From assembly GCF_001887355.1 (NCBI RefSeq), contig NZ_MPIN01000003.1:763956-827955 (forward strand): a stretch of DNA of 64,000 nucleotides, read 5' to 3'. The DNA is from Cystobacter ferrugineus (GTDB lineage: Bacteria; Myxococcota; Myxococcia; Myxococcales; Myxococcaceae). Below the pieces are notes generated by a model. The model saw nothing but the letters and a program-made list of their open reading frames with translations, was not told where the DNA came from and searched no databases. Positions 1 through 64,000 of this stretch are shown one piece after another (positions within the stretch are counted from its first letter, which is position 1; each line of letters begins with the position of its first letter). The translations under genes were made by a program, and so were the position numbers.

Positions 1-270
1 GAGCGCAGGTCCTTCGGAGCCGATGCCGAGCGCGGTGAGCGTCCCGCCCGCAAGCCTTTTGGCGCGGGAGCCGGGCGGGGTGAGCGTCCTGAGCGCAGGT
101 CCTTCGGAGCCGATGCCGAGCGGGGCGAGCGTCCCGCCCGCAAGCCCTTCGGGGCGGGGGCTGGGCGCGGCGATCGCCCCGAGCGCAGGTCCTTTGGGGC
201 CGATGCCGAGCGCGGTGAGCGTCCCGTGCGCAAGTCCTTTGGTGCGGGGGCCGGGCGTGGCGAGCGGCCC
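1..270 (+). repeat. Three in-frame 90-bp tandem repeats within the Arg/Gly-rich tail
   Basis: Units run 1-90, 91-180 and 181-270, with a degenerate fourth from 271. Each begins gagcgcaggtcctt and encodes 30 residues. The period is a multiple of three, so unit number can change without breaking the frame. Differences between units are mostly silent or conservative. Confidence 0.85.
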
Positions 271-570
271 GAGCGTGGGTCCTTCGGCGCGGATCCGAGC
301 GCCGAGCGCCGGGTTCCCGCCCGGGGTCCCCGTCCGGAGCGCCGTGAGTGGGCCCCCCGTGGCGAGGAGCGGAGCGAGCGGGCTCCGCGGTCCGGACCGC
401 GCGGCGAGGGCGGAGCGAGGCCCGCCCGCAAGACGTGGGGAGGCGCGGGAGAGGAAGGGCGGCCCGCTCGGAAGACCTTCGGGGGGACGGGAGGCTCGTT
501 CGGCAAGGCTCGCCCCCCGCGCGAGGGTGCTGGGGCGCCTAGGGGGCGAGGGCCCCGCAAGGGTCGCTGA
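1..570 (+). CDS. C-terminal Arg/Gly-rich tail of a probable RNA-binding protein (5' end outside window)
   Basis: The frame is open from base 1 to a TGA at 568-570, so the N-terminus lies outside the window. About 189 residues are visible, made almost only of Arg, Gly, Pro, Ala, Glu and Phe. They are arranged as three full and one partial copies of a 30-residue unit containing RRSFGADAERGERP and ARKPFGAGAGRG, followed by looser RPARKTF repeats. Tails of this kind occur on myxobacterial DEAD-box RNA helicases and on RluB-type pseudouridine synthases, where they bind RNA. The catalytic domain is not visible, so the enzyme cannot be named. The high pI fits RNA contact. Confidence 0.6.
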   Translation, partial: ERRSFGADAERGERPARKPFGAGAGRGERPERRSFGADAERGERPARKPFGAGAGRGDRPERRSFGADAERGERPVRKSFGAGAGRGERPERGSFGADPSAERRVPARGPRPERREWAPRGEERSERAPRSGPRGEGGARPARKTWGGAGEEGRPARKTFGGTGGSFGKARPPREGAGAPRGRGPRKGR

Positions 571-611
571 GTTGGGCGCTCGCGCGCGCCGCTGATATAA
601 CCCGCCGCACG

Positions 612-2729
612 ATGCGAACCGGCGCGCGCCCCCTCCTCGTCGTCCTGGCCCTCCTCGTGTCCTCTGGGTGCAGTGGCAACAGGGATCAACTCCTGGCGGA
701 TCTGCAGAGCCCTCGTCCCGAGGTGCGCGCGCTCGCCGTGAAGAAGCTGGCCGAGGAGTCACGCTCCGAGGATCTCGCCCTCTTCACGCGCGCCGCCAAG
801 GACATGGCCGCCATCGTGCGGGGCGAGGCCGCCGTCGCGCTCGGCAAGAGCCAGGATCCCCGCGTGGTGGATCTGCTCGGCGAGCTGCTCGAGGACTCCG
901 ACGTGGACGTCCAGGGCAAGGCCGCCATGGCGCTGGCGCAGGTGAAGAACGACAAGGCCAAGGCCTACCTCACCCTGCAGTATGGCCGCCGCGGCCGGCA
1001 GACCCGGCAGGTCATCGTCCAGGCGCTCATGCAGGCGAACGTGCCGGGCCCCATGGCCGAGGTCGTCGCCGCCGAATCCAAGGGCATCTGGGAGCGCAAT
1101 CTGCTCACCCTCTCCGAGGGCTCGCTGCCCGAGCGCGTGGGGGCCGCAGAGGAGCTGGGCAAGAGTGGCCGCCCCGAGGCCTTCAACCGGCTCCTGCCGC
1201 TCGTGCGCGACAGCCAGGTCGTCCTCGCCGCCGCGGCGGTGCGGGGCCTGGGAGACCTGGGCGACAAGCGCGCCGCGGCCGCCATCCTTCCCCTGTTGGA
1301 CGAGAGCTTCCCCGAGCTGCGCGAGTCCGCCATCACCGCGCTCGTGCGGCTTCAGGAGCCCCAGGCCATCGTCCGGTTGCAGGCCGTGGCCGGGGAGAAG
1401 AGCGCGGTGAGCCCCCTGGCCATCGACGGCCTGCTGGAGCTGCCCCGCCAGCCCGAGACGGACGCCGCGCTGTGCGTCGTCGCGCTGGACGCCGTCACCG
1501 TCGACGCCATCCGCGCCGCCCGCGCCATGCGCGATCGTGGGGGCTGCCCGCTCGAGCCCATCGCCGAGAGGCTGTCCCGCGTCCCCACCGCCGCCAGTGG
1601 ACTCCAGGCGGTGGTGGGCCTCGGCCCCTCCGCCAAGGAGCTGCTCCCCAAGGTGCTGCCCTTCGTGTCCCACGCGGATGCGGCGCTGCGCGCGCTCGCC
1701 GTGGACGCGGTCACGGCCATCGCGGACTCCTCCTCCACGCCCGTGCTGCAGAAGGCCTTCGAGCAGGAGCTCGCCGCCGTCCAGGCCGCGCGCCAGGACT
1801 GGATCTCCCAGCCCCTGCCCGAGAAGTACGGCCAGGGCTTCGACCCCAGCGTCCCGGCCGCCACCGAGGCGGACCGCGACGCGCTGACGAAGGAGAAGCA
1901 GTCCAGCCTCATGTCGCGCGTGAAGGCGCTCAACGCCGCCAGGGCGCGTGAGCTGGGCCGGCCGGTGGTGCAGCCGCGTCCGCCCTCGGAACTCGTCGAC
2001 GACGTGGATGCCTCGCGTCTGCAACCCCTGGCCGGACTGCTGCGCGCGCTCGGCGCCGTGCGCGCTCCCGGGGCGATGGAGTTGCTCAAGGGCTTCACCC
2101 AGGAGTCCAGCGTGACACTGCGCACCGCCGCCCTGGTGGGCCTCACGCGGCTGGGGCCCGAGGGCGTGGCCGCCGCCCGGGACGGCATGTTCGATCCCGA
2201 GCGGGAGCTCATCAAGGAGCTGGCCCGGGCGCTCGCCGAGCAGGGTGAGGCCGGTCAGGCCGTCCTGGTGGAGCTGCTGCCCAAGATCAGCAACGAGAAG
2301 CTGGTGTTGCTCGACGCGCTCACCCGCACCGGGGCGCCGCCCTCCGCGGTGGAGGCGCTGAACACCGTGGTGGCCGAGGGCGGTCCCGAGTCGGTCCTGG
2401 CCGCCACGCTGCTCGGCCGGCTCAAGGCGAAGCAGGCCACGCCCGTGCTGGTCAAGGCGCTGGAGGAGCCCACGAGCGTCGGCCGCCGGGAGCTGCTCAC
2501 CGCGCTCGGGGAAGTGGGCGATGGCTCGGTGGCCGAGGTGGTGGCGCGCGACCTGTACCATGATCTGCCGGAGATCCGCGCCGCGGCCGCCGCCGCGCTG
2601 GCGCGCACGGGCACGGGGGAACAAGCCGGCGCCCTGGACGCGCTCAAGGGCGACTACTACCGCCGGGTGCGCGAGGCCGCCACGTTCGCCCTGTCGAAGA
2701 CGACGACCGCGGCCGAGGGTTCCCGCTGA
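612..2729 (+). CDS. HEAT-repeat lipoprotein
   Basis: 705 residues. The N-terminus has a basic start, a hydrophobic stretch and a lipobox ending VSSGC, with the lipid-modified Cys near residue 20, so the protein should be membrane-anchored outside the cytoplasm. The rest is a series of roughly 30-residue alpha-helical HEAT/PBS-type repeats, such as VRGEAAVALGKSQDPRVVDL and VRALAVKKLAEES, covering most of residues 30-700. HEAT solenoids are protein-binding scaffolds, and no catalytic motif is seen. The next gene starts one base after the stop, so the two are probably cotranscribed. Family assignment is firm; the binding partner is unknown. Confidence 0.85.
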   Translation: MRTGARPLLVVLALLVSSGCSGNRDQLLADLQSPRPEVRALAVKKLAEESRSEDLALFTRAAKDMAAIVRGEAAVALGKSQDPRVVDLLGELLEDSDVDVQGKAAMALAQVKNDKAKAYLTLQYGRRGRQTRQVIVQALMQANVPGPMAEVVAAESKGIWERNLLTLSEGSLPERVGAAEELGKSGRPEAFNRLLPLVRDSQVVLAAAAVRGLGDLGDKRAAAAILPLLDESFPELRESAITALVRLQEPQAIVRLQAVAGEKSAVSPLAIDGLLELPRQPETDAALCVVALDAVTVDAIRAARAMRDRGGCPLEPIAERLSRVPTAASGLQAVVGLGPSAKELLPKVLPFVSHADAALRALAVDAVTAIADSSSTPVLQKAFEQELAAVQAARQDWISQPLPEKYGQGFDPSVPAATEADRDALTKEKQSSLMSRVKALNAARARELGRPVVQPRPPSELVDDVDASRLQPLAGLLRALGAVRAPGAMELLKGFTQESSVTLRTAALVGLTRLGPEGVAAARDGMFDPERELIKELARALAEQGEAGQAVLVELLPKISNEKLVLLDALTRTGAPPSAVEALNTVVAEGGPESVLAATLLGRLKAKQATPVLVKALEEPTSVGRRELLTALGEVGDGSVAEVVARDLYHDLPEIRAAAAAALARTGTGEQAGALDALKGDYYRRVREAATFALSKTTTAAEGSR

Positions 2730-2730
2730 C

Positions 2731-4296
2731 ATGGAGGCGCGACAGCTCAGGGAGCAGGCCAACGAGGCGATCTCCAAGGGCCGTTTCGGCAAGGCCGCCG
2801 AGCTGCTCGAGGCGTACTGCGCGCTGGAGCCCCAGGATCTCCAGTCGCGGTTGCGCCTGGGCGACACCTGGGTGAAGGGCGGGGATTCGCGCCGCGCCAT
2901 CCTCGCCTACCAGGCCGCCGCCGAGGGGTTCGCCCGCGAGGGCTTCCTGCCGCGCGCCATCGCCACCAGCAAGCGCATCCTGGAGTTGGATCCCTCCCAT
3001 CAGGGCGTCCAGCACATGCTCGCGAGCCTCTACGCACGCCAGGGTGGGACGGGCCTTCACCCCCCAGCGCCGCCCGAGCCCACGCCCCGGACCGCGTTGT
3101 TCATCGATCTGCCCCCCGAGATCGACGAGGCCCTGGAGGCAGCCCTCCCCGAGCGCCCCCCCGCGCCGCCTGCCCAGCCACCGCCTCCGTCTCCATCTCC
3201 GCCAGGCCTGCGCCGGCGCACGATGGAGGTGCCGGCGATCCGCACGGCCTCCGAGGCACCGGTGATCCCCGAGACGCCCGTTCCTCCCACGGCGCCCGTT
3301 CCTCCGGCACCGCCCCCGAGTGCGTCCTTTCCGGAGCTCGTCATCGAGGCCGACTCCCTGCTGCACGCCGTGGAGTTGGCGGCGGCGCACGCTCCCGGGC
3401 TCGCCACGGGCGAGGAGTCCGTGTCCGCGCCTTCCATGGGAGAGCGGGCGCTGCCGGAGATCCCCCTCTTCTCGGACCTGCCGCGCGAGGCCTTCATCGC
3501 GCTCTTCGAGCGCTGCCCGCTGCGCCGCTTCGCCGAGGGCGCGCGCATCATCGAGCAGGGCAGCCGGGGCAATGCCTTCTATGTCATCTGCTCGGGCCGC
3601 GTGCGCATCGTGCGCGAGTCCGACGGCACGACGCGCGAGCTGGCCGTGCTGGGCGAGGGGGCCTTCTTCGGCGAGATGGCGCTCCTGTCCGGGGCCCCGC
3701 GCTCGGCGTCGGTGGTGGGCGCCGCCGAGGAGACGCAGGTGCTGGAGATCTCCGCCCCGGTGCTCGGGGATCTCGCGCGCCTCAATCCCCAGGTGGCGCG
3801 GGCACTGCGGCGCTTCTGCCGGCAGCGGCTCCTGTCGCAGGTGGTGAACACCTCGGCGCTCTTCCAACCCTTTGGGCGCAAGGACCGGCGCGAGCTGGTG
3901 GAGCGCTTCCGGGCCCGGGAGGTGCGCCGCGGCGAGGTGCTCATCCACGAGGGCCAGATGGTGGATGGCCTCTACGTGGTGCTCTCCGGCGAGGTGGCCG
4001 TGAGCAAGGGAGGCCAGCCCCTGGCCCACCTGCGCGAGGGGGAGCTGTTCGGCGAGATGTCCCTGCTGAACAAGACGCCCGCCACCGCCACGGTGACGGC
4101 GGTGCGCAACTGCTCGCTGTTGCGGCTGCCCCGCGAGGACTTCGACACCCTCATCCTCACCCACCCGCAGGTGCTCGTGCTGGTGTCAGAACTGACGGAG
4201 TCCCGTCAGCGCAGCAACGAGGCTCTCCTCGGCGGCGGCTTCGGCGCCACCGACGCCCCGCACACCCTGTCCTTCGAGGACCTGGTTCTCGTCTGA
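2731..4296 (+). CDS. TPR protein with two cyclic-nucleotide-binding domains
   Basis: 521 residues from the ATG one base behind the HEAT gene stop; the frame is open further upstream, but only as a shadow of that gene. Residues 1-100 form TPR-like helices. A Pro-rich linker of about 100 residues follows, then two CAP_ED (cAMP/cGMP-binding) domains at about 245-370 and 385-500. The first has the phosphate-binding cassette FGEMALLSGAPRSAS with its conserved Arg. The second reads FGEMSLLNKTPATAT and lacks that Arg, so it may not bind nucleotide. There is no DNA-binding helix-turn-helix, so it is not a Crp-type regulator. It is probably a cytoplasmic signalling adaptor. Confidence 0.85.
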   Translation: MEARQLREQANEAISKGRFGKAAELLEAYCALEPQDLQSRLRLGDTWVKGGDSRRAILAYQAAAEGFAREGFLPRAIATSKRILELDPSHQGVQHMLASLYARQGGTGLHPPAPPEPTPRTALFIDLPPEIDEALEAALPERPPAPPAQPPPPSPSPPGLRRRTMEVPAIRTASEAPVIPETPVPPTAPVPPAPPPSASFPELVIEADSLLHAVELAAAHAPGLATGEESVSAPSMGERALPEIPLFSDLPREAFIALFERCPLRRFAEGARIIEQGSRGNAFYVICSGRVRIVRESDGTTRELAVLGEGAFFGEMALLSGAPRSASVVGAAEETQVLEISAPVLGDLARLNPQVARALRRFCRQRLLSQVVNTSALFQPFGRKDRRELVERFRAREVRRGEVLIHEGQMVDGLYVVLSGEVAVSKGGQPLAHLREGELFGEMSLLNKTPATATVTAVRNCSLLRLPREDFDTLILTHPQVLVLVSELTESRQRSNEALLGGGFGATDAPHTLSFEDLVLV

Positions 4297-4371
4297 GCGG
4301 CTCCGTCGGGTGCTCGCCAACCCTCGCGTCCACCACTGGGTTGGAGCGGGGATCCAGGGTATGTGTGACGC

Positions 4372-5187
4372 ATGACGCGACGCGCATTGCTCGGACTCCT
4401 GGCGTTTCTCCTCGTGGGCTGTTCATCGCGGAGGCTGTCGGGCTCGGCGCTGGATGAGGTGCGGCGGCCCGCGTTCATCTCGCGCATCGCGCTGACCGCG
4501 GGTCCGCACAGCCACGTGTTCCAGGAGGACGGCTCCTACCGGGACAAGTTGAAGAAGCTGGCGCCACAGGACGCGGATCGCCGGCTCGCGGCGAAGCTCG
4601 CCTCGTCGATGACGCGCTTCGAGCTGTCCGAGCGTCTGCGGGTGGTCACCTTCCGGCAACTGCCGCGGGAAGCGCCGTGGCTGAACACGGTGGATCCGGC
4701 GCAGGTGGCCACGGTGCTGGAGAGCTTCCTGGTGGAGGAGGTGCCCGCGCTGGCGCCGGACTACGATCTGCTCAAGACGCTGCGCGCGGACACGGTGGTG
4801 GAGTTCGTCATCGAGGACTACGGCATGCGCAGCAAGAGGGGCCGGGCGGGCGCGTACCTGAAGGGCTATGCGCGGATGTTCTGGCTCGAGAGTCGCTCGG
4901 AGCTGTGGCGGCACCCGTTTCTCCTGGACGAGGTGGACGGGGGCGTGGAGCACCTGGATCCCTTCAAGGTGGGCAAGACGCCCGCGCTGTTCCGGGAGCG
5001 GATGACGGACCTGGTGGACGTGCTGTCCTCGCGCCTCGCAGAGGATCTGACGCCCAAGGAGCGCAAGGGCGGGGTGCCGCGGCCGGACGCGGGACCGGAG
5101 ACGGAGGCGCCTGGCCGTGAGCGGCCGGTGCCGGTGAAGCCCCGCCCCCCCGAGCTGCCGCCCGGGGAGCTGCCGGATCCGGATTGA
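4372..5187 (+). CDS. Hypothetical lipoprotein
   Basis: 271 residues. The signal peptide ends in a lipobox, FLLVGC, with the Cys at residue 17. The mature part has charged helices and mixed alpha/beta sequence without a recognised family motif. The last 45 residues are rich in Pro, Glu and Arg and probably disordered. It ends four bases before the convergent permease gene. The position behind the HEAT lipoprotein and the cNMP-binding protein suggests an envelope function, but this is inference only. Confidence 0.75.
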   Translation: MTRRALLGLLAFLLVGCSSRRLSGSALDEVRRPAFISRIALTAGPHSHVFQEDGSYRDKLKKLAPQDADRRLAAKLASSMTRFELSERLRVVTFRQLPREAPWLNTVDPAQVATVLESFLVEEVPALAPDYDLLKTLRADTVVEFVIEDYGMRSKRGRAGAYLKGYARMFWLESRSELWRHPFLLDEVDGGVEHLDPFKVGKTPALFRERMTDLVDVLSSRLAEDLTPKERKGGVPRPDAGPETEAPGRERPVPVKPRPPELPPGELPDPD

Positions 5188-5191
5188 GGCC

Positions 5192-6529
5192 TCAGAACAG
5201 GGCGTGCTCGGCGAGCAGCACCGCGAGCGCGAGCACGAAGCTGACGAGGGTGATGGGCAGACCCACACGCAGGTAGCCGAGGAAGCTCAGGGAGACCTTG
5301 TCCCGGGCGGCCTCGAAGACGATGAGGTTGGCGACGCTGCCCACGAGGGTGAGGTTGCCGGCCAGCGTGGAGCCGAGCGCGAGCACGTGCCAGCCGAGCA
5401 CCGGCTCCTGGAGGGAGGGAATCCAGGGGCGCGCGAGCATGACGAAGGGCACGTTGCTGAAGAGGTTGCTGGCCACGAGGGTGAGCCCCGCGAAGCCGAG
5501 CGTCTCGCGCAAGGGAGGGCCGGACATGAAGGGGGAGAAGAGGCGGTGGATGTCCTCGGCCCAGCCGGCCTGGTTCACGCCGAAGACGACGACGAAGAGG
5601 CTGGCGAAGAAGAGCAGCAGCACGTAGTCCACGCGCTCGAGCGCTTCGCGGGGGGACACGTGCCGGGCGAGGGTCATCACCACGGCGGCGCCAGCGAGGG
5701 CGCTCCAGCTCATGGGCAGGCCGGCGAAGAAGGCGGCGACCACGCCGAGCAACGTGACGAGCGTGAGCCCCAGGAGGGGGCGATCCACGGGGACGGGAGG
5801 GGGATGGGTGGAGAAGCGCTCGTGGGAGAGGTCGTGGCGGAAGATGTAGAGGAGCCCGGCGATGACGACGGCGGTGGAGACGATGGCGGGCAGGGCCATG
5901 TAGGCGGCGAACTGGGCATAGGGCAGCTTCGAGGCGCCCTGGATGAGCATGTTCTGGGGGTTGCCGGTGAAGGTGGCGACCGAGCCCGAGTTGGAGGCCA
6001 TGCACACGGCGAGCAGGTAGGGGATGGGGGGCAGGCGCGCGTCCTCGACGACGACGAGGACGAGCGGGGTGAGCATGAGACAGACGGTGTCGTTGACGAG
6101 GAAGGCGGAGAGGAAGGCGCTGGTGGCGGCGACGGCCACGAGCAGGAGCCGGGGGGTGTGGGCCTTCTGGAGCGCCCAGGCGCCGGCGGCGCGGAAGAAG
6201 GAGGCGCGCGAGAGGTAGTCGGCGAGCAGCATCATCCCGAGCAGGAGGATGAGCGTGTCCATGTCGACGGCGTGAGGGGAGCCCTCGTTGGAGCCGAAGA
6301 GCTGGGAGGGAGCGACGACGCCCGCCACCACCATGAGGACGGCGCCCACGAGCGCGCCGCCAGGGCGGTCCAACCGGGGGAAGGGGAGACGGACTCCGGC
6401 GATGAAGACGTAGGTGAACAGGAAGATCGCGAGGGCCAAGGCGCGCGGCACAGTAGCCGACGCTGGACTGGTGAGAAACCTACTTCCATCCACCCGGGTG
6501 TGGACGAATCGCACCGAGTAGGTTCTCAT
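5192..6529 (-). CDS. SLC13/ArsB/NhaD-type ion permease
   Basis: Up to 445 residues with about eleven hydrophobic helices, typical of the ion transporter superfamily (SLC13, ArsB, CitM, NhaD). Two family hallmarks are visible: VNDTVCLMLTPLVL in the first half with SNSGSVATFTGNPQN after it, and SNLFSNVPFVMLA with LTLVGSVANLIV in the second half. These are the paired N/D-containing and Gly-rich re-entrant loops. The substrate cannot be fixed between Na+/H+, arsenite and dicarboxylate. The first helix starts near residue 32, so a GTG at about residue 27 could be the true start. The gene is convergent with the lipoprotein before it. Confidence 0.85.
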   Translation of the reverse strand: MRTYSVRFVHTRVDGSRFLTSPASATVPRALALAIFLFTYVFIAGVRLPFPRLDRPGGALVGAVLMVVAGVVAPSQLFGSNEGSPHAVDMDTLILLLGMMLLADYLSRASFFRAAGAWALQKAHTPRLLLVAVAATSAFLSAFLVNDTVCLMLTPLVLVVVEDARLPPIPYLLAVCMASNSGSVATFTGNPQNMLIQGASKLPYAQFAAYMALPAIVSTAVVIAGLLYIFRHDLSHERFSTHPPPVPVDRPLLGLTLVTLLGVVAAFFAGLPMSWSALAGAAVVMTLARHVSPREALERVDYVLLLFFASLFVVVFGVNQAGWAEDIHRLFSPFMSGPPLRETLGFAGLTLVASNLFSNVPFVMLARPWIPSLQEPVLGWHVLALGSTLAGNLTLVGSVANLIVFEAARDKVSLSFLGYLRVGLPITLVSFVLALAVLLAEHALF

Positions 6530-6558
6530 CTCGACGAGAGCCTCGCGAGAGAAGACCC

Positions 6559-7911
6559 ATGATTACACATTTCGAAGTCTCGAACTTCAAATCCATAAAA
6601 CACCTCAGTCTCGACCTGAGGAAGTTCATGGTCTTCGTTGGTCCCAATGGAGCGGGTAAAACGAACCTCGTTCGCGCCTTGGAGGTGTTTGGGGAGGTTC
6701 TACGCCGTGGAACCGTCGAGCCCATCCAAGAGCACGGATATCACCAGCTCATTCGACGTGAAAAACGCCCCGCGCGCTCTGGGCTCTACTTTTCGATTCG
6801 AACCGAGTTGCCAGCAGTCGCAGTCCAAAATGCCCTGTCGATTCTACCCATCATCATGGGAAAAGAGAAGGAGGCCTCCACTCCTGGGCCCATTCATATC
6901 GAGGTCGGCATTGGAGTGACAGGGTCTGATCAGACAGATGAAGTGAGAATCAATCGCGAAGAGCTTCGCTTCATCAGTTCAAAAGGTGCTCTTGATATAG
7001 TTTGGGACGGAAGCAGGATCGCCACGAACGCCGGTACCGATCCAGCACTCTGGGCTCTGATGTACAGCCAGATTCTCCCCTATGCACGCAACCTGAAGGG
7101 GTCGGATTTTTCGAACCCAGAAAACCTGAAGGAGGTAATAAGCGAAGCATTCACCCCGAATACGCCAGAACAAGCCGAGCCACAACTCTTGATCCTTGTC
7201 AATTGGCAAAGACTGCCAAGCAAGGCAATGACGCATGTGCGGGATGTCAGCCAGATCAGGAGACTGAGGCTGGATGCTTCTGCGTTGAGAAAGGAGTTGT
7301 CCTTTGACGACTCCAAAGAGTCGACAATAGGACCGACGGGAGAAGGACTGGCTTCCGCCGTCGCCAGACTCAGGGGTTCCAAACCAGAACCAAGTGCGCA
7401 GTTCCTCAAGGTTCTCAAAGAACTTCAAGAAGTCTACCCTCGAATCGAGGATGTCTTCGCGCGCAGGCTTCCATCTGGACACTTGATCCTTCTCTTCAAG
7501 GAGCATGGGATTTCCGATGAACTCGGGCAGGGAAGTGTTTCAGACGGAGTTCTTCATGCGCTGGCTCTGCTTGTCGCGCTTCACCAGGAATCATCAGGAC
7601 AAGCTGGCCTTCTTGTGATCGAGGAGCCAGAAAACGCCATCCATCCATGGCCGCTGCGCAAGCTCATCACCCGGGCACAAAACTCCTCACGGCAGATCAT
7701 CCTCACGACCCACTCAGAGACAGTTGTCAATGCCGTTATCGATCCCGAGACTCTTTTTCTCGTGGAGAACGAGAACAAGAAAGGCACCATCGTCACTCCA
7801 GCCACCGAGCGGGAATCCGCCCTGAAAGCCATCCTGGAGGAGAGTGGGCAGAAATTGGGTGATGTCTGGCTCGATGGCAGTCTTGGGGGCGTGCCAGGGG
7901 GCGAGTCTTGA
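6559..7911 (+). CDS. OLD/RloA-like AAA family ATPase (putative defence ATPase)
   Basis: 450 residues. The N-terminus, ITHFEVSNFKSIKHLSLDL, is typical of SMC/OLD-type ATPases. Walker A is GPNGAGKT at 28-35. An ABC-signature-like GQGSVSDG lies near 327. Walker B, LLVIEEPENAIHP, has its acidic pair at 355-356, and the switch His is in LTTHSE near 385. Such proteins hydrolyse ATP and control a partner nuclease or TOPRIM protein, as in RloAB, AbiL, PARIS and Gabija. Base composition is clearly AT-richer than the neighbours, which suggests recent acquisition. The stop overlaps the start of the next gene by four bases. Confidence 0.85.
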   Translation: MITHFEVSNFKSIKHLSLDLRKFMVFVGPNGAGKTNLVRALEVFGEVLRRGTVEPIQEHGYHQLIRREKRPARSGLYFSIRTELPAVAVQNALSILPIIMGKEKEASTPGPIHIEVGIGVTGSDQTDEVRINREELRFISSKGALDIVWDGSRIATNAGTDPALWALMYSQILPYARNLKGSDFSNPENLKEVISEAFTPNTPEQAEPQLLILVNWQRLPSKAMTHVRDVSQIRRLRLDASALRKELSFDDSKESTIGPTGEGLASAVARLRGSKPEPSAQFLKVLKELQEVYPRIEDVFARRLPSGHLILLFKEHGISDELGQGSVSDGVLHALALLVALHQESSGQAGLLVIEEPENAIHPWPLRKLITRAQNSSRQIILTTHSETVVNAVIDPETLFLVENENKKGTIVTPATERESALKAILEESGQKLGDVWLDGSLGGVPGGES

Positions 7912-8561
7912 CAAAGCATCACTCCAAAGCGCGACGAGCGGGTGTACAACCCACCGTCGGGCTCGTCGTCGAAGGGGATGCGGAATTCGCCGCATTTCCC
8001 CTCCTGCACAAGAACAAGCTCATCGCTGGCTGCCCACCACTCAAGGCCACCAACCTCAACGGAGTTGGAACCGACCGGAAGCCAGAAGGCATCGCCAAGC
8101 TCATTGCGCCCAAGGTCATCGCTCATCAAACAGCGGGCCGCACCAAGGTCATCGTCTGCATCGACCGGGAGCAGCGTTCCCTCTGTGCTCCAGGATTCGC
8201 CACGGCGGTCCTGAATGCATTGAAGACAGAGCTACAGAGCCGGAACAAGCCCTCGGACGACGTCCATGTGGTCATCGCCGATCGAACCTTCGAGGCATGG
8301 CTCCTGGCAGACGCCAAGGGCCTGCACCAGCGAAAGGTGTTCAGGCACGCTCCCAAGTTCAACAGCTTCGAGGGGCAGATGGGGGAACGGCAGCTCAAGG
8401 GTGTCATCGAGTTGACCGGCCTCCTTGGCCGTCCCTACTCGAAAACCAAGGACGGGCCCGACATCTTCACGAAGCTGGATTTCCCAACCGCACGCTCTCA
8501 CTCCAAGGGCGCGGTCGGCTCGAAGAGCCTCGACAAGTTCCTGCGGACACTCGGGATTTGA
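7908..8561 (+). CDS. DUF4276/RloB-like (TOPRIM-type) partner protein
   Basis: 217 residues from a TTG start at 7908 that overlaps the ATPase stop (TTGA), behind the purine-rich agggggcgag, so it is translationally coupled. The fold is suggested by VEGDAE (Glu22, Glu26) followed by a strand ending VIVCIDRE (Asp86, Glu88). This is the acidic layout of TOPRIM-like DUF4276/RloB proteins. FEAWLLAD near residue 130 is also characteristic of that group. TOPRIM domains usually cut or bind nucleic acid. With the upstream ATPase it forms a two-gene unit resembling RloAB/AbiL/PARIS effectors; the antiphage role is inference from that architecture. Confidence 0.75.
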   Translation: MTKHHSKARRAGVQPTVGLVVEGDAEFAAFPLLHKNKLIAGCPPLKATNLNGVGTDRKPEGIAKLIAPKVIAHQTAGRTKVIVCIDREQRSLCAPGFATAVLNALKTELQSRNKPSDDVHVVIADRTFEAWLLADAKGLHQRKVFRHAPKFNSFEGQMGERQLKGVIELTGLLGRPYSKTKDGPDIFTKLDFPTARSHSKGAVGSKSLDKFLRTLGI

Positions 8562-8682
8562 TTCATTCCTGCCTCTTCTCGGAAGGCAAGTCCCTCGACA
8601 TCAACCGCTTCATTGGAACAGCACCCCCACGGCTGGGAACTTCTTCCGACCGCCCTCGTAGTACCGCAAATGGTGGTCCCGC

Positions 8683-9591
8683 ATGCGACTGTGCTACGGT
8701 GGACTCAGGAGGTTATCCACCCTGGCCCGACTTCTCCCGTGGATCCCGCTCGCGCTCCTCTTGATGGGAGCAACTGCGGGAGCGCAGCCCCCGTCTCCCG
8801 CCCGCGAGCGCCAGGAGCGCCGCGTCACCCTGCCCAGCAACCCGGACGACCCAGGCCCGGAGGTGAGTGTGGCCGCCGGCGTCACCACCTACCTGCGCTT
8901 CGACGCCGCCTTGGACAAGGCCGCGGTGGATGTGGAGAGCCGTACCTCCCGCTTCACCTGGGTGGACGTGGGAGACACCCTCGTGGCTCTGGAGCCCTCG
9001 GTGGACTTGGGGGCCGAGGAGAAGCTGGTGGTGCGGGTGCGCTACCGGGACGGGGCCTCCCCGGCGAAAGCCACGCTCGCGCTGGTGACGCGCCCCGGGG
9101 TGGTGGACAAGGAGGTAGAGGTGGTGCGCCGCCCGCGCACGATCGAGGCACTGGAGGCGGAACTCGCAGCGCTCAAGGCCCATACCCGGGCGAGTGGGCC
9201 CGCCGGGCTCGTCTTCTCGGGGCGCCTCAACCTCCAAGGTGTGCGGGCCAGGCGCCTCGAGCGTATCCGCACGAGTACCCAGAGTGGGTTGCAGTACGTG
9301 GCGGGCGAGGGCTACCGCGCCAGCCTCTGGGCGCTCGCCGTCGTCCGCGTGCGAAACCTGCCAGGGCAGCCACCCTGGCTGCCCGGCTCCGCGCTCCTTA
9401 CCCGGCTGGACGGTACCCCGGTGAAGGTGCTCTCCGTGGACATGGACAAGGCGCAACTGGCTCCCGGTGAGGAGGGCCTCGTGGCGGTGGAGACGGAAGC
9501 GCCTTTCTGGAACGCGGAGAACATCCTTCGCCTGGAGCTCGTGGACAAGAGCGGCACCCGGCACCTTTCCATCCCCAACGTGAAGCTGTAG
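8683..9591 (+). CDS. DUF2381 family secreted protein (TIGR02268, Myxococcus paralogous family)
   Basis: 302 residues. The N-terminus is a signal peptide (hydrophobic run LARLLPWIPLALLLMG, cleavage near TAGAQ), so the product is exported. The body shows the features of this myxobacterial paralogous family: an early beta-rich part with RRVTLPSN, the central LVVRVRYRDG, a charged helical stretch RRPRTIEALEAELAALK, and a C-terminal immunoglobulin-like half. Family members lie next to Ser/Thr kinase genes, as here with a 12-base gap. The function is unknown; a periplasmic partner or sensor input for the kinase is a reasonable inference. Confidence 0.85.
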   Translation: MRLCYGGLRRLSTLARLLPWIPLALLLMGATAGAQPPSPARERQERRVTLPSNPDDPGPEVSVAAGVTTYLRFDAALDKAAVDVESRTSRFTWVDVGDTLVALEPSVDLGAEEKLVVRVRYRDGASPAKATLALVTRPGVVDKEVEVVRRPRTIEALEAELAALKAHTRASGPAGLVFSGRLNLQGVRARRLERIRTSTQSGLQYVAGEGYRASLWALAVVRVRNLPGQPPWLPGSALLTRLDGTPVKVLSVDMDKAQLAPGEEGLVAVETEAPFWNAENILRLELVDKSGTRHLSIPNVKL

Positions 9592-9603
9592 GAGCGCCAA
9601 CCC

Positions 9604-11463
9604 ATGACGACGCATGCCCTGCACCCGGACCAGCTCAAGCCCGGCGACATGGTGGGGCCCTGGCTCATCACACAGGTGCTGGGCCGCGGCGGCTCCTCGC
9701 GCGTCTTCAAGGTGGAGCGCGACGGCCAGCCCTACTCCATGAAGGTGGCGCTCCGCCCCCTCTCCGATTCCCGGGTGCACCTCTTCGAGGATAAGTACCC
9801 GGAAGCGGAGTACGTGGAGGAGAAGAACACCTACCGTCGGCTGGCGCGCGAGGCCGCGGCCCTCTTCACCTATTCTTCCCACCCCAACCTGCTGCGCGTG
9901 TACGGGGTGGACTTCTGGCCCAGCCCCAGCACGGGCTACCCCTTCCTCGTCACCGACTACGTGGACGGGGACACCTGGCACCAGTGGCGCTGGCGCACGC
10001 CCCCGCACGCCCTCCGGTTGGTGCGCACCTTCAGTGACGTGGTGCGCACCGTGGGGGCGCTGCACGCGCGCGGCGTCTACCACCGGGACTTGAAGGCGGA
10101 CAACATCCTCATCCGCCGCGCGGACGGTCGCCCCTTCCTCATCGACTTCGGCACTGCGCGCCTGCCGGGCGCCCTCTCTCAAACCATGGGCCTACCCGAG
10201 GGGGTGCTGCACCTGCTGCCGCCGGAGTTGCTGGCCTACGCGCGCACCGAGGCGTGGAAGCGGGGCCAGCCCTTCCAGGGCGGTGCGAGCGCGGACCTGT
10301 ACGCCCTGGGGGTGTTGCTCTACCAGGCGCTCACGGACCTGCACCCCTTCGACCCGGAGCTGCCGGACAAGGAACTGGTGGCGGCCATCGCCACCGTCCC
10401 TCCGGTGGCCCCCCACCTCCTCAACCCCCTGGTACCGCGCTCCTTGAGCGACATCGCCATGAAGCTGCTGGAGAAGCGGCCCGAGGATCGCTACCCCAGC
10501 ACCGAGGCGCTGCTCCAGGCGCTGGAGGCGGCCGCGGAGAAGGGGAGTACCTCCCCCGCCTGGAAGGTGCCGCTCTTCCCCGCCGAGGAGGGCCTGGCGG
10601 AGCAGGAGGAAGAAGTGGCGCCTTCGCCGGGGTTGCTGGCACCAGAGCTCAAGGGGCCTGAAAAAGAGGGACCGCCCATCCGCGAGGAACGGGGCTCACA
10701 ACCGGAAGGCGCGAGCGCGGCTCCGGAGGTGTCCCCGCATTCAGCCGAGGCGCAGGCGAGCCCCGCGCCCCCTGCTGCTGCCATCCCTCCGCGCCGCGCC
10801 TGGGGGACCCAACTCCTGCTCGGTGCCGTGGGCCTTGGCGTGTTCGGCCTTGCCTTGTGGCTGGTGCTCTCCACACTCGCGCCTCCGCCCGAGGCGCTGC
10901 TGCCCGGGCCTCGCCGTTCCGCGAAAGGAAGTCCGCCCGTGCCTACCGCTCCTCGTTCCTCTCCCTCGAGCCTCCTCGCCGCATGGTTGTGTGCCACCGC
11001 CGGGTTGGGATGTCCCGCCGCGCAGGTGAAACCTCCGGAGCCCACCGACTGCCCCCAGGATGCCATCGAGGCCATGTCCCAGGAGTTGAAGGTTCGGGAG
11101 GGCAGTCCGCTCGAGGCGATCATCGACATCAACCAGCCCGGCGAACCCGGCGAGGAAGGCGTCTACCGGGACGGCCCCATCATCAGCCGCATCACTCGGG
11201 GGGATGGAAACTTGCCGGTAGGGACGCTGCTCCATGGCCAGCTCTGGACGGGCCCCGGCATCGACGAACTCTGGGAGAAGGAAAGGCTGCCGGCCGTCAT
11301 GGGTCGCTACTCCCAGGCCGTGCTGCCGGATGGCCGGAAGTACCCCGTGTGCATCGTGCTGGGCGACGTGGACGGGCGTATCGTCATGGAGGAGGGCTCC
11401 AAGCCGGGAGCCTTCATCCTTGGCCGGAATGTGCCGGTGAGCGTCGTCTTGCGCTGGCCGTGA
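9604..11463 (+). CDS. Transmembrane serine/threonine protein kinase
   Basis: 619 residues. The kinase domain spans about 15-300, with the Gly-rich loop LGRGGSSRVF, the ATP-binding Lys near 47 in YSMKVAL, the catalytic loop YHRDLKADN (Asp162) and the metal-binding DFG at 181-183. All catalytic residues are present, so it should be active. A Pro/Glu-rich juxtamembrane linker leads to one membrane helix at about 401-424. A C-terminal domain of about 190 residues should lie in the periplasm. It follows the DUF2381 gene closely and is probably cotranscribed with it. The substrate is unknown. Confidence 0.9.
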   Translation: MTTHALHPDQLKPGDMVGPWLITQVLGRGGSSRVFKVERDGQPYSMKVALRPLSDSRVHLFEDKYPEAEYVEEKNTYRRLAREAAALFTYSSHPNLLRVYGVDFWPSPSTGYPFLVTDYVDGDTWHQWRWRTPPHALRLVRTFSDVVRTVGALHARGVYHRDLKADNILIRRADGRPFLIDFGTARLPGALSQTMGLPEGVLHLLPPELLAYARTEAWKRGQPFQGGASADLYALGVLLYQALTDLHPFDPELPDKELVAAIATVPPVAPHLLNPLVPRSLSDIAMKLLEKRPEDRYPSTEALLQALEAAAEKGSTSPAWKVPLFPAEEGLAEQEEEVAPSPGLLAPELKGPEKEGPPIREERGSQPEGASAAPEVSPHSAEAQASPAPPAAAIPPRRAWGTQLLLGAVGLGVFGLALWLVLSTLAPPPEALLPGPRRSAKGSPPVPTAPRSSPSSLLAAWLCATAGLGCPAAQVKPPEPTDCPQDAIEAMSQELKVREGSPLEAIIDINQPGEPGEEGVYRDGPIISRITRGDGNLPVGTLLHGQLWTGPGIDELWEKERLPAVMGRYSQAVLPDGRKYPVCIVLGDVDGRIVMEEGSKPGAFILGRNVPVSVVLRWP

Positions 11464-11602
11464 GACATGGCCCTCGGAGCTGCCCTGGTTGCCTAAACAA
11501 GGCGGCTCTCCCCTAAGCCAGTTTGAGACAGTAGCCGAAAGCCTTCTTCCTGGCGGTGGCCATCGTTGCGTCGCGCCCCGAGTGGGCTCTTCGCCGAGAC
11601 GC

Positions 11603-12400
11603 TCACCCGTCGGTGAAGGTCGCCGTCAGGGCGTGGTGATCGGAGGCCACGCCCACGTCCACCACGTCGGCACCGAGGAGCCGCTCGGCCAGCTGGGGCG
11701 AGGCGAAGACGTAGTCCGTGCGCAGGTCGATGACCTCCGCGCCGCGCTGGCGCCGGGCGGTCACCCACCGCGAGGACACAGGCCGCGGACGCAACGCATC
11801 CACCCAGCCGAAGCCCTCCAGCTCATCGATGACATCGAAGCGGGGCGGGTGGCCGTACTTGTCCATCCCCGCGCGACGGACGCGGTCGGCGAGGTCCACG
11901 GGGTAGGGATCCGCGCGTGACAGGGAGTTGAGATCCCCGGCCAACAGGAACGTCCCTTGGGCGAAGGTCGAGGGCTCGATCAGCGAGCGCAGGTAGCGCG
12001 CCTCCACGAAGCGCAGGTTCTCGTGGTGGGAGTCGAAGTGCGCCGCGAAGAGCGTCAATGGCTCCGTGCCCGTCTCCAGTTCGCACTCGAGAAGGCAGTG
12101 GCCGATGAAGTGGGCGTCGTTGTGAGCACGGGCCGAGCGCAAAGGCAGACGGCTCGCGACGGCGACATGGTAGCGGTTGCCACTCGGGCGGGGGCGGGCC
12201 GTGCCCAGGCGCACATGCGTGTCGGTGGCGGGGAGATTCAACGCCGCGGCGACCTGGCCGAGGCGCTCGCCATCCTCCCAACCCAGGCACTCCTGCAGCA
12301 CGAGCACGTCCGGGTTCTCGCGGGCGATGAGCGGGAGGAGCAGGGGCATCCGCTCCTCTCCACCCATCAGGACGTTGAGGGTCATCACCTTCAGTGGCAT
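11603..12400 (-). CDS. Endonuclease/exonuclease/phosphatase family protein
   Basis: 265 residues with the motifs of the metal-dependent EEP fold: MTLNVLMGG at the N-terminus (Asn), VLVLQECLGW with the metal-binding Glu, AAHFDSHHE, LAGDLNSLS (Asp/Asn), TDYVFAS and a C-terminal SDHHALTATF supplying the last Asp-His pair. The catalytic set appears complete. Members cut phosphodiester or phosphomonoester bonds in DNA, lipids or inositol phosphates; the substrate is not predictable here. No signal peptide is evident, so it is probably cytoplasmic. The start follows the conserved N-terminal strand. Confidence 0.85.
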   Translation of the reverse strand: MPLKVMTLNVLMGGEERMPLLLPLIARENPDVLVLQECLGWEDGERLGQVAAALNLPATDTHVRLGTARPRPSGNRYHVAVASRLPLRSARAHNDAHFIGHCLLECELETGTEPLTLFAAHFDSHHENLRFVEARYLRSLIEPSTFAQGTFLLAGDLNSLSRADPYPVDLADRVRRAGMDKYGHPPRFDVIDELEGFGWVDALRPRPVSSRWVTARRQRGAEVIDLRTDYVFASPQLAERLLGADVVDVGVASDHHALTATFTDG

Positions 12401-12461
12401 GCCGGACAGCCTACGCGAGGAGGTGCCCGTCCGCCGCCAGCACTTCTCACCCGGACCCGGC

Positions 12462-13469
12462 TCACACGGAGATGACGATCTTCCCGAAGTGGCCGCCGGA
12501 CTCCATGTAGCGCAGGGCCTCGCGCGCCTCGGCGAAGGGGAAGACGCGGTCGATGACCGGCTTCGTCTTCTCCCGGCTCATCGCGCTCAGCATGTCCTCG
12601 AACATGACGCGGCTGCCCACATAGGTTGGCTCGATGCGCAGCGCCTTTCCGCCCGTGTCCACCTTGTCCGCCTTGCCCATGGCCCCAGTGAGCAGGCCGA
12701 TGAGCGCGATGTGGCCTCCCTTCTTCGTGGCCCGCACCGAGTGGGGCAGGGTCCCGGCTCCGCCCACTTCGAGCACGTGGTCCACGCCCTCTCCACCCGT
12801 GAGCGCGAGCACCTGCTCCTCCCAGTTCGGCGACTTCTTGTAGTTGATGAGCCCCTCCGCCCCCAGCCGCTTGCCGCGCTCCAGCTTGTCGTCATGGCTG
12901 GAGGTGAGGAGGACGCGCGCTCCAAGAGCGCGGGCGAGCTGGAGGGCGAAGATGGACACGCCGCCCGTCCCCTGGGCGAGCACCGTCTGCCCCGCCTTCA
13001 GTCCCCCCTGGGGCACGAGCGCGTTCCAGGCGGTGACGGCCGCGCAGGGCAGGGTGGCGCCTTCCTCGAAGGACAGCCAGTCCGGCAGGAGGACGAGCCC
13101 CTCGGCGTCCAGGACCACGTACTCGGCGAGCACACCGGGCACGCTCCCGCCGAGCGCATTCCCGACCTTCTCGGGGGTGCTCGGACCCTCCGTCCAGACC
13201 TGGAAGAAGGTGGGCGCGACCCGGTCCCCGGGCTTCACGCGGGTGACTCCCGCGCCGACGGCGACCACCTCCCCCGCGCCGTCCGAGACGGGGATGATGG
13301 GCGTCTTCGCGCCCGGATAGGTGCCCTTGGCGATGATGAGATCCCGATAGTTGAGCGACACGGCGCGGATGCGGACGAGCGCCTGTCCAGGGCCCGGTTG
13401 GGGCTGGGGCTTCTCGACCTGGACCCAACTCTCGATGCCGGTGGTGCTCTGCAGTTCGTAGGCCTTCAT
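12462..13469 (-). CDS. Zinc-independent MDR family NAD(P)-dependent oxidoreductase (quinone reductase-like)
   Basis: 335 residues from the ATG at 13469; that ATG overlaps the previous stop by four bases (ATGA), and the open frame upstream is only a shadow. It is a medium-chain dehydrogenase/reductase with an N-terminal GroES-like part (YRDLIIAKGTYPG, IPVSDGAGEVVAVG) and a Rossmann domain with QGTGGVSIFALQLARALGA. The zinc-binding Cys cluster of true alcohol dehydrogenases is absent, pointing to quinone oxidoreductase or enoyl reductase chemistry. It is translationally coupled to the upstream alpha/beta hydrolase, which suggests a shared small-molecule pathway. Confidence 0.85.
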   Translation of the reverse strand: MKAYELQSTTGIESWVQVEKPQPQPGPGQALVRIRAVSLNYRDLIIAKGTYPGAKTPIIPVSDGAGEVVAVGAGVTRVKPGDRVAPTFFQVWTEGPSTPEKVGNALGGSVPGVLAEYVVLDAEGLVLLPDWLSFEEGATLPCAAVTAWNALVPQGGLKAGQTVLAQGTGGVSIFALQLARALGARVLLTSSHDDKLERGKRLGAEGLINYKKSPNWEEQVLALTGGEGVDHVLEVGGAGTLPHSVRATKKGGHIALIGLLTGAMGKADKVDTGGKALRIEPTYVGSRVMFEDMLSAMSREKTKPVIDRVFPFAEAREALRYMESGGHFGKIVISV

Positions 13470-14512
13470 GGTGTGGTCTCCCTGGGAATCTTCACGGTGG
13501 CCGCTTCGATGCCCGGCCTCACCTGCCGTTCCGTGTCGCTCAGCACTTGCTGGAGGTGCTCGCACAACTTCGTCGTGCCGCGAACGGATTCGGGGAAGCC
13601 CTCGCCGAAGATCTGGAAGTCGTGGACCATCTCCGGCCACACCTCCAGGTGCGTCTGGACGCCATGGGCGCGGGCCTTCTCGGTGATGCGAACGCCATCG
13701 TCGTATTGGATCTCCGCGCTGCCCACGTGGACGAACAGCGGGGGCAAGCCCCTCAAGTCCGCGTGAAGGGGCGAGGCGAGCGGCTCGCGCGCGGAGGCTC
13801 CACCGAGAAACCAGCCCGCCCAGTGCAACAGCATGGCCTTGTCGCCCCAGTCATAGGCGGCGTTGCGCTCCACGCTGGCTCCGCCACACTCCAGGTCCAC
13901 CCAGGGCGCGATCACCACGGCGCCCGCCGGCAGCGGTGTGCCCTGGTCTCGCGCGGCCACGAGCGCCGACAGGGCCAGTCCCCCTCCCGCCGAGTCCCCG
14001 GCGAACACCACCCGCCGCGGCGGCACGCCCGTGGACAACAGCCACCGGTACACGGCCAGGGTGTCCTCCAGTTGCGCGGGGAAGGGGTGCTCGGGCGCGA
14101 GCCGGTAGTCCGGCGCGAGGACTCGCAGGCCCGTGCCCAGGGCCAGTCGCGCGAGCAGATCCCCATGCGTGCGCGTGGAGCCCATGACGTACGAGCCCCC
14201 ATGGAGGTAGAGCACCACCGCGTTGCTGGAGCGCTCGGGAGGCGAGAACCACACCGAGGGCACGCCTCCCGCCGACACCTCTTCCCGGTGCACGCGCCGC
14301 GAGGCGGGGGTGGGGCGGGCCATCCGCTCCATCTCCGCGCGCTGCTCCGGGGCGGGACGGAGGTAGAGGCGCTCGTTGCTCGCCTTCATGACGGCCACGG
14401 TGGCTTCATACGCGAAGCTCCACCCGGGCCTCAGTGGCCCCTGCTTCATGCGCCGCACCGCCGTACCCAGACTCGCGCCGATCAGCGTCGAGAGCGTGGA
14501 AAGCGTTCCCAT
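13466..14512 (-). CDS. Alpha/beta hydrolase of the hormone-sensitive lipase family
   Basis: 348 residues from the ATG at 14512, chosen because a run of six G lies just upstream at good spacing; an in-frame start eight codons earlier lacks this. The family IV esterase signature is clear: the oxyanion loop YLHGGSYVMG, the nucleophile elbow GDSAGGGLAL, and the acid/His pair near the C-terminus (HVGSAEIQYDD, then MVHDFQIF). It probably hydrolyses small carboxylic esters in the cytoplasm. It is translationally coupled to the following oxidoreductase gene. Confidence 0.85.
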   Translation of the reverse strand: MGTLSTLSTLIGASLGTAVRRMKQGPLRPGWSFAYEATVAVMKASNERLYLRPAPEQRAEMERMARPTPASRRVHREEVSAGGVPSVWFSPPERSSNAVVLYLHGGSYVMGSTRTHGDLLARLALGTGLRVLAPDYRLAPEHPFPAQLEDTLAVYRWLLSTGVPPRRVVFAGDSAGGGLALSALVAARDQGTPLPAGAVVIAPWVDLECGGASVERNAAYDWGDKAMLLHWAGWFLGGASAREPLASPLHADLRGLPPLFVHVGSAEIQYDDGVRITEKARAHGVQTHLEVWPEMVHDFQIFGEGFPESVRGTTKLCEHLQQVLSDTERQVRPGIEAATVKIPRETTP

Positions 14513-14566
14513 GTGTGTCCCCCCCTGCCCACGCACTCTGTCCCAGTGGCGTGTCCGCGGGAAGGG

Positions 14567-15508
14567 TCACCCCGTGGGCGATGGGTGCGCGGAAGACACT
14601 CGGGACTCACGACGTGCGCCCGCGTTGAACAAGTCCAGGAGCCGTGTGGTGACGTGCTCGGCCCGCACCAGCGTGACGTCATGCCCCGCTCCCGGAACCA
14701 GCTCGATGTCGATGCCGGGGGCCACGCGGCGCAGGCGCTCGACCGCGGCGGAGGCCGGGAAGATGCGCTCGTTCTCTCCCACGATGAAGAGCGTGGGCGA
14801 GGGCAGCGCCCGCAGCTGCTCGTCGCTCAGGAGCGAGGGCTCCACCAGCCGGCGTGCCTTGAAGCTGCGGATCGCCAGGTAGCCCTCCTCGATGCGCCGC
14901 TCGAGCTGGGAGCGGCTCTGGGCGTCCCCCACGGACAGATCATGGGCGAGCCACGTCATGAAGCGGCGCGTGAAGAAGCGCGAGGGCAGGGCGCACGAAA
15001 TCGCCCGGAGCATGAAGCCCAGGCCCAGCGGCATCACCGTGCCAGCGGGGGCGATGAGGGCCAGGGCCGAGAGCCGCTCGGGTCTCGTCAGCGCGTACTG
15101 CGCGGCGATCCAGGCACCATAGGAGACGCCCGCGAGCCCGAAGCGTCCCCCGGGGACCAGCGCGGTGGTGAGCTCGTCCAGCCACGTCACGAAGTCCCGG
15201 GCCGTGTGCACCGGACGCGAGGGCTCGCTGCGGCCGTAGTCCGCGATGCTGTCCATGGCCCAGACACGGTGGTGGGCGGAGAGCGCGGCGACGTTGGCCG
15301 CCCACATGAGCGAGGTGGCCCCGGCTCCCGGCAACAGCACCAGGGGCGGCGCGTCCACCGGGCCCGAGCCGCGGACGAACGTCGAGCCGTATGACGTCGG
15401 CACGAAGCGCTGCTCGGAGGGGACCGGCCAGCATGTGCTCCACTCCTCGTAAGCCTTCAGATACCTGCTCCGAGCGGCTTCACTGCGAAATGGTGAGGGA
15501 CTCGACAT
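14567..15508 (-). CDS. Alpha/beta hydrolase
   Basis: 313 residues. Motifs include LLPGAGATSLMW (oxyanion region), the nucleophile elbow AGVSYGAWIA, FIVGENERIFPAS carrying the acid, and GAGHDVTLV carrying the catalytic His. It resembles general lipase/esterase-like or meta-cleavage hydrolases of the abhydrolase_1 family. There is no signal peptide. It lies upstream of, and in the same direction as, the esterase and oxidoreductase genes with a gap of about 55 bases, so it may be the first gene of that operon. The substrate is unknown. Confidence 0.85.
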   Translation of the reverse strand: MSSPSPFRSEAARSRYLKAYEEWSTCWPVPSEQRFVPTSYGSTFVRGSGPVDAPPLVLLPGAGATSLMWAANVAALSAHHRVWAMDSIADYGRSEPSRPVHTARDFVTWLDELTTALVPGGRFGLAGVSYGAWIAAQYALTRPERLSALALIAPAGTVMPLGLGFMLRAISCALPSRFFTRRFMTWLAHDLSVGDAQSRSQLERRIEEGYLAIRSFKARRLVEPSLLSDEQLRALPSPTLFIVGENERIFPASAAVERLRRVAPGIDIELVPGAGHDVTLVRAEHVTTRLLDLFNAGARRESRVSSAHPSPTG

Positions 15509-15583
15509 GCGCGCAGCATGGCCGCGATGGCCTCGCCCTTCCAGCGTTTGACATGGGCGTGTTCATGGTCAGGTTGAGGCCGC

Positions 15584-15889
15584 ATGCGCGGCTTCCCACA
15601 TCTCATTGCCCGGTGGTTGAGGCTGGCATTGGCGTGCCTCACGGTCCTCGGGGCCAGCATGTCGGCGCACGCGCATCCGGCCTCCGAGGCCGCGGTGGCC
15701 GTCTGGGTCGAGCGCCATGAGTCGGCACGGCGGCGCCCGGCGGTGGATGCGTCCGTTCGCCTCGCGCACCCGGCCGCGGGTTCCCCCTGTACCCCCGCCC
15801 GTGTGGCGTTCCCGGGTTCTCTCCGGGAGGCGCGCACCGAGGCGCCATCGCGCCGACTCTTCCTCCTTCATCGCGCGCTCCTCCACTGA
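15584..15889 (+). CDS. Small putative secreted protein
   Basis: 101 residues. The N-terminus has a plausible Sec signal peptide: basic start, hydrophobic stretch LALACLTVLGA, cleavage near SAHAHP. The mature part is Arg/Ala-rich with no recognised family, and its composition is close to that of random high-GC sequence. The signal peptide is the main reason to keep it. It could instead be non-coding. Confidence 0.4.
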   Translation: MRGFPHLIARWLRLALACLTVLGASMSAHAHPASEAAVAVWVERHESARRRPAVDASVRLAHPAAGSPCTPARVAFPGSLREARTEAPSRRLFLLHRALLH

Positions 15890-15940
15890 GCCTTTCCCGG
15901 CACCCGTCCCTGGAAAGTCTCTCACCTGGAGGAGTTCCCC

Positions 15941-16141
15941 ATGACCTTGTTTCCCAAGGCCGTGCGCGCGTTCGTGCGCGCCAGCCTGCGCTTCGCCTTT
16001 CGTGTCATCCGATTGCTGTTCATCCTCGCCCTGGTGGTCCTGCCCGCGCCCCTGACGGCCTGGGTGGTCGTCATCCTGGAGCCACTTCGCCGCAACGTGC
16101 CCGCCGAGGTCCTCCGTCAGGAGGAGGAACCGCCGGAGTGA
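15941..16141 (+). CDS. Small membrane protein
   Basis: 66 residues preceded by ggagg at good distance from the ATG. A basic amphipathic N-terminus, FPKAVRAFVRASLRFAFRVI, leads to one strong hydrophobic helix (LLFILALVVLPAPLTAWVVVIL), then a short charged tail. A single-pass inner-membrane protein is likely. No family is recognised, and neighbours give no functional clue. Confidence 0.6.
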   Translation: MTLFPKAVRAFVRASLRFAFRVIRLLFILALVVLPAPLTAWVVVILEPLRRNVPAEVLRQEEEPPE

Positions 16142-16201
16142 AATCGGAGTCCACATCTCCGGACGCCAGCCCCACGGCTCGCCTCTGGTACAAGCGGCGG
16201 C

Positions 16202-16567
16202 ATGAAGACCGACGTCCTGATGCTGTCGTACTCCGGTTGTGGAACCTGCAAGAAGGCGCTGCAGTGGCTCGAGCAGCACGACGTGGCGCCGCGCGTGCGC
16301 CCCATCGTCGAGCAGCCGCCCACCCCCGCCGAGCTGGCGAAGTGGATTGCCCAGAGCGGGGTGTCCGTGCGCAAGTGGCTCAACACCAGCGGGCAGAGCT
16401 ACCGCGCCCTCGGCAAGGAGAAGGTGGACGCCGCGAGCGACGCGCAGCTCGTCGAATGGCTCGCGGCGGACGGCAAGCTCGTCAAGCGGCCGGTGCTCGT
16501 GCGGGGCTCGCGGGTGCTCGTGGGCTTCAAGCCCGAGGCCTACGAGGAGCTCTTCGCCTCCTCGTGA
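16202..16567 (+). CDS. ArsC/Spx/MgsR family thioredoxin-fold protein
   Basis: 121 residues, the usual family length. The N-terminus, LMLSYSGCGTCKKALQWLE, contains a CxxC redox pair on the thioredoxin-like strand-helix. Further on come SGQSYRALG and the C-terminal KRPVLVRGSRVLVGFKPEAY, matching the cis-Pro loop and last strand of ArsC/YffB/Spx proteins. True arsenate reductases carry C-x5-R, which is not evident here, so a redox or glutathione-linked role is more likely. A terminator-like hairpin follows the gene. Confidence 0.8.
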   Translation: MKTDVLMLSYSGCGTCKKALQWLEQHDVAPRVRPIVEQPPTPAELAKWIAQSGVSVRKWLNTSGQSYRALGKEKVDAASDAQLVEWLAADGKLVKRPVLVRGSRVLVGFKPEAYEELFASS

Positions 16568-16582
16568 TGGCGCCCCGGGAGG

Positions 16583-16617
16583 AATGCCCCACGCTCGCGG
16601 GGCGTAGGGCATTTTGC
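16583..16617 (+). terminator. Hairpin followed by T-run after the ArsC-like gene
   Basis: The arms aatgccc and gggcatt enclose an inner gcccc/ggggc stem, and tttg follows. It lies 16 bases after the stop of the ArsC-like gene. The shape is that of an intrinsic terminator with a short T-tract. Confidence 0.5.
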
Positions 16618-16807
16618 CCCGACATCTCCTGAAACTCGCCCCCGGGAATAAGCGGCCCCGTTGACCGTGCCCGAGGGAAGAGCGGACCCGGCCGAGGGTG
16701 GGTGGGCTCTCCGCGCCGGTGCGGGGGCCTTGGCGCGGACCCTGCACACGGAGGTCTCCAGAACGGATGCACTGGGTATGGAACCCGGTCCCAAAGGAGT
16801 CCTCACC

Positions 16808-18277
16808 GTGTCCTCTCCCTCTTCTTCGTCCTCTCCCTCCCGCCGTGGCGTGCGCGGCGTCCTGTTTCCCCTCATGGTGATGGCGTCCGCCTGCCAGGCC
16901 CTCGGCGCGAGTCCTCCCGCGCCTCCCCCGGCCGCCACTCCCGCCGCGGCCCCCGTCATCCCCTCCGTCACCGTGCCGTCGCCCGGCTCGCTCGCCCCGC
17001 TCGTCGAGGCCGTGAAGGGCGCCGTCGTCAATGTCGAGGTGCAGGCGCGCGCGCCCGTTGCCGCCACCCGGGGCATGCGCGGCCTGCCTCCGGGCTGGGC
17101 CGAGCGGTTCGGCTTCCCGGACATGCCCCAGGGCGATGGGCGAGGCCCCGTGCAGCAGGGCCAGGGCTCGGGCTTCATCATCGACGCCAAGGGGTTGGTG
17201 CTCACCAACAACCACGTGGTGGAGAACGCCGAGCGGGTGCGCGTGAAGCTCGACGACGGGCGCGCGTTCGACGCCCAGGTGCTCGGGAGGGATCCGCTCA
17301 CCGACGTGGCGGTGCTCCAGCTCCAGAACGCGCCCAAGGATCTTCCCCACGTGGCGCTGGGCAACTCGGACGCGGTGCGCGTGGGCGACTTCGTGCTCGC
17401 CATCGGCAACCCCTTCGGGCTCGCCTCCAGCGTGAGCTCGGGCATCCTCTCGGCCCGCGCCCGCGACATCCACGCCGGGCCCTATGACGACTTCCTCCAG
17501 ACGGACGCCGCCATCAACCCGGGCAACTCGGGAGGCCCGCTCTTCAACCTCAAGGGCGAGGTCATCGGCATGAACACCGCCATCGTCCGCGAGGCCACGG
17601 GCATTGGTTTCGCCGTGCCCAGCAACCTCATCCAGTCGCTGCTGCCCCGGCTGGAGAAGGACGGCGTGGTGCGCCGGGGCTGGTTGGGCCTGGCCGCGCA
17701 GGATCTCACGCCGGACCTGGCCAAGGCGCTGGGACTCGAGGTGGACAAGGGCGCCATCATCGCCGATCTCAACGACGGCGGGCCCGGGGCGCGCGCGGGG
17801 CTCCAGGACAACGACGTCATCACCCGGGTGGACGACACGCCCATCGTCTCGGCGGGCAGCCTCACCCGCACCGTGGGCCTGCTGCGTCCGGACAGCCGCG
17901 TCTCCGTCCAGGTGCTGCGTGACGGCAAGCCGCTGGCGTTGCAGGTGACGCTCGGCACGCGGCCCGCCCAGCGGGGGGAGCCCGAGCTGCCCACGCGCGA
18001 GGAGGAGAGCGCTCCGGCCAAGGGCCGGCTGGGCATGCGGCTGGCGGATGATCCCCAGGGCGTGCGCGTGGTGCGGGTGGAGCCCGGCAGCCCGGCGGAG
18101 CAGGCGGAGCTGCCGCCGGGCTCGCTGCTGCGGCAGGTGGGCGATCAGAAGGTGGCCAACGCCCAGGAGGCGGCCGAGGCGCTGCGCTCGGCCCGGCCCG
18201 GCAGCATGTTGCTGCTGCGCATCCAGCCGCCCGGCTCGGACGTCACGCTGCTGCGCGCCCTGCCCGTGCCGTCCTGA
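16808..18277 (+). CDS. DegP/HtrA-like serine protease with two PDZ domains
   Basis: 489 residues from a GTG at 16808 that has aaaggag eight bases upstream; an ATG ten codons earlier is possible. The N-terminus carries an export signal ending MASAC, perhaps a lipobox, then a Pro/Ala-rich spacer. The trypsin-like domain has the complete triad: His136 in LTNNHVVEN, Asp166 in DPLTDVAVL and Ser241 in NPGNSGGPL. Two PDZ domains follow at about 285-385 and 400-480, the second ending in PPGSDVTLLRALP. This is the standard DegQ/DegS-like layout for periplasmic protein quality control. Confidence in the family is high. Confidence 0.92.
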   Translation: MSSPSSSSSPSRRGVRGVLFPLMVMASACQALGASPPAPPPAATPAAAPVIPSVTVPSPGSLAPLVEAVKGAVVNVEVQARAPVAATRGMRGLPPGWAERFGFPDMPQGDGRGPVQQGQGSGFIIDAKGLVLTNNHVVENAERVRVKLDDGRAFDAQVLGRDPLTDVAVLQLQNAPKDLPHVALGNSDAVRVGDFVLAIGNPFGLASSVSSGILSARARDIHAGPYDDFLQTDAAINPGNSGGPLFNLKGEVIGMNTAIVREATGIGFAVPSNLIQSLLPRLEKDGVVRRGWLGLAAQDLTPDLAKALGLEVDKGAIIADLNDGGPGARAGLQDNDVITRVDDTPIVSAGSLTRTVGLLRPDSRVSVQVLRDGKPLALQVTLGTRPAQRGEPELPTREEESAPAKGRLGMRLADDPQGVRVVRVEPGSPAEQAELPPGSLLRQVGDQKVANAQEAAEALRSARPGSMLLLRIQPPGSDVTLLRALPVPS

Positions 18278-18307
18278 GCACCGGGGGGAGCCGACACCCG
18301 GGAGCCT

Positions 18308-21300
18308 CTACCCGGGCATGAGCCGCTGGGACTCGGCGAGGTGCCAGTCACGATCCGCCTCGCCCAGCCCGGCGAGCAGCCGGTGCGCGGCCGCCGCTTC
18401 CCACGGCATGCCCAGGGCCCTGGCCGCGCGCGCGGCCTCCTCGAACCTCCGCCGCGCGGCCCGGCGCCGCCCCTCCGCCAACAGTAGCCGGCCCCGGCTC
18501 AGGCACGCCGCCGGCCGCGCGGCCGCGCACGCCCGGACTCCCCGCTCCAGCGCCTCGCAGCATCGCCGGGCGAGGTGCTCCAGCGCCGGGGCCTCCCGTT
18601 CGTTCCGCTCCCGCGCCGCGAGCCACAGCTCGAGGAACGTCTCCGCCAGGCCGCTGTATCCATCCAAGATGGGAATCGTGACCGGGATGCGGAGCACCTG
18701 TTCCGCCCGGGCCTCGGCGAGGGCGCGTGCCCGCTCGGGGTGGCCTTGTCGCAGCCACGCCAGCGCCAGCGCGCCCGGGAGGGACGTCACGGCGTGCTCA
18801 TCCAGCTCCCGCTCCACTGTCTCCCATTGCCTCGCGGCCTCGGCGACACGTCCCTCTCGCCACAGCACGCGCCCCTGATCCTCTCGCACCCACGCCGCCA
18901 GTTGCGTGTCCTCGCGCCGGCGGGCCGAGGCGAGCATTGCCGCCGCCAGCGCCGCCGCCTCGGTCAGCCGCCCCTGGACGATGTGCAGGTTGAGCAGCAC
19001 CAGGCTCGCCTCATCGGCCTGGCGCAGGTTGCCCAGGCGGGTGAAGCCCGCGATGCTCTCCTTCACCGATTCCTCCGCCTCGGCGAAGCGGCCCGCCTCC
19101 AACAGGTAGAGCGACAACGACTGCCTGGACAGTTCCAGGGCGTGGGGATCCTTCGCCTCGCTCGCGAGCGCCCGGCTGGCACGGCTGTAGGCCCTGGCCG
19201 CGCCGTGTGACGGCACCGCGCCCATCAACACCGTCAACGACGCGTAGGCCCGCGCCCGGAGGCTCGCCACGCCGGAGCGATCGGCGAAGTTGGCCATCTG
19301 GAACACGAGGTAGCCGAGCCTCGGCATGTCCAGCTCGTAGTACGTCAGCAGCCCCAGATCCGAACACGCCTCCGCCGCTTCCTCCCACGTCTCGCGGTCC
19401 ACGTCTCCCCGCGGCGGGCGCACGAGGCCCATCCTCCCCATCAACTGCCGCGCCGCCCCGCGCAGTGTCCCCATGGCCAGGGCCCCACGCCCCTCGGGCA
19501 CCGGGTGGCCCAGCAGTTCCAGCGCGCGGTACAGGTGCCGCCGTGCCTCGGGCCGGCCCAGCCACCGCAACGCGCGCCCCAGCCGCCGCTCCCAGCGCGC
19601 GCGCCGCGAGGGCTCCACCCGCTCCGGCCCCTCCGCCTCCAGCTCCAGCGCCTTCGTGAAGAAGCCCACTGCCTCGCTCGGCGCGTACGTCGCCAGCGCG
19701 TGCTCGCCCGCCTTCTCCAACGCCTCCAGCGCCTTGGAGCGTACGTTCGCGCGGAGCCAGTGGTGGGCCAGCCGCGGGTAGAGCAGCGGCAGTTCCTCCG
19801 TGTGCGTGCGCTCGTACCAGCGCGCCACCGCCTCGTGGATCCGCCGCCGCTGCGAGAAGAGCATCAGGTTGTAGGCGACCTCCTGGGTGATGGCGTGCTT
19901 GAAGAGGTAGAGCGACTCGGAGGTGTTGCCCACCGGCAGCGCCAGATCCTGCGCCCGCAGGCGCGACAGGTGCGCCGCCAGCCGCTCCCGCTCCTCGGGC
20001 AGGGGGTGCACGTCCCCGAGCAGTCGGCTGCCGAAGGTGCGGCCGATGACGCTCGCCGCCTTCAGGGTGAGCTGCTGCACCGTCGTCAGCCGATCGATGC
20101 GGCTGGTGATGAGGCCCTCCAGCGTCGAGGGCAGGCCCAGCGCGTCCAGCTTTCCCGCCGCCGGGGCCAGCCGGCACTCGCCATGCTCCACGATCAACAG
20201 CCCGTTGTCTCGCAGGGTGTAGGCCAGCTCCTCGCTGTAGAAGGGGTGGCCCTCGGCCTTCTCCAGGATGAAGGCGGCCACTTCCTCCTGGAGCCGCGTC
20301 ACGCCAAGCCGCGCGCACACCAGCGCGAGGATGTCCCCGTCCGTCATCGCCGACAGCTCCACGCGGCGGGTGGAGGGCAGCCGAAGGAGGAACTCCAGGG
20401 CGGGCGGCGGGTTGTCCGCGAGCGGCCGCGTGGACAGCACCAACAACCAGCCCGGGAGATCGCGCGCCACCCTCCGGAGCAGCTCCCACGAGGACGAGTC
20501 CAACCACTGGCCGTCCTCGAGGAGGAGCACCGTGGGGCCCGCCTCACCCAGCAGCCGCACCATCAACGACAACTTGGCGTCCGCGCGCGTCTGCTCCCGC
20601 AGGTGGCTGGTGCGCTCCGTGTCTGGCAGATCCAACCGCAAGACGGGGTTGAGCAGCGGCGCCAATGCCTCCGCCTCGGGATCCCGGGCCAGCCGGGCCC
20701 GCAGCGCCGCGCGCCGATCCTCGGCGGGCGTGGCGGGAGACAGGCCGAGCCACGCGGTGAAGACGGCGCGCCAGGCGTAGTAGACGGTGGCGTTCTCCGC
20801 CTCGTCCGCCACGCCGGACAGCACGCGCAGCCCACGCGCCCGGGCGGCGCGCGCCACGTGCGTGAGCAGGCTGGACTTGCCCATGCCCGGCTCTCCCTCC
20901 AGGACGAGCATGCCTCCCTGGCCCCGGGCGAAGCCCTCCAACGCCTCGTCGAGGAGCGCGCGTTCCGCGGCACGGCCCACCAGGGCGCGAGGGTCCGCGC
21001 GGGGGGCGCGCGTTTCTCCGGAGCCACCGGGGCGGAAGAGGGGCACCGGCTCCGCCACGCCCTTGACCCGTACCGGGGGCAGGCGCTCGACCTGGAGCCG
21101 CTCGCTCACCGCCTGGGCCGTGGCCTCGTCGAACAGGATGCCATCCCGGGCCTCCTGCATCAGCCGCGCGGCGAGGTTCACCGTGCGGCCCATCAACGCG
21201 TACTCGTACCGGGTGGTGCCGCCGCGCAGCCCGCAACACACCCGTCCGGTGGCGATGCCGATGGCCGCCGTCGACCCCAGCGTCCGCAGCGCCGTGTGCG

Positions 21301-22300
21301 CCTGGAGCGCCGCCTTCACCGCCCGCGCCGCGTCATCCTCGTGCGCGCAGGTGGGCAGCCCGAAAGCCGCCACCAACACCAGGCCCTTGTCGTCCACCAG
21401 GAGCTGGTTGACGCTGCCGCCCATGCCGTAGACGGCCTCCTGCATCGCGCGCACGGCGTCCGACAGCCGTGGCAGCAGCGCGTCCGACGCCTCTTCCGGA
21501 AGCCCGTCCAGCCGCAGGAAGAGCACCGTCGCCCGGCGCAGCTCGGCGAGCCACCTGGCGCCCACTTCCAGTGTCGCGCACAGCACCCTCGAGACGAAGG
21601 GCCGCAGCGCCGCGTCCGCGCCCCCGGGAAGCGCTGGCAGCGACAGCGCTCGAGGCGCGGGAGCCCGCACCGACTTCACGCGCGCTCCGCCCGAGGGGGC
21701 CGCCTCTCCCACCAGGTCCGCTCCCGCGCACCGCCAGGCCGCCGCGGAGACCACCACCTCGCCCGGCGCGGCGGCGTGCCCGGCCTCCCGGAGCTGCACG
21801 AAGGGCTCGCCCCGCATCAGCATCTGCCATCGTCCAGAGACGCCTCCCACCACCACCGCCTGGACCTGGCCCGCCCCCACCGCCACCCGCAGGGAGAGCG
21901 ACAACTCCCGCATGAGGGGCTCGCGCATCGCCCGCTGCAACGCGAGCCCGCACTCCGCCGCCCGGAGCACGGCCTCCGCGAGCGCTCCCTCCGCCTGCCG
22001 CGCGGGCCATGACGCCAGCAGCGCGTCCCCGGGAAAGTGGAGGATCTCCCCGCCGTGCGCGGCGACGACCTCCACCAGCGGGCCGAAGAGCTGCTCGAGC
22101 AGCCGTGACAACTCCTCCGCGCCCGCCGAGCCCCGCTGGGCCAGGCGCTCGGTGAGCGGCGTGAAGCCGGACACGTCCGCGAGCAGGACGGCGGCGGGGA
22201 AACACCTGGACTCGGCTTGCTCCGGCGCCGCGGGATGGCGTGCCGCGCGGCGCACCAGCAACGCCGGCACGCACGGCATGAGCAACTCGGTGGTCTCCAT
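18308..22300 (-). CDS. Soluble-adenylyl-cyclase-like protein: two class III cyclase domains, P-loop ATPase, TPR region
   Basis: 1330 residues. Cyclase domain C1 (about 35-190) keeps both metal-binding Asp residues, Asp42 in LLADVSGFT and Asp92 in FPGDALLASW. Domain C2 (about 255-420) has FLRLDGL where the first Asp would sit, so it has probably lost metal binding but keeps FGLPTCAHEDDAARAV and RTVNLAARL. A P-loop, EGEPGMGKSSLL, lies near 470, followed by a STAND-like ATPase core and a long TPR-like helical region to the end. This order and the asymmetric C1/C2 pair match mammalian sAC (ADCY10). It should make cAMP in the cytoplasm. It is convergent with the protease gene. Confidence 0.88.
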   Translation of the reverse strand: METTELLMPCVPALLVRRAARHPAAPEQAESRCFPAAVLLADVSGFTPLTERLAQRGSAGAEELSRLLEQLFGPLVEVVAAHGGEILHFPGDALLASWPARQAEGALAEAVLRAAECGLALQRAMREPLMRELSLSLRVAVGAGQVQAVVVGGVSGRWQMLMRGEPFVQLREAGHAAAPGEVVVSAAAWRCAGADLVGEAAPSGGARVKSVRAPAPRALSLPALPGGADAALRPFVSRVLCATLEVGARWLAELRRATVLFLRLDGLPEEASDALLPRLSDAVRAMQEAVYGMGGSVNQLLVDDKGLVLVAAFGLPTCAHEDDAARAVKAALQAHTALRTLGSTAAIGIATGRVCCGLRGGTTRYEYALMGRTVNLAARLMQEARDGILFDEATAQAVSERLQVERLPPVRVKGVAEPVPLFRPGGSGETRAPRADPRALVGRAAERALLDEALEGFARGQGGMLVLEGEPGMGKSSLLTHVARAARARGLRVLSGVADEAENATVYYAWRAVFTAWLGLSPATPAEDRRAALRARLARDPEAEALAPLLNPVLRLDLPDTERTSHLREQTRADAKLSLMVRLLGEAGPTVLLLEDGQWLDSSSWELLRRVARDLPGWLLVLSTRPLADNPPPALEFLLRLPSTRRVELSAMTDGDILALVCARLGVTRLQEEVAAFILEKAEGHPFYSEELAYTLRDNGLLIVEHGECRLAPAAGKLDALGLPSTLEGLITSRIDRLTTVQQLTLKAASVIGRTFGSRLLGDVHPLPEERERLAAHLSRLRAQDLALPVGNTSESLYLFKHAITQEVAYNLMLFSQRRRIHEAVARWYERTHTEELPLLYPRLAHHWLRANVRSKALEALEKAGEHALATYAPSEAVGFFTKALELEAEGPERVEPSRRARWERRLGRALRWLGRPEARRHLYRALELLGHPVPEGRGALAMGTLRGAARQLMGRMGLVRPPRGDVDRETWEEAAEACSDLGLLTYYELDMPRLGYLVFQMANFADRSGVASLRARAYASLTVLMGAVPSHGAARAYSRASRALASEAKDPHALELSRQSLSLYLLEAGRFAEAEESVKESIAGFTRLGNLRQADEASLVLLNLHIVQGRLTEAAALAAAMLASARRREDTQLAAWVREDQGRVLWREGRVAEAARQWETVERELDEHAVTSLPGALALAWLRQGHPERARALAEARAEQVLRIPVTIPILDGYSGLAETFLELWLAARERNEREAPALEHLARRCCEALERGVRACAAARPAACLSRGRLLLAEGRRRAARRRFEEAARAARALGMPWEAAAAHRLLAGLGEADRDWHLAESQRLMPG

Positions 22301-22452
22301 GAACCCATGGAGTACCCCAGGTTGACTCCTGGTGCGCTAGCGGAGAGTGCTCCACGGGGCCCTACCGACTGGTCGTACTCCGTCCTGTAGGGCGGAAGCC
22401 GACACCCGGAGGAATACCGGCGAAACGCTCTGCTCGCGATCCACGTCGCGAT

Positions 22453-22803
22453 TCAGCCGTGGGCGAGGATGTTCACCAACTTGCCGAATGGATCTCGCAC
22501 GAAGAACCGGCGCACGCCCCACGGCTCGTCGCACGGGCCATACTCCACCGGGATTCTTGCCTTCTTCACCCGACGCAGCACCGCGTCCAGGTCGTCCACC
22601 TCGATCGACAGGTCTGGCGCCGGTGCACCCGAGCCACCTTCAGAGATGAAACTGATCTGTATCGTCATCTCCTCGTCGGACCCGTAGGTCGCAATCCATC
22701 CCATGTCCATGAGGACGTCGAGACCAAGGATTTCCTTGTAGAAGCGAGCGGCCGAAGCCGGTGTTGGGCCCACCACGTTGGCGACGATTCTCTTGACTCG
22801 CAT
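22453..22803 (-). CDS. VOC (glyoxalase/bleomycin-resistance-like) family protein
   Basis: 116 residues from the ATG at 22803, with aggagg five bases upstream; a GTG two codons earlier would overlap that site. One pair of beta-alpha-beta-beta-beta modules is visible: VGPTPASAARFYKEILGLDV, then LSIEVDDLDAVLRRV, then RRFFVRDPFGKLVNIL, the usual VOC C-terminal strand. It could act as a glyoxalase-like enzyme, a dioxygenase, or a ligand-binding resistance protein; the sequence does not decide. Confidence 0.85.
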   Translation of the reverse strand: MRVKRIVANVVGPTPASAARFYKEILGLDVLMDMGWIATYGSDEEMTIQISFISEGGSGAPAPDLSIEVDDLDAVLRRVKKARIPVEYGPCDEPWGVRRFFVRDPFGKLVNILAHG

Positions 22804-22864
22804 GCGCACCTCCTGACCTGTGTTCTACGACGGTGAAGGGCCGGCAGATGTCCCTGGGCTGAGG

Positions 22865-23773
22865 CTATTCCCCCTGAGCCTGGGACCCGGACAGCAGCCC
22901 GCGCTCGTCACGGAAGAGCTCGAACAGATGGTCTCCCACCACCTTCACCCGGGGCACCCGGGCCGAGTCGCGGCGCATCAGTATCCAGACCTCGCGCTCG
23001 GGCGGAAGCGGGCCGAACGGGATCCGCACGAGGCCTGGATGGCTCGCGGCCAGGAAACAGGGCAGCAGCACGATGCCATATCCGGCCCGCGCGGCCGCCG
23101 CCTGCGCCTGGAGGCTGTTGCTTCGGAAGATGAACCGATGGCTGGGAAAGCGGGACGCCATCCAGGCCGCCTCGGCGGTCTGATTGTCCGCGCCATACCC
23201 GACGAGGGGTGGCTGCTCGCGGGAAAGGAGCGCATCGCGCTTTCGAGCGGGCGCGAAGAAGGCATAACCCACCGTGGCGGCTTTCCGGGCCAGCAGGTCG
23301 CTGTCGGCGGGCCGACCGAGACGGATCGCGATGTCCGCCTCCGAGCGGGACAGGCTGAGCACCCGCGTCTCGGCGATGAGCTCGACGTCGAGCCCGGGGT
23401 GGCGGTCATGGAGCGGTCCCAGCCGGTCCACCAGGAAGCCATGGGCCAGGGAGCGGGACGTGGTGAGCCGCACCGGTCCCTTCGGACCGTCATCGCCCTG
23501 GAGACGACGCTGCACCACCAGCGCGGCCTCTTCCATCGCGGTCGCTTGCGCCAACACGGTCGAGCCATCGTCGGTGAGCCTGAAACCGTCTGGCGTCCGA
23601 ACGAGCAGCGGCCTGCCGAGCCGACGCTCCAGTCCCTCGACACGCCGCGCGATCGTCGAGCGGGCGGTGCCCAGGGCCCGGCTCGCGGCGGCCAGACTGC
23701 CGTGCCGGGCCAGGGCCGCGAAGTGGCGGAGGTCGTCCCAATCCAACTGGGGTGTGCGTTTTTCGGCGGGCAT
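22865..23773 (-). CDS. LysR family transcriptional regulator
   Basis: 302 residues, typical LysR length. The N-terminal winged helix-turn-helix is DWDDLRHFAALARHGSLAAA then ALGTARSTIARRVEGLERRLG. The C-terminal periplasmic-binding-like effector domain follows (VRLTTSRSLAHGFLVDRLG, GYGIVLLPCFLA). It is divergent from the nitrilase gene with 124 bases between the starts, the common arrangement for a LysR protein controlling its neighbour. The effector is unknown. Confidence 0.9.
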   Translation of the reverse strand: MPAEKRTPQLDWDDLRHFAALARHGSLAAASRALGTARSTIARRVEGLERRLGRPLLVRTPDGFRLTDDGSTVLAQATAMEEAALVVQRRLQGDDGPKGPVRLTTSRSLAHGFLVDRLGPLHDRHPGLDVELIAETRVLSLSRSEADIAIRLGRPADSDLLARKAATVGYAFFAPARKRDALLSREQPPLVGYGADNQTAEAAWMASRFPSHRFIFRSNSLQAQAAAARAGYGIVLLPCFLAASHPGLVRIPFGPLPPEREVWILMRRDSARVPRVKVVGDHLFELFRDERGLLSGSQAQGE

Positions 23774-23897
23774 GGGGCAAAGGTCGACAGTTTACCGGGA
23801 CTGCTCTCGTCTCGGATGCTCCCTCCCGCGTCCGAGGTCGGCCACCGCACCGGCGGCACGGCCCACGCACGCCTGACGACAGACGGGAGTTCGAGCC
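23774..23897. promoter_or_regulatory. Divergent LysR/nitrilase intergenic region
   Basis: The 124 bases between the two divergent starts must contain both promoters and the probable LysR binding site. I could not fix -35/-10 boxes or a clear T-N11-A palindrome by eye. Confidence 0.4.
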
Positions 23898-24902
23898 ATG
23901 ACGAGCATACGGGTCGCTTCGGTGCAGTTCCAGCATGTGCCGGGCGACAAGGCCTACAACCTCGAGCGCATCCGGCACTTCGCCGGCCTGGCCTCCGCCA
24001 ACGGGGTCAAGCTGATCGCCTTTCCGGAGATGTGCGTGACGGGCTACTGGCATGTTCGCCACCTCGATCGGGCGGGCATCTCGGCGCTGGCCGAGCCTGT
24101 TGCCTCAGGCCCCTCGGTCGACATCCTCCGCGCGCTGGCTCGCGAACAGGAACTCGTGCTGGGCGTCGGGCTCATCGAAGAGGGCACCGACGGCCGCTTC
24201 TACAACGCCTATGTCGTCTGTCTGCCGGATGGGACGGTTCATACCCATCGCAAGCTCCACTCCTTCGAGAGCGAGCACATGGCGAGTGGCGATCGCTATA
24301 CCGTCTTCGAAACGCCGCTGGGAATCCGGGTCGGGGTGTTGATCTGCTGGGACAACAACCTCGTCGAAAACGCCCGCGCGACAGCGCTCCTCGGTGCGGA
24401 TGTGCTCATGGCACCGCATCAGACCGGCGGGACGAACTCGCGCAGCCCGCACGCCATGGGGCGGATCGATCCCGAACTCTGGCGGCGAAGAGCGGAAGAC
24501 CCCCGCGCCATCGAGGCTGAATTCCGCGGGCCGAAGGGACGGGAGTGGCTGATGCGCTGGTTGCCAGCGCGTGCCCACGACAACGGCATGTTCCTCCTGT
24601 TCAGCAATGGTGTTGGCCAGGACGACGATGAGGTGCGCACCGGCAACGCGATGATCCTCGACCCCTACGGCCGCATCCTGGCGGAGACCTGGAGGGCGGG
24701 TGACGACATGGTGGTAGCGGACCTCGACCTCGGACTGCTGCCGCTGTGCACCGGACGCCGCTGGCTCCGCGGTCGCCGTCCCGAACTGTACGGCATGCTG
24801 GCCGAGCACAGGGGAGACGAGCTGGAGCCCCGGCAGGCCCGATTCTCTTCCGAGCCAACGGCGGCACACCATCTTCCGCCATCACTGACACGTCCCACCT
24901 GA
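23898..24902 (+). CDS. Nitrilase superfamily carbon-nitrogen hydrolase
   Basis: 334 residues with the full catalytic set: Glu44 in AFPEMCVTGY, Lys119 in HRKLHSF and the nucleophile Cys150 in LICWDNNLVENAR. The C-terminal part has GNAMILDPYGRILAETW, typical of the superfamily. Members hydrolyse amides, N-carbamoyl groups or nitriles. The insertion around GRIDPELWRRR with a large middle loop suggests an aliphatic amidase/N-carbamoylase-like branch, but the substrate is open. Expression is probably controlled by the divergent LysR gene. Confidence 0.88.
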   Translation: MTSIRVASVQFQHVPGDKAYNLERIRHFAGLASANGVKLIAFPEMCVTGYWHVRHLDRAGISALAEPVASGPSVDILRALAREQELVLGVGLIEEGTDGRFYNAYVVCLPDGTVHTHRKLHSFESEHMASGDRYTVFETPLGIRVGVLICWDNNLVENARATALLGADVLMAPHQTGGTNSRSPHAMGRIDPELWRRRAEDPRAIEAEFRGPKGREWLMRWLPARAHDNGMFLLFSNGVGQDDDEVRTGNAMILDPYGRILAETWRAGDDMVVADLDLGLLPLCTGRRWLRGRRPELYGMLAEHRGDELEPRQARFSSEPTAAHHLPPSLTRPT

Positions 24903-25072
24903 AGGCGGGCCGGGCGTTGATGCCTCCCTGCCTCCCGGTGGAACCGCCAGCCGGAGGGTGACCCGGTGAGGGAGCCCTGGCCTCTTGTCGGGTGGCGGGA
25001 GGCTTCGGACCTTCCTCTCATCACCCGGCTTCGTGCCATGGGGCGCGGGGCCCATCCGAGAGGGAGACGGCC

Positions 25073-25303
25073 ATGGCGGACAACAAGGGACCGGCGGACA
25101 AGCGGACGGATAACCCCCAGGCGGACAGGCCCGTGGAGGAGATGGAGCGCGAGGCCCGGCACCAGGACGGCGTGCTGCGCCGGGATGTGGCGGATCAGGA
25201 CGTGGGGGAGGATCGCATCAAGGAGAAGGGCCTGGGAGGCCGCGGTGCCGACGACTCGAGCGTCAGTGAGCGGCGGGATGCGCCTCCCGTGAGCGACAGC
25301 TAA
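25073..25303 (+). CDS. Small hydrophilic protein
   Basis: 76 residues from the ATG at 25073, preceded by agggagacggcc. The product is almost entirely charged and polar (KGPADKRTDNPQADRP, DRIKEKGLGGRGADDSS), with no hydrophobic core, and is likely disordered. Such short acidic/basic proteins are common and unnamed in myxobacteria; some resemble stress-linked hydrophilins. No family can be given. A longer frame opens upstream but shows no better start. Confidence 0.55.
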   Translation: MADNKGPADKRTDNPQADRPVEEMEREARHQDGVLRRDVADQDVGEDRIKEKGLGGRGADDSSVSERRDAPPVSDS

Positions 25304-25418
25304 CCCTCTTCCACCCGTGTTCAACCACTCAGAGTTCGTAGGGCCCGGATGGCGTTCTAGAAAGAGAGCCGAGGAGGCGAGAGAATCCCTTGATGGACAC
25401 GGACAGAGGGCGGGAGTC

Positions 25419-25856
25419 ATGACGAGCACCGGGCGCACCCTCGCGGTGCACGTGCACGACGGGTGTGATGTCTACGTGGGCCGGGCCTTCCGCGCGTGGG
25501 CCAGACCAGGCCCCCTCAATCCCGTGCCGGGCCGCTTCGGCAACCCCTTCAAACCCGGCGGTGTGGGCACTCCGGGTGCCATGCTGCGCCGCTACTTCGA
25601 CCTGTGGCTCGCCGCCCTGTCCGAGTCGGAGCGCGAGCACGTCCTCGCCGAGGCCCTGCGCCGCATGGGCCCGGAGGCGGATGCCTTCGAGTCCTACCGC
25701 TGGTACCTGGAACTGCGCACCCGGCACGACCCGGCCTTCCTCGCGGACGTGCTCGCCCTGAGGGGCAATCGCCTGGGGTGCTGGTGCAAGCCCGGCCCCT
25801 GCCACGCGGACGTGCTCGCCGCGTGGGTGGACGCGCGGCCCCCTGGTCGGCGCTGA
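25419..25856 (+). CDS. DUF4326 domain protein
   Basis: 145 residues from the ATG at 25419 with gggcgggag upstream. The hallmarks of DUF4326 are present: CDVYVGRAFRAWARPGPLNP and RFGNPFKPG near the start, and LGCWCKPGPCHADVLAAW at the end, with the Cys-x-Cys...Cys-His cluster. The family is small, common in phages and actinobacteria, and biochemically unassigned; a metal or nucleotide ligand is likely. No link to the neighbours is apparent. Confidence 0.8.
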   Translation: MTSTGRTLAVHVHDGCDVYVGRAFRAWARPGPLNPVPGRFGNPFKPGGVGTPGAMLRRYFDLWLAALSESEREHVLAEALRRMGPEADAFESYRWYLELRTRHDPAFLADVLALRGNRLGCWCKPGPCHADVLAAWVDARPPGRR

Positions 25857-26070
25857 GCCCCGCGGCGTCGGAGCCAAGGCCCTCGGCGTCCTGAAATCTG
25901 CACCGCCCGCTCCGCCCTGTCTGTACTCGGGAGGGCAGGCCCGGCTCTCGCCACCTCGCCCTGTGTGGCCTCCTCCCTCCCGGTTTACTCACGGATCGAA
26001 GATGTCCACACCATCCAGGGAGGACCTTCGCAGCACTTCCCGAGCCCGCGCGGCGACTCGGAATATCCCC

Positions 26071-27900
26071 ATGGACAGGCCCACCGTCTTCATCAGCTAC
26101 AGCCACGAGGATGAGGCGTGGAAGGAGCGTGTCTCGACCCATCTGACCGTCCTCCACGAGTCCCTGGAAGCCTGGGACGACTCCCACATCGAGCCAGGTG
26201 CGGACTGGCGGACGGAACTCGAGCAGGCGATCAGCGGTGCGGGCGCGGCGGTGCTGCTGATCTCGGCCCACTTCCTGAGTTCGAGGTTCATCCTCGAGGA
26301 AGAAGTGCCCCGGCTCCTCCAGCGCCGGGCGGACAGCGGGCTTCACCTCATTCCCCTGTTGCTCTCGCCCTGTGACTGGGAGGCCGCCGAGTGGCTTCAG
26401 CGGTTGCAGCTTCGCCCCAGGGGGGCTCGAGCCCTGTCGGAGCAGAGCAGGCATGCCATCGATGCGGAACTCGCCTCCCTGGCCAAGGAGCTTCGCCTGC
26501 TCACGAGCAGGTCGGTCCAGGATGTCGTTTCCGCGCCGTACCTTCCGCGGCCGGTCGATGTCTCCATCTCCAGGCTGCCCCTCTCCGGGGAGCATCTGTT
26601 TGGCCGCGAGCGGGAGCTGGCCCTGCTCGATGGTGCGTGGGCCGATCCGGACACCCACGTCATCAGCCTGGTGGCCTGGGGCGGAGTGGGCAAGTCCAGT
26701 CTGGTGAATCAATGGCTGGGAAAACTTGCGATGAACCATTACCGCGGGGCGCACCGGGTCTATGGCTGGTCCTTCTTCAGCCAGGGCCAGCGGGACACGA
26801 CGGCCCTGGCCGATGACTTCCTGTCCGAGGCGCTCAAGCGCATGGGTGACCCCGCCCCGACCCAGGGAGCGGTCTGGGAGCGCGGTGAGCGGCTGGCCAG
26901 GTACATCCAGCAGGAGCGGATGCTGCTCATCCTGGACGGGCTGGAGCCGCTGCAGGCCCAGCCGGGACCCACCTGGGGCCGGCTCAAGGATCCCGGCCTG
27001 TCGGTCCTCGTTCGCGAGCTGGCCTTCTTCAACCCCGGGTTGTGCGTCATCACCTCGCGCGTTCGCGTCACCGACATCGATCACTTCCGCAACACCACCG
27101 CGCCCGTCATCGAGCTGGAGGGGCTCTCGGAGGCCGCGGGGGCGGAGTTGCTCCAGAGCCTGGGGGTGGGTGGTTCGCAAGAGGAATTGCAACAGGCCTC
27201 ACGTGAGCTCGGCGGGCACAGCCTGGCCCTCAACCTGCTGGGAACCTACCTCTTCGGCGAGCTGTGCCGGGTGTACACCCTCCTCGGCGAGCCGGCCCGG
27301 GCCGTCCAGTACGGCGAGCGCGCCGTCGGGTTGTCGCGAGAGACGGGGGCTGCCTGGCAACACAGCCGCCAGCTCGCCATCCTCGCCTGTGCGCTCACCC
27401 AGTGCGGCCGCTCGGCAGAGGCCGAGGAACTCTGCCTGCGCGCCGCCTCCCTGCCACGGGGCGAGGACTGGCTGGTGTTTCTCTTCGGCGACCTCGCGTA
27501 TTGCGAGCTGCTGCTGGATCAGGGCCGCTCCCAGGAGGTGTTCCTCCGGCTCGGTCCCTATGTGGAATGGGAGCGGTCGTCAGGCAGCCGGCAGCTCGTG
27601 GGAACGCTCCAATGGTGCCTGGGCAAAGCCCACCTGCGGCGGAGCGCGGAGGCTCCGGAGTCTCTCGGCCTGGCGCTGGAGTTCCTGAGCGAAGGCATCC
27701 TGCTGATGCGCAAGGTGGGGACGCCGATGCTGATAACCCCCGCCTTGACCAGCCGGGCCGCGGTCCACCGGCTGCGGGGCTCGTTCGAGCTGGCGTGGAG
27801 AGACCTGCCAGCAGCACCTGGCGCCTGCCTTTCACACCTCACGCAGGCGAACACGTCCATGACCACGTGCCCCCTGGCCGATCCGCCGGGAGGCACCTAG
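26071..27900 (+). pseudogene. TIR-NB-ARC-TPR protein, internally deleted and 3'-truncated
   Basis: The TIR domain begins at PTVFISYSHEDEAW and includes the acidic EEEVP of helix C, where NADase TIR domains carry the catalytic Glu. FGRERELALLDGAW, the P-loop VAWGGVGKSSLV and Walker B MLLILDGLEPLQ mark an NB-ARC/STAND ATPase. The sequence then jumps from SLALNLLGTYL straight to LCRVYTLLGEPARAVQYGERA; relatives I recall have about 250 residues in between. The TPR part stops after LAWRDL, and the TAG stop codon lies in the end of the following IS. Other starts exist at 26002 and 25963. It was probably a TIR immune (abortive infection) protein. Confidence 0.75.
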
Positions 27901-29558
27901 CCCGGATCGATCACAAAGGGAGGGAACACCGCGTAGCGACCGGCCGATAACTGGAGAGTTCTCAAGGCTTTCCACCCATCGGAAGGAGCTACGCGGTGAA
28001 AACAGAGCGTAACGCGAAGCAGGTCGAGTTCGACAGCGTGGGAAGGAGGAAACTGGTGGCGGCGTTCGACGGCGAGCACATCTCGTCGGATGGAGGGCTG
28101 GCGCTGTTGCACCGAACGGACCAGCGGTTCGAGCTGATGCGGAAGTTCGCCGAGTGCTTCAAGGACTTGAGAAGGCCGGAGTTGATTGAGCACTCGGTGG
28201 AAGAACTCGTCCGACAGCGCGTTTTCGGCATCGCGTGCGGCTACGAGGACCTGGTGGACCATGAGACGCTGCGAAACGACCCGCTGCTTGCGGCCGTGGT
28301 GGGCAAGTCGGAGCCCCAGAAGCAGCCTTTGGCCAGCCCGAGCACGCTCAACCGGCTGGAGCTGACGCCAGCGGACGCGACGGCCGAGGCCCGCTACCGG
28401 AAGGTGGTTTACGACGGCCAGGCCATCGAGAACTTCTTCGTCGATGCGTTCCTGGATGCGCACCGTGAGCCGCTGCGCGAAGTGGTGCTGGACCTCGATG
28501 CGACAGACGACCCGATTCACGGCACGCAGGAGGGCCGCTTCTTCCACGGCTACTACGGCAACTACTGCTACCTGCCGCTCTACATCTTCGCTGGCGACTT
28601 CCTGCTGTGCGCCAGGCTGCGCACCGCCGACCTCGACGCCGCCGCGGGCTCGCTGGAGGAAGTGCAGCGGCTCGTCTCGCGCATCCGCGCGCGCTGGCCG
28701 CAGACGCGCATCCTCCTGCGTGCGGATTCCGGCTTCGCCCGGGATGAACTCATGACCTGGTGCGAGCAGAACGGCATCGACTTCGTGTTCGGTCTGGCTC
28801 GAAACGCCCGGCTGGAAGCCATGATAAGCGGGGACCTGAAGCTGGTGCGCGCTGTCTCCCGCGAAGAGCGTAAAGGCGCTCCGGTGCGGGCGTACCGGGA
28901 ACTTCGCTACCGCACCCTGGAGTCCTGGACGCGCGAACGCCGCGTTGTCGCGAAGGCCGAGTGGCTCGGGGACAAATTCAACCCGCGCTTCGTGGTGACT
29001 TCTTTGCGCCCCCAGGAGCATGAGGCCCGGGCTCTGTACGAGCAGCTCTACTGCGCCCGCGGCGACATGGAGAACCGAATCAAGGAGCAGCAGTTGGACC
29101 TCTTCGCCGACAGGACCAGCGCCCACTCCCTGCGCGCCAACCAGCTGCGCCTCTGGTTTGCCTCCGCCGCGTACGTCCTGCTGAACCTGCTGCGCCACTT
29201 CGGCCTACGCGGCACCGAGATGGAGCGGGCGCAGGCGGGCACCATCCGGTTGAAGCTGCTCAAGGTTGCCGCCATCGTCCGCGTCAGCGTCCGCCGCGTC
29301 GTGCTCTCGCTCAGCGCGGCTGCGCCGGTGAAGGACCTCTTCGCGCGCATCGCCCAACAGCTCCACGAAGTCCCAACTCCCTCCTGACGCCTCGCAGCTC
29401 TTTGACAACCTCGACGGGCCTGAACGCCGGCTGGTGCAGGCCACTGTCATGCCCGCAGCTCGCTGCCGCGTGTCCATTCGCCACGCGCCGCGCGCAGACG
29501 CCGCCAATTGATGCCTGGCCACCCGGCGCGGGCCTTCGTGTGACCGATCCGGGCTAGG
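27896..29558 (+). mobile_element. IS1380-family insertion sequence, complete
   Basis: 1663 bp. Terminal inverted repeats of 20 bp (27896-27915 and 29539-29558, one mismatch) begin CCTAGCCCGGATCG. One transposase gene fills most of the element. No matching target duplication is seen: the left flank reads ggaggca and the right flank cccgcca. That suggests a deletion or recombination next to the insertion. Confidence 0.9.
27996..29387 (+). CDS. IS1380-family transposase (DDE)
   Basis: 463 residues, full length for the family. Recognised by VAAFDGEHISSDGGLALLH at the N-terminus, the first catalytic Asp in LDLDATDDPIHGTQEG, the second in ILLRADSGFARDELM, and the Glu region YCARGDMENRIKEQQLDLFADRTS. 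The frame is intact and all catalytic residues are present, so the element may still be mobile. The start lies 100 bases inside the left end. Confidence 0.93.
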   Translation: MKTERNAKQVEFDSVGRRKLVAAFDGEHISSDGGLALLHRTDQRFELMRKFAECFKDLRRPELIEHSVEELVRQRVFGIACGYEDLVDHETLRNDPLLAAVVGKSEPQKQPLASPSTLNRLELTPADATAEARYRKVVYDGQAIENFFVDAFLDAHREPLREVVLDLDATDDPIHGTQEGRFFHGYYGNYCYLPLYIFAGDFLLCARLRTADLDAAAGSLEEVQRLVSRIRARWPQTRILLRADSGFARDELMTWCEQNGIDFVFGLARNARLEAMISGDLKLVRAVSREERKGAPVRAYRELRYRTLESWTRERRVVAKAEWLGDKFNPRFVVTSLRPQEHEARALYEQLYCARGDMENRIKEQQLDLFADRTSAHSLRANQLRLWFASAAYVLLNLLRHFGLRGTEMERAQAGTIRLKLLKVAAIVRVSVRRVVLSLSAAAPVKDLFARIAQQLHEVPTPS

Positions 29559-29890
29559 CCCGCCAGCGCGGGCCGGCGCCCAGCGCGTCTCGAGCGGCTC
29601 CTTGCTGCCCGCCCAGCGTCCGCGCGCGTCCAGCGGCTGGAGCTTCGCGAAGGACTCTCGCGCCAGGGCGTCCTGGTCCTGGTCGATGAGCTCATAGAAG
29701 TACTGGACGCCTCCGCGCTCCTGGATTGCGAAGGTACATCCCCGCATCCTCGAGGACCGTGCGGGTGCCGCCGGGGTTCGTGTCCTCGTCGTACTCGTCG
29801 CACAGCCCCTTGGGGTACACGCCGGCCCTGGCCGCGCTCCCAGCAGGTGCGCGGCAGGGGCCTGGCTCTCTGGGCTGGGGCGGCTCGAGC
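29559..29890 (-). pseudogene. Frameshifted gene remnant next to the IS
   Basis: On the minus strand VYPKGLCDEYDEDTNPGG and RTVLEDAGMY continue in another frame as FAIQERGGVQYFYELIDQDQ and ARESFAKLQPLDARG. The two joined frames read as one ordinary protein broken by a shift near 29745. The 3' part runs up to the right end of the IS, so the gene was probably cut there. No family recognised. Confidence 0.5.
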
Positions 29891-29891
29891 C

Positions 29892-30173
29892 TCAACACCA
29901 CGCGGCCCGAGGGGGCTGGCGCGCCGCGGCCCGCCTCGCACCTGCCGGGGGCTGGCCCAGGTGCTCCAGAATCGCGCGCACCCCTCCCGCTTCCTTCACG
30001 TACGCCAGCACCCACTCCTCGTAGGGAGGAGAAACCACATCGCTGTCGTGCCGGTCAATCGCGGCACGCGCATCCACCAGATGTTGCAGGACCTCACGCG
30101 CCTTGTCGGGCATTGCGCGGTGATACCAGGGCCCACTGGCGAACGTTCCTGACGAGCCATAGGTTGGCGCCAT
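29892..30173 (-). CDS. Hypothetical protein, possibly a fragment
   Basis: 93 residues from the ATG at 30173. The middle reads as real protein (DKAREVLQHLVDARAAI, PPYEEWVLAYVKEAGGVRAILEHLG), but the last 20 residues turn Arg/Ala-rich, as if the frame had been lost. It may be the 5' part of the same broken gene that continues in other frames downstream. No family recognised. Confidence 0.4.
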   Translation of the reverse strand: MAPTYGSSGTFASGPWYHRAMPDKAREVLQHLVDARAAIDRHDSDVVSPPYEEWVLAYVKEAGGVRAILEHLGQPPAGARRAAARQPPRAAWC

Positions 30174-30225
30174 GCGTTCTCGAAAATGGACCCCGGCGAA
30201 GCCCGCGAAAAACGTTCGCGCCAGC

Positions 30226-30798
30226 ATGAGCTCACTTGCCGCGGGACTTCTGCTGCTCGGCTGCACAAGACCGGACGGCGCGGCGGTTCATCGTGAACCC
30301 GGGGCCACCGTCTCTGTTCCATCACCCCAGGACAGTGGGGCGGGGACCGGCACAGTGGCTGAAACACCTGCACCAGCAATACCGCCCGTCACGGATGGTG
30401 GACCCCCTCCTGAGGGAGCAGGCAGTCAGCCGGGTCTGGCATCGCTTTCAGAGTCAGACCTGCAGAACGAGCCACTGAACGGCGAACTCCGGTGCGGTTT
30501 TGGAACGACAGCGAACGGACCGCTCATACTGATTGCCGCCGGGAATGTGGCGTCGAAGGTGCCCGCCGAGGCGCTCGTCAAGATTGACGGTGTGGTGACG
30601 CGCGTTTCCAGTCCGGGCGGCTTCAACGGGATGGTGAAGGGCGCGACCTTTACCGGCAGTGGCCACACCCTCCGGATTACCCTCACGGGTCCAGCGACTG
30701 GCGGAGGCGAATCGCCGCCCCGGCCGGCCACGTTGCGTCATGAGCGCAGCGGCAGCACGACCTCCAATATTGTCGGCCAATGGGTCTGCGGTCCCTGA
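30226..30798 (+). CDS. Hypothetical lipoprotein
   Basis: 190 residues from the ATG at 30226; an ATG 18 codons earlier is in frame but would clash with the divergent gene. The lipobox LLLLGC is near residue 13. A Pro/Ala-rich spacer follows, then a compact domain, from LNGELRCGFGTT through LILIAAGNVASKVPAEALVKI to GQWVCGP. This domain resembles an uncharacterised proteobacterial family with a Cys near each end, probably disulfide-linked. The function is unknown. Confidence 0.65.
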   Translation: MSSLAAGLLLLGCTRPDGAAVHREPGATVSVPSPQDSGAGTGTVAETPAPAIPPVTDGGPPPEGAGSQPGLASLSESDLQNEPLNGELRCGFGTTANGPLILIAAGNVASKVPAEALVKIDGVVTRVSSPGGFNGMVKGATFTGSGHTLRITLTGPATGGGESPPRPATLRHERSGSTTSNIVGQWVCGP

Positions 30799-31165
30799 GC
30801 GGCTTGGCTCGACCGTTACGAAGTCACGGCTTGACGGATTGCGGCGAGTGCTCCTCCTTGCGCACGGGCAGGAAGCGCATCCAGACCTCGATCTGGACGA
30901 TGTCCGCGATGATGGCGCACAGCAGTGCTTCGCTGCGCAGTCGCTACCTGGTCAAGATGGCCGCGTGGCAGGAGGTGCTGGTCCCACTGGTCGAGCAACG
31001 CCTGGGCGCCCAGCGCGGGACGAGTTCACGGGTGCGGGCCGCCGCCATCGGCGAGCGCACCAGGGCGCTCAGCGGCTGGCCGTTGATGTCCAGCCGGGCG
31101 GCATCCGGTAGTCGGGGAAGACCAGAGGGGAGAGTGCGCCCCTCCGGTCCCGGTGGGGCCCCTCG
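30799..31165. other. Stretch without a convincing gene
   Basis: 367 bases. On the minus strand a fragment at about 30830-30930 reads EALLCAIIADIVQIEVWMRF then LPVRKEEHSPQSVKP and stop, but it is preceded by an in-frame stop. It looks like the end of a decayed gene. Nothing else is recognisable. Confidence 0.4.
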
Positions 31166-31960
31166 CTAGGGGTAGGTGCCCTTGATGACCACGCCCTCGC
31201 GAGGGTAGTCGCCGTACGAGCACGCGAACCAGGTGCCAGCGGCCGGGTTGTCGATGGTGCAGGTCGCGAGCCCGTTGTTCGTGTAGGTCGAGCAGTCGTA
31301 GGCCGTCTTGGTGGGCTGCTCGCCGTAGCGCACATAGAGGTCCGGGGGGATGTTCCAGCCGGTCTTCGTGAGCCGCTCGGTGAAGACGACCGAGCTCGTT
31401 CCGCTCGGTACATCCAGCGTGAAGCACTTCCACTGGCTTCCCTTGTAGAGGTAGGGGGCCGTCTCCACGCCGTTGGTCAGTACGCTATCGCTGGGGATGC
31501 CCAGGGTGTACGTGCCCGTCAACTCCAGGCCCGAGGCGGAGGGGCCGAAGGCGCCGCTGATCTTCACGTACCAGGTGCCGGCCCGCGGGCGGAGGAAGGT
31601 GCAATTCACCCCGACGAGATTGCCCGGCCTACAGTCATACGTGTCGAAGGTCGGCTCGGAGCCGAATCTCACGTACATGTAGGCGGCGCCCTTGGCATCG
31701 GGCAACTGGTTCATGTCGAACGACAGTCTGCCCGTGCCCTCGGGCACCTCCAGCGTGTAGGTGCAACTCCAGGCATCGAGCTCGGCGGAAATGCCCGTCA
31801 CCGTCACGCCATTGGAGAGTGGGGTCGAGCAGGCCGTCTTCACGGCATCCGCCTGGACGCCCTGCGCGTGGGTGCTCTCCGTCAGCTCCGTGTTGCTGCC
31901 TTCCACTCCGCACGCCACGAGAGACAACGCGAGGAGCGCGGGCAAAATCCGATGATGCAT
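31166..31960 (-). CDS. Lipoprotein with two PPC (pre-peptidase C-terminal) domains
   Basis: 264 residues from the ATG at 31960, with caggagga ten bases upstream. Signal peptide with lipobox LSLVAC. Two similar beta-sandwich units follow. The first (about 50-160) contains LEVPEGTGRLSFDMNQLP and YMYVRFGSEPTFDTYDCRP and ends at GTWYVKISG. The second (about 165-264) contains LDVPSGTSSVVFTERL and DLYVRYGEQPTKTAYDC and ends at GTWFACSYG. PPC domains usually sit at the end of secreted proteases as adhesive or chaperone-like parts; here they stand alone. Probably outer-membrane or surface-exposed. Two Cys per unit may pair. Confidence 0.85.
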   Translation of the reverse strand: MHHRILPALLALSLVACGVEGSNTELTESTHAQGVQADAVKTACSTPLSNGVTVTGISAELDAWSCTYTLEVPEGTGRLSFDMNQLPDAKGAAYMYVRFGSEPTFDTYDCRPGNLVGVNCTFLRPRAGTWYVKISGAFGPSASGLELTGTYTLGIPSDSVLTNGVETAPYLYKGSQWKCFTLDVPSGTSSVVFTERLTKTGWNIPPDLYVRYGEQPTKTAYDCSTYTNNGLATCTIDNPAAGTWFACSYGDYPREGVVIKGTYP

Positions 31961-32412
31961 CAAGGGTGAGTCCTCCTGCTGACCCGTGGCGGAGATGCCA
32001 CCGCGGCCGCGCCTTGATACAAACAGAAAGCGGGTGTTCCCCTCAAAGCCATTCAGTCCAGCCGAAATCCTGAAGCATGACAGCTTCTCGTGACCCCAGT
32101 GGGTCCGCTGGATGAGTCTGCTTTTCCAAGAAAATGGAAATAATTGTCTTTCTCTTTCAAAGACGCCCACTCTCCTGCCTGGGCAGGCGTGTGCCCCATG
32201 ATCGCTGGGTATCGGGAGGACATGACGTTGGCCATGTCCACCTCCCTGGCGGGGAGCGCGATCGTGGTGGTGGCCTTCGTGGTGTTCTTCCCCTTCATGC
32301 CCAGCGGCCCTGCTCCAGCGAGTCCAGGAGCGCCGCCGCGACCTCGGGCGTGGAGACGTCCCGCGAGCATGGTGTCTGGCATGGCTTCCTCCACGAGGGG
32401 GCTGGCCGGTAA
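31961..32412. other. Intergenic stretch, no supported gene
   Basis: 452 bases between the PPC lipoprotein and the CYP102 control region. Short frames exist on both strands, one on the plus strand with a hydrophobic run (SAIVVVAFVVFFPFM), but none has codon bias or a family match I can support. Confidence 0.4.
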
Positions 32413-32428
32413 TTTATAGACCGATAAG
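32413..32428. promoter_or_regulatory. Putative TetR operator 1 for the CYP102 operon
   Basis: TTTATAGACCGATAAG is a 16-bp imperfect palindrome that fits, in reverse complement, the consensus CTkATnGnnCnATnAG shared with the two sites nearer the gene. It lies 154 bases upstream of the start codon. Confidence 0.5.
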
Positions 32429-32521
32429 TTCCCAGGGCTCTTCAGGCCCGGACCTCCGGCCTGTCAATCTCCCGTGGCCATGCATTGCTCCGAGGGGGCC
32501 TTGACGCCTCGACCCCAGGTG

Positions 32522-32537
32522 CTTATAGAGCTATCAG
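32522..32537. promoter_or_regulatory. Putative TetR operator 2 for the CYP102 operon
   Basis: CTTATAGAGCTATCAG is nearly self-complementary. Its centre is 18 bp from that of the next site, which would place two repressor dimers on similar faces of the helix. It lies 45 bp before the CYP102 start. Confidence 0.6.
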
Positions 32538-32539
32538 CA

Positions 32540-32555
32540 CTTATTGACCTATCAG
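32540..32555. promoter_or_regulatory. Putative TetR operator 3 for the CYP102 operon
   Basis: CTTATTGACCTATCAG follows the same palindromic consensus as the other two sites and ends 27 bp before the CYP102 start codon, close enough to cover the promoter or ribosome landing region. Confidence 0.6.
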
Positions 32556-32581
32556 TCCAGGCCCGACTCCGGAGCGCACCC

Positions 32582-35500
32582 ATGGCCACCTCCACGTCCC
32601 TCGTCCCCATTCCGCAGCCCCGCCCCTGGCCCCTGGTGGGCAACCTCACCGACCTGGACGCCGAGCAGTCCACGCTGAGCATGATGGAGCTGGCCCGCCT
32701 CCACGGGCCCCTCTTCCGGTTGGTGTTCTTCGGCCAATCGCTCGTCGTGGTGGGCTCGCAGGAGCTGGTGAACGAGCTCTGTGACGAGAAGCGCTTCGGC
32801 AAGCTCGTCCACTCCTCGCTCCAGGAGCTCCGGGCCATTGGCGGGGACGGCCTGTTCACCGCGCATACCGAGGAGCCCAACTGGGGCAAGGCGCACCGCA
32901 TCCTCATGCCCGCCTTCGGGCCGCGTGGCGTGCGCGACATGTTCGCCCCCATGCTCGATGTGGCCGAGCAGATGCTCCTGCGCTGGGAGCGCTTCGGCGC
33001 CGGGACGGTGCTCGACGTGCCGGACCAGATGACGCGCCTCACGCTCGACACCCTCGCGCTCTGCGCCTTCGACTACCGCTTCAACAGCTTCTACCAGGAC
33101 GCGCTGCACCCGTTCGTGGGCGCCATGGTGAATGGCCTCCACGAGGCGGGGGCCCGCTCGGGCCGCCTGGAGGTGGTCAACCGGCTCCTGCTGCCCAACG
33201 CCCGGCGCTACGCGGAGGACATCCGGTTGATGCACACGGTGGCCGATCAGATCATCGCGGAGCGGCGGCGCGATCCGGACGCGGGCCAGAAGAATGATCT
33301 GCTCGGCCGCATGCTGTCCGCGAGGGATCCCGTCACCGGGGAGACGCTGTCCGACGAGAACATCCGCTACCAGATGGTGACGTTCCTGATCGCCGGGCAC
33401 GAGACGACGAGCGGCCTGCTCTCGTTCGCGCTCTACCTGCTCTTGAAGAATCCCCGGGTGCTCCACGCCGCGCGCGCCCGCGTCGACGAGGTGCTCGGGA
33501 GCGACACGCCGCGCCTGGAGCACCTGCCCGCCCTGCGCTACGTGGAGCAGGTCCTCATGGAGACGCTGCGCCTGTGGCCCACGGCGCCCGGCTTCGCGGT
33601 ACGGGCGCATGAGGACACCGTCATCGGTGGCCGCCATGCCGTGACGACCCAGGACACGCTGCTGATCTTCCCGCCCATCCTGCACCGGGACCCAAAGGTC
33701 TGGGGACCCGACGTGGAGGCATTCCGGCCCGAGCGCTTCGACCGCGAAGCGGAGGCACGGCTGCCGCCCAACGCCTGGAAGCCCTTCGGCAATGGCCAGC
33801 GCGCCTGCATCGGACGGCCCTTCGCCATGCAGGAGGCCCAGCTCGTCCTGTCGATGATCCTGCGGCGCTTCGAGCTCTTCGAGGACGACCCGTCCTACAC
33901 CCTGCGGATCAAGGAGACACTCACCCTCAAGCCCGAGGGCTTCCGCATCCGCGCGCGGCGGCGCGACCCGGCCGCGTCCAAACCCCGGAGTGTCGTGCCG
34001 GGCGCGCCTCGGGACACACCCGCGCCCGCACCGGTCCTGGCACGCCCCGAGGGCCCCCGCACGCCCCTGCTGGTGCTCTACGGGTCGAACACGGGCTCGG
34101 CGCAGGCGTTCGCGCAGCGCATCGGGAGCGATGCGCCCTCCCACGGCTACAGCGTGCGGGTCGCGCCCATGGACGAGCACGCGGGCCGGCTGCCGACCCA
34201 GGGCGCGGTCATCGTCCTCACCGCCTCGTACGAGGGCCAGCCCCCCGACAACGCCCGCCAGTTCGTCGCCGCGCTCGAGGCGGCCCCGGCCGGCGCGTTC
34301 GCGGGCGTGAACTACACGGTCTTCGGCTGCGGCAACCGGCAGTGGGCGCGCACCTACCAGGCCGTGCCCCTCCAGGTGGATGCCCTGCTGGAGCAGGCGG
34401 GCGCCACCCGGCTCAAGCCGCGCGGCGAGGCGGATGCCTCCGAGGACTTCTTCGGCGCCTTCGATGCCTGGTACGCGACGCTCTGGCCCACGCTCGCCGC
34501 CACCTTCGGCCAGGAGGCCGCCGGGACGTCCGAGGCGTCCCGGCTCCAGATCGAGGTGGTGCGCGACCACCGCTCCACCCTGCTGCGGCAGGAGGACCTG
34601 GGCGCGGGACAGCTCGTGGAGAACCGGGAGCTGGTGAACCTGGCCTCCCCGCATGCCCGCTCCAAGCGGCACCTGGAGATCGTCCTGCCCGAGGGGATGA
34701 CGTACCGGGCCGGGGACTACCTGGCCGTGCTCCCCAGGAATCCGGGGGTGAGCGTCGAGCGCGCCCTGCGCCGGTTCGGCTTCACCCCGGACAGCCAGAT
34801 CATCGTGCACAAGGAGGGCGCCCGGCTCACGGCGCTGCCCACCGACTACCCCATCGCCGTGAGCGAGCTGCTCACCAGCTATGTGGAGCTCGGACAGCCC
34901 GCCACCCGGGCCCAGGTCGAGACGCTCGCGAAGGCCACGCGCTGCCCGCCGGAAAAGCAGCCCCTGGAGGCGCTCGCCCAGGAGGCGCTGTACCGGCGCG
35001 AGGTGCTCGACAAGCGCGTGAGCGTGCTGGACCTGCTGGAGCGCTTCCCCGCGTGCGAGCTGTCCTTCGCCGCGTTCCTGGAGATGCTGCCGCCGCTCAA
35101 GGCCCGGCAGTATTCGATCGCGTCCTCGCCCTTGTGGGACAAGCGCCGCTGCGCGCTCACGGTCGCCGTCGTCGATGCGCCCGCGTACTCGGGCCAGGGC
35201 CGCTACCTCGGCGTGACGTCCAACTACCTCGCGGCTTCGGCGCCCGCCTCCCGCGTGTCCGTGGCGGTGCGGCCCAGCCACCCCCGCTTCCATCCACCGG
35301 AGGATCCCCAGGTGCCCCTGGTGATGATCTGCGCCGGGAGCGGGCTCGCCCCCTTCCGGGGCTTCCTGCAGGAGCGCGCCCTCCAGGCCCAGGAGGGCCG
35401 GCGCGTCGGACCGGCGCTGCTCTTCTTCGGCTGCGACCACCCGGACGCGGACTTCCTCTACCGCGAGGAGCTGGAGGCCTGGCAACGCGCGGGAATCGTG

Positions 35501-35773
35501 GACGTGCGGCCCGCCTTCACCTACGCGCCGGAGGGCGAGGTGACCTTCGTCCAGCACCGTGTCTGGAAGGATCGCGCGGACGTGGCCGCGCTCTTCCAGC
35601 GGGGCGCCACGGTGTACGTCTGCGGCGATGGCCGGCGCATGGCGCCCGCGGTGCGGGAAACACTGGTGCGCATCTACGAGGAGGCCGCCCGGGTGCCGCG
35701 CGAGGAGGCCGAGCAGTGGGCCCTGCGCGTGGAGCGCGAGCAAGGCCGCTTCGTGGCGGATGTCTTCGCATGA
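32582..35773 (+). CDS. CYP102-type self-sufficient cytochrome P450/NADPH-P450 reductase (P450-BM3-like)
   Basis: 1063 residues from the ATG at 32582, with ggag eight bases upstream. The P450 domain (about 1-460) is very close to BM3: GDGLFTAHTEEPNWGKAHRI (including the BM3 Phe87 position), the I helix FLIAGHETTSGLLSFALY (Thr275), the ExxR motif ETLRLWPTAP, and the heme Cys409 in PFGNGQRACIG. A flavodoxin-like FMN domain starts near 500 (VLYGSNTGSAQ). The FAD/NADPH reductase part has ARQYSIASSP and ICAGSGLAPFRGFLQ. It should hydroxylate fatty acids near the chain end using NADPH. The TetR gene behind is the likely repressor. Confidence 0.95.
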   Translation: MATSTSLVPIPQPRPWPLVGNLTDLDAEQSTLSMMELARLHGPLFRLVFFGQSLVVVGSQELVNELCDEKRFGKLVHSSLQELRAIGGDGLFTAHTEEPNWGKAHRILMPAFGPRGVRDMFAPMLDVAEQMLLRWERFGAGTVLDVPDQMTRLTLDTLALCAFDYRFNSFYQDALHPFVGAMVNGLHEAGARSGRLEVVNRLLLPNARRYAEDIRLMHTVADQIIAERRRDPDAGQKNDLLGRMLSARDPVTGETLSDENIRYQMVTFLIAGHETTSGLLSFALYLLLKNPRVLHAARARVDEVLGSDTPRLEHLPALRYVEQVLMETLRLWPTAPGFAVRAHEDTVIGGRHAVTTQDTLLIFPPILHRDPKVWGPDVEAFRPERFDREAEARLPPNAWKPFGNGQRACIGRPFAMQEAQLVLSMILRRFELFEDDPSYTLRIKETLTLKPEGFRIRARRRDPAASKPRSVVPGAPRDTPAPAPVLARPEGPRTPLLVLYGSNTGSAQAFAQRIGSDAPSHGYSVRVAPMDEHAGRLPTQGAVIVLTASYEGQPPDNARQFVAALEAAPAGAFAGVNYTVFGCGNRQWARTYQAVPLQVDALLEQAGATRLKPRGEADASEDFFGAFDAWYATLWPTLAATFGQEAAGTSEASRLQIEVVRDHRSTLLRQEDLGAGQLVENRELVNLASPHARSKRHLEIVLPEGMTYRAGDYLAVLPRNPGVSVERALRRFGFTPDSQIIVHKEGARLTALPTDYPIAVSELLTSYVELGQPATRAQVETLAKATRCPPEKQPLEALAQEALYRREVLDKRVSVLDLLERFPACELSFAAFLEMLPPLKARQYSIASSPLWDKRRCALTVAVVDAPAYSGQGRYLGVTSNYLAASAPASRVSVAVRPSHPRFHPPEDPQVPLVMICAGSGLAPFRGFLQERALQAQEGRRVGPALLFFGCDHPDADFLYREELEAWQRAGIVDVRPAFTYAPEGEVTFVQHRVWKDRADVAALFQRGATVYVCGDGRRMAPAVRETLVRIYEEAARVPREEAEQWALRVEREQGRFVADVFA

Positions 35774-35880
35774 GGGCCGCATGCCCCCTCCTTCCCACCA
35801 GGCGCCCCGGCGAGCGCCTGGCGGGTGTCCCCACGCACTTGGGGGAGGACGAAAGCGCCCGGAGCGAGCAGGATGGCGGC

Positions 35881-36543
35881 GTGAGCAAGGAACCCACGCA
35901 GAGCGCGGGGCGCGCCGACATCCTCGCGGCGGCGCTGCACGAATTCGCCGACCATGGCTTCACGGGCGCCACCACGGCGGGCATCGCCCGGAGGGCGGGC
36001 GTCACCCAACCCCTGGTCCACCACCACTTCGGCTCCAAGCAGGGGTTGTGGAGCGCGGTCCTGACCCAGTTCTACCAGGACCTCACCGCCGCCCTCGAGC
36101 ACACCATCCAGCAGGTGGAGGCGGAGGGCGTGGACCGGCGGACACGGCTGGCGCGGCTGCTGCACGCCCTGATGGCCTTCTTCGGCCGACGCCCCGAGCT
36201 CAGCCGCCTGCTGCGCGTGGAGAGCAGCGTGAGCGGCGCGATGTCCGAGGAGATCCACACCCGGTGGATCTCCAAGCAGGTGGAGCTGTTCCGGCGCGAG
36301 CTGGCCGCCGCCGTGGAGGACGGCACGCTGCCGCCGGTGGATCCGCGGATGGCCTACCCGCTCATCATCGGGGCCTGCATCCAACCCTTCTCCGAGCCGG
36401 AGACGGTGCGGCTCGCCTTCGGCCTGGACATGCACCATCCGGCCAACGTGGAGCAATACGCGAACTTCGCCGTGGACGTGCTGCTGCGAGGCCTCGGCGC
36501 GCCCCCCGAGCCGCCCCGCCCCCCGCGGACACGGCGCCGCTGA
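35881..36543 (+). CDS. TetR family regulator, probable repressor of the CYP102 gene
   Basis: 220 residues from the GTG at 35881; an ATG at 35770 overlapping the CYP102 stop (ATGA) is in frame but adds 37 disordered residues. The helix-turn-helix is ADILAAALHEFADHGFTGAT followed by TAGIARRAGVTQPLVHHHFG. The ligand domain is helical and ends in a Pro/Arg tail. In Bacillus, CYP102 genes are repressed by TetR proteins (Bm3R1, FatR) and released by fatty acids. The three palindromes before the CYP102 gene make the same scheme likely here. Confidence 0.88.
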   Translation: MSKEPTQSAGRADILAAALHEFADHGFTGATTAGIARRAGVTQPLVHHHFGSKQGLWSAVLTQFYQDLTAALEHTIQQVEAEGVDRRTRLARLLHALMAFFGRRPELSRLLRVESSVSGAMSEEIHTRWISKQVELFRRELAAAVEDGTLPPVDPRMAYPLIIGACIQPFSEPETVRLAFGLDMHHPANVEQYANFAVDVLLRGLGAPPEPPRPPRTRRR

Positions 36544-36579
36544 CCCAGAACAGCGACAGCTCCCGCGCGGGCTGGTACA

Positions 36580-36700
36580 CCGTTGGCCGTGCGACGCATG
36601 AACTCGATCTGGAAGAGCCGATCTTCGGCCGCGGCGTACCCACCTCCGTACATGGTGCCTTCGGCGCTGGTGCCTTTCACATGCGGGACTCCTGATGGTC
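36580..36700 (-). pseudogene. Remnant of a penicillin acylase family gene
   Basis: About 40 codons on the minus strand read GPSGVPHVKGTSAEGTMYGG then GYAAAEDRLFQIEFMRRTANG. This is the conserved N-terminal region of penicillin acylase (Ntn hydrolase) precursors. There is no signal peptide before it and no catalytic Ser region after it, so it is only a scrap between the TetR and transporter genes. Confidence 0.65.
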
Positions 36701-36704
36701 CTGC

Positions 36705-37673
36705 TCAGGCGTGGCGCCTCGCCGCCAGCGCGACCCCACCGAGCAGCAAGAGCGTGGCGAGCAACTCCAGCGGGTGAGGCCACCGCCCCTCGTAGGCGAA
36801 CCCGAACATCAGAGCGAATACCGTCTCGAAGACGATCATCTGTCCCGACAGTGTTAGCGGCAGCCTGCGACTCGCTGCATTCCAGAGGCTGTTGCCCAGC
36901 ACGGACGCCCCCAGCGCCATCGCACCGCTGATGGCAAGCAACTTCCACCAGGCAGCAGCCGGCTGCGGGGTCGTCGTTGCCATGCCCGGCAGCAGGAAGG
37001 CCGGCGCGGCCATCAGCACCAAGGCCAGCAGCCCGGTAGCGACGCCAGTCAGGATGGACCACTCCTGGCTCGTGAACTTCGGGTGCGTGCGCAGGTAGTG
37101 CGCGTTGCCCACGGCGTACACCGTCCAGCACGCCAGCGCCCCCACGGCCATCAACAAACCGAGCGCGTAGGTCGCGCGGTCCGCGCCGCTCCCCGCTTCG
37201 GGCGCGTCGGCGTAGATGCACGCCACGCCGGCCACCGCCATTAGGAGCGGCAGCGCGAGGCGCCGCAGCGGCACGCTCCCCTGCTTCCTCACGCCCACCA
37301 GTGTGACCGTCACCGGAACGAGTCCGACGATAAGAGTCACTGGAGCAACACCAGCGCGCTGCACGCCGCCTGCGACGCCGAGGTAGTAGAGCAGGTTGCC
37401 AGGAAGGGACAGCGCGAGGAGCGTCAGCCAGTCGCGAGGGCCTGTCTTGTGCCAGAGCGTCCGACGAATCGGCAGGAGCAGGGCCAGCGAGAGAAGGCCG
37501 TACAGCAGGTAGCGCGCCGCCGAGAGGGCCAACGGCGAGAACTCTGGCAGCATTCTCGGCGCCACGAAGATGAGACCCCAGAGCGCGCCGGCTCCGACAC
37601 CGCAGGCAACCCCCGTGAGGAGCTCGCGTCTGTCGTCGTGAGGCGCGGGCGTCGATTGCGTTGTGACGACCAT
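36705..37673 (-). CDS. EamA/DMT family transporter
   Basis: 322 residues from the ATG at 37673 (a GTG 17 codons upstream is also in frame). Ten hydrophobic helices form two EamA repeats: GVGAGALWGLIFVAPRML at the start of the first and SGAMALGASVLGNSLWNAAS in the second. Members export small metabolites such as amino acids or drugs across the inner membrane. The gene lies about 80 bp downstream of an AraC regulator in the same direction, which probably controls it. The substrate is unknown. Confidence 0.85.
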   Translation of the reverse strand: MVVTTQSTPAPHDDRRELLTGVACGVGAGALWGLIFVAPRMLPEFSPLALSAARYLLYGLLSLALLLPIRRTLWHKTGPRDWLTLLALSLPGNLLYYLGVAGGVQRAGVAPVTLIVGLVPVTVTLVGVRKQGSVPLRRLALPLLMAVAGVACIYADAPEAGSGADRATYALGLLMAVGALACWTVYAVGNAHYLRTHPKFTSQEWSILTGVATGLLALVLMAAPAFLLPGMATTTPQPAAAWWKLLAISGAMALGASVLGNSLWNAASRRLPLTLSGQMIVFETVFALMFGFAYEGRWPHPLELLATLLLLGGVALAARRHA

Positions 37674-37754
37674 GCCGGTCTTCTTGCCCACGCGGGCGCG
37701 CCCCGTCTTGGCGAAGACGGTCACGCGTTGGCGAAACCGGAAACGGCGTCGGGC

Positions 37755-38507
37755 TCAGGCTCGCTGGCCGCGCCGGAGGGCAGCCGGCGTCGTGCCCAGC
37801 GCAGCCTTGAGGTGGCGCGTGAGCGCACTCTGGTCGTAGTAACCGGAGCGCGCCGCCACCTCGCCGATCGGCAAGGTGGTGCGCTCCAGTAGCGAGACCG
37901 CGTGCTGCAGGCGGACTCCCGCGAGCCGCGCGTGAACGGTAGTGCCGTAGGCGGCACGGAACAGCGAAGCGAGGCGCCGCCCGCTCAAGCCGACCCCTGC
38001 GGCAAGCTCATCGAGGGTGAGCGACTCGGCGAACCGCCGATCGATGGCCCGCCACACGCGCTCGGCGCGCGCGTCGGGCCGAACGAGGTGTGTCGTCGGT
38101 GTGTTCGCTGGATGCGCCGCGAGCGTCGCCAGCGCGAGCGACGACCACGCGCCGACCAGGGCAGCGTCGATCCTCGCCCCGGCCTCCGGCGCATGCACTG
38201 TGTGCAACCAGGCCGTCAGAGCGCGCAGGCCGGGCGTGAGCGGGAAGAACACCCGATCACTCAAATTGCCAAGGTCAGGTATGTCGGCCGCCTGCACGGC
38301 AAGGTCGAGCACGATGAAGCGGTTCCGGCCGGTGGCCTCGAATGCATGCGCCGCGCCTGCGGGGATGACGGCTGCGTGGTGTGCGTCGACACGACCGCCG
38401 CGTCCGTCCACCTCCATCTCCAGCACCCCACGCGAGGGCATCACGACCTGGACGAAGTCGTGGGTGTGGAGGGCGACTGCGGGGCCGTAGGTCCGAAAGT
38501 CGAGCAT
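37755..38507 (-). CDS. AraC family transcriptional regulator
   Basis: 250 residues. The N-terminal cupin-like ligand domain includes LHTHDFVQVVMPSRGVLEME and AAVIPAGAAHAFEATG. The C-terminal pair of helix-turn-helix motifs is LTLDELAAGVGLSGRRLASL and IGEVAARSGYYDQSALTRHL, followed by GTTPAALRRGQ. It lies directly upstream of the DMT transporter, so a role in inducing that exporter is likely. Confidence 0.9.
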   Translation of the reverse strand: MLDFRTYGPAVALHTHDFVQVVMPSRGVLEMEVDGRGGRVDAHHAAVIPAGAAHAFEATGRNRFIVLDLAVQAADIPDLGNLSDRVFFPLTPGLRALTAWLHTVHAPEAGARIDAALVGAWSSLALATLAAHPANTPTTHLVRPDARAERVWRAIDRRFAESLTLDELAAGVGLSGRRLASLFRAAYGTTVHARLAGVRLQHAVSLLERTTLPIGEVAARSGYYDQSALTRHLKAALGTTPAALRRGQRA

Positions 38508-38743
38508 CGCCGCGGAGTGATACCAGCTTCCTCTCCGCCAGCCACGCAGAGGGAGCGTGCGAGCACCGGTTCATCCGCTCGGCTGGTTGCCCCACCGCCA
38601 CTGTCCTCGCTTGGGACCACAGTCCGCCCCTCCCCGGGCGTCGTTCAACCGGAGGGCCTCCACCAGGTGGCCCCAGTGGGGTGGCAGGTAGCCGGGGCCT
38701 CCGGGGTTCACCACCCCATCGCGCCGCGAGTGTGATGATGGCG

Positions 38744-39883
38744 TCAGTCGGTGGGCAGCCGCACGCGGAAGCAGGTGCCCTTGCCCACGGTGCTCTCCAC
38801 GGTGAGCTCGCCCCGCATCGCGATGATGATGCTGTGGCAGATGGCCAGCCCCAGGCCCGTCCCCACGCCCGCGGGCCGGGTGGTGAAGAACGGCTCGAAG
38901 ATGCGCTTCAGGTTCTCGGGAGGGATGCCGTGGCCGGTGTCCCGGATCTCCACCACGACCTTGCCGTCCTCGGCCCGCAGGTGGGCCTCCACGGTGTTCT
39001 CTCCCGGGGCGCCCTCGGAGATGGCCTGGGCGGCGTTGAGCAGCAGATTGAGGAACACCTGCCCCAGACGCGACTCGCTGCCCCGCACCGGGGGCACCTC
39101 CTCCGCCCGCCAGACCACGCGGGCCCGGTGTCGGAGCTCCGGCATGGCCATGTTGAGCGACATCTCCAGCGCCCGCCGGACATCCGCCCTCTCCTCACCC
39201 GGGCGCGTGTCCTCTCCTCGCGAGAACGTCTTCAGGTCGCCCACCACGTTGCGGATGCGCGTGGTGCCCTGCCGTGCCTCGGTGAGCGCCTCCGCGCACT
39301 CCTCCAGCGTGAGCGCCTGCGGGGCGAGTCCGGGCGCGCCCGCCAGCGCCTGGCGAACCTCGGCCAGTCCCTCCTCGATGAAGTTCAGGTTGGAGGAGAT
39401 GTAGCCCAGGGGGTTGCTCACCTCGTGCGCCACCCCCGCGGCCAACGTCCCCAGGGCCGCCAGCCGGTCCGCCTGGAGCAGGCTCAGCTCGAGCGTCTTC
39501 TGCCGGGTGATGTCCCGGACCAGGAAGGCCACGCCCGGACGCTGGGGCACCCGCATCGCATCGGCGCTGAACCAGCGGCGCCCGCCCTCCAGCTCCAACG
39601 AGTACTCGAAGCGCTCGGGCTCTCCCCGGGCCAGCACGCGTTGGATGCTCTCCAGGGTCCGCGCCGCGGTCGCGGGGTCCATCACCTCGGAGATGTGGCG
39701 TCCCAGGAACGCCTCCCGTGGCGCCGCCAGCAGTGCTTCGGACCCGGCCCACGCCGAGAGGTAGCGACCCTCGGCGTCGAACTCGAAGACGAGGCTGTCG
39801 GTGAGACCGAGCACCACCTGCAGCAACTCTTCGGCTGGTTCCAGGGGGTGGGGCACGGGGGGCGGGACTTCGAATGCGCACAT
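38744..39883 (-). CDS. PAS domain sensor histidine kinase
   Basis: 379 residues with no membrane helix. PAS domain at about 20-130 (VFEFDAEGRYLSAWAGSEAL, then GVAFLVRDITRQK). The HisKA H-box LAALGTLAAGVAHEVSNPLG has the phospho-accepting His near 153. The ATPase domain has the N-box FLNLLLNAAQAI, G1 IRDTGHGIPP, the F-box IFEPFFTT and G2 GVGTGLGLAI. All motifs are intact. No response regulator lies beside it, so it is an orphan kinase of the kind common in myxobacteria. A cytoplasmic signal is probably sensed. Confidence 0.9.
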   Translation of the reverse strand: MCAFEVPPPVPHPLEPAEELLQVVLGLTDSLVFEFDAEGRYLSAWAGSEALLAAPREAFLGRHISEVMDPATAARTLESIQRVLARGEPERFEYSLELEGGRRWFSADAMRVPQRPGVAFLVRDITRQKTLELSLLQADRLAALGTLAAGVAHEVSNPLGYISSNLNFIEEGLAEVRQALAGAPGLAPQALTLEECAEALTEARQGTTRIRNVVGDLKTFSRGEDTRPGEERADVRRALEMSLNMAMPELRHRARVVWRAEEVPPVRGSESRLGQVFLNLLLNAAQAISEGAPGENTVEAHLRAEDGKVVVEIRDTGHGIPPENLKRIFEPFFTTRPAGVGTGLGLAICHSIIIAMRGELTVESTVGKGTCFRVRLPTD

Positions 39884-40037
39884 CTCGTGGGGACTCCCGT
39901 CAGCTCAACGTTGCCCCCATGCGCCCATGGTACCAGGACCGGGCCCCCCTGGCCATGAGGCCCGGCGGCTCTGGTCAGCGCGGACGCGGCCGGTGTTTGA
40001 TGATGGCAGCCGCTCCCGCCCATGCCGCCCAAGACCT

Positions 40038-40098
40038 CCCCACCGAGGATTACATCTGGGATCCACTGGAGTTGGGACCGCCGCGCCCCACCTTGTGA
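40038..40098 (+). pseudogene. Last 19 codons of a sitI6-like gene (duplication scar)
   Basis: PTEDYIWDPLELGPPRPTL and stop is nearly identical to the C-terminus of the intact SitI6-like protein at 42141-42821. Everything upstream of it is missing, which marks the left edge of the direct repeat. Confidence 0.8.
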
Positions 40099-40280
40099 GT
40101 GACCCGCGCCCCAATCCAACGCGGCCCGGCGCGTGGCCGCCACCGGGGTCTCCCTTCTTGCGTGCACTCCGTCGGGCCGATGCACCCCATGGGCCAATGC
40201 CAGGCCCTTGGAAAGACTTGATGACTCCATTGACACCGTCTCTGGGCCTCCACGTCAGAGGCACGCGCGCGGAGGCCGGG

Positions 40281-40577
40281 TCACGAGTCCTTCCGCCCAG
40301 AGGCGTGTGCCCCGCCGTCCAGCACCTCGGACAGGGTCGTGGCCTGGAGAGCCCGGTCGAACCAGCGGTCGAGCGTGTCCGCGTCCGTGCAGTCGAGGAT
40401 GCGCTGCTGGGCTCCTTCTTCCACATGAATCCCCCGGAGGGCGAGAATCCTCAGGAGGGACTCGGCACGTCCTCGGCTCAGCCCCCGCGCCAGACCCTCT
40501 TCTCTGCCCCGCACCAACCCCTGCTCCAGGCCCTGCTGACGTCCCTGCTCGATGAGTTCCTCGCCATAGCTCCGCAT
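40281..40577 (-). CDS. Putative internal RpnS-like small protein of rpn copy 1
   Basis: An in-frame ATG (codon 257 of the nuclease, MRSYGEELIEQG) has ggagga four bases upstream and would give 98 residues covering the four-residue repeats and the last domain. This matches the RpnS antitoxin layout. Translation is inferred, not shown. Confidence 0.45.
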   Translation of the reverse strand: MRSYGEELIEQGRQQGLEQGLVRGREEGLARGLSRGRAESLLRILALRGIHVEEGAQQRILDCTDADTLDRWFDRALQATTLSEVLDGGAHASGRKDS

Positions 40578-41345
40578 CAGTTCCTCCGCGCGTTGCTCAT
40601 CCAGCACTGAATGTAGCACCTGACCTGTCGCGTTGTGGACGGCCTTGTCCCCGGTCCACAGCAGGTAACGGATGACCACCAGTAAGTGTTCGGCGCCCTC
40701 TGGTGCCGCCTGCACCTGGGCGAAGAGGCCCACCCACTCCGGCAGCTTGCGCGCCAGCTCCCCCGTCCGCCCGTAGCGCAGCACCAACCACGCCAGCCGG
40801 GCCAGCGGAGGACCCGGCCGTGCTTTCAAGGCTTCTTCCCGCTCCGCCGTCAGGTCATCGAGCAGGTACTCGAAGCGCGGCACCCACGCTCGCCACCGCT
40901 GCCGCTCCTCCTCGCTCTCCCCCGGCAGTTCGAACAAGTCCTCCACCCGCCTTGGCGCGCTCCAGGCCCCCTCCGGCCCGTGGTACATCACCAGCGGGAG
41001 GATGACCGGCAACAGCGAGCGCTCCGGGTGCTCCTGGCGCCAGCGCTCCACCTGGCGCACCACGTAGCGCAGCATCCTCAGCGCCATCCACTTGTCCACC
41101 GTGGACTGGTGTTCCAGTAGCACGTACAGCAGCAGCGAGCGGCCCGTGCGCAGGCGGGCGGTGAAGAGCAGGTCGCTCTCCGTTTCTCGCAGCTCCGGGT
41201 CCACCACGCTGCCGGGCTCCAGGCGCAGACTCGACCAGTCCACCACGGAGACGACGTGGGCGGGGAGGACGGCACGCAGCTCGGCTTCGGCCCGCTCGGG
41301 ACGGCCAAAGGTATAGCGGGCGAAGAGGTCATGAGGTCCGGGCAT
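40281..41345 (-). CDS. Rpn family nuclease (PD-(D/E)XK, Transposase_31), copy 1
   Basis: 354 residues from the ATG at 41345 (MPGPHDLFARYTFG). The PD-(D/E)XK core shows Asp58 in TESDLLF and Glu78-x-Gln80 in VLLEHQS, as in Rpn (recombination-promoting nuclease) proteins. The middle is helical. The C-terminus has six four-residue repeats (RQQG LEQG LVRG REEG LARG LSRG), then ALRGIHVEEGAQQ and a final helix domain. Known Rpn proteins are DNA endonucleases that act as toxic antiphage defence proteins and are held back by a small product translated from an internal start. One of three copies within 8 kb. Confidence 0.85.
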   Translation of the reverse strand: MPGPHDLFARYTFGRPERAEAELRAVLPAHVVSVVDWSSLRLEPGSVVDPELRETESDLLFTARLRTGRSLLLYVLLEHQSTVDKWMALRMLRYVVRQVERWRQEHPERSLLPVILPLVMYHGPEGAWSAPRRVEDLFELPGESEEERQRWRAWVPRFEYLLDDLTAEREEALKARPGPPLARLAWLVLRYGRTGELARKLPEWVGLFAQVQAAPEGAEHLLVVIRYLLWTGDKAVHNATGQVLHSVLDEQRAEELMRSYGEELIEQGRQQGLEQGLVRGREEGLARGLSRGRAESLLRILALRGIHVEEGAQQRILDCTDADTLDRWFDRALQATTLSEVLDGGAHASGRKDS

Positions 41346-41482
41346 GGGGCGGCGCCCCAGCACGGAGCGGGCCAGTCGTCCCCCGCGGGGAGATAGCAGG
41401 CCGTGGACGTCCGCTACAGTTCCCTTGGTCCCGTTGGCGAGGCGCCCTTCTTCCGGGAGGGATCTCCCACTGTCCCGCCCGA

Positions 41483-41515
41483 GTTAGACGAACCGTCTCG
41501 TATAAATCGTCTGAT
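41483..41515. promoter_or_regulatory. Palindrome upstream of rpn copy 1
   Basis: About 140 bp upstream of the rpn start, gttagacga and tcgtctgat flank a 15-bp spacer. It corresponds to perfect or near-perfect versions before copies 2 and 3. It could be an operator or the edge of a mobile unit. Confidence 0.4.
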
Positions 41516-41623
41516 ACCTTCACAGAGCTCCTCCGAACCTGTTCCACGGGCTTGCCCTTGGGGTCCTCCAGTGGAGTCGTCGCGCTGGAGTTCCGCACGT
41601 GGCCCGGTGTTAACCTGTGGCGC

Positions 41624-42151
41624 ATGCTTCCACTCCTCCTTTTGCTCCTCATGGCGCAGATCCCATGCGCGCAGGGAGAGTCCACAGCTGTGTGTCACTG
41701 CAAGCAGGGCATGGCCAGCGCTTGCGCGGCCCTGGACCCTCGGAAGGCCGCCGAGTTCGAGAAGGCCCTGCGAGTGTTGAAGGTGGATGCGGAAGGCGGA
41801 AAACAGGCAGCAGAGGCCGCGATTTCGGAGTCAGAGGCCACCTCCAGCGCACCCGAGCCTCCCGACTGCAAGGGCCAGGTGCATCACGTCATCTCCAGAC
41901 CCATTGCCAAGGCCCTGAACCGCCATCCGACACTCACGGGCGTCTATCAGCCCCGGGATTCACGTTTCGTCACCCGTGCCGTCGACGAAGCCGCCCACTG
42001 TGGCTACCAGGACTGGCACCGGAAGGTCGATGAAGAGGTCGTCAATTGGCTCGACACCCACAAATCCGTGACCGCGAAGGAGTTCGAGGCGTTTCTTCGC
42101 TCGCTCTACAGCAGGCCTTCCTTGCGTGCGAGATTTCCCCATGGATTCTGA
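41624..42151 (+). CDS. SitA6-like secreted HNH/AHH-type nuclease toxin
   Basis: 175 residues from the ATG at 41624. A hydrophobic signal (LPLLLLLLMAQIPCAQG) exports it; the lipobox around Cys15 is poor, so lipidation is uncertain. A Cys-rich linker (VCHCKQGMASACAALDPRKA) follows. The C-terminal toxin domain has VHHVISRPIAKALNRHP, DEAAHCGYQDWHRKVDEEVV and LYSRPSLRARFPHGF, the His-rich pattern of HNH/AHH nuclease toxins. Myxobacterial SitA proteins are passed between cells by TraA/TraB outer-membrane exchange and kill non-immune kin. The immunity gene overlaps the end by 11 bases. Confidence 0.7.
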   Translation: MLPLLLLLLMAQIPCAQGESTAVCHCKQGMASACAALDPRKAAEFEKALRVLKVDAEGGKQAAEAAISESEATSSAPEPPDCKGQVHHVISRPIAKALNRHPTLTGVYQPRDSRFVTRAVDEAAHCGYQDWHRKVDEEVVNWLDTHKSVTAKEFEAFLRSLYSRPSLRARFPHGF

Positions 42152-42821
42152 GGCCCGTGACGCTTCATCCCGTTTCTTCGTGCTCAGGCATGCCCTTGGC
42201 TCCAGCCACGACACATCCCTCGAGACCGTGGGAGATGACCATCTGGGTGATGCCCCCCGGTGCCCTCGCTGTGGCGCCTTCATTGGGATGAGAACGTGGT
42301 TGCCACCCCTGCGCGGCGAACTGAAGCTGAACGGCGAGGGCTTCGGGGACTACGTGAGGGGACCTGGCAGTGGTGCGCTCGTCTCCGAGCAGTTCGCGAA
42401 GGCGTTCCGCGCCGAGGGTTTGACAGGCCTCCCTGACTTCCAGCCGGTCGAGGTGGTCCGGGTTCGCGGCCGACGGCGTTCTCCCCTCGCCTCTTCTCCT
42501 CCACCCTATTTCCATGTCACTCCTGTCTTTGGTGGCGCGGCGGTGGATGAGTCCAAGAGCCGCATCCGGCGTGCGTCTCCCATTTCGTGCGACTGGTGCA
42601 GGGAGACCAACGTGGAGACCATCCATGGCTTCGCCCTGGAAGAGGGAAGCTGGCGGGGTGAGGACGTCTTCTTCGCCCGCGGCCTGCCAGGCAGCGCGGT
42701 GGTCTCCGCGCGCTTCGTTCACTTCGTGGAGCGGCACGCTCTGAAGAACATGTTGCTGATCCCCACCGAGGATTACATCTGGGATCCACTGGAGTTGGGA
42801 CCGCCGCGCCACACTCCGTGA
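42141..42821 (+). CDS. SitI6-like double-CXXCG immunity protein (TIGR02264 type)
   Basis: 226 residues from the ATG at 42141, which overlaps the toxin gene. The first zinc-knuckle-like motif is CPRCGAFIG, after about 40 residues; the second is CDWCRETNVE near 150, where the usual final Gly of CXXCG is replaced by Arg. C-terminal GEDVFFARGLPGSAVVSARF and FVHFVERHAL fit the myxobacterial double-CXXCG paralogous family, which neighbours SitA6-type toxins. It should bind and neutralise the upstream nuclease in the cytoplasm. Its last 19 codons are duplicated at 40038-40098. Confidence 0.75.
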   Translation: MDSEARDASSRFFVLRHALGSSHDTSLETVGDDHLGDAPRCPRCGAFIGMRTWLPPLRGELKLNGEGFGDYVRGPGSGALVSEQFAKAFRAEGLTGLPDFQPVEVVRVRGRRRSPLASSPPPYFHVTPVFGGAAVDESKSRIRRASPISCDWCRETNVETIHGFALEEGSWRGEDVFFARGLPGSAVVSARFVHFVERHALKNMLLIPTEDYIWDPLELGPPRHTP

Positions 42822-43003
42822 GCTACCGGCGGCCCAATCCAGCGCGGCCCGGCAGGTGGCTGCCACCGGGGTCTCCCTTCCTGCGTGCACTCAGTCAGGC
42901 CGATGCACCCCATGAGCCAATGCCAGGTCCTTGGAAAGACCTGATGACTCCATTGACACTGTCTCTGGGCCTCCACGTCAGAGGCACGCGCGCGGAGGCC
43001 GGG

Positions 43004-43312
43004 TCACGAGTCCTTCCGCCCAGAGGCGTGGGCCCCGCCGTCCAGCACCTCGGACAGGGTCGTGGCCTGGAGGGCCCGGTCGAACCAGCGGTCGAGCGTG
43101 TCCGCGTCCGTGCAGTCGAGGATGAGCTGCCGGGCGCCTTCCTCCACGTGAATCCCCCGGAGGGCGAGAATCTGCAGGAGGGACTCGGCACGTCCCCGTG
43201 CCAGACCCTCTTGCCTGCCTCGCTCCAACCCCTTCTCCAGCCCCTGAGCCAGGCCCTGAGCCAAGCCCTGCTGACGTCCCTGCTCGATGAGTTCCTCGCC
43301 ATAGCTCCGCAT
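43004..43312 (-). CDS. Putative internal RpnS-like small protein of rpn copy 2
   Basis: In-frame ATG at codon 257, preceded by ggagga with a four-base spacer; 102 residues. It has the longest repeat array of the three copies. Separate translation is inferred from position and ribosome-binding site only. Confidence 0.45.
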   Translation of the reverse strand: MRSYGEELIEQGRQQGLAQGLAQGLEKGLERGRQEGLARGRAESLLQILALRGIHVEEGARQLILDCTDADTLDRWFDRALQATTLSEVLDGGAHASGRKDS

Positions 43313-44080
43313 CAACTCCTCCGCGCGTTGCTCATCCAGGACCGAATGTAGCACCTGCCCCGTGGCGTCGTGGACGGCCTTGTCCCCGGTCCACAGCAGG
43401 TAACGGATGACCACCAGCAGGTGTTCGGCGCCCTCCGGAGCCGCCTGGACCTGGGCGAAGAGGCCCACCCACTCCGGCAGCTTGCTCGCCAGCTCCCCCG
43501 TCCGCCCGTAGCGCAGCACCAACCACGCCAAGCGGACCAACGGAGGACCCGGCCGTGCTTTCAAGGCTTCTTCCCGCTCGACCGTCAAGTCATCGAGCAG
43601 GTACTCGAAGCGCGGCACCCACGCTCGCCACCGCTGCCGCTCCTCCTCGCTCTCCCCCGGCAGTTCGAACAAGTCCTCCACCCGCCGTGGCGCGCTCCAG
43701 GCCCCCTCCGGCCCGTGGTACATCACCAGCGGGAGGATGACCGGCAACAGGGTGCGCTCCGGATGCTCCTGGCGCCAGCGCTCCACCTGGCGCACCACGT
43801 AGCGCAGCATGCGCAGCGCCATCCACCGGTCCACCGTGGACTGGTGCTCCAGCAGCACGTACAGCAGCAGCGGGCGGCCCGTGCGCAGGCGGGCGGTGAA
43901 GAGCAAGTCGCTCTCCGTTTCTCGCAGCTCCGGGTCCACCACGCTGCCGGGCTCCAGGCGCAGACTCGACCAGTCCACTGTGGAGACGACGTGGGCGGGC
44001 AGGACGGCACGCAGCTCGGCCTCCGCCCGCTCGGGACGGCCAAAGGTATAGCGGGCGAAGAGGTCATGAGGTCCGGGCAT
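43004..44080 (-). CDS. Rpn family nuclease, copy 2
   Basis: 358 residues from the ATG at 44080. The frame remains open upstream, but homology to copies 1 and 3 begins at MPGPHDLFARYTFG. It has the same PD-(D/E)XK residues as copy 1 (Asp58, Glu78, Gln80) and near-identical sequence through residue 250. The C-terminal repeat array is longer and differs in sequence: RQQG LAQG LAQG LEKG LERG RQEG LARG (seven units). A change in unit number and composition at a conserved place is what is described for Rpn antitoxin specificity. Confidence 0.85.
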   Translation of the reverse strand: MPGPHDLFARYTFGRPERAEAELRAVLPAHVVSTVDWSSLRLEPGSVVDPELRETESDLLFTARLRTGRPLLLYVLLEHQSTVDRWMALRMLRYVVRQVERWRQEHPERTLLPVILPLVMYHGPEGAWSAPRRVEDLFELPGESEEERQRWRAWVPRFEYLLDDLTVEREEALKARPGPPLVRLAWLVLRYGRTGELASKLPEWVGLFAQVQAAPEGAEHLLVVIRYLLWTGDKAVHDATGQVLHSVLDEQRAEELMRSYGEELIEQGRQQGLAQGLAQGLEKGLERGRQEGLARGRAESLLQILALRGIHVEEGARQLILDCTDADTLDRWFDRALQATTLSEVLDGGAHASGRKDS

Positions 44081-44219
44081 GGCGCACGGCGCCTGAGCAC
44101 GGAGTGGGCCAGTCGCACCCCACGGGGAGCCAGCAGGCCGTGGACGTCCGCTTGCGCTCCCTTGGTCCCGGTGGCGAGACGCCCTTGTTCCGGGAGGGAT
44201 CTCCCACTGTCCCGCCCGA

Positions 44220-44252
44220 GTCAGACAAACCGTCTCATACAAATCGTCTGAC
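44220..44252. promoter_or_regulatory. Palindrome upstream of rpn copy 2
   Basis: gtcagacaa and tcgtctgac around a 15-bp spacer, with one mismatch, about 140 bp before the rpn start. Same position as before copies 1 and 3. Confidence 0.4.
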
Positions 44253-44320
44253 ACCTTCGCCGACCCAGTCAGGTCCAAGTCCTTGGCCACCCAAGGCCGG
44301 GGCTCACGTGCCTGCCGCAG

Positions 44321-44620
44321 TTGCTGGGGTCAGCACGGCGGATGTTCCGGTGGTTCAACTGGACCAGGCGCTGGAGCAAACGCGGAAGCGAGGACATGGC
44401 GGGTGAGGGGCGCTTCGCGCAGGAGTGGGCTGAGCCGGTGGAATTGGAACTCGCGCCACTGCCGTGCTGGGAAGGACTGAAGGAGGAGCAGAGGCAGTGT
44501 GCGGTGCGGGGGCTCGTGGAGCAAGAGGAAGCCGAGGCGCGAACCCGGGGCATGCCCACGGTGCTGGCGTTCCAATTCCAGGACACGCAGCTCGCGCGAA
44601 TTCTTCAACACCTCATCCCG
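44321..44620 (+). pseudogene. Fragment resembling the C-terminal part of a REP-associated (RayT-like) transposase
   Basis: The plus frame reads MFRWFNWTRRWSK, then EPVELELAPLPCWEGLKEEQ and RGLVEQEEAEARTRG. This pattern is found after the catalytic domain in myxobacterial Y1-type transposases. The HUH catalytic part is missing and the 3' end runs into the opposite C1q-like gene. The assignment is from memory of the family pattern and is tentative. Confidence 0.35.
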
Positions 44621-44638
44621 GACACCCTGTCCCGGGCT

Positions 44639-45247
44639 TCAGGGAGTGGGTTCACCGATGAGCCTCACAAGGAAACCGGTGAATTGATAAGTCCCCAGAT
44701 GGCGTTTGTATCCCCCGTCGCTCATGGCGAAGGATTGAACGTAGTCTCCCTTGTTCAGCACCAGCGCAACCGTGCGGGTCGCCGCCACTCGGCCGGACGT
44801 ACTGGTCGCGCCCGCCCAGGCACAACCCTTGTCGACTCCATTCTGGGTGAGGCATGAATAGACATCGTCGTTCGTGCCCTCGTAATAATAGGGGTCCTTC
44901 ACAAGCGAGACCGTGAAGGAGTAGAGCCCCGTGCATGGGGCGATGAACGTTCCTCCCCCGGGCGCCCAGGCACCGCCCTCATTGGTATAAGTCTTGGAGT
45001 AACCCAGAAGTGTGGCGCCACCTTGTGATACATGAGCCCCACCCTCGACCGAGACGGCCACGAACCCGTTGTTGGGACAGGAGGGGCTGCTGAGTGCTTT
45101 GGAAACAGTGGGATCCATGCTTCTGTACTGGGCAACCTCCAAACGCGGCGTCTCCTCACGAGACGGCTCCTCCGCGCGAACGACACTTCCCTGTGCTAAA
45201 ACAGAAACGAAGGCAATCACCAGGACTGTCTTTTCCTCATGAGCCAT
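44639..45247 (-). CDS. Secreted C1q-like domain protein
   Basis: 202 residues from the ATG at 45247. Signal peptide with hydrophobic TVLVIAFVSVLAQGSVV and cleavage near VRAEE. The C-terminal 130 residues show a C1q/TNF-like jelly-roll pattern: YTNEGGAWAPGGGTFIAPCT then GLYSFTVSLV, ALVLNKGDYVQSF near the end, and YQFTGFLVRL as the last strand. Such domains form trimers and mediate binding. Free bacterial C1q proteins are usually secreted and of unknown role. Two to four Cys residues could form disulfides. Confidence 0.75.
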   Translation of the reverse strand: MAHEEKTVLVIAFVSVLAQGSVVRAEEPSREETPRLEVAQYRSMDPTVSKALSSPSCPNNGFVAVSVEGGAHVSQGGATLLGYSKTYTNEGGAWAPGGGTFIAPCTGLYSFTVSLVKDPYYYEGTNDDVYSCLTQNGVDKGCAWAGATSTSGRVAATRTVALVLNKGDYVQSFAMSDGGYKRHLGTYQFTGFLVRLIGEPTP

Positions 45248-45410
45248 ATTGAGCCCCCCATGCCAAGAATTCAGTTCCCAGTGTGTGGGCGGACGGAGTG
45301 GCGCGTCAACGAGCCATCCGCTCATTGTGGCGTTGGGTTGAGTTCAACGGACAGTTACTCCTGATGGAACAGGACCAGATAACACCCAACGGACCCGGCT
45401 CTTGTCCGGG

Positions 45411-45707
45411 TCATGAAAGGGAAATCGTACGATGGTCGCAGGGATGCGCTTCAGTCTCGGCCTCGGTGCGGAACGAGGCCCGCTCTTCCTCGGTTGCCGC
45501 GAACCAAGCCCAGGCATCCCGCAGGAACACGCCCGGCACGGCCAGCACCAGGAGCACGAGGGACTCTCCCGAGGCCGCTACCACGACGAGTCCACAGGCA
45601 ACGAAGGCGGCCAGGATTCCCTGGACACCGTAGCCGACGCTGTTTGTTGGCGACGTGATGCATCGCCCCCTGTCAAACCGCACGACGAGCCTGGGATGCC
45701 ATGCCAT
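45411..45707 (-). CDS. Small membrane protein
   Basis: 98 residues from the ATG at 45707. One or two hydrophobic helices (VQGILAAFVACGLVVVAA then SLVLLVLAVPGVFL) are followed by a charged tail rich in Glu. No clear ribosome-binding site precedes the ATG and the frame is open further upstream, so the start is uncertain. No family recognised. Confidence 0.5.
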   Translation of the reverse strand: MAWHPRLVVRFDRGRCITSPTNSVGYGVQGILAAFVACGLVVVAASGESLVLLVLAVPGVFLRDAWAWFAATEEERASFRTEAETEAHPCDHRTISLS

Positions 45708-45777
45708 GACGTGAAGTCTATGAGCCCCGTGCGCTTTTCGCGCAAGTACCGGGTCGTCTCCCTCATGGCTGCCCCAC

Positions 45778-46545
45778 TCACTGCCCAAGCGACGAGGGCG
45801 GCGGCTTCGCGCTGAACGAGGGCACGTAGCACTTGCCCTGGTACTCGTGGAGCGAGTCCGGGCATGGCGCCTTGAGCTCATGAGGCATCCAGCACCCGCC
45901 CACCAGCTCGACCTCGGAGTAGCGCGCGCAGGGCGGACGCTTCTGTCCCTTGTAGGGCTCTTTTGGCAGAGGCCGGGCGAGCACGAAGGGCTCCTCGGGG
46001 GTGGTGTCCGCGAGTACCCTATCGATGAAAGGCGTTGGCACCTCGGCCTCCGTGGGCGCCTCGTCGCTCATGGGCGCTGGCGGGGTGCTCGGGGGTTGGG
46101 ACACCGAGGCCACCCACGCCAGGAGCAGGGCGCACACCGTGGCGGCCACACCCCGCCCCAGGCTCCACTGGAGGCGGGGCTCGTGGGGGTCGGCGACGGC
46201 GCGGGCCATGCGCCGCACTTCCTCGAGCACCCCCTCCAACGTGAGCAGCAGCGACTCCGCCGACTGCCTGTCCAGGGCCCTGGCCCAGTCGGTGCGCTCC
46301 ACTTCCATGGCGGAGTAGCCCCGTGCGGCCCAGGAGCCGAAGAGTACCCGCCAGTCCTTCCCCGCTGCCGCGACCTCCTCGGAGGAGTGCTTGCGCACCA
46401 GGGCAGTGGCCCCGCTCGTCTCGTGCGTGGCCAGGTAGAGCTCCACCTGACTGTCATGGGACTGCTGCACCTGCTCCTGAATCACGTACGGCCCCAACCG
46501 CTCCGGTTCCTCACGGCTCGCCTGGGACTTCTCTTCCTCGTCCAT
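45778..46545 (-). CDS. Degenerate kinase-like membrane protein
   Basis: 255 residues. The N-terminus LGPYVIQEQVQQSHDSQVEL resembles a decayed kinase N-lobe without a proper Gly loop, and ALVRKHS could be the remnant of the ATP-Lys strand; no catalytic loop exists. A membrane helix is near 130-150 (GVAATVCALLLAWVASV). The C-terminal segment RPPCARYSEVELVGGCWMP and SLHEYQGKCYVPSFS matches the Cys-rich tail found on many myxobacterial Ser/Thr kinases and kinase-linked proteins. It is probably a pseudokinase anchor with a periplasmic tail. The function is unknown. Confidence 0.65.
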   Translation of the reverse strand: MDEEEKSQASREEPERLGPYVIQEQVQQSHDSQVELYLATHETSGATALVRKHSSEEVAAAGKDWRVLFGSWAARGYSAMEVERTDWARALDRQSAESLLLTLEGVLEEVRRMARAVADPHEPRLQWSLGRGVAATVCALLLAWVASVSQPPSTPPAPMSDEAPTEAEVPTPFIDRVLADTTPEEPFVLARPLPKEPYKGQKRPPCARYSEVELVGGCWMPHELKAPCPDSLHEYQGKCYVPSFSAKPPPSSLGQ

Positions 46546-46639
46546 GCGTGCTCCTCACTGGCCTCCCGGCATGCGGGAGGCCGAGGGCTGGTGTTCGCAT
46601 GGACCGCGCCTGAGTTCCAGGAGGTACCCGGTGTGTCAG

Positions 46640-46677
46640 GTGGGGGCCTACCCACACGAGTTCGATTCCCGCCACCA
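46640..46677 (+). other. tRNA-like 3' half (possible recombination scar)
   Basis: A variable-arm-like hairpin (gtggg...cccac) is followed by gagttcgattcccgccacca. The T-loop TTCGATT is perfect, but its left stem (acgag) does not pair with the right stem (cccgc), so it looks like a hybrid of two tRNA-like ends. It borders rpn copy 3 directly. Confidence 0.35.
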
Positions 46678-46705
46678 CGTCAGAGGCACGCGAGCGGAGG
46701 CCGGG

Positions 46706-46990
46706 TCACGAGTCCTTCCGCCGAGAGGCGTGGGCCCCGCCGTCCAGCACCTCGGAGAGGGTCGTGGCCTGGAGGGCCCGGTCGAACCAGCCGTCGAGCG
46801 TGTCCACGTCCGTGCAGTCGAGGATGCGCTGCCGGGCGCCTTCCTCCACGTGAATCCCCCGGAGGGCGAGAATCCTCAGGAGGGACTCGGCACGTCCCCG
46901 TGCCAGACCCTCTTCCCTGCCTCGCACCAACCCCTGCTCCAGCCCCTGCTGACGTCCCTGCTCGATGAGTTCCTCGCCATAGCTCCGCAT
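46706..46990 (-). CDS. Intact internal RpnS-like ORF within the broken rpn copy 3
   Basis: In-frame ATG (MRSYGEELIEQG) with ggagga four bases upstream; 94 residues, five four-residue repeats. The frameshift lies over 400 bp upstream, so this ORF could still be translated as an orphan antitoxin-like protein. Expression is not shown. Confidence 0.45.
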   Translation of the reverse strand: MRSYGEELIEQGRQQGLEQGLVRGREEGLARGRAESLLRILALRGIHVEEGARQRILDCTDVDTLDGWFDRALQATTLSEVLDGGAHASRRKDS

Positions 46991-47757
46991 CAGTTCCTCC
47001 GCGCGTTGCTCATCCAGCACTGAATGTAGCACCTGACCTGTCGCGTTGTGGACGGCCTTGTCCCCGGTCCACAACAGGTAACGGATGACCACCAGTAAGT
47101 GTTCGGCGCCCTCTGGTGCCGCCTGGACCTGGGCGAAGAGGCCCACCCACTCCGGCAGCTTGCTCGCCAGCTCCCCCGTCCGCCCGTAGCGCAGCACCAA
47201 CCACGCCAGCCGGACCAGCGGAGGACCCGGTCGTGCTTTCAACGCCTCTTCCCGCTCCGCCGTCAGGTCATCGAGCAGGTACTCGAAGCGCGGCACCCAC
47301 GCTCGCCACCGCTTCCGCTCCTCCTCGCTGTCCCCCGGCAGCTCGAACAAGTCTTCCACCCGCCGTGGCGCGCTCCAGGCCCCCTCCGGCCCGTGATACA
47401 TCACCAGCGGGAGGATGCCGGCAACAGCGAGCGCTCCGGGTGCTCCTGACGCCAGCGCTCCACCTGGCGCACCACGTAGCGCAGCATCCTCAGGGCCATC
47501 CACCGGTCCACCGTGGACTGGTGCTCCAGCAGCACGTACAGCAGCAGCGAGCGGCCCGTGCGCAGGCGGGCGGTGAAGAGCAAGTCGCTCTCCGTCTCGC
47601 GCAGTTCCGGGTCCACCACGCTGCCGGGATCCAGGCGCAGACTCGACCAGTCCACCGCGGAGACGACCTGGGCGGGCAGGACGGCACGCAGCTCGGCCTC
47701 GGCCCGCTCGGGAGGGCCGAAAGTATAGCGGGCGAAGAGATCATGAGGACCGGGCAT
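46706..47757 (-). pseudogene. Rpn family nuclease, copy 3, frameshifted
   Basis: The N-terminal frame starts at the ATG at 47757 and reads normally through HPERSLLP, then ends in ASSRW and stop. The remaining frame resumes at LPLVMYHGPEGAW. Compared with copy 1 (gatgaccgg), copy 3 has gatgccgg at 47413-47420, so one A has been lost. All catalytic residues lie before the shift, but the folded nuclease should not be made. The C-terminal part is undamaged and carries five repeats (RQQG LEQG LVRG REEG LARG). Confidence 0.85.
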
Positions 47758-47895
47758 GGGGCGGCGCCCCAGCACGGAGCGGGCCAGTCGCACCCCGCGG
47801 GGAGTCACCAGGCCGTGGACGTCCGCGTCCGCCCCCCTTCGTCCCGTCGGTGAGACGCCATTCTTCTGGGAGAGGCCTCCCATGGGCCCGCCCGA

Positions 47896-47928
47896 GTCAG
47901 ACGAACCGTCTCGTACAAATCGTCTGAC
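47896..47928. promoter_or_regulatory. Palindrome upstream of rpn copy 3
   Basis: gtcagacga and tcgtctgac are perfect 9-bp arms around a 15-bp spacer, about 140 bp before the start codon. This is the best-preserved version of the three. Confidence 0.45.
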
Positions 47929-47975
47929 ACCTTCTCTGGGAGAAAGGGATGCTGGGCTTGGCCGGGAGGAAGGGG

Positions 47976-48225
47976 TCATGGCAGCTCAAGGTGCTTGTAG
48001 ACGGGGGCGGAGAGTCGCCTGAAGTCCGTCACGAGTTCCACGATCCGATCCTCGGCATCCAGACCCCTGAAGTCCGTCGTGAGGGGATCCGACGCAACGA
48101 TCCGGCCGGTTGGAACCTTCAGCTCGCCGATGACGCGAGTGCTGATGTCGAGGGGGCTGCCGTCCTCGCCTGCGAAGCGGGTGCCTGGGGTGAAGACCTC
48201 GGCGAAGGGGCTTGTGGGTCATGCC
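47976..48225 (-). pseudogene. DUF4241-like gene fragment
   Basis: The minus frame reads FAEVFTPGTRFAGEDGSPLD then GELKVPTGRIVASDPL, the start of DUF4241 domains. It continues DFRGLDAEDRIVELVTDF and stops after about 80 codons. A start codon (ATGACCCACAAG) lies just upstream in another frame, so a frameshift separates it. The C-terminal two thirds of the family are absent. It lies next to the tmRNA-like scar. Confidence 0.5.
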
Positions 48226-48235
48226 GGAGAGCATA

Positions 48236-48258
48236 GTGGAGGCGGCGGGAATCGAAGC
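48236..48258 (-). other. tmRNA (ssrA) 3'-end-like sequence, probable attachment-site scar
   Basis: On the minus strand ttcgattcccgccgcctcca matches the T-loop, T-stem and acceptor end of bacterial tmRNA, including the U that would form the G-U pair read by alanyl-tRNA synthetase. The left half of the T-stem does not continue into a tmRNA body, and CCA is replaced by cta. Integrases commonly use this site, so a left or right attachment end is likely. Confidence 0.5.
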
Positions 48259-48680
48259 CGCCGGGGGTGGATCCGCCTCTACTCGGGACCAGAGGCCCAC
48301 CCCGCGCTTTCCCTCTGAAAATGGGGGGCCATCTGTCCGGGCGAGTCCATCCGCGTCCGTTCGATTTGGTCCTTTTTTGGTCCCCTTGGACCCCTTGCCG
48401 GGCGATAAGTGGCGAGCCCTTCGCCCCGCGTCCTGGCTTCTGGCGCTGATGCTATTGCCTACTAATGCCCTGCCCTGGTGGACTCTACCGGGCCCGAGCT
48501 TCGCCTGCCGGGCCCTGTTGGTCTTCACCGGGCCCTGAGCCCGAGACCACTAGAGCAATCGGGAAGCCTGCGGAGCTACACTACAGCGGCCCCTGACAGT
48601 GGAACATTAGTGCTTTCAACCAGAATCTTCGCTGTGGTGCGGCTCCGAATGCGTGTCATGCTCGTTCCCTCTTGCTATCC
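48259..48680. other. Gene-free stretch beside the att-like site
   Basis: 422 bases. Contains ttggtcc, ttttttggtcc and ccttggacc in close series at about 48366-48392, which could be integrase arm sites. No gene is supported. Confidence 0.35.
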
Positions 48681-49031
48681 CTAATCAACGTCCAAGCTCC
48701 AAGTGCCCGCGTTCCAATGCTTCAATGCCTCCGATGCAACAAATGGAATCATGCCTTCTCCTTTGGCGGCCTCCTCTAGTACGGGCTTGGCCTGTGCAGG
48801 TCTATCACTGAGCAAGCAAATTGCCGCATTGACTCGAACGTCCATGCGTGAATGCGTCAACAATGCTGCGAGCGCATACCGCCCTGCCTCGCCGTGGTCG
48901 CGCAACTTCTTGTAAGCAGCAATATACCGCTTTGCATATTTGTTCCCGCCTTTGCGGTCGCCACGCCAGATCGCATCCGTCTGCGCAGCCACGTTTCGGG
49001 CGAATTCCTCCGCAATGTCCTCCAGACTCAT
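48681..49031 (-). CDS. DUF2019 protein, probable immunity protein of the SitA5-like toxin
   Basis: 116 residues from the ATG at 49031, overlapping the toxin stop (TGATG), so translation is coupled. Helical HEAT-like sequence with IWRGDRKGGNKYAKRYIAAY, YALAALLTHSRMDVRVNAAI and PFVASEALKHWNAGTWSL, as in DUF2019. HEAT-like small proteins next to polymorphic toxins usually bind the toxin domain. Base composition is lower in GC than the surroundings. Immunity function is inferred from position and coupling. Confidence 0.75.
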   Translation of the reverse strand: MSLEDIAEEFARNVAAQTDAIWRGDRKGGNKYAKRYIAAYKKLRDHGEAGRYALAALLTHSRMDVRVNAAICLLSDRPAQAKPVLEEAAKGEGMIPFVASEALKHWNAGTWSLDVD

Positions 49032-50458
49032 CACCAGATTCCCTTTCTAATATTGCCAATGGCGCGCAGGCCAAACTCCCGCTGCGCCTCGTATGGCTGG
49101 AGACCAAGCCATTGCCTTACGGTCAGGCGCGATCTTGTGATACCCCATTGGACCGACGAATAAAACGCGCTCGTCTTTCCATGTAGCGTCTTGTCTAATG
49201 CAATGACGTTCTCGGTGTTTTGCAGGGCTTCGCCGCCGAACCGCTTCACGTTGCCCGGAGTCTGCTCCACGATGTGATGCCATTCCTTTCCGGGGCCTGC
49301 CTTCCCAATAGCTGACTTGAAGCCACTAAACGACCCCCACGCCCTGTGTCCATTGGGGAGGAGCTTACCCCGACTCGGCGCAGGACTCCCGGCGCCAACG
49401 CCCCGGGCAACCATGGCCACAGCATGAGGCGCCAACACCACGCGGATCGTCCCCTCGGGCACAGAGACAATAAGGCGCTCGGCTCCGGTTGCCGTCTCCA
49501 GCAGGCCCAACCCGGTACGAGTCGCGACTTTCTCCGACGCTTGCGCGAATCCGGGGAGCTTAGGGGCCCTGGAGGCGAGGGCCGCCGTCTCACCAATAGC
49601 CGCCGTCCCAACGATGACGAGAATGCGCACACTGTTGGGGCCGATGACACGCCCGAAACGCTCGCCAATCTCGCGCAGTTCCGCAAACGTGGAGGCCCGG
49701 GGCGCATCTTCGTAAAGCCGTGCATAGGCCCGCAGCAAATCGAAGAATTCATAACCGAGATAACCCCACAGGGCAGCGCTAAACACCAGGGCCGCGCCCT
49801 TTGTTATCGGCTCGGGCACTGGAGCAACCAGCAGCGCCATATAAATCGTTATGCTAATACTGATCGCTGAGAGCATTCGCGTGGGATCGAGCATGCCCCG
49901 CACTTCCGCGTTTACCCCTTCCAAAGCTGGCCCCACCGCCAGTGCAAGCGCAAGACTTCGCTTGTCTTCATCCTGGAAGCGGGACCCATCCTCAAACAGC
50001 GTCAGACAATCTCCGGGAGTGCCGCACCGCTCGCAAAACTGCCCATAGGACCGGGCCAGGTCTGATTGCCACGCTTCGCCGCTCAACGGCGCGGAGGCCA
50101 ACGCCAGCCTACGGCCGACATACAACGGTGGGCGGGACGCGGCCACCCGAAGCGGCATGTTAAGCCAGAGCGCTGTCATGGCTGCCGAGAACTCAGCGTT
50201 ACTCACCTGCACCGGCGCGAAGTCCGTGGGCAGCTTCGTAAAGAAAGCCTCTCCCTGGCCCCCGGCGTCAGCTTCCGACTCCAGGGCCCCCGCTTCGGGC
50301 GAGTTGTGCGACACGGGCGGACGGTAACGGGAAGCCATGTCCACGGGCGCCCCCGTGGCGCACGCTGTCACCAGCATCAACGCAGCCAGGGCCAGCGCCC
50401 CCACGCGCAAGGGCCTCCGTGTGTCCACGGGGCGAGTATCGACGGCACGCCTAGACAT
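49031..50458 (-). CDS. SitA5-like polymorphic toxin lipoprotein with C-terminal HNH-type nuclease domain
   Basis: 475 residues. Lipobox LMLVTAC with the lipid Cys near 33. The long middle part includes CERCGTPGDCLTLFEDGSRF and two hydrophobic helices (SISITIYMALLVAPV, ALVFSAALWGYLGYEF), possibly for membrane entry. The C-terminal toxin domain begins near 390 with GKEWHHIVEQTPGN, then NTENVIALDKTLHGKTSAFY and LTVRQWLGLQPYEAQREFG, a WHH/HNH-type fold. SitA lipoproteins are delivered through TraA/TraB outer-membrane exchange. The DUF2019 gene behind it is the likely antidote. Confidence 0.75.
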   Translation of the reverse strand: MSRRAVDTRPVDTRRPLRVGALALAALMLVTACATGAPVDMASRYRPPVSHNSPEAGALESEADAGGQGEAFFTKLPTDFAPVQVSNAEFSAAMTALWLNMPLRVAASRPPLYVGRRLALASAPLSGEAWQSDLARSYGQFCERCGTPGDCLTLFEDGSRFQDEDKRSLALALAVGPALEGVNAEVRGMLDPTRMLSAISISITIYMALLVAPVPEPITKGAALVFSAALWGYLGYEFFDLLRAYARLYEDAPRASTFAELREIGERFGRVIGPNSVRILVIVGTAAIGETAALASRAPKLPGFAQASEKVATRTGLGLLETATGAERLIVSVPEGTIRVVLAPHAVAMVARGVGAGSPAPSRGKLLPNGHRAWGSFSGFKSAIGKAGPGKEWHHIVEQTPGNVKRFGGEALQNTENVIALDKTLHGKTSAFYSSVQWGITRSRLTVRQWLGLQPYEAQREFGLRAIGNIRKGIW

Positions 50459-50616
50459 TTACGCACCTCTCCGGGCAAGCCGCCCGAGTTGGAAGCCAAA
50501 CCCGCCGATTACAGGAAACGGCTGATGGCTAGGTCAAGCCGTCGGGTCCGGTAAGGTACCGAAAACCCATCGGGTAGGTTGCGCTTCCCTCGGGCCGCAC
50601 GACGCGGCGGCACCAC

Positions 50617-51261
50617 TCACTCGCGCTCGCCTCCTTGCTCTACAGGCGGGAACGTGACGTTCCCGAGGATGACGGCGCGGGGCCCCTCTGCCTCCCACAG
50701 CTTGAGGGTGCAGGGGCAGGCGAGTTGCCCCACCTCCCTCTCGGCGCCCACTACGACAAAGCCAGGGTCCCCGGCGGGAATAGCGGCCTCCTGCCATGGT
50801 GAAAGATCCACCTCCGCGCCCGCCGAGTCCTTCAACACCGCCCCCGCCGCTGTCCAGGGCTCGGCCCCAGGGTTTAGGAGCTTCAGCCTTACCGCGACGC
50901 TTCCCGGGTGGCTGTAGCTCTTGGCCCCTCGCAGTCTTAGCGCATTGCCGGAGTGCTGTTTCACCATGGCGCGAATGTCTCTCCATTGAACGGCGCTGGT
51001 GCGCTCCAGCCATGCGGCACCCATGAGTCCGCCCGGCTCGATGCGCTCGGCCAGCAACCGCGCCTTGTCCTCTTGGCACTGGCGCGCTTCGGCCCGTGCT
51101 TCGGCTGCCTCCCTCTTGAGTTCATCCGCCGGGCGCGCGTGGCGGAACACCTCCACGCGCCGTGCCCCCCTCACCGAGTGCCCCACCAGCCAAAAGCTTG
51201 CACTCTCCGGGGCCGCGCCATCCGAAAAGCGCACCGTCAGCTTGACTCGCTCCCCAGCCAA
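50617..51261 (-). pseudogene. DUF2381 family protein, 5'-truncated
   Basis: 214 codons. WLVGHSVRGARRVEVFRHAR, a charged helix (ADELKREAAEARAEARQCQ) and an Ig-like C-terminus with VAVRLKLLNPGAEPW and AVILGNVTFPPVEQ match the second two thirds of DUF2381 proteins (compare the intact one at 8683-9591). The signal peptide and first strands are missing. Homology stops near 51265, just before the IS-derived segment, so the insertion probably removed the 5' end. Confidence 0.75.
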
Positions 51262-51546
51262 GAGGCTCCGCTTAGTACTACAGTTGGGCTTTCTAAGGGG
51301 ATAGAGGAAGGCCCTTCACCCCTGCCGCCGCAACCACCTTCCTTCCTCCGTTCTCCGTGGGCCCATCCGCTCGTCCCTCCCCCCTGAGATAATGCAGCCG
51401 AGGCGCAGCGCAACTGCGGAGGTGGGGTGGAGGGCCCCACTTGTCTGGTGGGGAGCCAGGAGAGAAAGCGAAACGAAAGAGACGGTGACGCGGGAGGTGG
51501 CGTGGTTACAACCCATGGGAGAAGTCACCTTCACCTGGGGGCCGCC

Positions 51547-51909
51547 ATGTCGAGCAGCGCCATCGTCTCGGACACTAACGAAACGGTTCTCGTCAAGAAA
51601 TGGGAGCAGGAGTGGCTCCGCGTGCAGGAGTGGGTGCAACCCCACTTCGCTCGTCCGGAGACACGCGCCTCGGCGGAGTCCCTCCTGCAAGGGCTGCTGG
51701 CCCGAGTCGAGCGCAAGAACTCCTGGGGCTTGAGTGAAGAGGTGGGCCGGGCCACGCCCTACGCTTTTCAACATCTGCTCAATGGGGCTCAGTGGGACGA
51801 GGACGCACTCCGGGATGACGTGTTGTCGTATGCGAGAGAGCGACTGGGCGAGGGGGGAATATTGGCCGTAGATGAGACCGGCTTCTTGAAGAAGGGGGAG
51901 AAGTCGTAA
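51547..51909 (+). pseudogene. IS701-family transposase, N-terminal fragment
   Basis: 120 codons from the ATG at 51547. LLQGLLARVERKNSWGLSEE, GRATPYAFQHLLNGAQWDED and AVDETGFLKKGEKS (first catalytic Asp) are typical of IS701 transposases. The frame stops directly after that motif; the remaining two thirds of the protein are absent. Confidence 0.8.
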
Positions 51910-51964
51910 CTGCTCGCCGTCCCCCGTCGTGACGAGAGAGGCAGAGGCGTGAGACGTCCAGGCC

Positions 51965-52384
51965 ATGAACCTGGAGGTACACGTGGAGAAGGAGTTGGAG
52001 CAGTTCCGGCAGGAGGCGCAGAGGCTGAGGGCAGGACGAGCGAAGGGCTCGGGCCCCTTCCCCGAGCCGCTGAGGGCGTTCGCGGTGCGCTACCTGGCGC
52101 AGGCGCAGGAGAAGGGGGAGACGCTCAAGTCGGTGGTGGAGAGGCTGGGAGTGTCGGAGCCGACATTGCAGGCGTGGAGGCGTGGGCAGACGCCCGGCAG
52201 CAAGAAGACGCGCAGCAGTGAGCCGAGGACGCAGCCGCTGCTGCCCGTGGTGGTGCGCCCGTCGAAGGCGCACGCGGCCTCGCCCGTGGCGACTACCTTC
52301 GCGGTCGTGTCGCCCGAGGGCTGGAGAGTGGAGGGACTGGGCCTGGAGGAAGCGGCGCAGTTGATGCGGAGGCTGGCGTGCTGA
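51965..52384 (+). CDS. IS66-family accessory protein TnpA
   Basis: 139 residues. Helix-turn-helix region LKSVVERLGVSEPTLQAWRR in the middle and FAVVSPEGWRVEGLGLEEA near the end, as in the first ORF of IS66 elements. Its stop overlaps the tnpB start (TGATG). No transposase TnpC is found nearby, so the element is incomplete. Confidence 0.75.
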   Translation: MNLEVHVEKELEQFRQEAQRLRAGRAKGSGPFPEPLRAFAVRYLAQAQEKGETLKSVVERLGVSEPTLQAWRRGQTPGSKKTRSSEPRTQPLLPVVVRPSKAHAASPVATTFAVVSPEGWRVEGLGLEEAAQLMRRLAC

Positions 52385-52466
52385 TGCTCACGCGGGCGGT
52401 GCGCGTGTTCGCCTGCGCGGCGCCGGTGGACATGCGCAAGGGCTTCGACGGGCTGAGCGCGCGTAA
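52384..52466 (+). pseudogene. IS66 TnpB fragment
   Basis: MLTRAVRVFACAAPVDMRKG then FDGLSA is the TnpB N-terminus (usual MRKGFDGLSA motif). The sequence breaks off after about 27 codons at a strong inverted repeat. Confidence 0.75.
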
Positions 52467-52510
52467 CAGCTCGCCGCGCCCCGTCTGGACGGGACGCGGC
52501 GAGCTGTTAC
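52463..52510. repeat. 48-bp near-perfect inverted repeat at the IS66 breakpoint
   Basis: gtaacagctcgccgcg occurs on both sides of an 8-base centre, giving a 20-bp stem with one mismatch. It sits exactly where the IS66 fragment ends and the truncated membrane-protein gene begins. Confidence 0.8.
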
Positions 52511-52985
52511 CCTTCTCCTTCCAGAGCTGGTGCAGCGTCGCGTAGTACGATTGGTGTGCCAGGAACTGCTGAAAGCTCGCCGGAACGGTGTCGGTTTCGA
52601 TCAGGTGGATCTTCTCGCGGAGGATCGTTGTGATCTTTTCGTTGGTGGGGATGAGGTGGGTTTCCACGAAGTACTGCCGGATCTCACCTCGCCTGTGCTC
52701 GTCCTGGACATTCAGCGTCTCTGTCATGATCCGGTAGACGACCCCCGAGTGACGGATCAATCCAAGCAACGGGCTGTACAGCTCCTCGATCTGCGTCCGG
52801 AGGTGATCGAGTTCAGTGCGGTCCCGCAGAAGCTCGACTTCTTTGCGGATCGCCTCCCGCCCTTTGAACCGCTCCAGGATCCGGTTGAGCAGGAAGGCGA
52901 TGCCGAGTAGGAGCAGGCCGATCGCCAGCTTGTCGATCAAGAGCAGGACGAGCTTGTCCCCGAATGTCTCGGAGGCGGCTTGCAT

Positions 52986-53455
52986 CGGAATCGAAAGTCT
53001 CGGGAGTAGGGAGGATGAAGCCCGGGTGTCGCGGGGGAGGCATCCTGAGTACGTCCGTATAGAAGCATCGCCGGGCTCGCTCGCGCAAGCTCGCCCGCCC
53101 TCCCGGCGCGAGGGGACGCTATGGCTCAATCCGGGGCTGCGCCTTGAGCACACCCAGGGCAAGGGTATCACCGTGGATGGCTCGGGCAATGCGTACGTGG
53201 TGGGGATGACCGCATGCAGGTCATCATCGACAAGCTGCGCGAGCTGGAGCACCGTAGGGGCGCTCAAGGCGCGGTATCGGACAACACATCGCACTGGCCG
53301 AGGGGCCGATGGCGGGCCTGGCCGCGGACACGCGGTGAAGTCACCATGACCGGCTGTTGCTGTCAGGACGTCAGACGGCTATCCGTCGACATGAGGTTCG
53401 GCCATGCGTGAACCGGCATGGCGGGTTCCCAGGCCGCCCCAGGAGGGTCAGCAAC
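52986..53455. other. Stretch of small gene remnants
   Basis: At about 53140-53215 the plus strand reads GKGITVDGSGNAYVVGMT, one SBBP beta-propeller repeat of a secreted protein. At 53214-53260 it reads MQVIIDKLRELEHRR, from an unrelated helical protein. Neither continues. The region looks like stacked insertion debris before the HNH gene. Confidence 0.45.
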
Positions 53456-54859
53456 ATGGCCGATCTCGGCTGTATCTACTGTGGTCGACCCACAGGCTCG
53501 CGAGAGCACACGTTTCCAGCGGGGCTCGGAGGGCGCCGCTTCAACAAAGGCATCCTGTGCGCGCGCTGCAACGGAAACTTCAGCGCGATGGATCAGGATC
53601 TCGTGGAGCAGCTGAATCTGCTCAATGGGCTGATCGGCGTCCGTTCCGACCACCGAGACGTCCCCCGACCCGCCGTGATGGTGGAGGCCCGCACGAACGT
53701 CAAGTACGCCATCCAAGCCAACGGAATGATCACCCTGGCCGAGCCGGTGGTCCGTGAGGTGAGCCGGGAGGGAACGCGCACACGGACGGTCGTGGACTTC
53801 GCGAGCCGCGCGGAGGCCCAGGCGTACCTGGCGCGAATGAAGCAGGAAGGCAAGACGCCCCGGCAGGTCCAGTGGGAGGAGCGGGTGACGTACTTCACCC
53901 AACCGACAGCGTCGCGGCTCCACTTCGGGGGAGCGAGCACGATGCGGGAGGTGGCGCGGATTGCGCTCAACTTCCTTGCCCACTACTTCCCGGTGGCTGC
54001 TCGCCAGCCAGGGCTCGATCCGCTCAAGGCATACATCACGGGTGGCGGGCCGAACACCTTCGTGAACTTCTCCCTGGGAGATGCGCTAACCCAACCGCCG
54101 ATGGAATACCCGTTCGGACACCGGGTGCTGGTCGCCGTCGAGCGCGAGTCCCAGCAGGCCTGGGCCTGGGTGAGCATCTTCTCGTGCTTCAACCTGTATG
54201 TCCGGTTGGGAGCCGTCTCGGTGGAACGAACCGAGACGGTGGTAACGGACATCAACCCACTCGCGGAGCACCCTCCTCACGACGTGAAGGAGCAGCGTTT
54301 CGCGGAGGCACTCCATCGCATGATGAAGGCCCCCACGAACGAGGAGGTCGGCACCGCCGCAGTTCAGGCCACCACGACCTTCTTCCAGAGGGTCCAGGAC
54401 CGCCGTTGGGAGGAGGATGCCCAGGTGCTCGTCCCCGCGTTGAATCAGCTCCGGGGCCTGCCAGCGGCGCAACGGCTCGCGCACATCGACGTGCTCCTCC
54501 AGGAGCAGCGGCAGCGTGCCCTGAATCCCATGGGGGAAGGTGTGCGGCAGATCACGGAGCACTGGAAGTCGAGCCCGGAGTCCGTGGGCTCTCCGGTCAT
54601 CCAGGCACTCATCCAGGCACTCAAGGCCTCGATCCAGCCCGGGCCGGCTGGCCACAACGGGTTGGCGCCCCAGACGGAGGCATTGCTCAAACTCGTCTGC
54701 AGACGGTTTTCCATGGAGCTTGCCCAACAGCTTGAGCGGGCTCCCGTCACCTCGCTGGAGCTCCGTCTCCTGCTGGAGGGGGGCCTTGGCATCGTCCTCG
54801 CGCTGGAGGTAATTCGTGACGCCTTCCAGTCCGCGATTCAGGCGGAAACGATGGATTGA
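53456..54859 (+). CDS. HNH-type nuclease domain protein
   Basis: 467 residues from the ATG at 53456, with aggaggg nine bases upstream. The N-terminus CIYCGRPTGSREHTFPAGLG and ILCARCNGNFSAMD carry two CxxC pairs and a Glu-His, the zinc-bound treble-clef pattern of HNH endonucleases. About 200 residues of mixed fold follow (FGGASTMREVARIALNFLAH, YPFGHRVLVAVE), then a long helical C-terminus rich in Gln and Leu. Such stand-alone HNH proteins in variable islands are often defence nucleases or homing-type enzymes. No partner gene is seen beside it; the target is unknown. Confidence 0.75.
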   Translation: MADLGCIYCGRPTGSREHTFPAGLGGRRFNKGILCARCNGNFSAMDQDLVEQLNLLNGLIGVRSDHRDVPRPAVMVEARTNVKYAIQANGMITLAEPVVREVSREGTRTRTVVDFASRAEAQAYLARMKQEGKTPRQVQWEERVTYFTQPTASRLHFGGASTMREVARIALNFLAHYFPVAARQPGLDPLKAYITGGGPNTFVNFSLGDALTQPPMEYPFGHRVLVAVERESQQAWAWVSIFSCFNLYVRLGAVSVERTETVVTDINPLAEHPPHDVKEQRFAEALHRMMKAPTNEEVGTAAVQATTTFFQRVQDRRWEEDAQVLVPALNQLRGLPAAQRLAHIDVLLQEQRQRALNPMGEGVRQITEHWKSSPESVGSPVIQALIQALKASIQPGPAGHNGLAPQTEALLKLVCRRFSMELAQQLERAPVTSLELRLLLEGGLGIVLALEVIRDAFQSAIQAETMD

Positions 54860-55050
54860 GCCCTCGGAATCCGGCCAACAGTCCTCGCCGGGCACGGACC
54901 AGATGTCCTGCCCCCGCACCTCCCAGCCCGCGAGCAGCGCGTTGGCCGCCATGAGGCCCGAGGTCGCCGCGCGCTCCATCAGTGCCGTGGGAATGGGCAG
55001 GCGGACGAAATCCCCCGCGAGCACCACCTGCGGGAAGGGCGTCGGGGCAA
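54845..55050 (-). pseudogene. C-terminal scrap of a phytoene-desaturase-like FAD oxidoreductase
   Basis: The minus strand reads FPQVVLAGDFVRLPIPTALM then ERAATSGLMAANALLAGWEV, the FAD-binding C-terminus of carotenoid/amine-oxidase-like enzymes. After GQDIWSVP one frame shift leads to RGLLAGFRGLNPSF, the expected end. The upstream catalytic part is absent, so this is debris at the island edge. Confidence 0.6.
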
Positions 55051-55086
55051 GACGGGATAGGGCGGCACAACGAACCGACGTGAGCT

Positions 55087-55170
55087 CAAGGCGATGGCGG
55101 GTAACAGCGTGTCCTGCCTGGGGTTTTCCATCGCCTTGTCTATGGGTTCGAATCCCGTCGAGGGATACCC
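55087..55170 (+). other. Hairpin followed by an intact tRNA T-arm-like motif
   Basis: caaggcgatgg (55087-55097) and ccatcgccttg (55138-55148) are perfect 11-bp arms. Directly after comes atgggttcgaatcccgt, a complete T-stem and T-loop, then cgaggga. No acceptor partner or D-arm precedes it, so it is not a whole tRNA gene. It marks the change from accessory genes to the core mnmD-tgt genes and may be an integration scar. Confidence 0.35.
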
Positions 55171-55212
55171 AAGCAAGACTGGAGGAAGACTGGAGGCAGA
55201 TGCCGCAGGGAT

Positions 55213-56058
55213 TCAACCCCAGCTCCACTGCGGATGGGCCAGCACCCGGGCCTCGGCCTCCGGCGTCAGCGGCTGCCCGTGGGGAGCGCGCGAGGACGAG
55301 CGGCGCCAGCGCTCCAGCCAGCGCTCGCCCAGGGGTGAGCCCAACGTGGCCCGGCACGTGGCCGCCACCGTGGTCTCCCCCTTCGTCCCCGTGGACACCC
55401 CCGCCCCCACGTAGAAGCCCGCCAGCAGCAGCGTCACCCGCGTGGGCGTCGCCGCGCTGTATGTCATCAGCAACGCCCCCTCCCCGTCCTCCCGGCACCC
55501 CGCCCTCACCCGCGCCAGCACCTCCTCCGTCCACATCTCCGGGTTGCTCGCCGGGGAGAACGGATCGAAGAACACCAGGTCCGCCCTGGGCACCCCCTCC
55601 ATCCGCCCCCGCGCGTCCCCCAGGTGCAGGCGCCAGCGCAGCCCCGCCTCCTCCCAGGCCCCGTCGCGCATGAGCGCCTCGGCCGCTTCCCGGAAGGGTT
55701 GCAGGAAGGGAAACCCCGCCGCGTCCGCCAGCGCCAGCCGCAGCGGCGCCAGGTCCACCTCGAAGCTCACCACCTCCAACCCCCGTCGGCGCTCGGCGCC
55801 CAGCTCCCGCGCGCACGTGAGCGCCGCCACCGCGTTGGTGGCCGCCCCCAGCCCCACGTCGTGGATGACGAGCGGCTCGCCCGAGGTGCGCAGGCGCTCG
55901 GCCAGGCGCGGCTGCTCCACGTAGAGCCGCCGAGCCTCCTCCCACGGGCCCGTCGCCGGGTGCATCACTTCCCCGTGCCCCAGGTGGCGCACCGCGCGCG
56001 CCCCATTGCGCAGCGTCACCAGCTCGAAGTCCCCGTCCCTCGGGTTGCCGGTCTCCAC
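55213..56058 (-). CDS. MnmD-type tRNA 5-methylaminomethyl-2-thiouridine methyltransferase
   Basis: 281 residues from a GTG abutting the tgt stop (TGAGTG), with aaggaag nine bases upstream inside tgt. Substrate/SAM region GEVMHPATGPWEEARRLYVE and the SAM-binding loop IHDVGLGAATNAVAAL; LVFFDPFSPASNPEMW is the conserved catalytic loop of MnmC N-terminal/DUF752 proteins. The FAD-dependent MnmC C-terminal domain is absent, as in stand-alone MnmD. It adds the last methyl group to mnm5s2U at tRNA position 34. Its pairing with tgt, another wobble-base enzyme, is consistent. Confidence 0.85.
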   Translation of the reverse strand: METGNPRDGDFELVTLRNGARAVRHLGHGEVMHPATGPWEEARRLYVEQPRLAERLRTSGEPLVIHDVGLGAATNAVAALTCARELGAERRRGLEVVSFEVDLAPLRLALADAAGFPFLQPFREAAEALMRDGAWEEAGLRWRLHLGDARGRMEGVPRADLVFFDPFSPASNPEMWTEEVLARVRAGCREDGEGALLMTYSAATPTRVTLLLAGFYVGAGVSTGTKGETTVAATCRATLGSPLGERWLERWRRSSSRAPHGQPLTPEAEARVLAHPQWSWG

Positions 56059-57237
56059 TCAGCCCACTTCCTTGAGCGTCACCGCGTTGGCGCCCGCTTC
56101 CAGTTGCGCGTCCTTCAGGTCCTTGGGCGTCGCCACCGCCTGCTTCAGCTCGCGGTAGGCCTGCGCGTAGGAGCCCCGGAGGATGGCGTCGCGCATCTTC
56201 CAGGTGAGCACCTGGTAGTGATGCACGTTGTGCACCGACAGCATGCGCGAGCCCGTGTGGTGCTTGCCGCTCATCAGGTGCTGCAGGTAGCCGCGGCTGT
56301 AGCGCTTGCACACGTAGCAGTCACACGTCGGGTCGAGCGGCTCGTCGGACAGGCGGAACGCCTGGCGGGTGATGCGCACCAGCCCCTGGAAGGTATAGGC
56401 GTAGCCCTGCTGCGCCATCTTCGTGGGGATGATGCAGTCGAACATGTCCACGCCCCGCAGCACGGCCTCCAAGAGGTCCGTGGGCGTGCCCACCCCCATG
56501 AGGTAGCGGGGCTTGTCCTGGGGGAGCTGGGAGGCGGCGCGCGCCGTCATCGTCTTGCGCTCCTCGTTCGTCTCGCCCACCGCGAGCCCGCCGATGGCGA
56601 AGCCGTCGAAGGGGTGCTGGGTGAGGAAGCCCGCGCTCTCGTCGCGCAGGTGCGGGTGCACGCCGCCCTGGACGATGGCGAAGAGCGCCTGGCCCGTGTC
56701 CACCTGGTTCTTCGCCGCGAGGCTGCGCAGCGCCCAGCGGTGGGTGCGCTCCATCGCCTCGCGCGTGCCCGCCTCGTCCGTGCGCGAGTCGATGCACACG
56801 TCCAGCACCATCATGACTTCCGAGTTGATCGCCTGCTGCATGGCGATGCTCGACTCGGGGCTGAGGAGCTGCCGGCTGTTGTCGTGGAAGCTGCGGAAGT
56901 GGGCGCCCTTCTCGGTGATCAGCCGATCCTCGGGCAGGGAGAAGATCTGGAACCCGCCCGAGTCGGTGAGCACCGCCCCGTCCCACTGCATGAAGGGATG
57001 GATGCCCTTGAAGCGGCGGAACACGTCGATGCCCGGCTTGAGCATCAGGTGGTACGTGTTGGACAGCAGGATCTTCGAGCCGGTGGCCTTGATCTCCTCC
57101 ATGCCCAGGTGGCGGAAGGAGGCGTGGGTGGCCACGGGCATGAAGACCGGCGTGGGGATGGAGCCCCGCCGGGTGTGCAGCACCCCTGCACGGGCCCCCG
57201 TGGGGTCGGTGGTGACGAGTTCGAAGCGGACGGCCAT
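56059..57237 (-). CDS. tgt: Queuine tRNA-ribosyltransferase (tRNA-guanine transglycosylase)
   Basis: 392 residues from the ATG at 57237; the longer open frame upstream has no homology. VFMPVATHASFRHLGMEEIK starts the TIM barrel. Asp92 in LTDSGGFQIFS and the nucleophile Asp267 in FDCIIPTKMAQQG are present. The zinc site is CDCYVCKRYSRGYLQHL with a later His. The usual PTR(N/Y)AR(N/H)G is PTKMAQQG, a variant. The enzyme exchanges guanine 34 for preQ1 in GUN-anticodon tRNAs. It is the first gene of an operon with the MnmD-like gene. Confidence 0.93.
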   Translation of the reverse strand: MAVRFELVTTDPTGARAGVLHTRRGSIPTPVFMPVATHASFRHLGMEEIKATGSKILLSNTYHLMLKPGIDVFRRFKGIHPFMQWDGAVLTDSGGFQIFSLPEDRLITEKGAHFRSFHDNSRQLLSPESSIAMQQAINSEVMMVLDVCIDSRTDEAGTREAMERTHRWALRSLAAKNQVDTGQALFAIVQGGVHPHLRDESAGFLTQHPFDGFAIGGLAVGETNEERKTMTARAASQLPQDKPRYLMGVGTPTDLLEAVLRGVDMFDCIIPTKMAQQGYAYTFQGLVRITRQAFRLSDEPLDPTCDCYVCKRYSRGYLQHLMSGKHHTGSRMLSVHNVHHYQVLTWKMRDAILRGSYAQAYRELKQAVATPKDLKDAQLEAGANAVTLKEVG

Positions 57238-57361
57238 GTGCGTCCCCTTATACCCGTGACCGTGTCCGAGCACGCCCCCTCTCCGCCCGGCCCCCCTCCC
57301 ACCCGACCACCAACCCCCCGTTCTCCCCTACCCTACAGGGCTATTGCGAATTACTGCTTTC

Positions 57362-57374
57362 TGAATCATATTCA
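57362..57374. promoter_or_regulatory. Palindrome before the TetR gene (probable autoregulatory operator)
   Basis: tgaatcatattca is a perfect 5-bp palindrome with a 3-bp centre, ending five bases before the TetR start codon in an AT-rich patch. A TetR protein bound here would block its own expression. Confidence 0.5.
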
Positions 57375-57379
57375 CCGTC

Positions 57380-58027
57380 ATGAGTCCCCGCTCAACACCG
57401 CGAAGCAAGCCTCAGCCCCTCCGGGAGCGGATGAAGGAGGAGGCCAGGGTGGCCATCCTCGAGGCGGCGGAACAGGTGATCGCCGAGCAGGGCCCCTCCG
57501 CCACGCGGATGGAGGACATCGCCACGCGGGTGGGTGTCTCGGTCGGCACGCTCTACAACTACTTCGAGGACAGGCAGCGATTGCTCCAGGCGCTGCTCGA
57601 CGCACAGGCTCAACAGTTGATGGCGGTGCTGGACGCGGAGTTGGAGCGCAGCCAGGGCGCGCCCTACCGCACGCGCTTGCATGGCCTGCTGCGCTCCATC
57701 CTGGAGCATGCCCAGAAGCACTTCCGCTTCCTCTCCCTGCTCTGGGAGGAGAGGGTGCTGCGCGTGGCCGCCTCGAGCGAGGAGTTGGATCGCCATCAGC
57801 GACTCTTGAGCGCGCTGACCGAGCGGATCGGCTCACTCAACCCCGAGGGCCTCGCGCAAGGGGTGCTGCGGCCCGAGGACGCATCCCACTACCCCACGCT
57901 GCTGCTGGGCATGCTGCAGAGCAGCCTGCACAGGCAATTGCTCGATCGGCAGCCCACGCCCGTCGACGAGCAGATCGCCCTGCTGCTGCGCTGCTTCCTG
58001 GAAGGCGCCAGCCCGCGCCCCGGGTGA
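57380..58027 (+). CDS. TetR/AcrR family regulator, probable regulator of the P450 array
   Basis: 215 residues. Helix-turn-helix VAILEAAEQVIAEQGPSATR followed by MEDIATRVGVSVGTLYNYFE; the rest is the helical ligand domain. It lies 76 bp upstream of the first of four P450 genes in the same direction, so control of them is likely. The ligand may be a P450 substrate. It is a different subfamily from the TetR next to CYP102. Confidence 0.88.
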   Translation: MSPRSTPRSKPQPLRERMKEEARVAILEAAEQVIAEQGPSATRMEDIATRVGVSVGTLYNYFEDRQRLLQALLDAQAQQLMAVLDAELERSQGAPYRTRLHGLLRSILEHAQKHFRFLSLLWEERVLRVAASSEELDRHQRLLSALTERIGSLNPEGLAQGVLRPEDASHYPTLLLGMLQSSLHRQLLDRQPTPVDEQIALLLRCFLEGASPRPG

Positions 58028-58103
58028 GCATCCGTCGTTCCCCCACCCCCAACAACAACAACCCCCACCGCTCCGTCTCAGCGGAGCCCAGAGGAGAGCC
58101 ACC

Positions 58104-59321
58104 ATGGATCTGTTGACCCGCTTCGACTTCCTCAACCCCGAGGTGATGCGCAACCCCTACCCGTACTTCGCGGAGATGCGCGAGAAGGCGCCCCTTCACT
58201 ACGACGCGAAGCTCCAGGCCCACGTCCTCACCCGCTACGAGGACGTGTCGTACGTCACGAAGAACCCCGCCCTGTTCTCCTCGGTGGATGTCCGCATCGC
58301 CGGCAAGCACCAGAAGGAGCGCAGCCAGGATACCGGACTGGAGGGCGTGGACAGCCTGCTCACCACGGATCCGCCCGTGCACTCGCGCCTGCGCGGCAAG
58401 GTCAACCGCTCCTTCACTCCCAAGCAGATCTCCGCGATGGAGCCACGCGTGCGCGAGCTGTCGCGCGAGCTCGTCGCGGAGATGACGGCCAGCAACGAGT
58501 TCGAGTTCATGAGCGGGCTGGCCTCGCCCCTGCCCGTCACCATCATCGCGGAGATGCTCGGCGTGGACACCTCGCGCCGCCGCGACTTCAAGCGCTGGAG
58601 CGACGCGATCGCCAACTCCGGCAACGCCAGCCTCACCGGCAAGACGCCCGAGGACGTGGTGCGCAACGCCAAGGAGATGCTCGCGTACATGACGGAGGTG
58701 GCCGAGGCGCGCCGCCGCGAGCCCCGGGGTGACCTCATCTCCCTGCTCGTCCAGGAGGTCGAGGGCCAGGAGGCCCTGACTCCCCCGGAGGTCAACTCCT
58801 TCGCCATCCTGCTGCTGCTGGCCGGCAACGAGACCACCACCAACCTGCTGGGCAACGCCCTCACCGCGCTCATCCGCAATCCGGAGGCGTACGAGTGGCT
58901 GCGGAACGACCCCACGCAGGCCGCCTGCGCCGCCGTGTGCGAGGAGACGCTGCGCTATGACTCGCCCGTGATCACCGTCGTGCGCCGCACCACCCAGGAG
59001 GTGGAGCTGAGCGGCGGCAAGGTGCCCGCGAACACCACGCTGTTCGCCTCGGTGTCGGCCGCCAACCACGATCCGCGCAAGTTCCCCAACCCGGAGCGCT
59101 TCGATCCGCGGCGGGACACCACCGGCCTGATGTCCTTCGGCCACGGCATCCACTTCTGCCTCGGCGCTCCGCTCGCCCGCCTGGAGGCCCCCGTGGCCCT
59201 GCAGGAGTTGATGGCGCGTGCCCCCCGTCTGGGCTTCTCGCCGCGCCAGCCCGAGCACATCGACTACGGCGCCTCGTTCGCCCTGCGCGGCCCCCGCGTG
59301 CTCTGGCTCCAGAAGAACTGA
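58104..59321 (+). CDS. Cytochrome P450, tandem copy 1
   Basis: 405 residues, soluble class I bacterial P450. I helix LLLAGNETTTNLLGNALT with Thr244; ExxR in EETLRYDSPV (Glu281, Arg284); heme loop SFGHGIHFCLGAPLARLEAP with Cys352. The N-terminus MDLLTRFDFLNPEVMRNPYP then YFAEMREKAP lacks a membrane anchor. SD gaggagag precedes the ATG. It needs an external ferredoxin and reductase, neither of which is nearby. It opens the row of four paralogues and lies directly behind the TetR gene. Confidence 0.93.
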   Translation: MDLLTRFDFLNPEVMRNPYPYFAEMREKAPLHYDAKLQAHVLTRYEDVSYVTKNPALFSSVDVRIAGKHQKERSQDTGLEGVDSLLTTDPPVHSRLRGKVNRSFTPKQISAMEPRVRELSRELVAEMTASNEFEFMSGLASPLPVTIIAEMLGVDTSRRRDFKRWSDAIANSGNASLTGKTPEDVVRNAKEMLAYMTEVAEARRREPRGDLISLLVQEVEGQEALTPPEVNSFAILLLLAGNETTTNLLGNALTALIRNPEAYEWLRNDPTQAACAAVCEETLRYDSPVITVVRRTTQEVELSGGKVPANTTLFASVSAANHDPRKFPNPERFDPRRDTTGLMSFGHGIHFCLGAPLARLEAPVALQELMARAPRLGFSPRQPEHIDYGASFALRGPRVLWLQKN

Positions 59322-59333
59322 GCGCGTCCCCCC

Positions 59334-59399
59334 AAGCCAGGGAGCGCGGGGACGAAGACGGGTGGGCGTGCTCCTCCGCGCCCGCTCGCTCCCTGGCTT
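59334..59399. repeat. Hairpin between P450 copies 1 and 2
   Basis: aagccagggagcg (59334-59346) and cgctccctggctt (59387-59399) are perfect 13-bp arms around a 40-bp loop. No T-run follows. It may limit read-through or stabilise mRNA. The spacers between copies 2 and 3 keep the downstream half (ccatgaacttccgc...) but not this hairpin. Confidence 0.5.
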
Positions 59400-59463
59400 G
59401 CCCGCTGTCTCCATGAACTTCCGCCGTCCCCCCCGTCGTTTTCCTCTCCGAGGAGAGCCACTC

Positions 59464-60684
59464 ATGGACCTGCTGAGCCGCTTCGACTTCTTCAACCCCG
59501 AGGTGATGCGCAACCCCTATCCGTACTTCGCGGAGATGCGCGAGAAGGCGCCCATCTACTACGACGCGAAGCTGCAGGCCCACGTGCTCAGCCGCTACGA
59601 GGACGTGTCGTTCGTGCTCAAGAATCACGCCCTGTTCTCCTCCACGAAGATCCGCGTCGCCGGCAAGCTCCAGGAGGAGCGCGCCTCCGTGCAGGAGTTG
59701 GGCTCGGTGTCCAACCTGGTCACCACGGATCCGCCCATGCATACGCGCATGCGGGGCCTCGTCAGCCGGGCCTTCACTCCCAAGCAGATCTCCGCGATGG
59801 AGCCGCGCGTGCGCGAGCTGTCCCGGGCGCTCATCGCGGAGATGGCGTCCCGGTCCGAGTTCGACTTCATGGAGGGCCTGGCCTCGCCCCTGCCCGTCAC
59901 CATCATCTCGGAGATGCTGGGCGTGGACACCTCCCGCCGCGGCGATTTCAAGCGCTGGAGCGACACCCTCATCCAATCCAGCAGCGCCACCCTCCAGTCG
60001 GGCAAGGCGTCCGAGCAGGTCGAGCGCAGCGCCCGGGAGATGCTCACGTACATGCAGGAGGTGGCCGAGGCTCGCCGTCGCGAGCCCCGGGGCGATCTCA
60101 TCTCGCTGCTCGTCCAGGAGACCGATGGCGTGGCGGCCCTGACGCCCCCGGAGGTCAACTCCTTCACCGTCCTGTTGCTCATCGCGGGCAACGAGACCAC
60201 CACCAACCTGCTGGGCAATACCCTCAACGCCCTCATCCGCCACCCGGAGGCGTACGAGTGGTTGCGGCGTGAGCCCTCCGCCGCCTCCTGCTCGGCCGTG
60301 TGCGAGGAGACGCTGCGCTACGACTCGCCCGTCATCGGGCTCTTCCGCCGCACCACGCAGGAGGTGGAGGTGAGCGGGGGCAAGCTGCCCGCGGACAGCT
60401 CGGTGCTGGTGTTGCTGGCCTCCGCCAACCATGATCCGCGCAAGTTCCCCGATCCGGAGCGGTTCGACCCGCGGAGGGACACCAATGGCCTGATGTCCTT
60501 CGGCCATGGCATCCACTTCTGCCTCGGCGCACCGCTCACCCGCCTGGAGGCCCCCGTGGCCCTGCAGGAGTTGATGGAGCGCGCACCCCGCCTGGGCTTC
60601 GCCCCGCGTCAGCCCGAGGCCATCGACTACGGTGGCTCGTTCTTCCTGCGTGGACCCCGCTCGCTCTGGCTCCAGAAGAACTGA
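59464..60684 (+). CDS. Cytochrome P450, tandem copy 2
   Basis: 406 residues from the ATG at 59464 behind gaggagagcc. Same motifs as copy 1: LLIAGNETTTNLLGNTL, EETLRYDSPV, SFGHGIHFCLGAPLTRLEAP. It differs mainly in the BC-loop region after VAGKLQEERASVQELGSVSN and in the F/G region (LIQSSSATLQSGKASEQVER), the parts that shape the substrate pocket. This suggests that the duplicated genes have moved to different substrates. Confidence 0.93.
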   Translation: MDLLSRFDFFNPEVMRNPYPYFAEMREKAPIYYDAKLQAHVLSRYEDVSFVLKNHALFSSTKIRVAGKLQEERASVQELGSVSNLVTTDPPMHTRMRGLVSRAFTPKQISAMEPRVRELSRALIAEMASRSEFDFMEGLASPLPVTIISEMLGVDTSRRGDFKRWSDTLIQSSSATLQSGKASEQVERSAREMLTYMQEVAEARRREPRGDLISLLVQETDGVAALTPPEVNSFTVLLLIAGNETTTNLLGNTLNALIRHPEAYEWLRREPSAASCSAVCEETLRYDSPVIGLFRRTTQEVEVSGGKLPADSSVLVLLASANHDPRKFPDPERFDPRRDTNGLMSFGHGIHFCLGAPLTRLEAPVALQELMERAPRLGFAPRQPEAIDYGGSFFLRGPRSLWLQKN

Positions 60685-60762
60685 GCGCGACCCGGCTTGC
60701 CCCGCTGTCCCCATGAACTTCCGCTGTCCCCTCCGCCTTTTCCTCACCGAGGAGTGCCGCAC

Positions 60763-61980
60763 ATGGATCTGCTGAGCCGCTTCGACTTCTTCAACCCCGA
60801 GGTGATGCGCAATCCCTACCCCTACTTCGCGCAGATGCGCGAGAAGGCGCCCCTCTTCTACGACGCCAAGCTCCAGGCCCCCCTCGTCAGCCGCTACGAG
60901 GACGTGTCGTACATCTTGAAGAACCCCGCCCTGTTCTCCTCCGCGCAGATCCGCATCGCCGGCAAGCTCCCGACGGAGCGCAGCCAGGAGGCCGGGCTCG
61001 GGGCGGTGGACAACCTGCTCACCATGGACCCGCCCGTGCACACGCGCCTGCGCGGCCGGGTCAACCGCGCCTTCACCCCCAAGCAGATCAACGCCCTGGA
61101 GCCGCGCGTGCGCGAGCTGTCCCGGGAGTGCATCACGGAGATGACGGCCAGCAACGAGTTCGAGTTCATGAGTGGGCTGGCCTCGCCCCTGCCCGTCACC
61201 ATCATCGCGGAGATGCTCGGCGTGGATACCTCGCGCCGCCGCGACTTCAAGCGCTGGAGCGACGCGGTCGTCAACTCCAGCAACGCCTCCTTCACCGGCA
61301 AGACGCCCGAGGAGGCGGTGCGCAGCGCCAAGGAGATGCTCGCCTATATGACGGAGGTGGCCGAGGCGCGCCGCCGCGAGCCCCGGGACGATCTCATCTC
61401 CCTGCTCGTCCAGGACAGCGAGGGTCAGGAGGCCCTGACGCCCGAGGAGGTCAACTCCTTCGCCGTCCTGCTGCTGCTGGCGGGCAACGAGACCACCACC
61501 AACCTGCTGGGCAATGCCCTCACCACGCTCATCCGCCACCCGGAGGCGTACGAGTGGCTACGGCGCGATCCCACCCCCGCGACCTGTGCCGCCGTGATCG
61601 AGGAGACGCTGCGCTACGACTCGCCCGTGTTGACACTCAGCCGCCGCACCACCCAGGAGGTGGAGCTGAGCGGCGGCAAGGTGCCCGCGGAGACCACCCT
61701 CATGGTGCTGGTGTCGTCCGCCAACCATGACCCGCGCAAGTTCTCCGACCCGGAGCGCTTCGATCCGCGGCGCGACACCACCGGCCTGCTGTCCTTCGGG
61801 CACGGCATCCACTTCTGCATCGGTGCCCCGCTCGCCCGCCTGGAGGCCCCCGTGGCCCTGCAGGAGCTCGTGGCACGCACGCCCCGTCTGGGCTTTTCGC
61901 CCCGCCAGCCCGAGAATATCGACTACGGGTCCTCGTTCTTCCTGCGCGGACCCCGCTCGCTCTGGCTCCAGAAGAACTGA
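60763..61980 (+). CDS. Cytochrome P450, tandem copy 3
   Basis: 405 residues from the ATG at 60763 behind gaggag. Closest to copy 1 by eye (shared NLLTMDPPVHTRLRGRVNRA-type segment and VNSSNASFTGKTPEEAVRSA region). Motifs LLLAGNETTTNLLGNALT, EETLRYDSPVLTLSRRTTQE and SFGHGIHFCIGAPLARLEAP are intact. The spacer to copy 2 repeats part of the spacer between copies 1 and 2, so the duplicated unit included its leader. Confidence 0.93.
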   Translation: MDLLSRFDFFNPEVMRNPYPYFAQMREKAPLFYDAKLQAPLVSRYEDVSYILKNPALFSSAQIRIAGKLPTERSQEAGLGAVDNLLTMDPPVHTRLRGRVNRAFTPKQINALEPRVRELSRECITEMTASNEFEFMSGLASPLPVTIIAEMLGVDTSRRRDFKRWSDAVVNSSNASFTGKTPEEAVRSAKEMLAYMTEVAEARRREPRDDLISLLVQDSEGQEALTPEEVNSFAVLLLLAGNETTTNLLGNALTTLIRHPEAYEWLRRDPTPATCAAVIEETLRYDSPVLTLSRRTTQEVELSGGKVPAETTLMVLVSSANHDPRKFSDPERFDPRRDTTGLLSFGHGIHFCIGAPLARLEAPVALQELVARTPRLGFSPRQPENIDYGSSFFLRGPRSLWLQKN

Positions 61981-62030
61981 GCCAGCGCGGGCCGTCGTGC
62001 CCTTCGCTGTCTCTCTTCCCGGAGCGTCCC

Positions 62031-63239
62031 ATGAGTCTGCTCGATGGCTTCGACTTCCTCGATCCGAAGTTCAGGCAACACCCCTACCCCTACTTCGCCG
62101 AGATGCGCGAGCAGGCTCCGCTGTTCTGGAGCGAGCGCCTCCAGTCCTGGCTCCTCAGCCGCCATGAGGACGTGGCGTTCGCCCTGAAGAACGCCGCCCT
62201 GTTCTCCTCCGCCAACGTCCAGATCGCGGGCCGCAAGCGGGGCTTCTTCCAGGTCGAGTCGGTGGCCGAGCTGCTCACCTCGGACCCTCCCGTCCATACG
62301 CGGATGCGCGGCCTGGTCAGCCGGGCCTTCACCCCCAAGCAGATCTCCGCGATGGAGCCGCGCGTGCGCGAGCTGTCCCGGGCGCTCATCGCGGAGATGA
62401 CGGCCAGCCCCGAGTTCGACTTCATGGACGGGCTGGCCTCGCCCCTGCCCGTCACCATCATCGCGGAGATGCTCGGCATCGACACCATCCGCCGCCGCGA
62501 CTTCAAGCGCTGGAGCGACACGATCATCGCCGGCCTGAGCGCGAGCCTGCGCACGGGCCAGGAGCCGGAGGAGGTCGGCCGCTGCCGCGAGGAGATGCTC
62601 GCGTACATGACCCAGGTGGCCGAGGCGCGCCGCCACGAGCCCCGGGGTGACCTCATCTCCCTGCTCGTCCAGGAGACGGACGGCGTGCCCGCGCTGACCC
62701 CCCAGGAGGTGAATGCCTTCACCGTGCTGCTGCTCATCGCCGGCAACGAGACCACCACCAACCTGCTGGGCAATGCCCTCACCACGCTCATCCGCCACCC
62801 CGAGGAGTACGAGTGGCTGCGGCGCGATCCCTCCCTCGCCGCCTGCTCGGCCGTGTGCGAGGAGACCCTGCGCTTCGAGTCGCCGGTGATGGGGGTGTCG
62901 CGCCGCACCACCCAGGAGGTGGAGGTGAGCGGCGGGAAGATCCCCGCGAACGTGACGGTGACGCTCCTGCTCGGCTCGGCCAACCATGACCCGCGCAGGT
63001 TCCCCGACCCGGAGCGCTTCGATCCGCGGCGCGACACCACCGGCCTGATGTCCTTCGGCCACGGCATCCACTTCTGCCTCGGCGCACCGCTCACCCGAGT
63101 GGAAGCCCCCGTGGCCCTGCGGGAGCTGATGGCGCAGGCCCCCCGCCTGGGCTTCGCGCCGCGCCAGCCCGAGCAGCTCGACTACGGGCCCTCCTTCGCC
63201 TTGCGGGGGCCCCGCTCGCTCTGGCTCCGCAAGAACTGA
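62031..63239 (+). CDS. Cytochrome P450, tandem copy 4
   Basis: 402 residues; the most divergent of the four at the N-terminus (MSLLDGFDFLDPKFRQHPYP) and in the BC loop (KRGFFQVESVAELLTSDPPV). Catalytic motifs are complete: LLIAGNETTTNLLGNALT, EETLRFESPV, SFGHGIHFCLGAPLTRVEAP. It lies 50 bp behind copy 3 and is probably cotranscribed. No terminator-like hairpin is seen before it; a short cccgccaggcggg stem follows it. Confidence 0.93.
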   Translation: MSLLDGFDFLDPKFRQHPYPYFAEMREQAPLFWSERLQSWLLSRHEDVAFALKNAALFSSANVQIAGRKRGFFQVESVAELLTSDPPVHTRMRGLVSRAFTPKQISAMEPRVRELSRALIAEMTASPEFDFMDGLASPLPVTIIAEMLGIDTIRRRDFKRWSDTIIAGLSASLRTGQEPEEVGRCREEMLAYMTQVAEARRHEPRGDLISLLVQETDGVPALTPQEVNAFTVLLLIAGNETTTNLLGNALTTLIRHPEEYEWLRRDPSLAACSAVCEETLRFESPVMGVSRRTTQEVEVSGGKIPANVTVTLLLGSANHDPRRFPDPERFDPRRDTTGLMSFGHGIHFCLGAPLTRVEAPVALRELMAQAPRLGFAPRQPEQLDYGPSFALRGPRSLWLRKN

Positions 63240-63424
63240 CCCCGTGCCCCCGCCAGGCGGGCATCCGGAGGCCAGGTGACCCGGGTGGTAGCAGGTGAGA
63301 CGTCCCCAGAGGGCATGAAAGTGCCTTTCCGGGGGTTGTAAGTCTTCGTCCGCCGCCTGTACCGGCGACTCGATGCGTCACCTGTCTTCCGGACGCCTTC
63401 CCCTTCCGCTAGAAAGCGCCCCCC

Positions 63425-64000
63425 ATGTTCTCCATCACCAACGTCTCCAAGGCCTACGGGCCCAAGAAGCTCTTCGAGGACGTCAACGTCGCGTTCTCGC
63501 CCGGACGCCGCTACGGCCTCACCGGCCCCAACGGGGCGGGCAAGTCCACCTTCATGAAGATCCTCGCCGGAGACGAGGAAGCCGACATGGGGACCATCTC
63601 CCGGCCCAAGAAGCTGGGAATCCTCCGCCAGGATCAGTTCCGCTACGAGGACAACCGCGTCCTGGACGTCGTCATCATGGGCAACAAGCCCCTGTGGGAC
63701 GCGATGAAGGAGAAGGACACCATCCTCGCCAGGTCGGACATCACCGAGGAGGATGGCAACCGGCTGGGTGAGCTGGAGATGGTGATCGCCGAGGAAGACG
63801 GCTACAGCGCCGAGTCCGAGGCGGCCTCGCTGCTCGAGGGTCTGGGCATCCCCACCGAGAGCCACGAGGGGCCGATGAAGCAGCTCACGGGCGGCCTCAA
63901 GCTGCGCGTGCTGCTCGCCCAGGCGCTCTTCGGCAAGCCCGAGGGCCTGCTGCTCGACGAGCCCACGAACAACCTGGACATCGACTCCATCCGCTGGCTG
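63425..64000 (+). CDS. ABC-F family ATPase, YbiT-like (3' end outside window)
   Basis: 192 codons visible from the ATG at 63425. Walker A GPNGAGKST at about 34-42, the signature LTGGLKLRVLLAQAL and Walker B LLLDEPTNNLDIDSIRWL. The segments LGILRQDQFRYEDNRVLDVV and IMGNKPLWDAMKEKD and the inserted EEDGYSAESEAASLLEGLGI match E. coli YbiT closely. ABC-F proteins have two ATPase domains, no membrane part, and act on ribosomes stalled in translation. The second domain lies beyond base 64000. Confidence 0.88.
   Translation, partial: MFSITNVSKAYGPKKLFEDVNVAFSPGRRYGLTGPNGAGKSTFMKILAGDEEADMGTISRPKKLGILRQDQFRYEDNRVLDVVIMGNKPLWDAMKEKDTILARSDITEEDGNRLGELEMVIAEEDGYSAESEAASLLEGLGIPTESHEGPMKQLTGGLKLRVLLAQALFGKPEGLLLDEPTNNLDIDSIRWL

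Follow-up and report, generated by a model that had tools for sequence, protein, structure and literature searches.

A frameshifted rpn gene of Cystobacter ferrugineus with an intact nested antitoxin-like frame: a candidate recent toxin-null allele

Rpn genes encode two proteins: RpnL, which is a toxic nuclease, and RpnS, a small C-terminal antitoxin made from an internal start, whose specificity is set by variable four-residue units (Zhong et al., PMC10327210). A free RpnS without its own nuclease is also known from standalone rpnS genes, which include DUF4351 proteins and, in E. coli, ypaA (a second rpnE-S) and a second rpnC-S; those of E. coli are second copies beside intact rpn genes. Other systems, too, commonly contain orphan antitoxins, and for those of type II and type IV, surveyed in Klebsiella, anti-addiction, cross-talk, and remnant roles have been proposed (PMC7192599). 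The gene analysed here, copy 3 of an rpn cluster in Cystobacter ferrugineus, resembles both classes in holding an antitoxin without a toxin. It differs from the standalone E. coli genes in that its antitoxin-only state results from breakage or truncation within its own toxin part, and from the type II and type IV orphans, which are separate genes, in that its antitoxin is nested in a dead toxin gene. Given that intragenic and standalone RpnS are already published, what is added here is a natural series at one locus and an excess of antitoxin-only copies in the family. With some reservation, we favour the reading that copy 3, a member of an Rpn gene-within-gene toxin-antitoxin system, has recently become a toxin-null allele and belongs to a recurrent RpnS-only class.

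Three rpn copies, all on the minus strand, lie within the 64-kb stretch of DNA that was analysed (the window). Like the described Rpn systems (PF04754, COG5464; E. coli RpnA), they feature a PF04754 nuclease with a D...ExQ motif and an in-frame internal Shine-Dalgarno (SD) sequence and ATG, leading to a small C-terminal protein that carries variable four-residue units close to its N-terminus. Multiple copies in one genome are a further shared trait, and here they stand in tandem. Copy 3 departs from them in that it no longer encodes a full-length RpnL. In window coordinates, the features are:

40281-41363, minus strand: copy 1, intact rpn; RpnS of 98 aa with six units
43004-44290, minus strand: copy 2, intact rpn; RpnS of 102 aa with seven units
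45778-46545, minus strand: gene 3' of copy 3, without a Pfam match; basis of the synteny in genomes G001 and G002
46706-47757, minus strand: copy 3, frameshifted rpn
47401-47757, minus strand: front piece of copy 3, running from MPGPHD of the nuclease to the stop created by the frameshift; D...ExQ kept (ESDLLF ... LEHQS)
47413-47420, minus strand: where copy 3 has lost one base that is present in copies 1 and 2 and in the intact G001 orthologue
47399-47403, minus strand: TGATG, the premature TGA overlapping an ATG of the original downstream frame, without an adjacent SD
46991-47412, minus strand: rear nuclease part of copy 3, out of frame with the front piece, still open and undecayed
46996-47000, minus strand: internal SD (GGAGG), 5 nt ahead of the internal ATG
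46706-46990, minus strand: internal ORF, intact, putative RpnS-like antitoxin of 94 aa
46898-46957, minus strand: five GxxX four-residue units (GRQQ GLEQ GLVR GREE GLAR) in the first helix

Copies 1 and 2 each carry the whole nuclease in a single open frame and match PF04754 with 152 and 151 bits, respectively (cut-off, 21 bits); on the basis of this domain and frame, both are classed as RpnL nucleases, with cleavage and toxicity predicted. Copy 3 has no such single frame. Its PF04754 match comes in two pieces in different frames (profile positions 2-107 of 203, 96 bits, and 110-199, 36 bits) and, being frameshifted, it is not classed as a working RpnL. Because the match splits at profile positions 107/110, the D...ExQ motif falls in the front piece, whose ORF is open upstream as far as 47979.

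Several other features of the window were recorded. Between copies 2 and 3, a C1q-domain protein is encoded on the minus strand (44639-45325, Pfam); such proteins are, to our knowledge, uncommon in bacteria. Positions 58103-63257 hold four genes in tandem, each about 1.3 kb long, that are 80-91% alike, and positions 1-294 a tandem repeat with 45-nt units. No match to plasmid DNA was found. The rpn 5' leader starts with a dispersed repeat, GGTGTCAGACGAnTnGT (47900-47941, minus strand), which occurs 28 times in the G000 genome and not once in a reversed control. On the 3' side of rpn (46640-46690), the sequence leads into TGGAGGCGGCGGGAATCGAACCCG, as it does at the ends of the dispersed rpn copies L068, L070, L072, and L076. 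This element resembles a tRNA 3' end in reverse complement, and tRNA calling yielded no complete tRNA there. The dispersed copies have similar cassette ends, unlike the variable rpn-region ends described in PMC10327210.

The initial annotation held that copy 3 is one base short of copies 1 and 2 and that its nuclease frame ends past the catalytic motif, and our alignment of the three copies bears out both points. The sequence ccggTcatcctcc in copies 1 and 2 corresponds to ccgg-catcctcc in copy 3 (ccggTcatcc becoming ccggcatcc), which is the sole frame-changing gap in the coding part, and the G001 orthologue also has the base. The shifted frame reads ...SLLPASSRW and stops at TGA 47403-47401. 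Programmed frameshifting was considered and ruled out, since the site has no slippery heptamer and the G001 orthologue, like copies 1 and 2, is read in a single frame. An assembly or sequencing error, with copy 3 intact in the cell, might be suspected, as only a single base is at stake and the assembly is a 42-contig draft in which three near-identical copies occur. Yet the lost base lies outside any homopolymer, mixing with reads from copy 1 or 2 would add the base rather than remove it, and generic assembly noise is unlikely because, across about 8.8 kb of conserved DNA nearby (55.2-64.0 kb), gaps relative to two relatives are intergenic only and no other gap breaks a coding frame. We therefore regard the lesion as probably real and an error as quite improbable.

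Re-initiation at the original-frame ATG that the premature TGA overlaps could yield a 231-aa C-terminal product. It might then be proposed that ribosomes restart at TGATG and that the two pieces reassemble into an active nuclease, for which the open and undecayed rear part could also be invoked. Against this, the restart lacks an SD, the break cuts through the nuclease domain (profile positions 107/110), and the equal constraint on the pieces is also explained by the youth of the lesion, so that a split but active nuclease appears very unlikely indeed.

Downstream of the lesion, the internal ORF and its ribosome-binding site are intact, as had been annotated: GGAGG-AACTG-ATG (47000-46988, minus strand) opens the 94-aa frame. 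We recognised RpnS by four-residue units placed 8-20 residues past the internal Met in numbers that vary between copies, and those of copy 3 begin at residue 12. An AlphaFold2 model of the product (pLDDT, 84.5) has helices at residues 4-43, 50-58, 62-72, and 78-82, the long first helix bearing the repeat units and the shorter ones following; RpnA-S (7TH0) is a three-helix bundle whose first helix is long. Foldseek and VIA-align gave no matching solved structure for the model; that 7TH0 is absent among the structures listed is no argument against this fold. The product had no sequence match in the PDB and no Pfam match at an E value of 0.01, PF14261 (DUF4351) included, and its matches to FliH, invertase, and OmpA were set aside as repeat similarity on GxxxG repeats.

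The mere presence of the SD was rejected as evidence, since bare GGAGG-N4-7-ATG occurs at chance level in the window (14 instances against 11.6 expected); the weight lies on its conservation. Across the family, where the codon ahead of the two Glu codons encodes Ala it is GCG in 23 of 24 cases, and where it encodes Thr it is ACG in all eight (counts from related and therefore non-independent copies), while elsewhere in the same genes GCG makes up 38% of Ala codons and ACG 51% of Thr codons. GGAGG is retained even in members whose second encoded Glu has changed. These patterns show family-wide conservation of the internal SD at the DNA level, beyond codon use.

Orthologues of copy 3 were placed in two genomes of the same genus by synteny with the gene on its 3' side (45778-46545) and by the conserved block from 55.2 kb onward. 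The G001 orthologue (L008, C72:39670) is full length, with the base present and five units. In the G002 orthologue (L029, C1:7525834), a 371-bp deletion in the nuclease part corresponds to window positions 47251-47621, residue 43 is a stop, and the RpnS frame is whole, with 90 aa and four units. At this locus, the toxin has thus been lost in two of three species by different lesions, and RpnS has been kept in all three.

A comparison of silent and changing substitutions before and after the internal ATG had been suggested in the initial annotation. Run against the intact orthologue, it revealed no difference, the counts of silent/changing codons being 14/6 before the lesion, 23/8 from the lesion to the internal ATG, and 5/2 in RpnS. 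The dN/dS ratio within copy 3 was rejected as a test of selection, as it has no power there. Because neither half has decayed and the ratios are alike, the lesion is recent. Copy 3 itself gives no selection signal, and its similar constraint throughout is as expected of a young neutral lesion. This pattern, together with the small number of copy-specific changes, fits a reading of copy 3 as a neutral young pseudogene that lost its function recently and whose RpnS is unmaintained, its intactness reflecting the short time since the lesion.

The family data bear on this neutral reading from both sides. An RpnS profile search of 96 family genomes (counts omit distant genera) gave 114 strong RpnS matches against 90 nuclease matches. 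C-terminal-only copies without a nuclease upstream numbered 30, and N-terminal-only copies 7. After correction, which removed from the latter one copy at a contig end and one with a C part scoring just under the cut, about 29 stood against about 5 (two-sided binomial test against an even split, 4e-5). Most solo copies examined retain GGAGG-ATG and a full RpnS frame, a share that is an upper bound because the RpnS score cut favours intact copies. In pairwise comparison with the nearest full-length copy, dN/dS of RpnS is 0.39 (0.33-0.45) in solo copies and 0.42 (0.38-0.45) in full-length copies. As a control for this comparison, the toxin remnant that precedes the internal ATG in solo copies is weak, for it is scarcely relaxed, and a claim of relaxation was rejected, since p is 0.005 with three poorly aligned copies and 0.22 without them; as the remnant is not clearly relaxed, many of the truncations may be recent. 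In addition, L079:9217-9563 (at G000:C1:1215205) and L083:9153-9475 (at G001:C11:89141) are RpnS-only genes that are syntenic between two species and whose upstream breakpoints differ.

The neutral reading draws support from a few decayed RpnS remnants (L032, L123b, L136, and G001:C64) and from a syntenic RpnS-only pair (L085:9745-10066/L082:9622-9851) that is intact in G000 and decayed in G001. Against it speak the G002 orthologue, which separately lost its toxin and kept RpnS, and the family-wide excess of C-terminal-only over N-terminal-only copies with RpnS still under constraint. This excess could, alternatively, reflect selection against an unguarded toxin and not for a free antitoxin. 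On balance, we hold a neutral pseudogene to be possible yet doubtful, and we retain the recent toxin-null allele as the preferred reading.

Under the toxin-null reading, the one-base loss would halt synthesis of the full-length nuclease beyond the catalytic motif. The nested RpnS gene, which keeps its own SD, start, and frame, would probably still be translated, and its product, once made, might inhibit an Rpn nuclease with a matching array. The array of copy 1 consists of the five units of copy 3 plus one extra unit (GLSR), in agreement with the earlier description of copy 3 as copy 1 minus one unit, and copy 2 has seven. The further suggestion that copy 3 pairs with copy 1 goes against the published behaviour of E. 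coli RpnC, in which the addition of a single unit put an end to neutralisation both ways (PMC10327210), and such action is for this reason unlikely. Nor do the other full-frame Rpn copies of the genome match the five units, as they carry 6, 7, 7, and 3 (one of those with seven, G000:C1:940543, lacks the first 41 nuclease residues). Thus, although the DNA of the RpnS cores is about 96-97% identical and the arrays of copies 1 and 3 differ by one unit, we deem it improbable that, within one cell, the RpnS of copy 3 holds copy 1 or copy 2 in check or titrates it. Family-wide, the array length of solo copies matches that of a resident Rpn at chance level (12 of 24, 12.2 expected). A five-unit RpnS would probably be inactive on copy 1 (six units) or copy 2 (seven), so that, if it is of any use, its target would be an incoming Rpn or its own former partner. 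Of the initial annotation's functional proposal, the anatomy stands, with the toxin lost and the antitoxin-like ORF free, and this loss recurs in the family; the freed antitoxin may or may not act as protection or as a decoy.

With its internal SD conserved, any disabling hit upstream would give an antitoxin-only gene at once: a nested antitoxin could be freed by any lesion in the enclosing toxin gene. It is tempting to speculate, though we advance it tentatively, that toxin stripping is a recurrent, selected route in Myxococcaceae by which nested antitoxins become free-standing immunity genes, and that copy 3 stands at the first step. The orthologous trio, comprising an intact gene, a one-base loss, and a 371-bp deletion, offers a natural series for following the fate of a freed antitoxin and its repeat-number specificity.

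Follow-up and report, generated by a model that had tools for sequence, protein, structure and literature searches.

A TetR-linked tandem array of four CYP109-type cytochrome P450 genes in Cystobacter ferrugineus

Why would a soil myxobacterium keep four similar cytochrome P450 genes in a row behind one TetR-family regulator gene, with no electron donor encoded beside them? We examined such an array in a stretch of 64,000 nucleotides of the Cystobacter ferrugineus genome (the window) for the catalytic integrity of its enzymes, its regulation, its age and the selection that has acted on its copies.

Gene content and family assignment

The array consists of four intact class I P450 genes arranged in tandem at positions 58,104–63,239 of the forward strand, downstream of a TetR gene (Table 1). 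As the first-pass annotation proposed, these are paralogues with complete open reading frames, and a domain search detects PF00067 in each of them (E 2e-34 to 3e-32) and TetR_N in the regulator. The starts of copies 2 and 3 were picked by alignment and ribosome site; the listed open reading frames start further upstream. All four copies retain the AGNET, EETLR and FGHGIHFC(L/I)G motifs, likewise in line with that annotation, and display the haem cysteine motif, the ExxR motif and the I-helix acid/alcohol pair that define the P450 superfamily. Each is a P450 domain of 402–406 amino acids without a fused reductase, which places it in class I. The BC loop and the F/G region are, as anticipated, the most variable parts of the alignment. 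The C-terminal halves, described earlier as near-identical, share just 76.7–85.6% of their residues among copies, compared to 65.0–81.8% for the N-terminal halves, and at third codon positions C-half identity (73.8–81.2%) is no higher than that of the N-half (71.5–89.7%).

Judged by identity, the four P450s are CYP109-type: they match CYP109Q5 at 41.1, 42.3, 43.8 and 44.3% over 384–388 aligned positions, above the 40% that a family requires according to the accessible part of PMC9148083. Copy 3 has CYP109Q5 of Chondromyces apiculatus (PDB 6gmf) as its top match both by sequence and in Foldseek, and its AlphaFold model (mean pLDDT 85.9) aligns with that protein over 403 columns; Foldseek also matches copy 3 to EryK, PikC and TbtJ1, members of other families, at 35–38%. 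Excerpts of PMC6389848 describe CYP109Q5 as oxidising terpenes, steroids and drugs with the foreign partners CamA/CamB. In contrast to CYP109Q5, the P450s described here stand as four tandem copies behind a TetR gene of their own.

Table 1 Features of the P450 array and its upstream region (positions in the window)
Feature	Position	Strand	Basis or remark
Promoter-like element TTGCGA-17 nt-CATATT before TetR (putative)	57344..57372	+	Read by eye; 8/12 consensus matches
Candidate TetR operator TGAATCATATTCA	57362..57374	.	Palindrome and single genomic 14-mer site; overlaps −10
TetR-family regulator, probable first operon gene	57380..58027	+	PF00440 (TetR_N), E 2.7e-15; upstream of P450 at 12/14 related loci
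P450 copy 1	58104..59321	+	405 aa; orthologues in G001 and G002; apparently transferred forms in G007 and G010
Inverted repeat between copies 1 and 2	59333..59400	+	22-nt arms, 86% complementary
Spacer segment, duplicated before copy 3	59392..59459	+	87% identical to 60691–60758
P450 copy 2	59464..60684	+	406 aa
Spacer segment, second copy	60691..60758	+	87% identical to 59392–59459 over 68 nt
P450 copy 3	60763..61980	+	405 aa; sister of copy 1
P450 copy 4	62031..63239	+	402 aa; most divergent; BC loop shorter

Regulation and redox context

The TetR gene and the four P450 genes probably form one operon. The spacers in the array span 50–142 bp, and a scan found no plus-strand terminator-like site between the genes, its sole plus-strand match being inside copy 2. 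The earlier claim that spacers were partly duplicated along with the genes holds for the two segments listed in Table 1. The spacer between copies 1 and 2 is also present in two congeners; a search for it as a dispersed repeat in four genomes gave no match beyond the array locus.

A promoter scan found none, the TetR element read by eye being below the scan threshold. Taken alone, the palindrome of the candidate operator is weak, with 61 of 500 shuffles equally good, and the palindromes of the TetR promoters at related loci (11 of 12 scored) range from 0 to 248 of 500; their arms, located at the start-codon region, measure 5–8 bp in nine cases and 4 bp in two. The 14-mer CTGAATCATATTCA has exactly one exact site in the array genome (G000) and in each of two four-copy congeners (G001 and G002). 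With one or two mismatches it has 6, 6 and 10 sites in these genomes, compared to 2, 3 and 2 for a reversed-pattern control. Seventeen of these 22 near-sites were inspected by eye: seven are within predicted frames and ten between frames, three of the latter with a frame start within 250 bp, and no P450 or ferredoxin was recognised among the adjoining frames. These sites thus gave no support to a trans regulon that would reveal the redox partners; a wider regulon may still exist.

CYP102 is a single P450–reductase fusion, and a relative within the window shows this architecture. The gene order of the array parallels that of fatR–cyp102A3 (Bacillus subtilis) and Bm3R1–CYP102 (B. megaterium), in that the TetR gene is directly upstream of the P450 and co-oriented with it, a layout found at 12 of the 14 related loci. 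According to excerpts of PMC3814354, the TetR gene of both systems belongs to the P450 operon and has a palindromic operator at its own promoter, and FatR has a single genomic target by ChIP, akin to the one exact site per genome of the operator predicted here. Unlike the CYP102 fusion, however, the array encodes four class I P450s without a reductase.

No ferredoxin or reductase gene is located beside the array, as was already stated at first pass: the upstream neighbour is tgt (PF01702) and the downstream one encodes an ABC-F-type ATPase (two ABC_tran stretches and ABC_tran_Xtn), followed by a BrkB-family gene and by nucleotide-sugar genes, the latter named by eye. The tgt and ABC-F genes flank the array, or a single copy, in four species. 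The lack of linked redox genes is ordinary for this genome, in which three of the 60 P450 genes (65 rows merged) have a linked ferredoxin, and PF00111 or PF13370 rows number sixteen elsewhere, many of them inside larger frames. Such P450 richness resembles that of Cystobacter fuscus (42) and Archangium gephyra (56), as counted in the accessible part of PMC9148083, and the four enzymes were probably included in published surveys such as this one. Nowhere else in the genome do more than two P450s follow one another at distances within 3 kb.

Age of the copies and probable divergence of their pockets

The array had been interpreted as a recent expansion, which comparison with relatives contradicts. 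Two of the three congeners searched carry four copies in unchanged order and at the same site; the third, G003, has one copy at this site, where it thus does without the other three. In each of the three four-copy species the whole set of copies is intact, and every copy groups with its own orthologues in trees, which shows that a TetR-linked P450 was duplicated to form the array before these species split. Consistent with this, the closest paralogue pair (copies 1 and 3 of the array genome) has a dS of about 0.77, compared to 0.22–0.36 for three orthologue pairs that were summed, the branch values coming from the codon model and being added by hand. A contig scan of public data for relatives returned six distant matches (24–34%), which were left out of the analyses.

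Two sister-genus genomes, G007 and G010, contain TetR and copy 1 at another site, apparently acquired by transfer together with about 40 nt of promoter sequence: in these modules, 37 of the 40 nt preceding the TetR start are identical, against 24 and 21 of the next 40 nt and, over the further 80 nt, 33 and 27 of 104 aligned columns, respectively. At five sister-genus loci, where only one P450 is linked to TetR, another, distantly related P450 comes next (33–35% at three loci, 30–31% at two).

The selection acting on substrate-recognition sites (SRS) was examined with our own codon model; Biopython YN00 returned no estimate for the majority of paralogue pairs. The SRS limits were fixed before the tests from motif positions and the secondary structure of the model. 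Selection is purifying overall (ω = 0.12) and unequal along the protein, with ω of 0.209 in the SRS and 0.096 elsewhere. On the stem branches, which separate the copies, the values are 0.397 and 0.118, compared to 0.164 and 0.087 on the other branches, and the contrast is thus larger between than within copies (interaction p = 0.0044). In a grid evaluation that kept branch lengths fixed, the observed interaction was reached by 2 of 405 shifted masks (0 of 366 at ≥20 columns away) and by 5 of 2000 random masks; it weakens when columns 63–81 are removed (2ΔlnL 4.2) or when only copies 1–3 are used (2ΔlnL 3.3). Several pocket residues are copy-specific and mostly conserved across species. Those at alignment positions 86, 239 and 292 correspond to Val80, Ile232 and Ile283 of CYP109Q5, mutagenesis targets according to excerpts of PMC6389848. 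At the Val80 position copy 2 has valine as well, the other three copies leucine or isoleucine; at that of Ala280 all four have valine.

These observations lend moderate support to the notion that, after duplication, the pockets diverged further than other parts of the protein, above all in the BC loop and in the segment following helix K. The proposed substrate diversification is upheld in this respect, whereas other results temper it. Single-copy orthologues have a similar SRS excess (ω of 0.228 versus 0.116), fixed differences show no SRS enrichment over within-copy variation (Fisher p = 0.71), and no usable region fit has ω > 1; two small fits (SRS6, copies 1 and 3) with a huge ω at zero synonymous rate were disregarded. 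The per-site posterior for β > α peaks at 0.62 in the array and at 0.75 across all 22 genes, and positive selection finds no support. The stem branches also have a higher ω overall (0.170 versus 0.105), a pattern compatible with relaxation no less than with adaptation. The SRS excess of the orthologues, the missing enrichment, the absence of a usable fit above 1 and the raised stem-branch ω would also suit redundancy, in which dosage is the main reason for keeping the copies, constraint on the SRS loops is relaxed and the substrate has not really changed. We nevertheless regard this reading as rather unlikely, given that four copies have stayed intact in three species with 218 columns invariant among the 12 array proteins, that the SRS contrast is larger on the paralogue branches, and that copy-specific pocket residues have mostly been kept.

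A model for a probable operon

Combining these findings, we lean, with modest confidence, towards a TetR-repressed, inducible operon of CYP109-type, partly diverged hydroxylases for hydrophobic compounds that receive their electrons in trans. TetR would occupy the palindrome at its own promoter until a hydrophobic ligand frees it, whereupon TetR and the four P450s would be produced together. By sequence, the latter are class I CYP109-type monooxygenases with common catalytic motifs and a common C-terminal core, their fold being modelled for copy 3; their electrons would come from ferredoxins whose genes lie elsewhere. Once the array had formed by duplication, its copies would have diverged in the BC loop and post-helix-K segment. 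Given this preferential divergence of the pockets, the operon would most likely broaden the range of, or the positions attacked on, lipophilic compounds; terpenoids, steroids or fatty acids are suggested as substrates, and the inducer class likewise, by analogy with CYP109 relatives.

Two other functions appear improbable. The four enzymes could act in series on one molecule, as their probable co-transcription and the second P450 at five sister-genus loci, where paired oxidations may occur, would allow; against this, G003 keeps a single copy at the site, both apparently transferred modules carry one copy alone, and none of the genes beside the array was recognised as a further pathway member. 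There is little evidence either way. Myxobacteria are rich in natural products, and it is just as doubtful that the four P450s tailor the product of a biosynthetic cluster elsewhere in the genome. Although 21% of deltaproteobacterial P450s belong to such clusters according to the accessible part of PMC9148083, no adjacent biosynthetic core gene was recognised in the flanking stretches read, the tgt and ABC-F neighbours are constant in four species, and at other sites, too, the module comes with its own regulator. A recent origin in this strain for the likeness of the copies, by duplication or gene conversion, which the 84% identity of copies 1 and 3 (90% at N-half third positions) and the alike C-terminal halves might suggest, is largely refuted and most improbable for the time since speciation, since orthology-supporting sites (58–183) far exceed those of concerted change (1–10) in 18 comparisons, while older conversion may have occurred.

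As a tentative extension that we think possible but doubtful, the array may be a bacterial counterpart of the P450 arrays with which animals handle xenobiotics. A single ligand-responsive switch would control four co-expressed enzymes whose pockets were split by post-duplication selection, mainly in the BC loop and the post-helix-K segment, with the redox face left unchanged; TetR with copy 1 would be a mobile module for detoxification, handed on from genus to genus. We found no literature on the array among the matches listed, and to our knowledge the substrate or inducer is known for few P450s of myxobacteria. The operon provides a single scaffold with four naturally diverged pockets under one candidate switch, a set for relating residues of the pocket to product among CYP109 enzymes, and its TetR could help to identify the natural inducer.

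Age and layout of the P450 array

In the 12.05-Mb genome of C. ferrugineus (G000), a TetR gene is followed on the forward strand by four P450 genes (copies 1–4), with spacers of 76 bp (TetR to copy 1), 142 bp (1–2), 78 bp (2–3) and 50 bp (3–4), and these five genes probably form an operon. An ABC-F-type gene lies 185 bp beyond the end of the array, and tgt is upstream of TetR on the opposite strand.

Features of the array, its surroundings and related loci (window positions unless a contig or locus is named)
Feature	Position	Strand	Remark
Candidate TetR operator	57362-57374
TetR gene	57380-58027	+
Copy 1	58104-59321	+
Inverted repeat	59333-59400		Strong, without T run; spacer between copies 1 and 2 retained in three species
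Copy 2	59464-60684	+
Copy 3	60763-61980	+
Copy 4	62031-63239	+
HNH_5 endonuclease-domain protein	53357-54859	+	Between transposase pieces and tgt
Transposase gene fragments	51427-52384		~5-6 kb upstream of TetR; DDE_5, and HTH_Tnp_1 marginally above cut-off
CYP102-type self-sufficient P450	32474-35773	+	P450, flavodoxin, FAD and NAD domains
TetR-family gene	about 35833-36543	+	After CYP102-type P450; TetR_N E 2e-15
G003_b P450	L056:11005-12254		61% to copy 3, without TetR; then zf-HC2/ChrR-cupin protein and sigma-70-family gene
Second P450, sister genus	L057:10793-12043
Second P450, sister genus	L058:10755-11966
Second P450, sister genus	L061:8118-9365
Second P450, sister genus	L060:8045-9361		KASIII-like gene next
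Second P450, sister genus	L064:7682-8998		KASIII-like gene next
P450 with PF00111 or PF13370 row <3 kb	G000:C18:61794-63562
P450 with PF00111 or PF13370 row <3 kb	G000:C3:154042-155552
P450 with PF00111 or PF13370 row <3 kb	G000:C4:19137-20539

A search with copy 3 of 96 family genomes (E ≤ 1e-140), 145 order genomes and 195 phylum genomes (both E ≤ 1e-120) found relatives in 11 genomes at each level, amounting to 23 genes at 14 loci. Four copies, identically ordered and flanked by tgt and ABC-F, occur in each of G000, G001 and G002; the remaining congener searched, G003, has one P450 at the array site (G003_a) and one elsewhere (G003_b). The protein tree has the topology ((1,3),2),4, in which every copy groups by orthology over the three species, and sites supporting orthology number 58–183 versus 1–10 concerted sites (18 comparisons). 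Along the codon-model tree, dS between copies 1 and 3 of G000 is ~0.77 versus 0.22–0.36 for the three summed orthologue pairs. The expansion therefore predates the split of the three species, contrary to the recent origin supposed by the first-pass annotation. G003_a is placed beside copy 2 (support 91/88). Formation of the array later than the divergence of G003 is disfavoured, though weakly (AU p = 0.038), and G003 likely lost copies. The array is an old, conserved, TetR-led set of CYP109-type P450s.

Divergence among the copies

The structure model of copy 3 (mean pLDDT 85.9, lower in the BC loop) has as its best Foldseek match CYP109Q5 of Chondromyces apiculatus (TM 0.83), to which all four copies are 41–44% identical. 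At the positions named for CYP109Q5 (PMC6389848), copies 1 and 3 carry L, copy 2 V and copy 4 L or I at alignment position 86 (V80); copies 1 and 3 carry L and copies 2 and 4 I at 239 (I232); copy 1 carries V, copies 2 and 3 L and copy 4 V or I at 292 (I283); and all carry V at 289 (A280). Adjoining position 293 is V in copy 1, S in copies 3 and 4, and variable in copy 2.

The codon-wise comparison suggested earlier gave an M0 ω of 0.122 for the 12 array genes, with the substrate-recognition sites (SRS) less constrained than the remainder (0.209 vs 0.096, 2ΔlnL 20.9). Because seven single-copy orthologues display a similar excess (0.228 vs 0.116, 2ΔlnL 10.2), raised SRS ω is a trait of the family. 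Branches separating the copies evolved at ω 0.170 versus 0.105 on others (p = 0.004), and these stems had 0.397 in SRS and 0.118 elsewhere, compared to 0.164 and 0.087 on other branches (region-by-branch interaction 2ΔlnL 8.12, p = 0.0044). Taken singly, SRS1 gave 6.8, SRS5 3.5 and the remaining four 0.0–2.3; the interaction drops to 4.2 without columns 63–81 and to 3.3 with copies 1–3 only. In a grid run with fixed branch lengths, stems had ω 0.270 and 0.081 and the other branches 0.181 and 0.099; the statistic was 9.4, a value reached by 2/405 circular shifts, by 0/366 of those at least 20 columns away and by 5/2000 random masks. The proposed substrate diversification is partly supported, in that the SRS contrast is greater on copy-separating branches, but columns fixed between copies (12 SRS, 29 other) show no SRS enrichment over within-copy variable ones (47, 95; Fisher p = 0.71), and no site has a posterior above 0.75 for β > α. 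We interpret these results as modest divergence of the pockets under purifying selection.

Redox partners, predicted regulation and probable transfer

The first-pass annotation was correct that no redox partner adjoins the array, yet this is ordinary. Merging 65 P450 rows yielded 60 genes in G000, of which three lie no more than 3 kb from a PF00111 or PF13370 row, so that missing linkage to ferredoxins of these two families is usual in this genome. Such rows number 16 genome-wide, many inside larger frames, and the single one on the array contig is >600 kb away. CYP109Q5 functioned with foreign redox partners (PMC6389848). The gene layout resembles that of fatR-cyp102A3, but the array belongs outside that system because its P450s have no reductase.

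TetR is immediately upstream of a P450 at 12 of the 14 loci (exceptions, G003_b and G009). Two genomes of another genus, G007 and G010, have two relatives apiece, of which G007_a and G010_a are placed beside copy 1, weakly separated from its Cystobacter form (75/91, protein tree); a constraint uniting copies 1 and 3 of Cystobacter (six sequences) without these two gave AU p = 0.026. Their TetR proteins are 90 and 89% identical to that of the window, and 37 of the 40 nt preceding TetR are identical. Neither tgt nor ABC-F was found near these genes, and the surrounding frames, judged by eye, differ from Cystobacter and from each other. Transfer of TetR and copy 1 between genera is the simplest reading. 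At five sister-genus loci, a second, distant P450 follows the TetR-linked one (33–35% at three, 30–31% at two).

The palindrome TGAATCATATTCA ahead of TetR, overlapping a weak −10, is a predicted TetR operator; a consensus promoter scan gave no match. In the sister genus, the promoters have a TTCA-N5-6-TGAA inverted repeat across the start codon instead. Among 11 of 12 promoters scored (in G005 the script recognised no start), 0 to 248 of 500 shuffles equalled the individual palindromes, which are thus singly weak. Each of three genomes contains a single exact match to the 14-mer of the predicted operator, akin to the single FatR site shown by ChIP (PMC3814354). Near-matches with 1–2 mismatches exceed the control (22 vs 7), and no P450 or ferredoxin was recognised by eye at the 17 of these 22 inspected. 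We propose that the array may serve as an inducible set of hydroxylases acting on lipophilic compounds.
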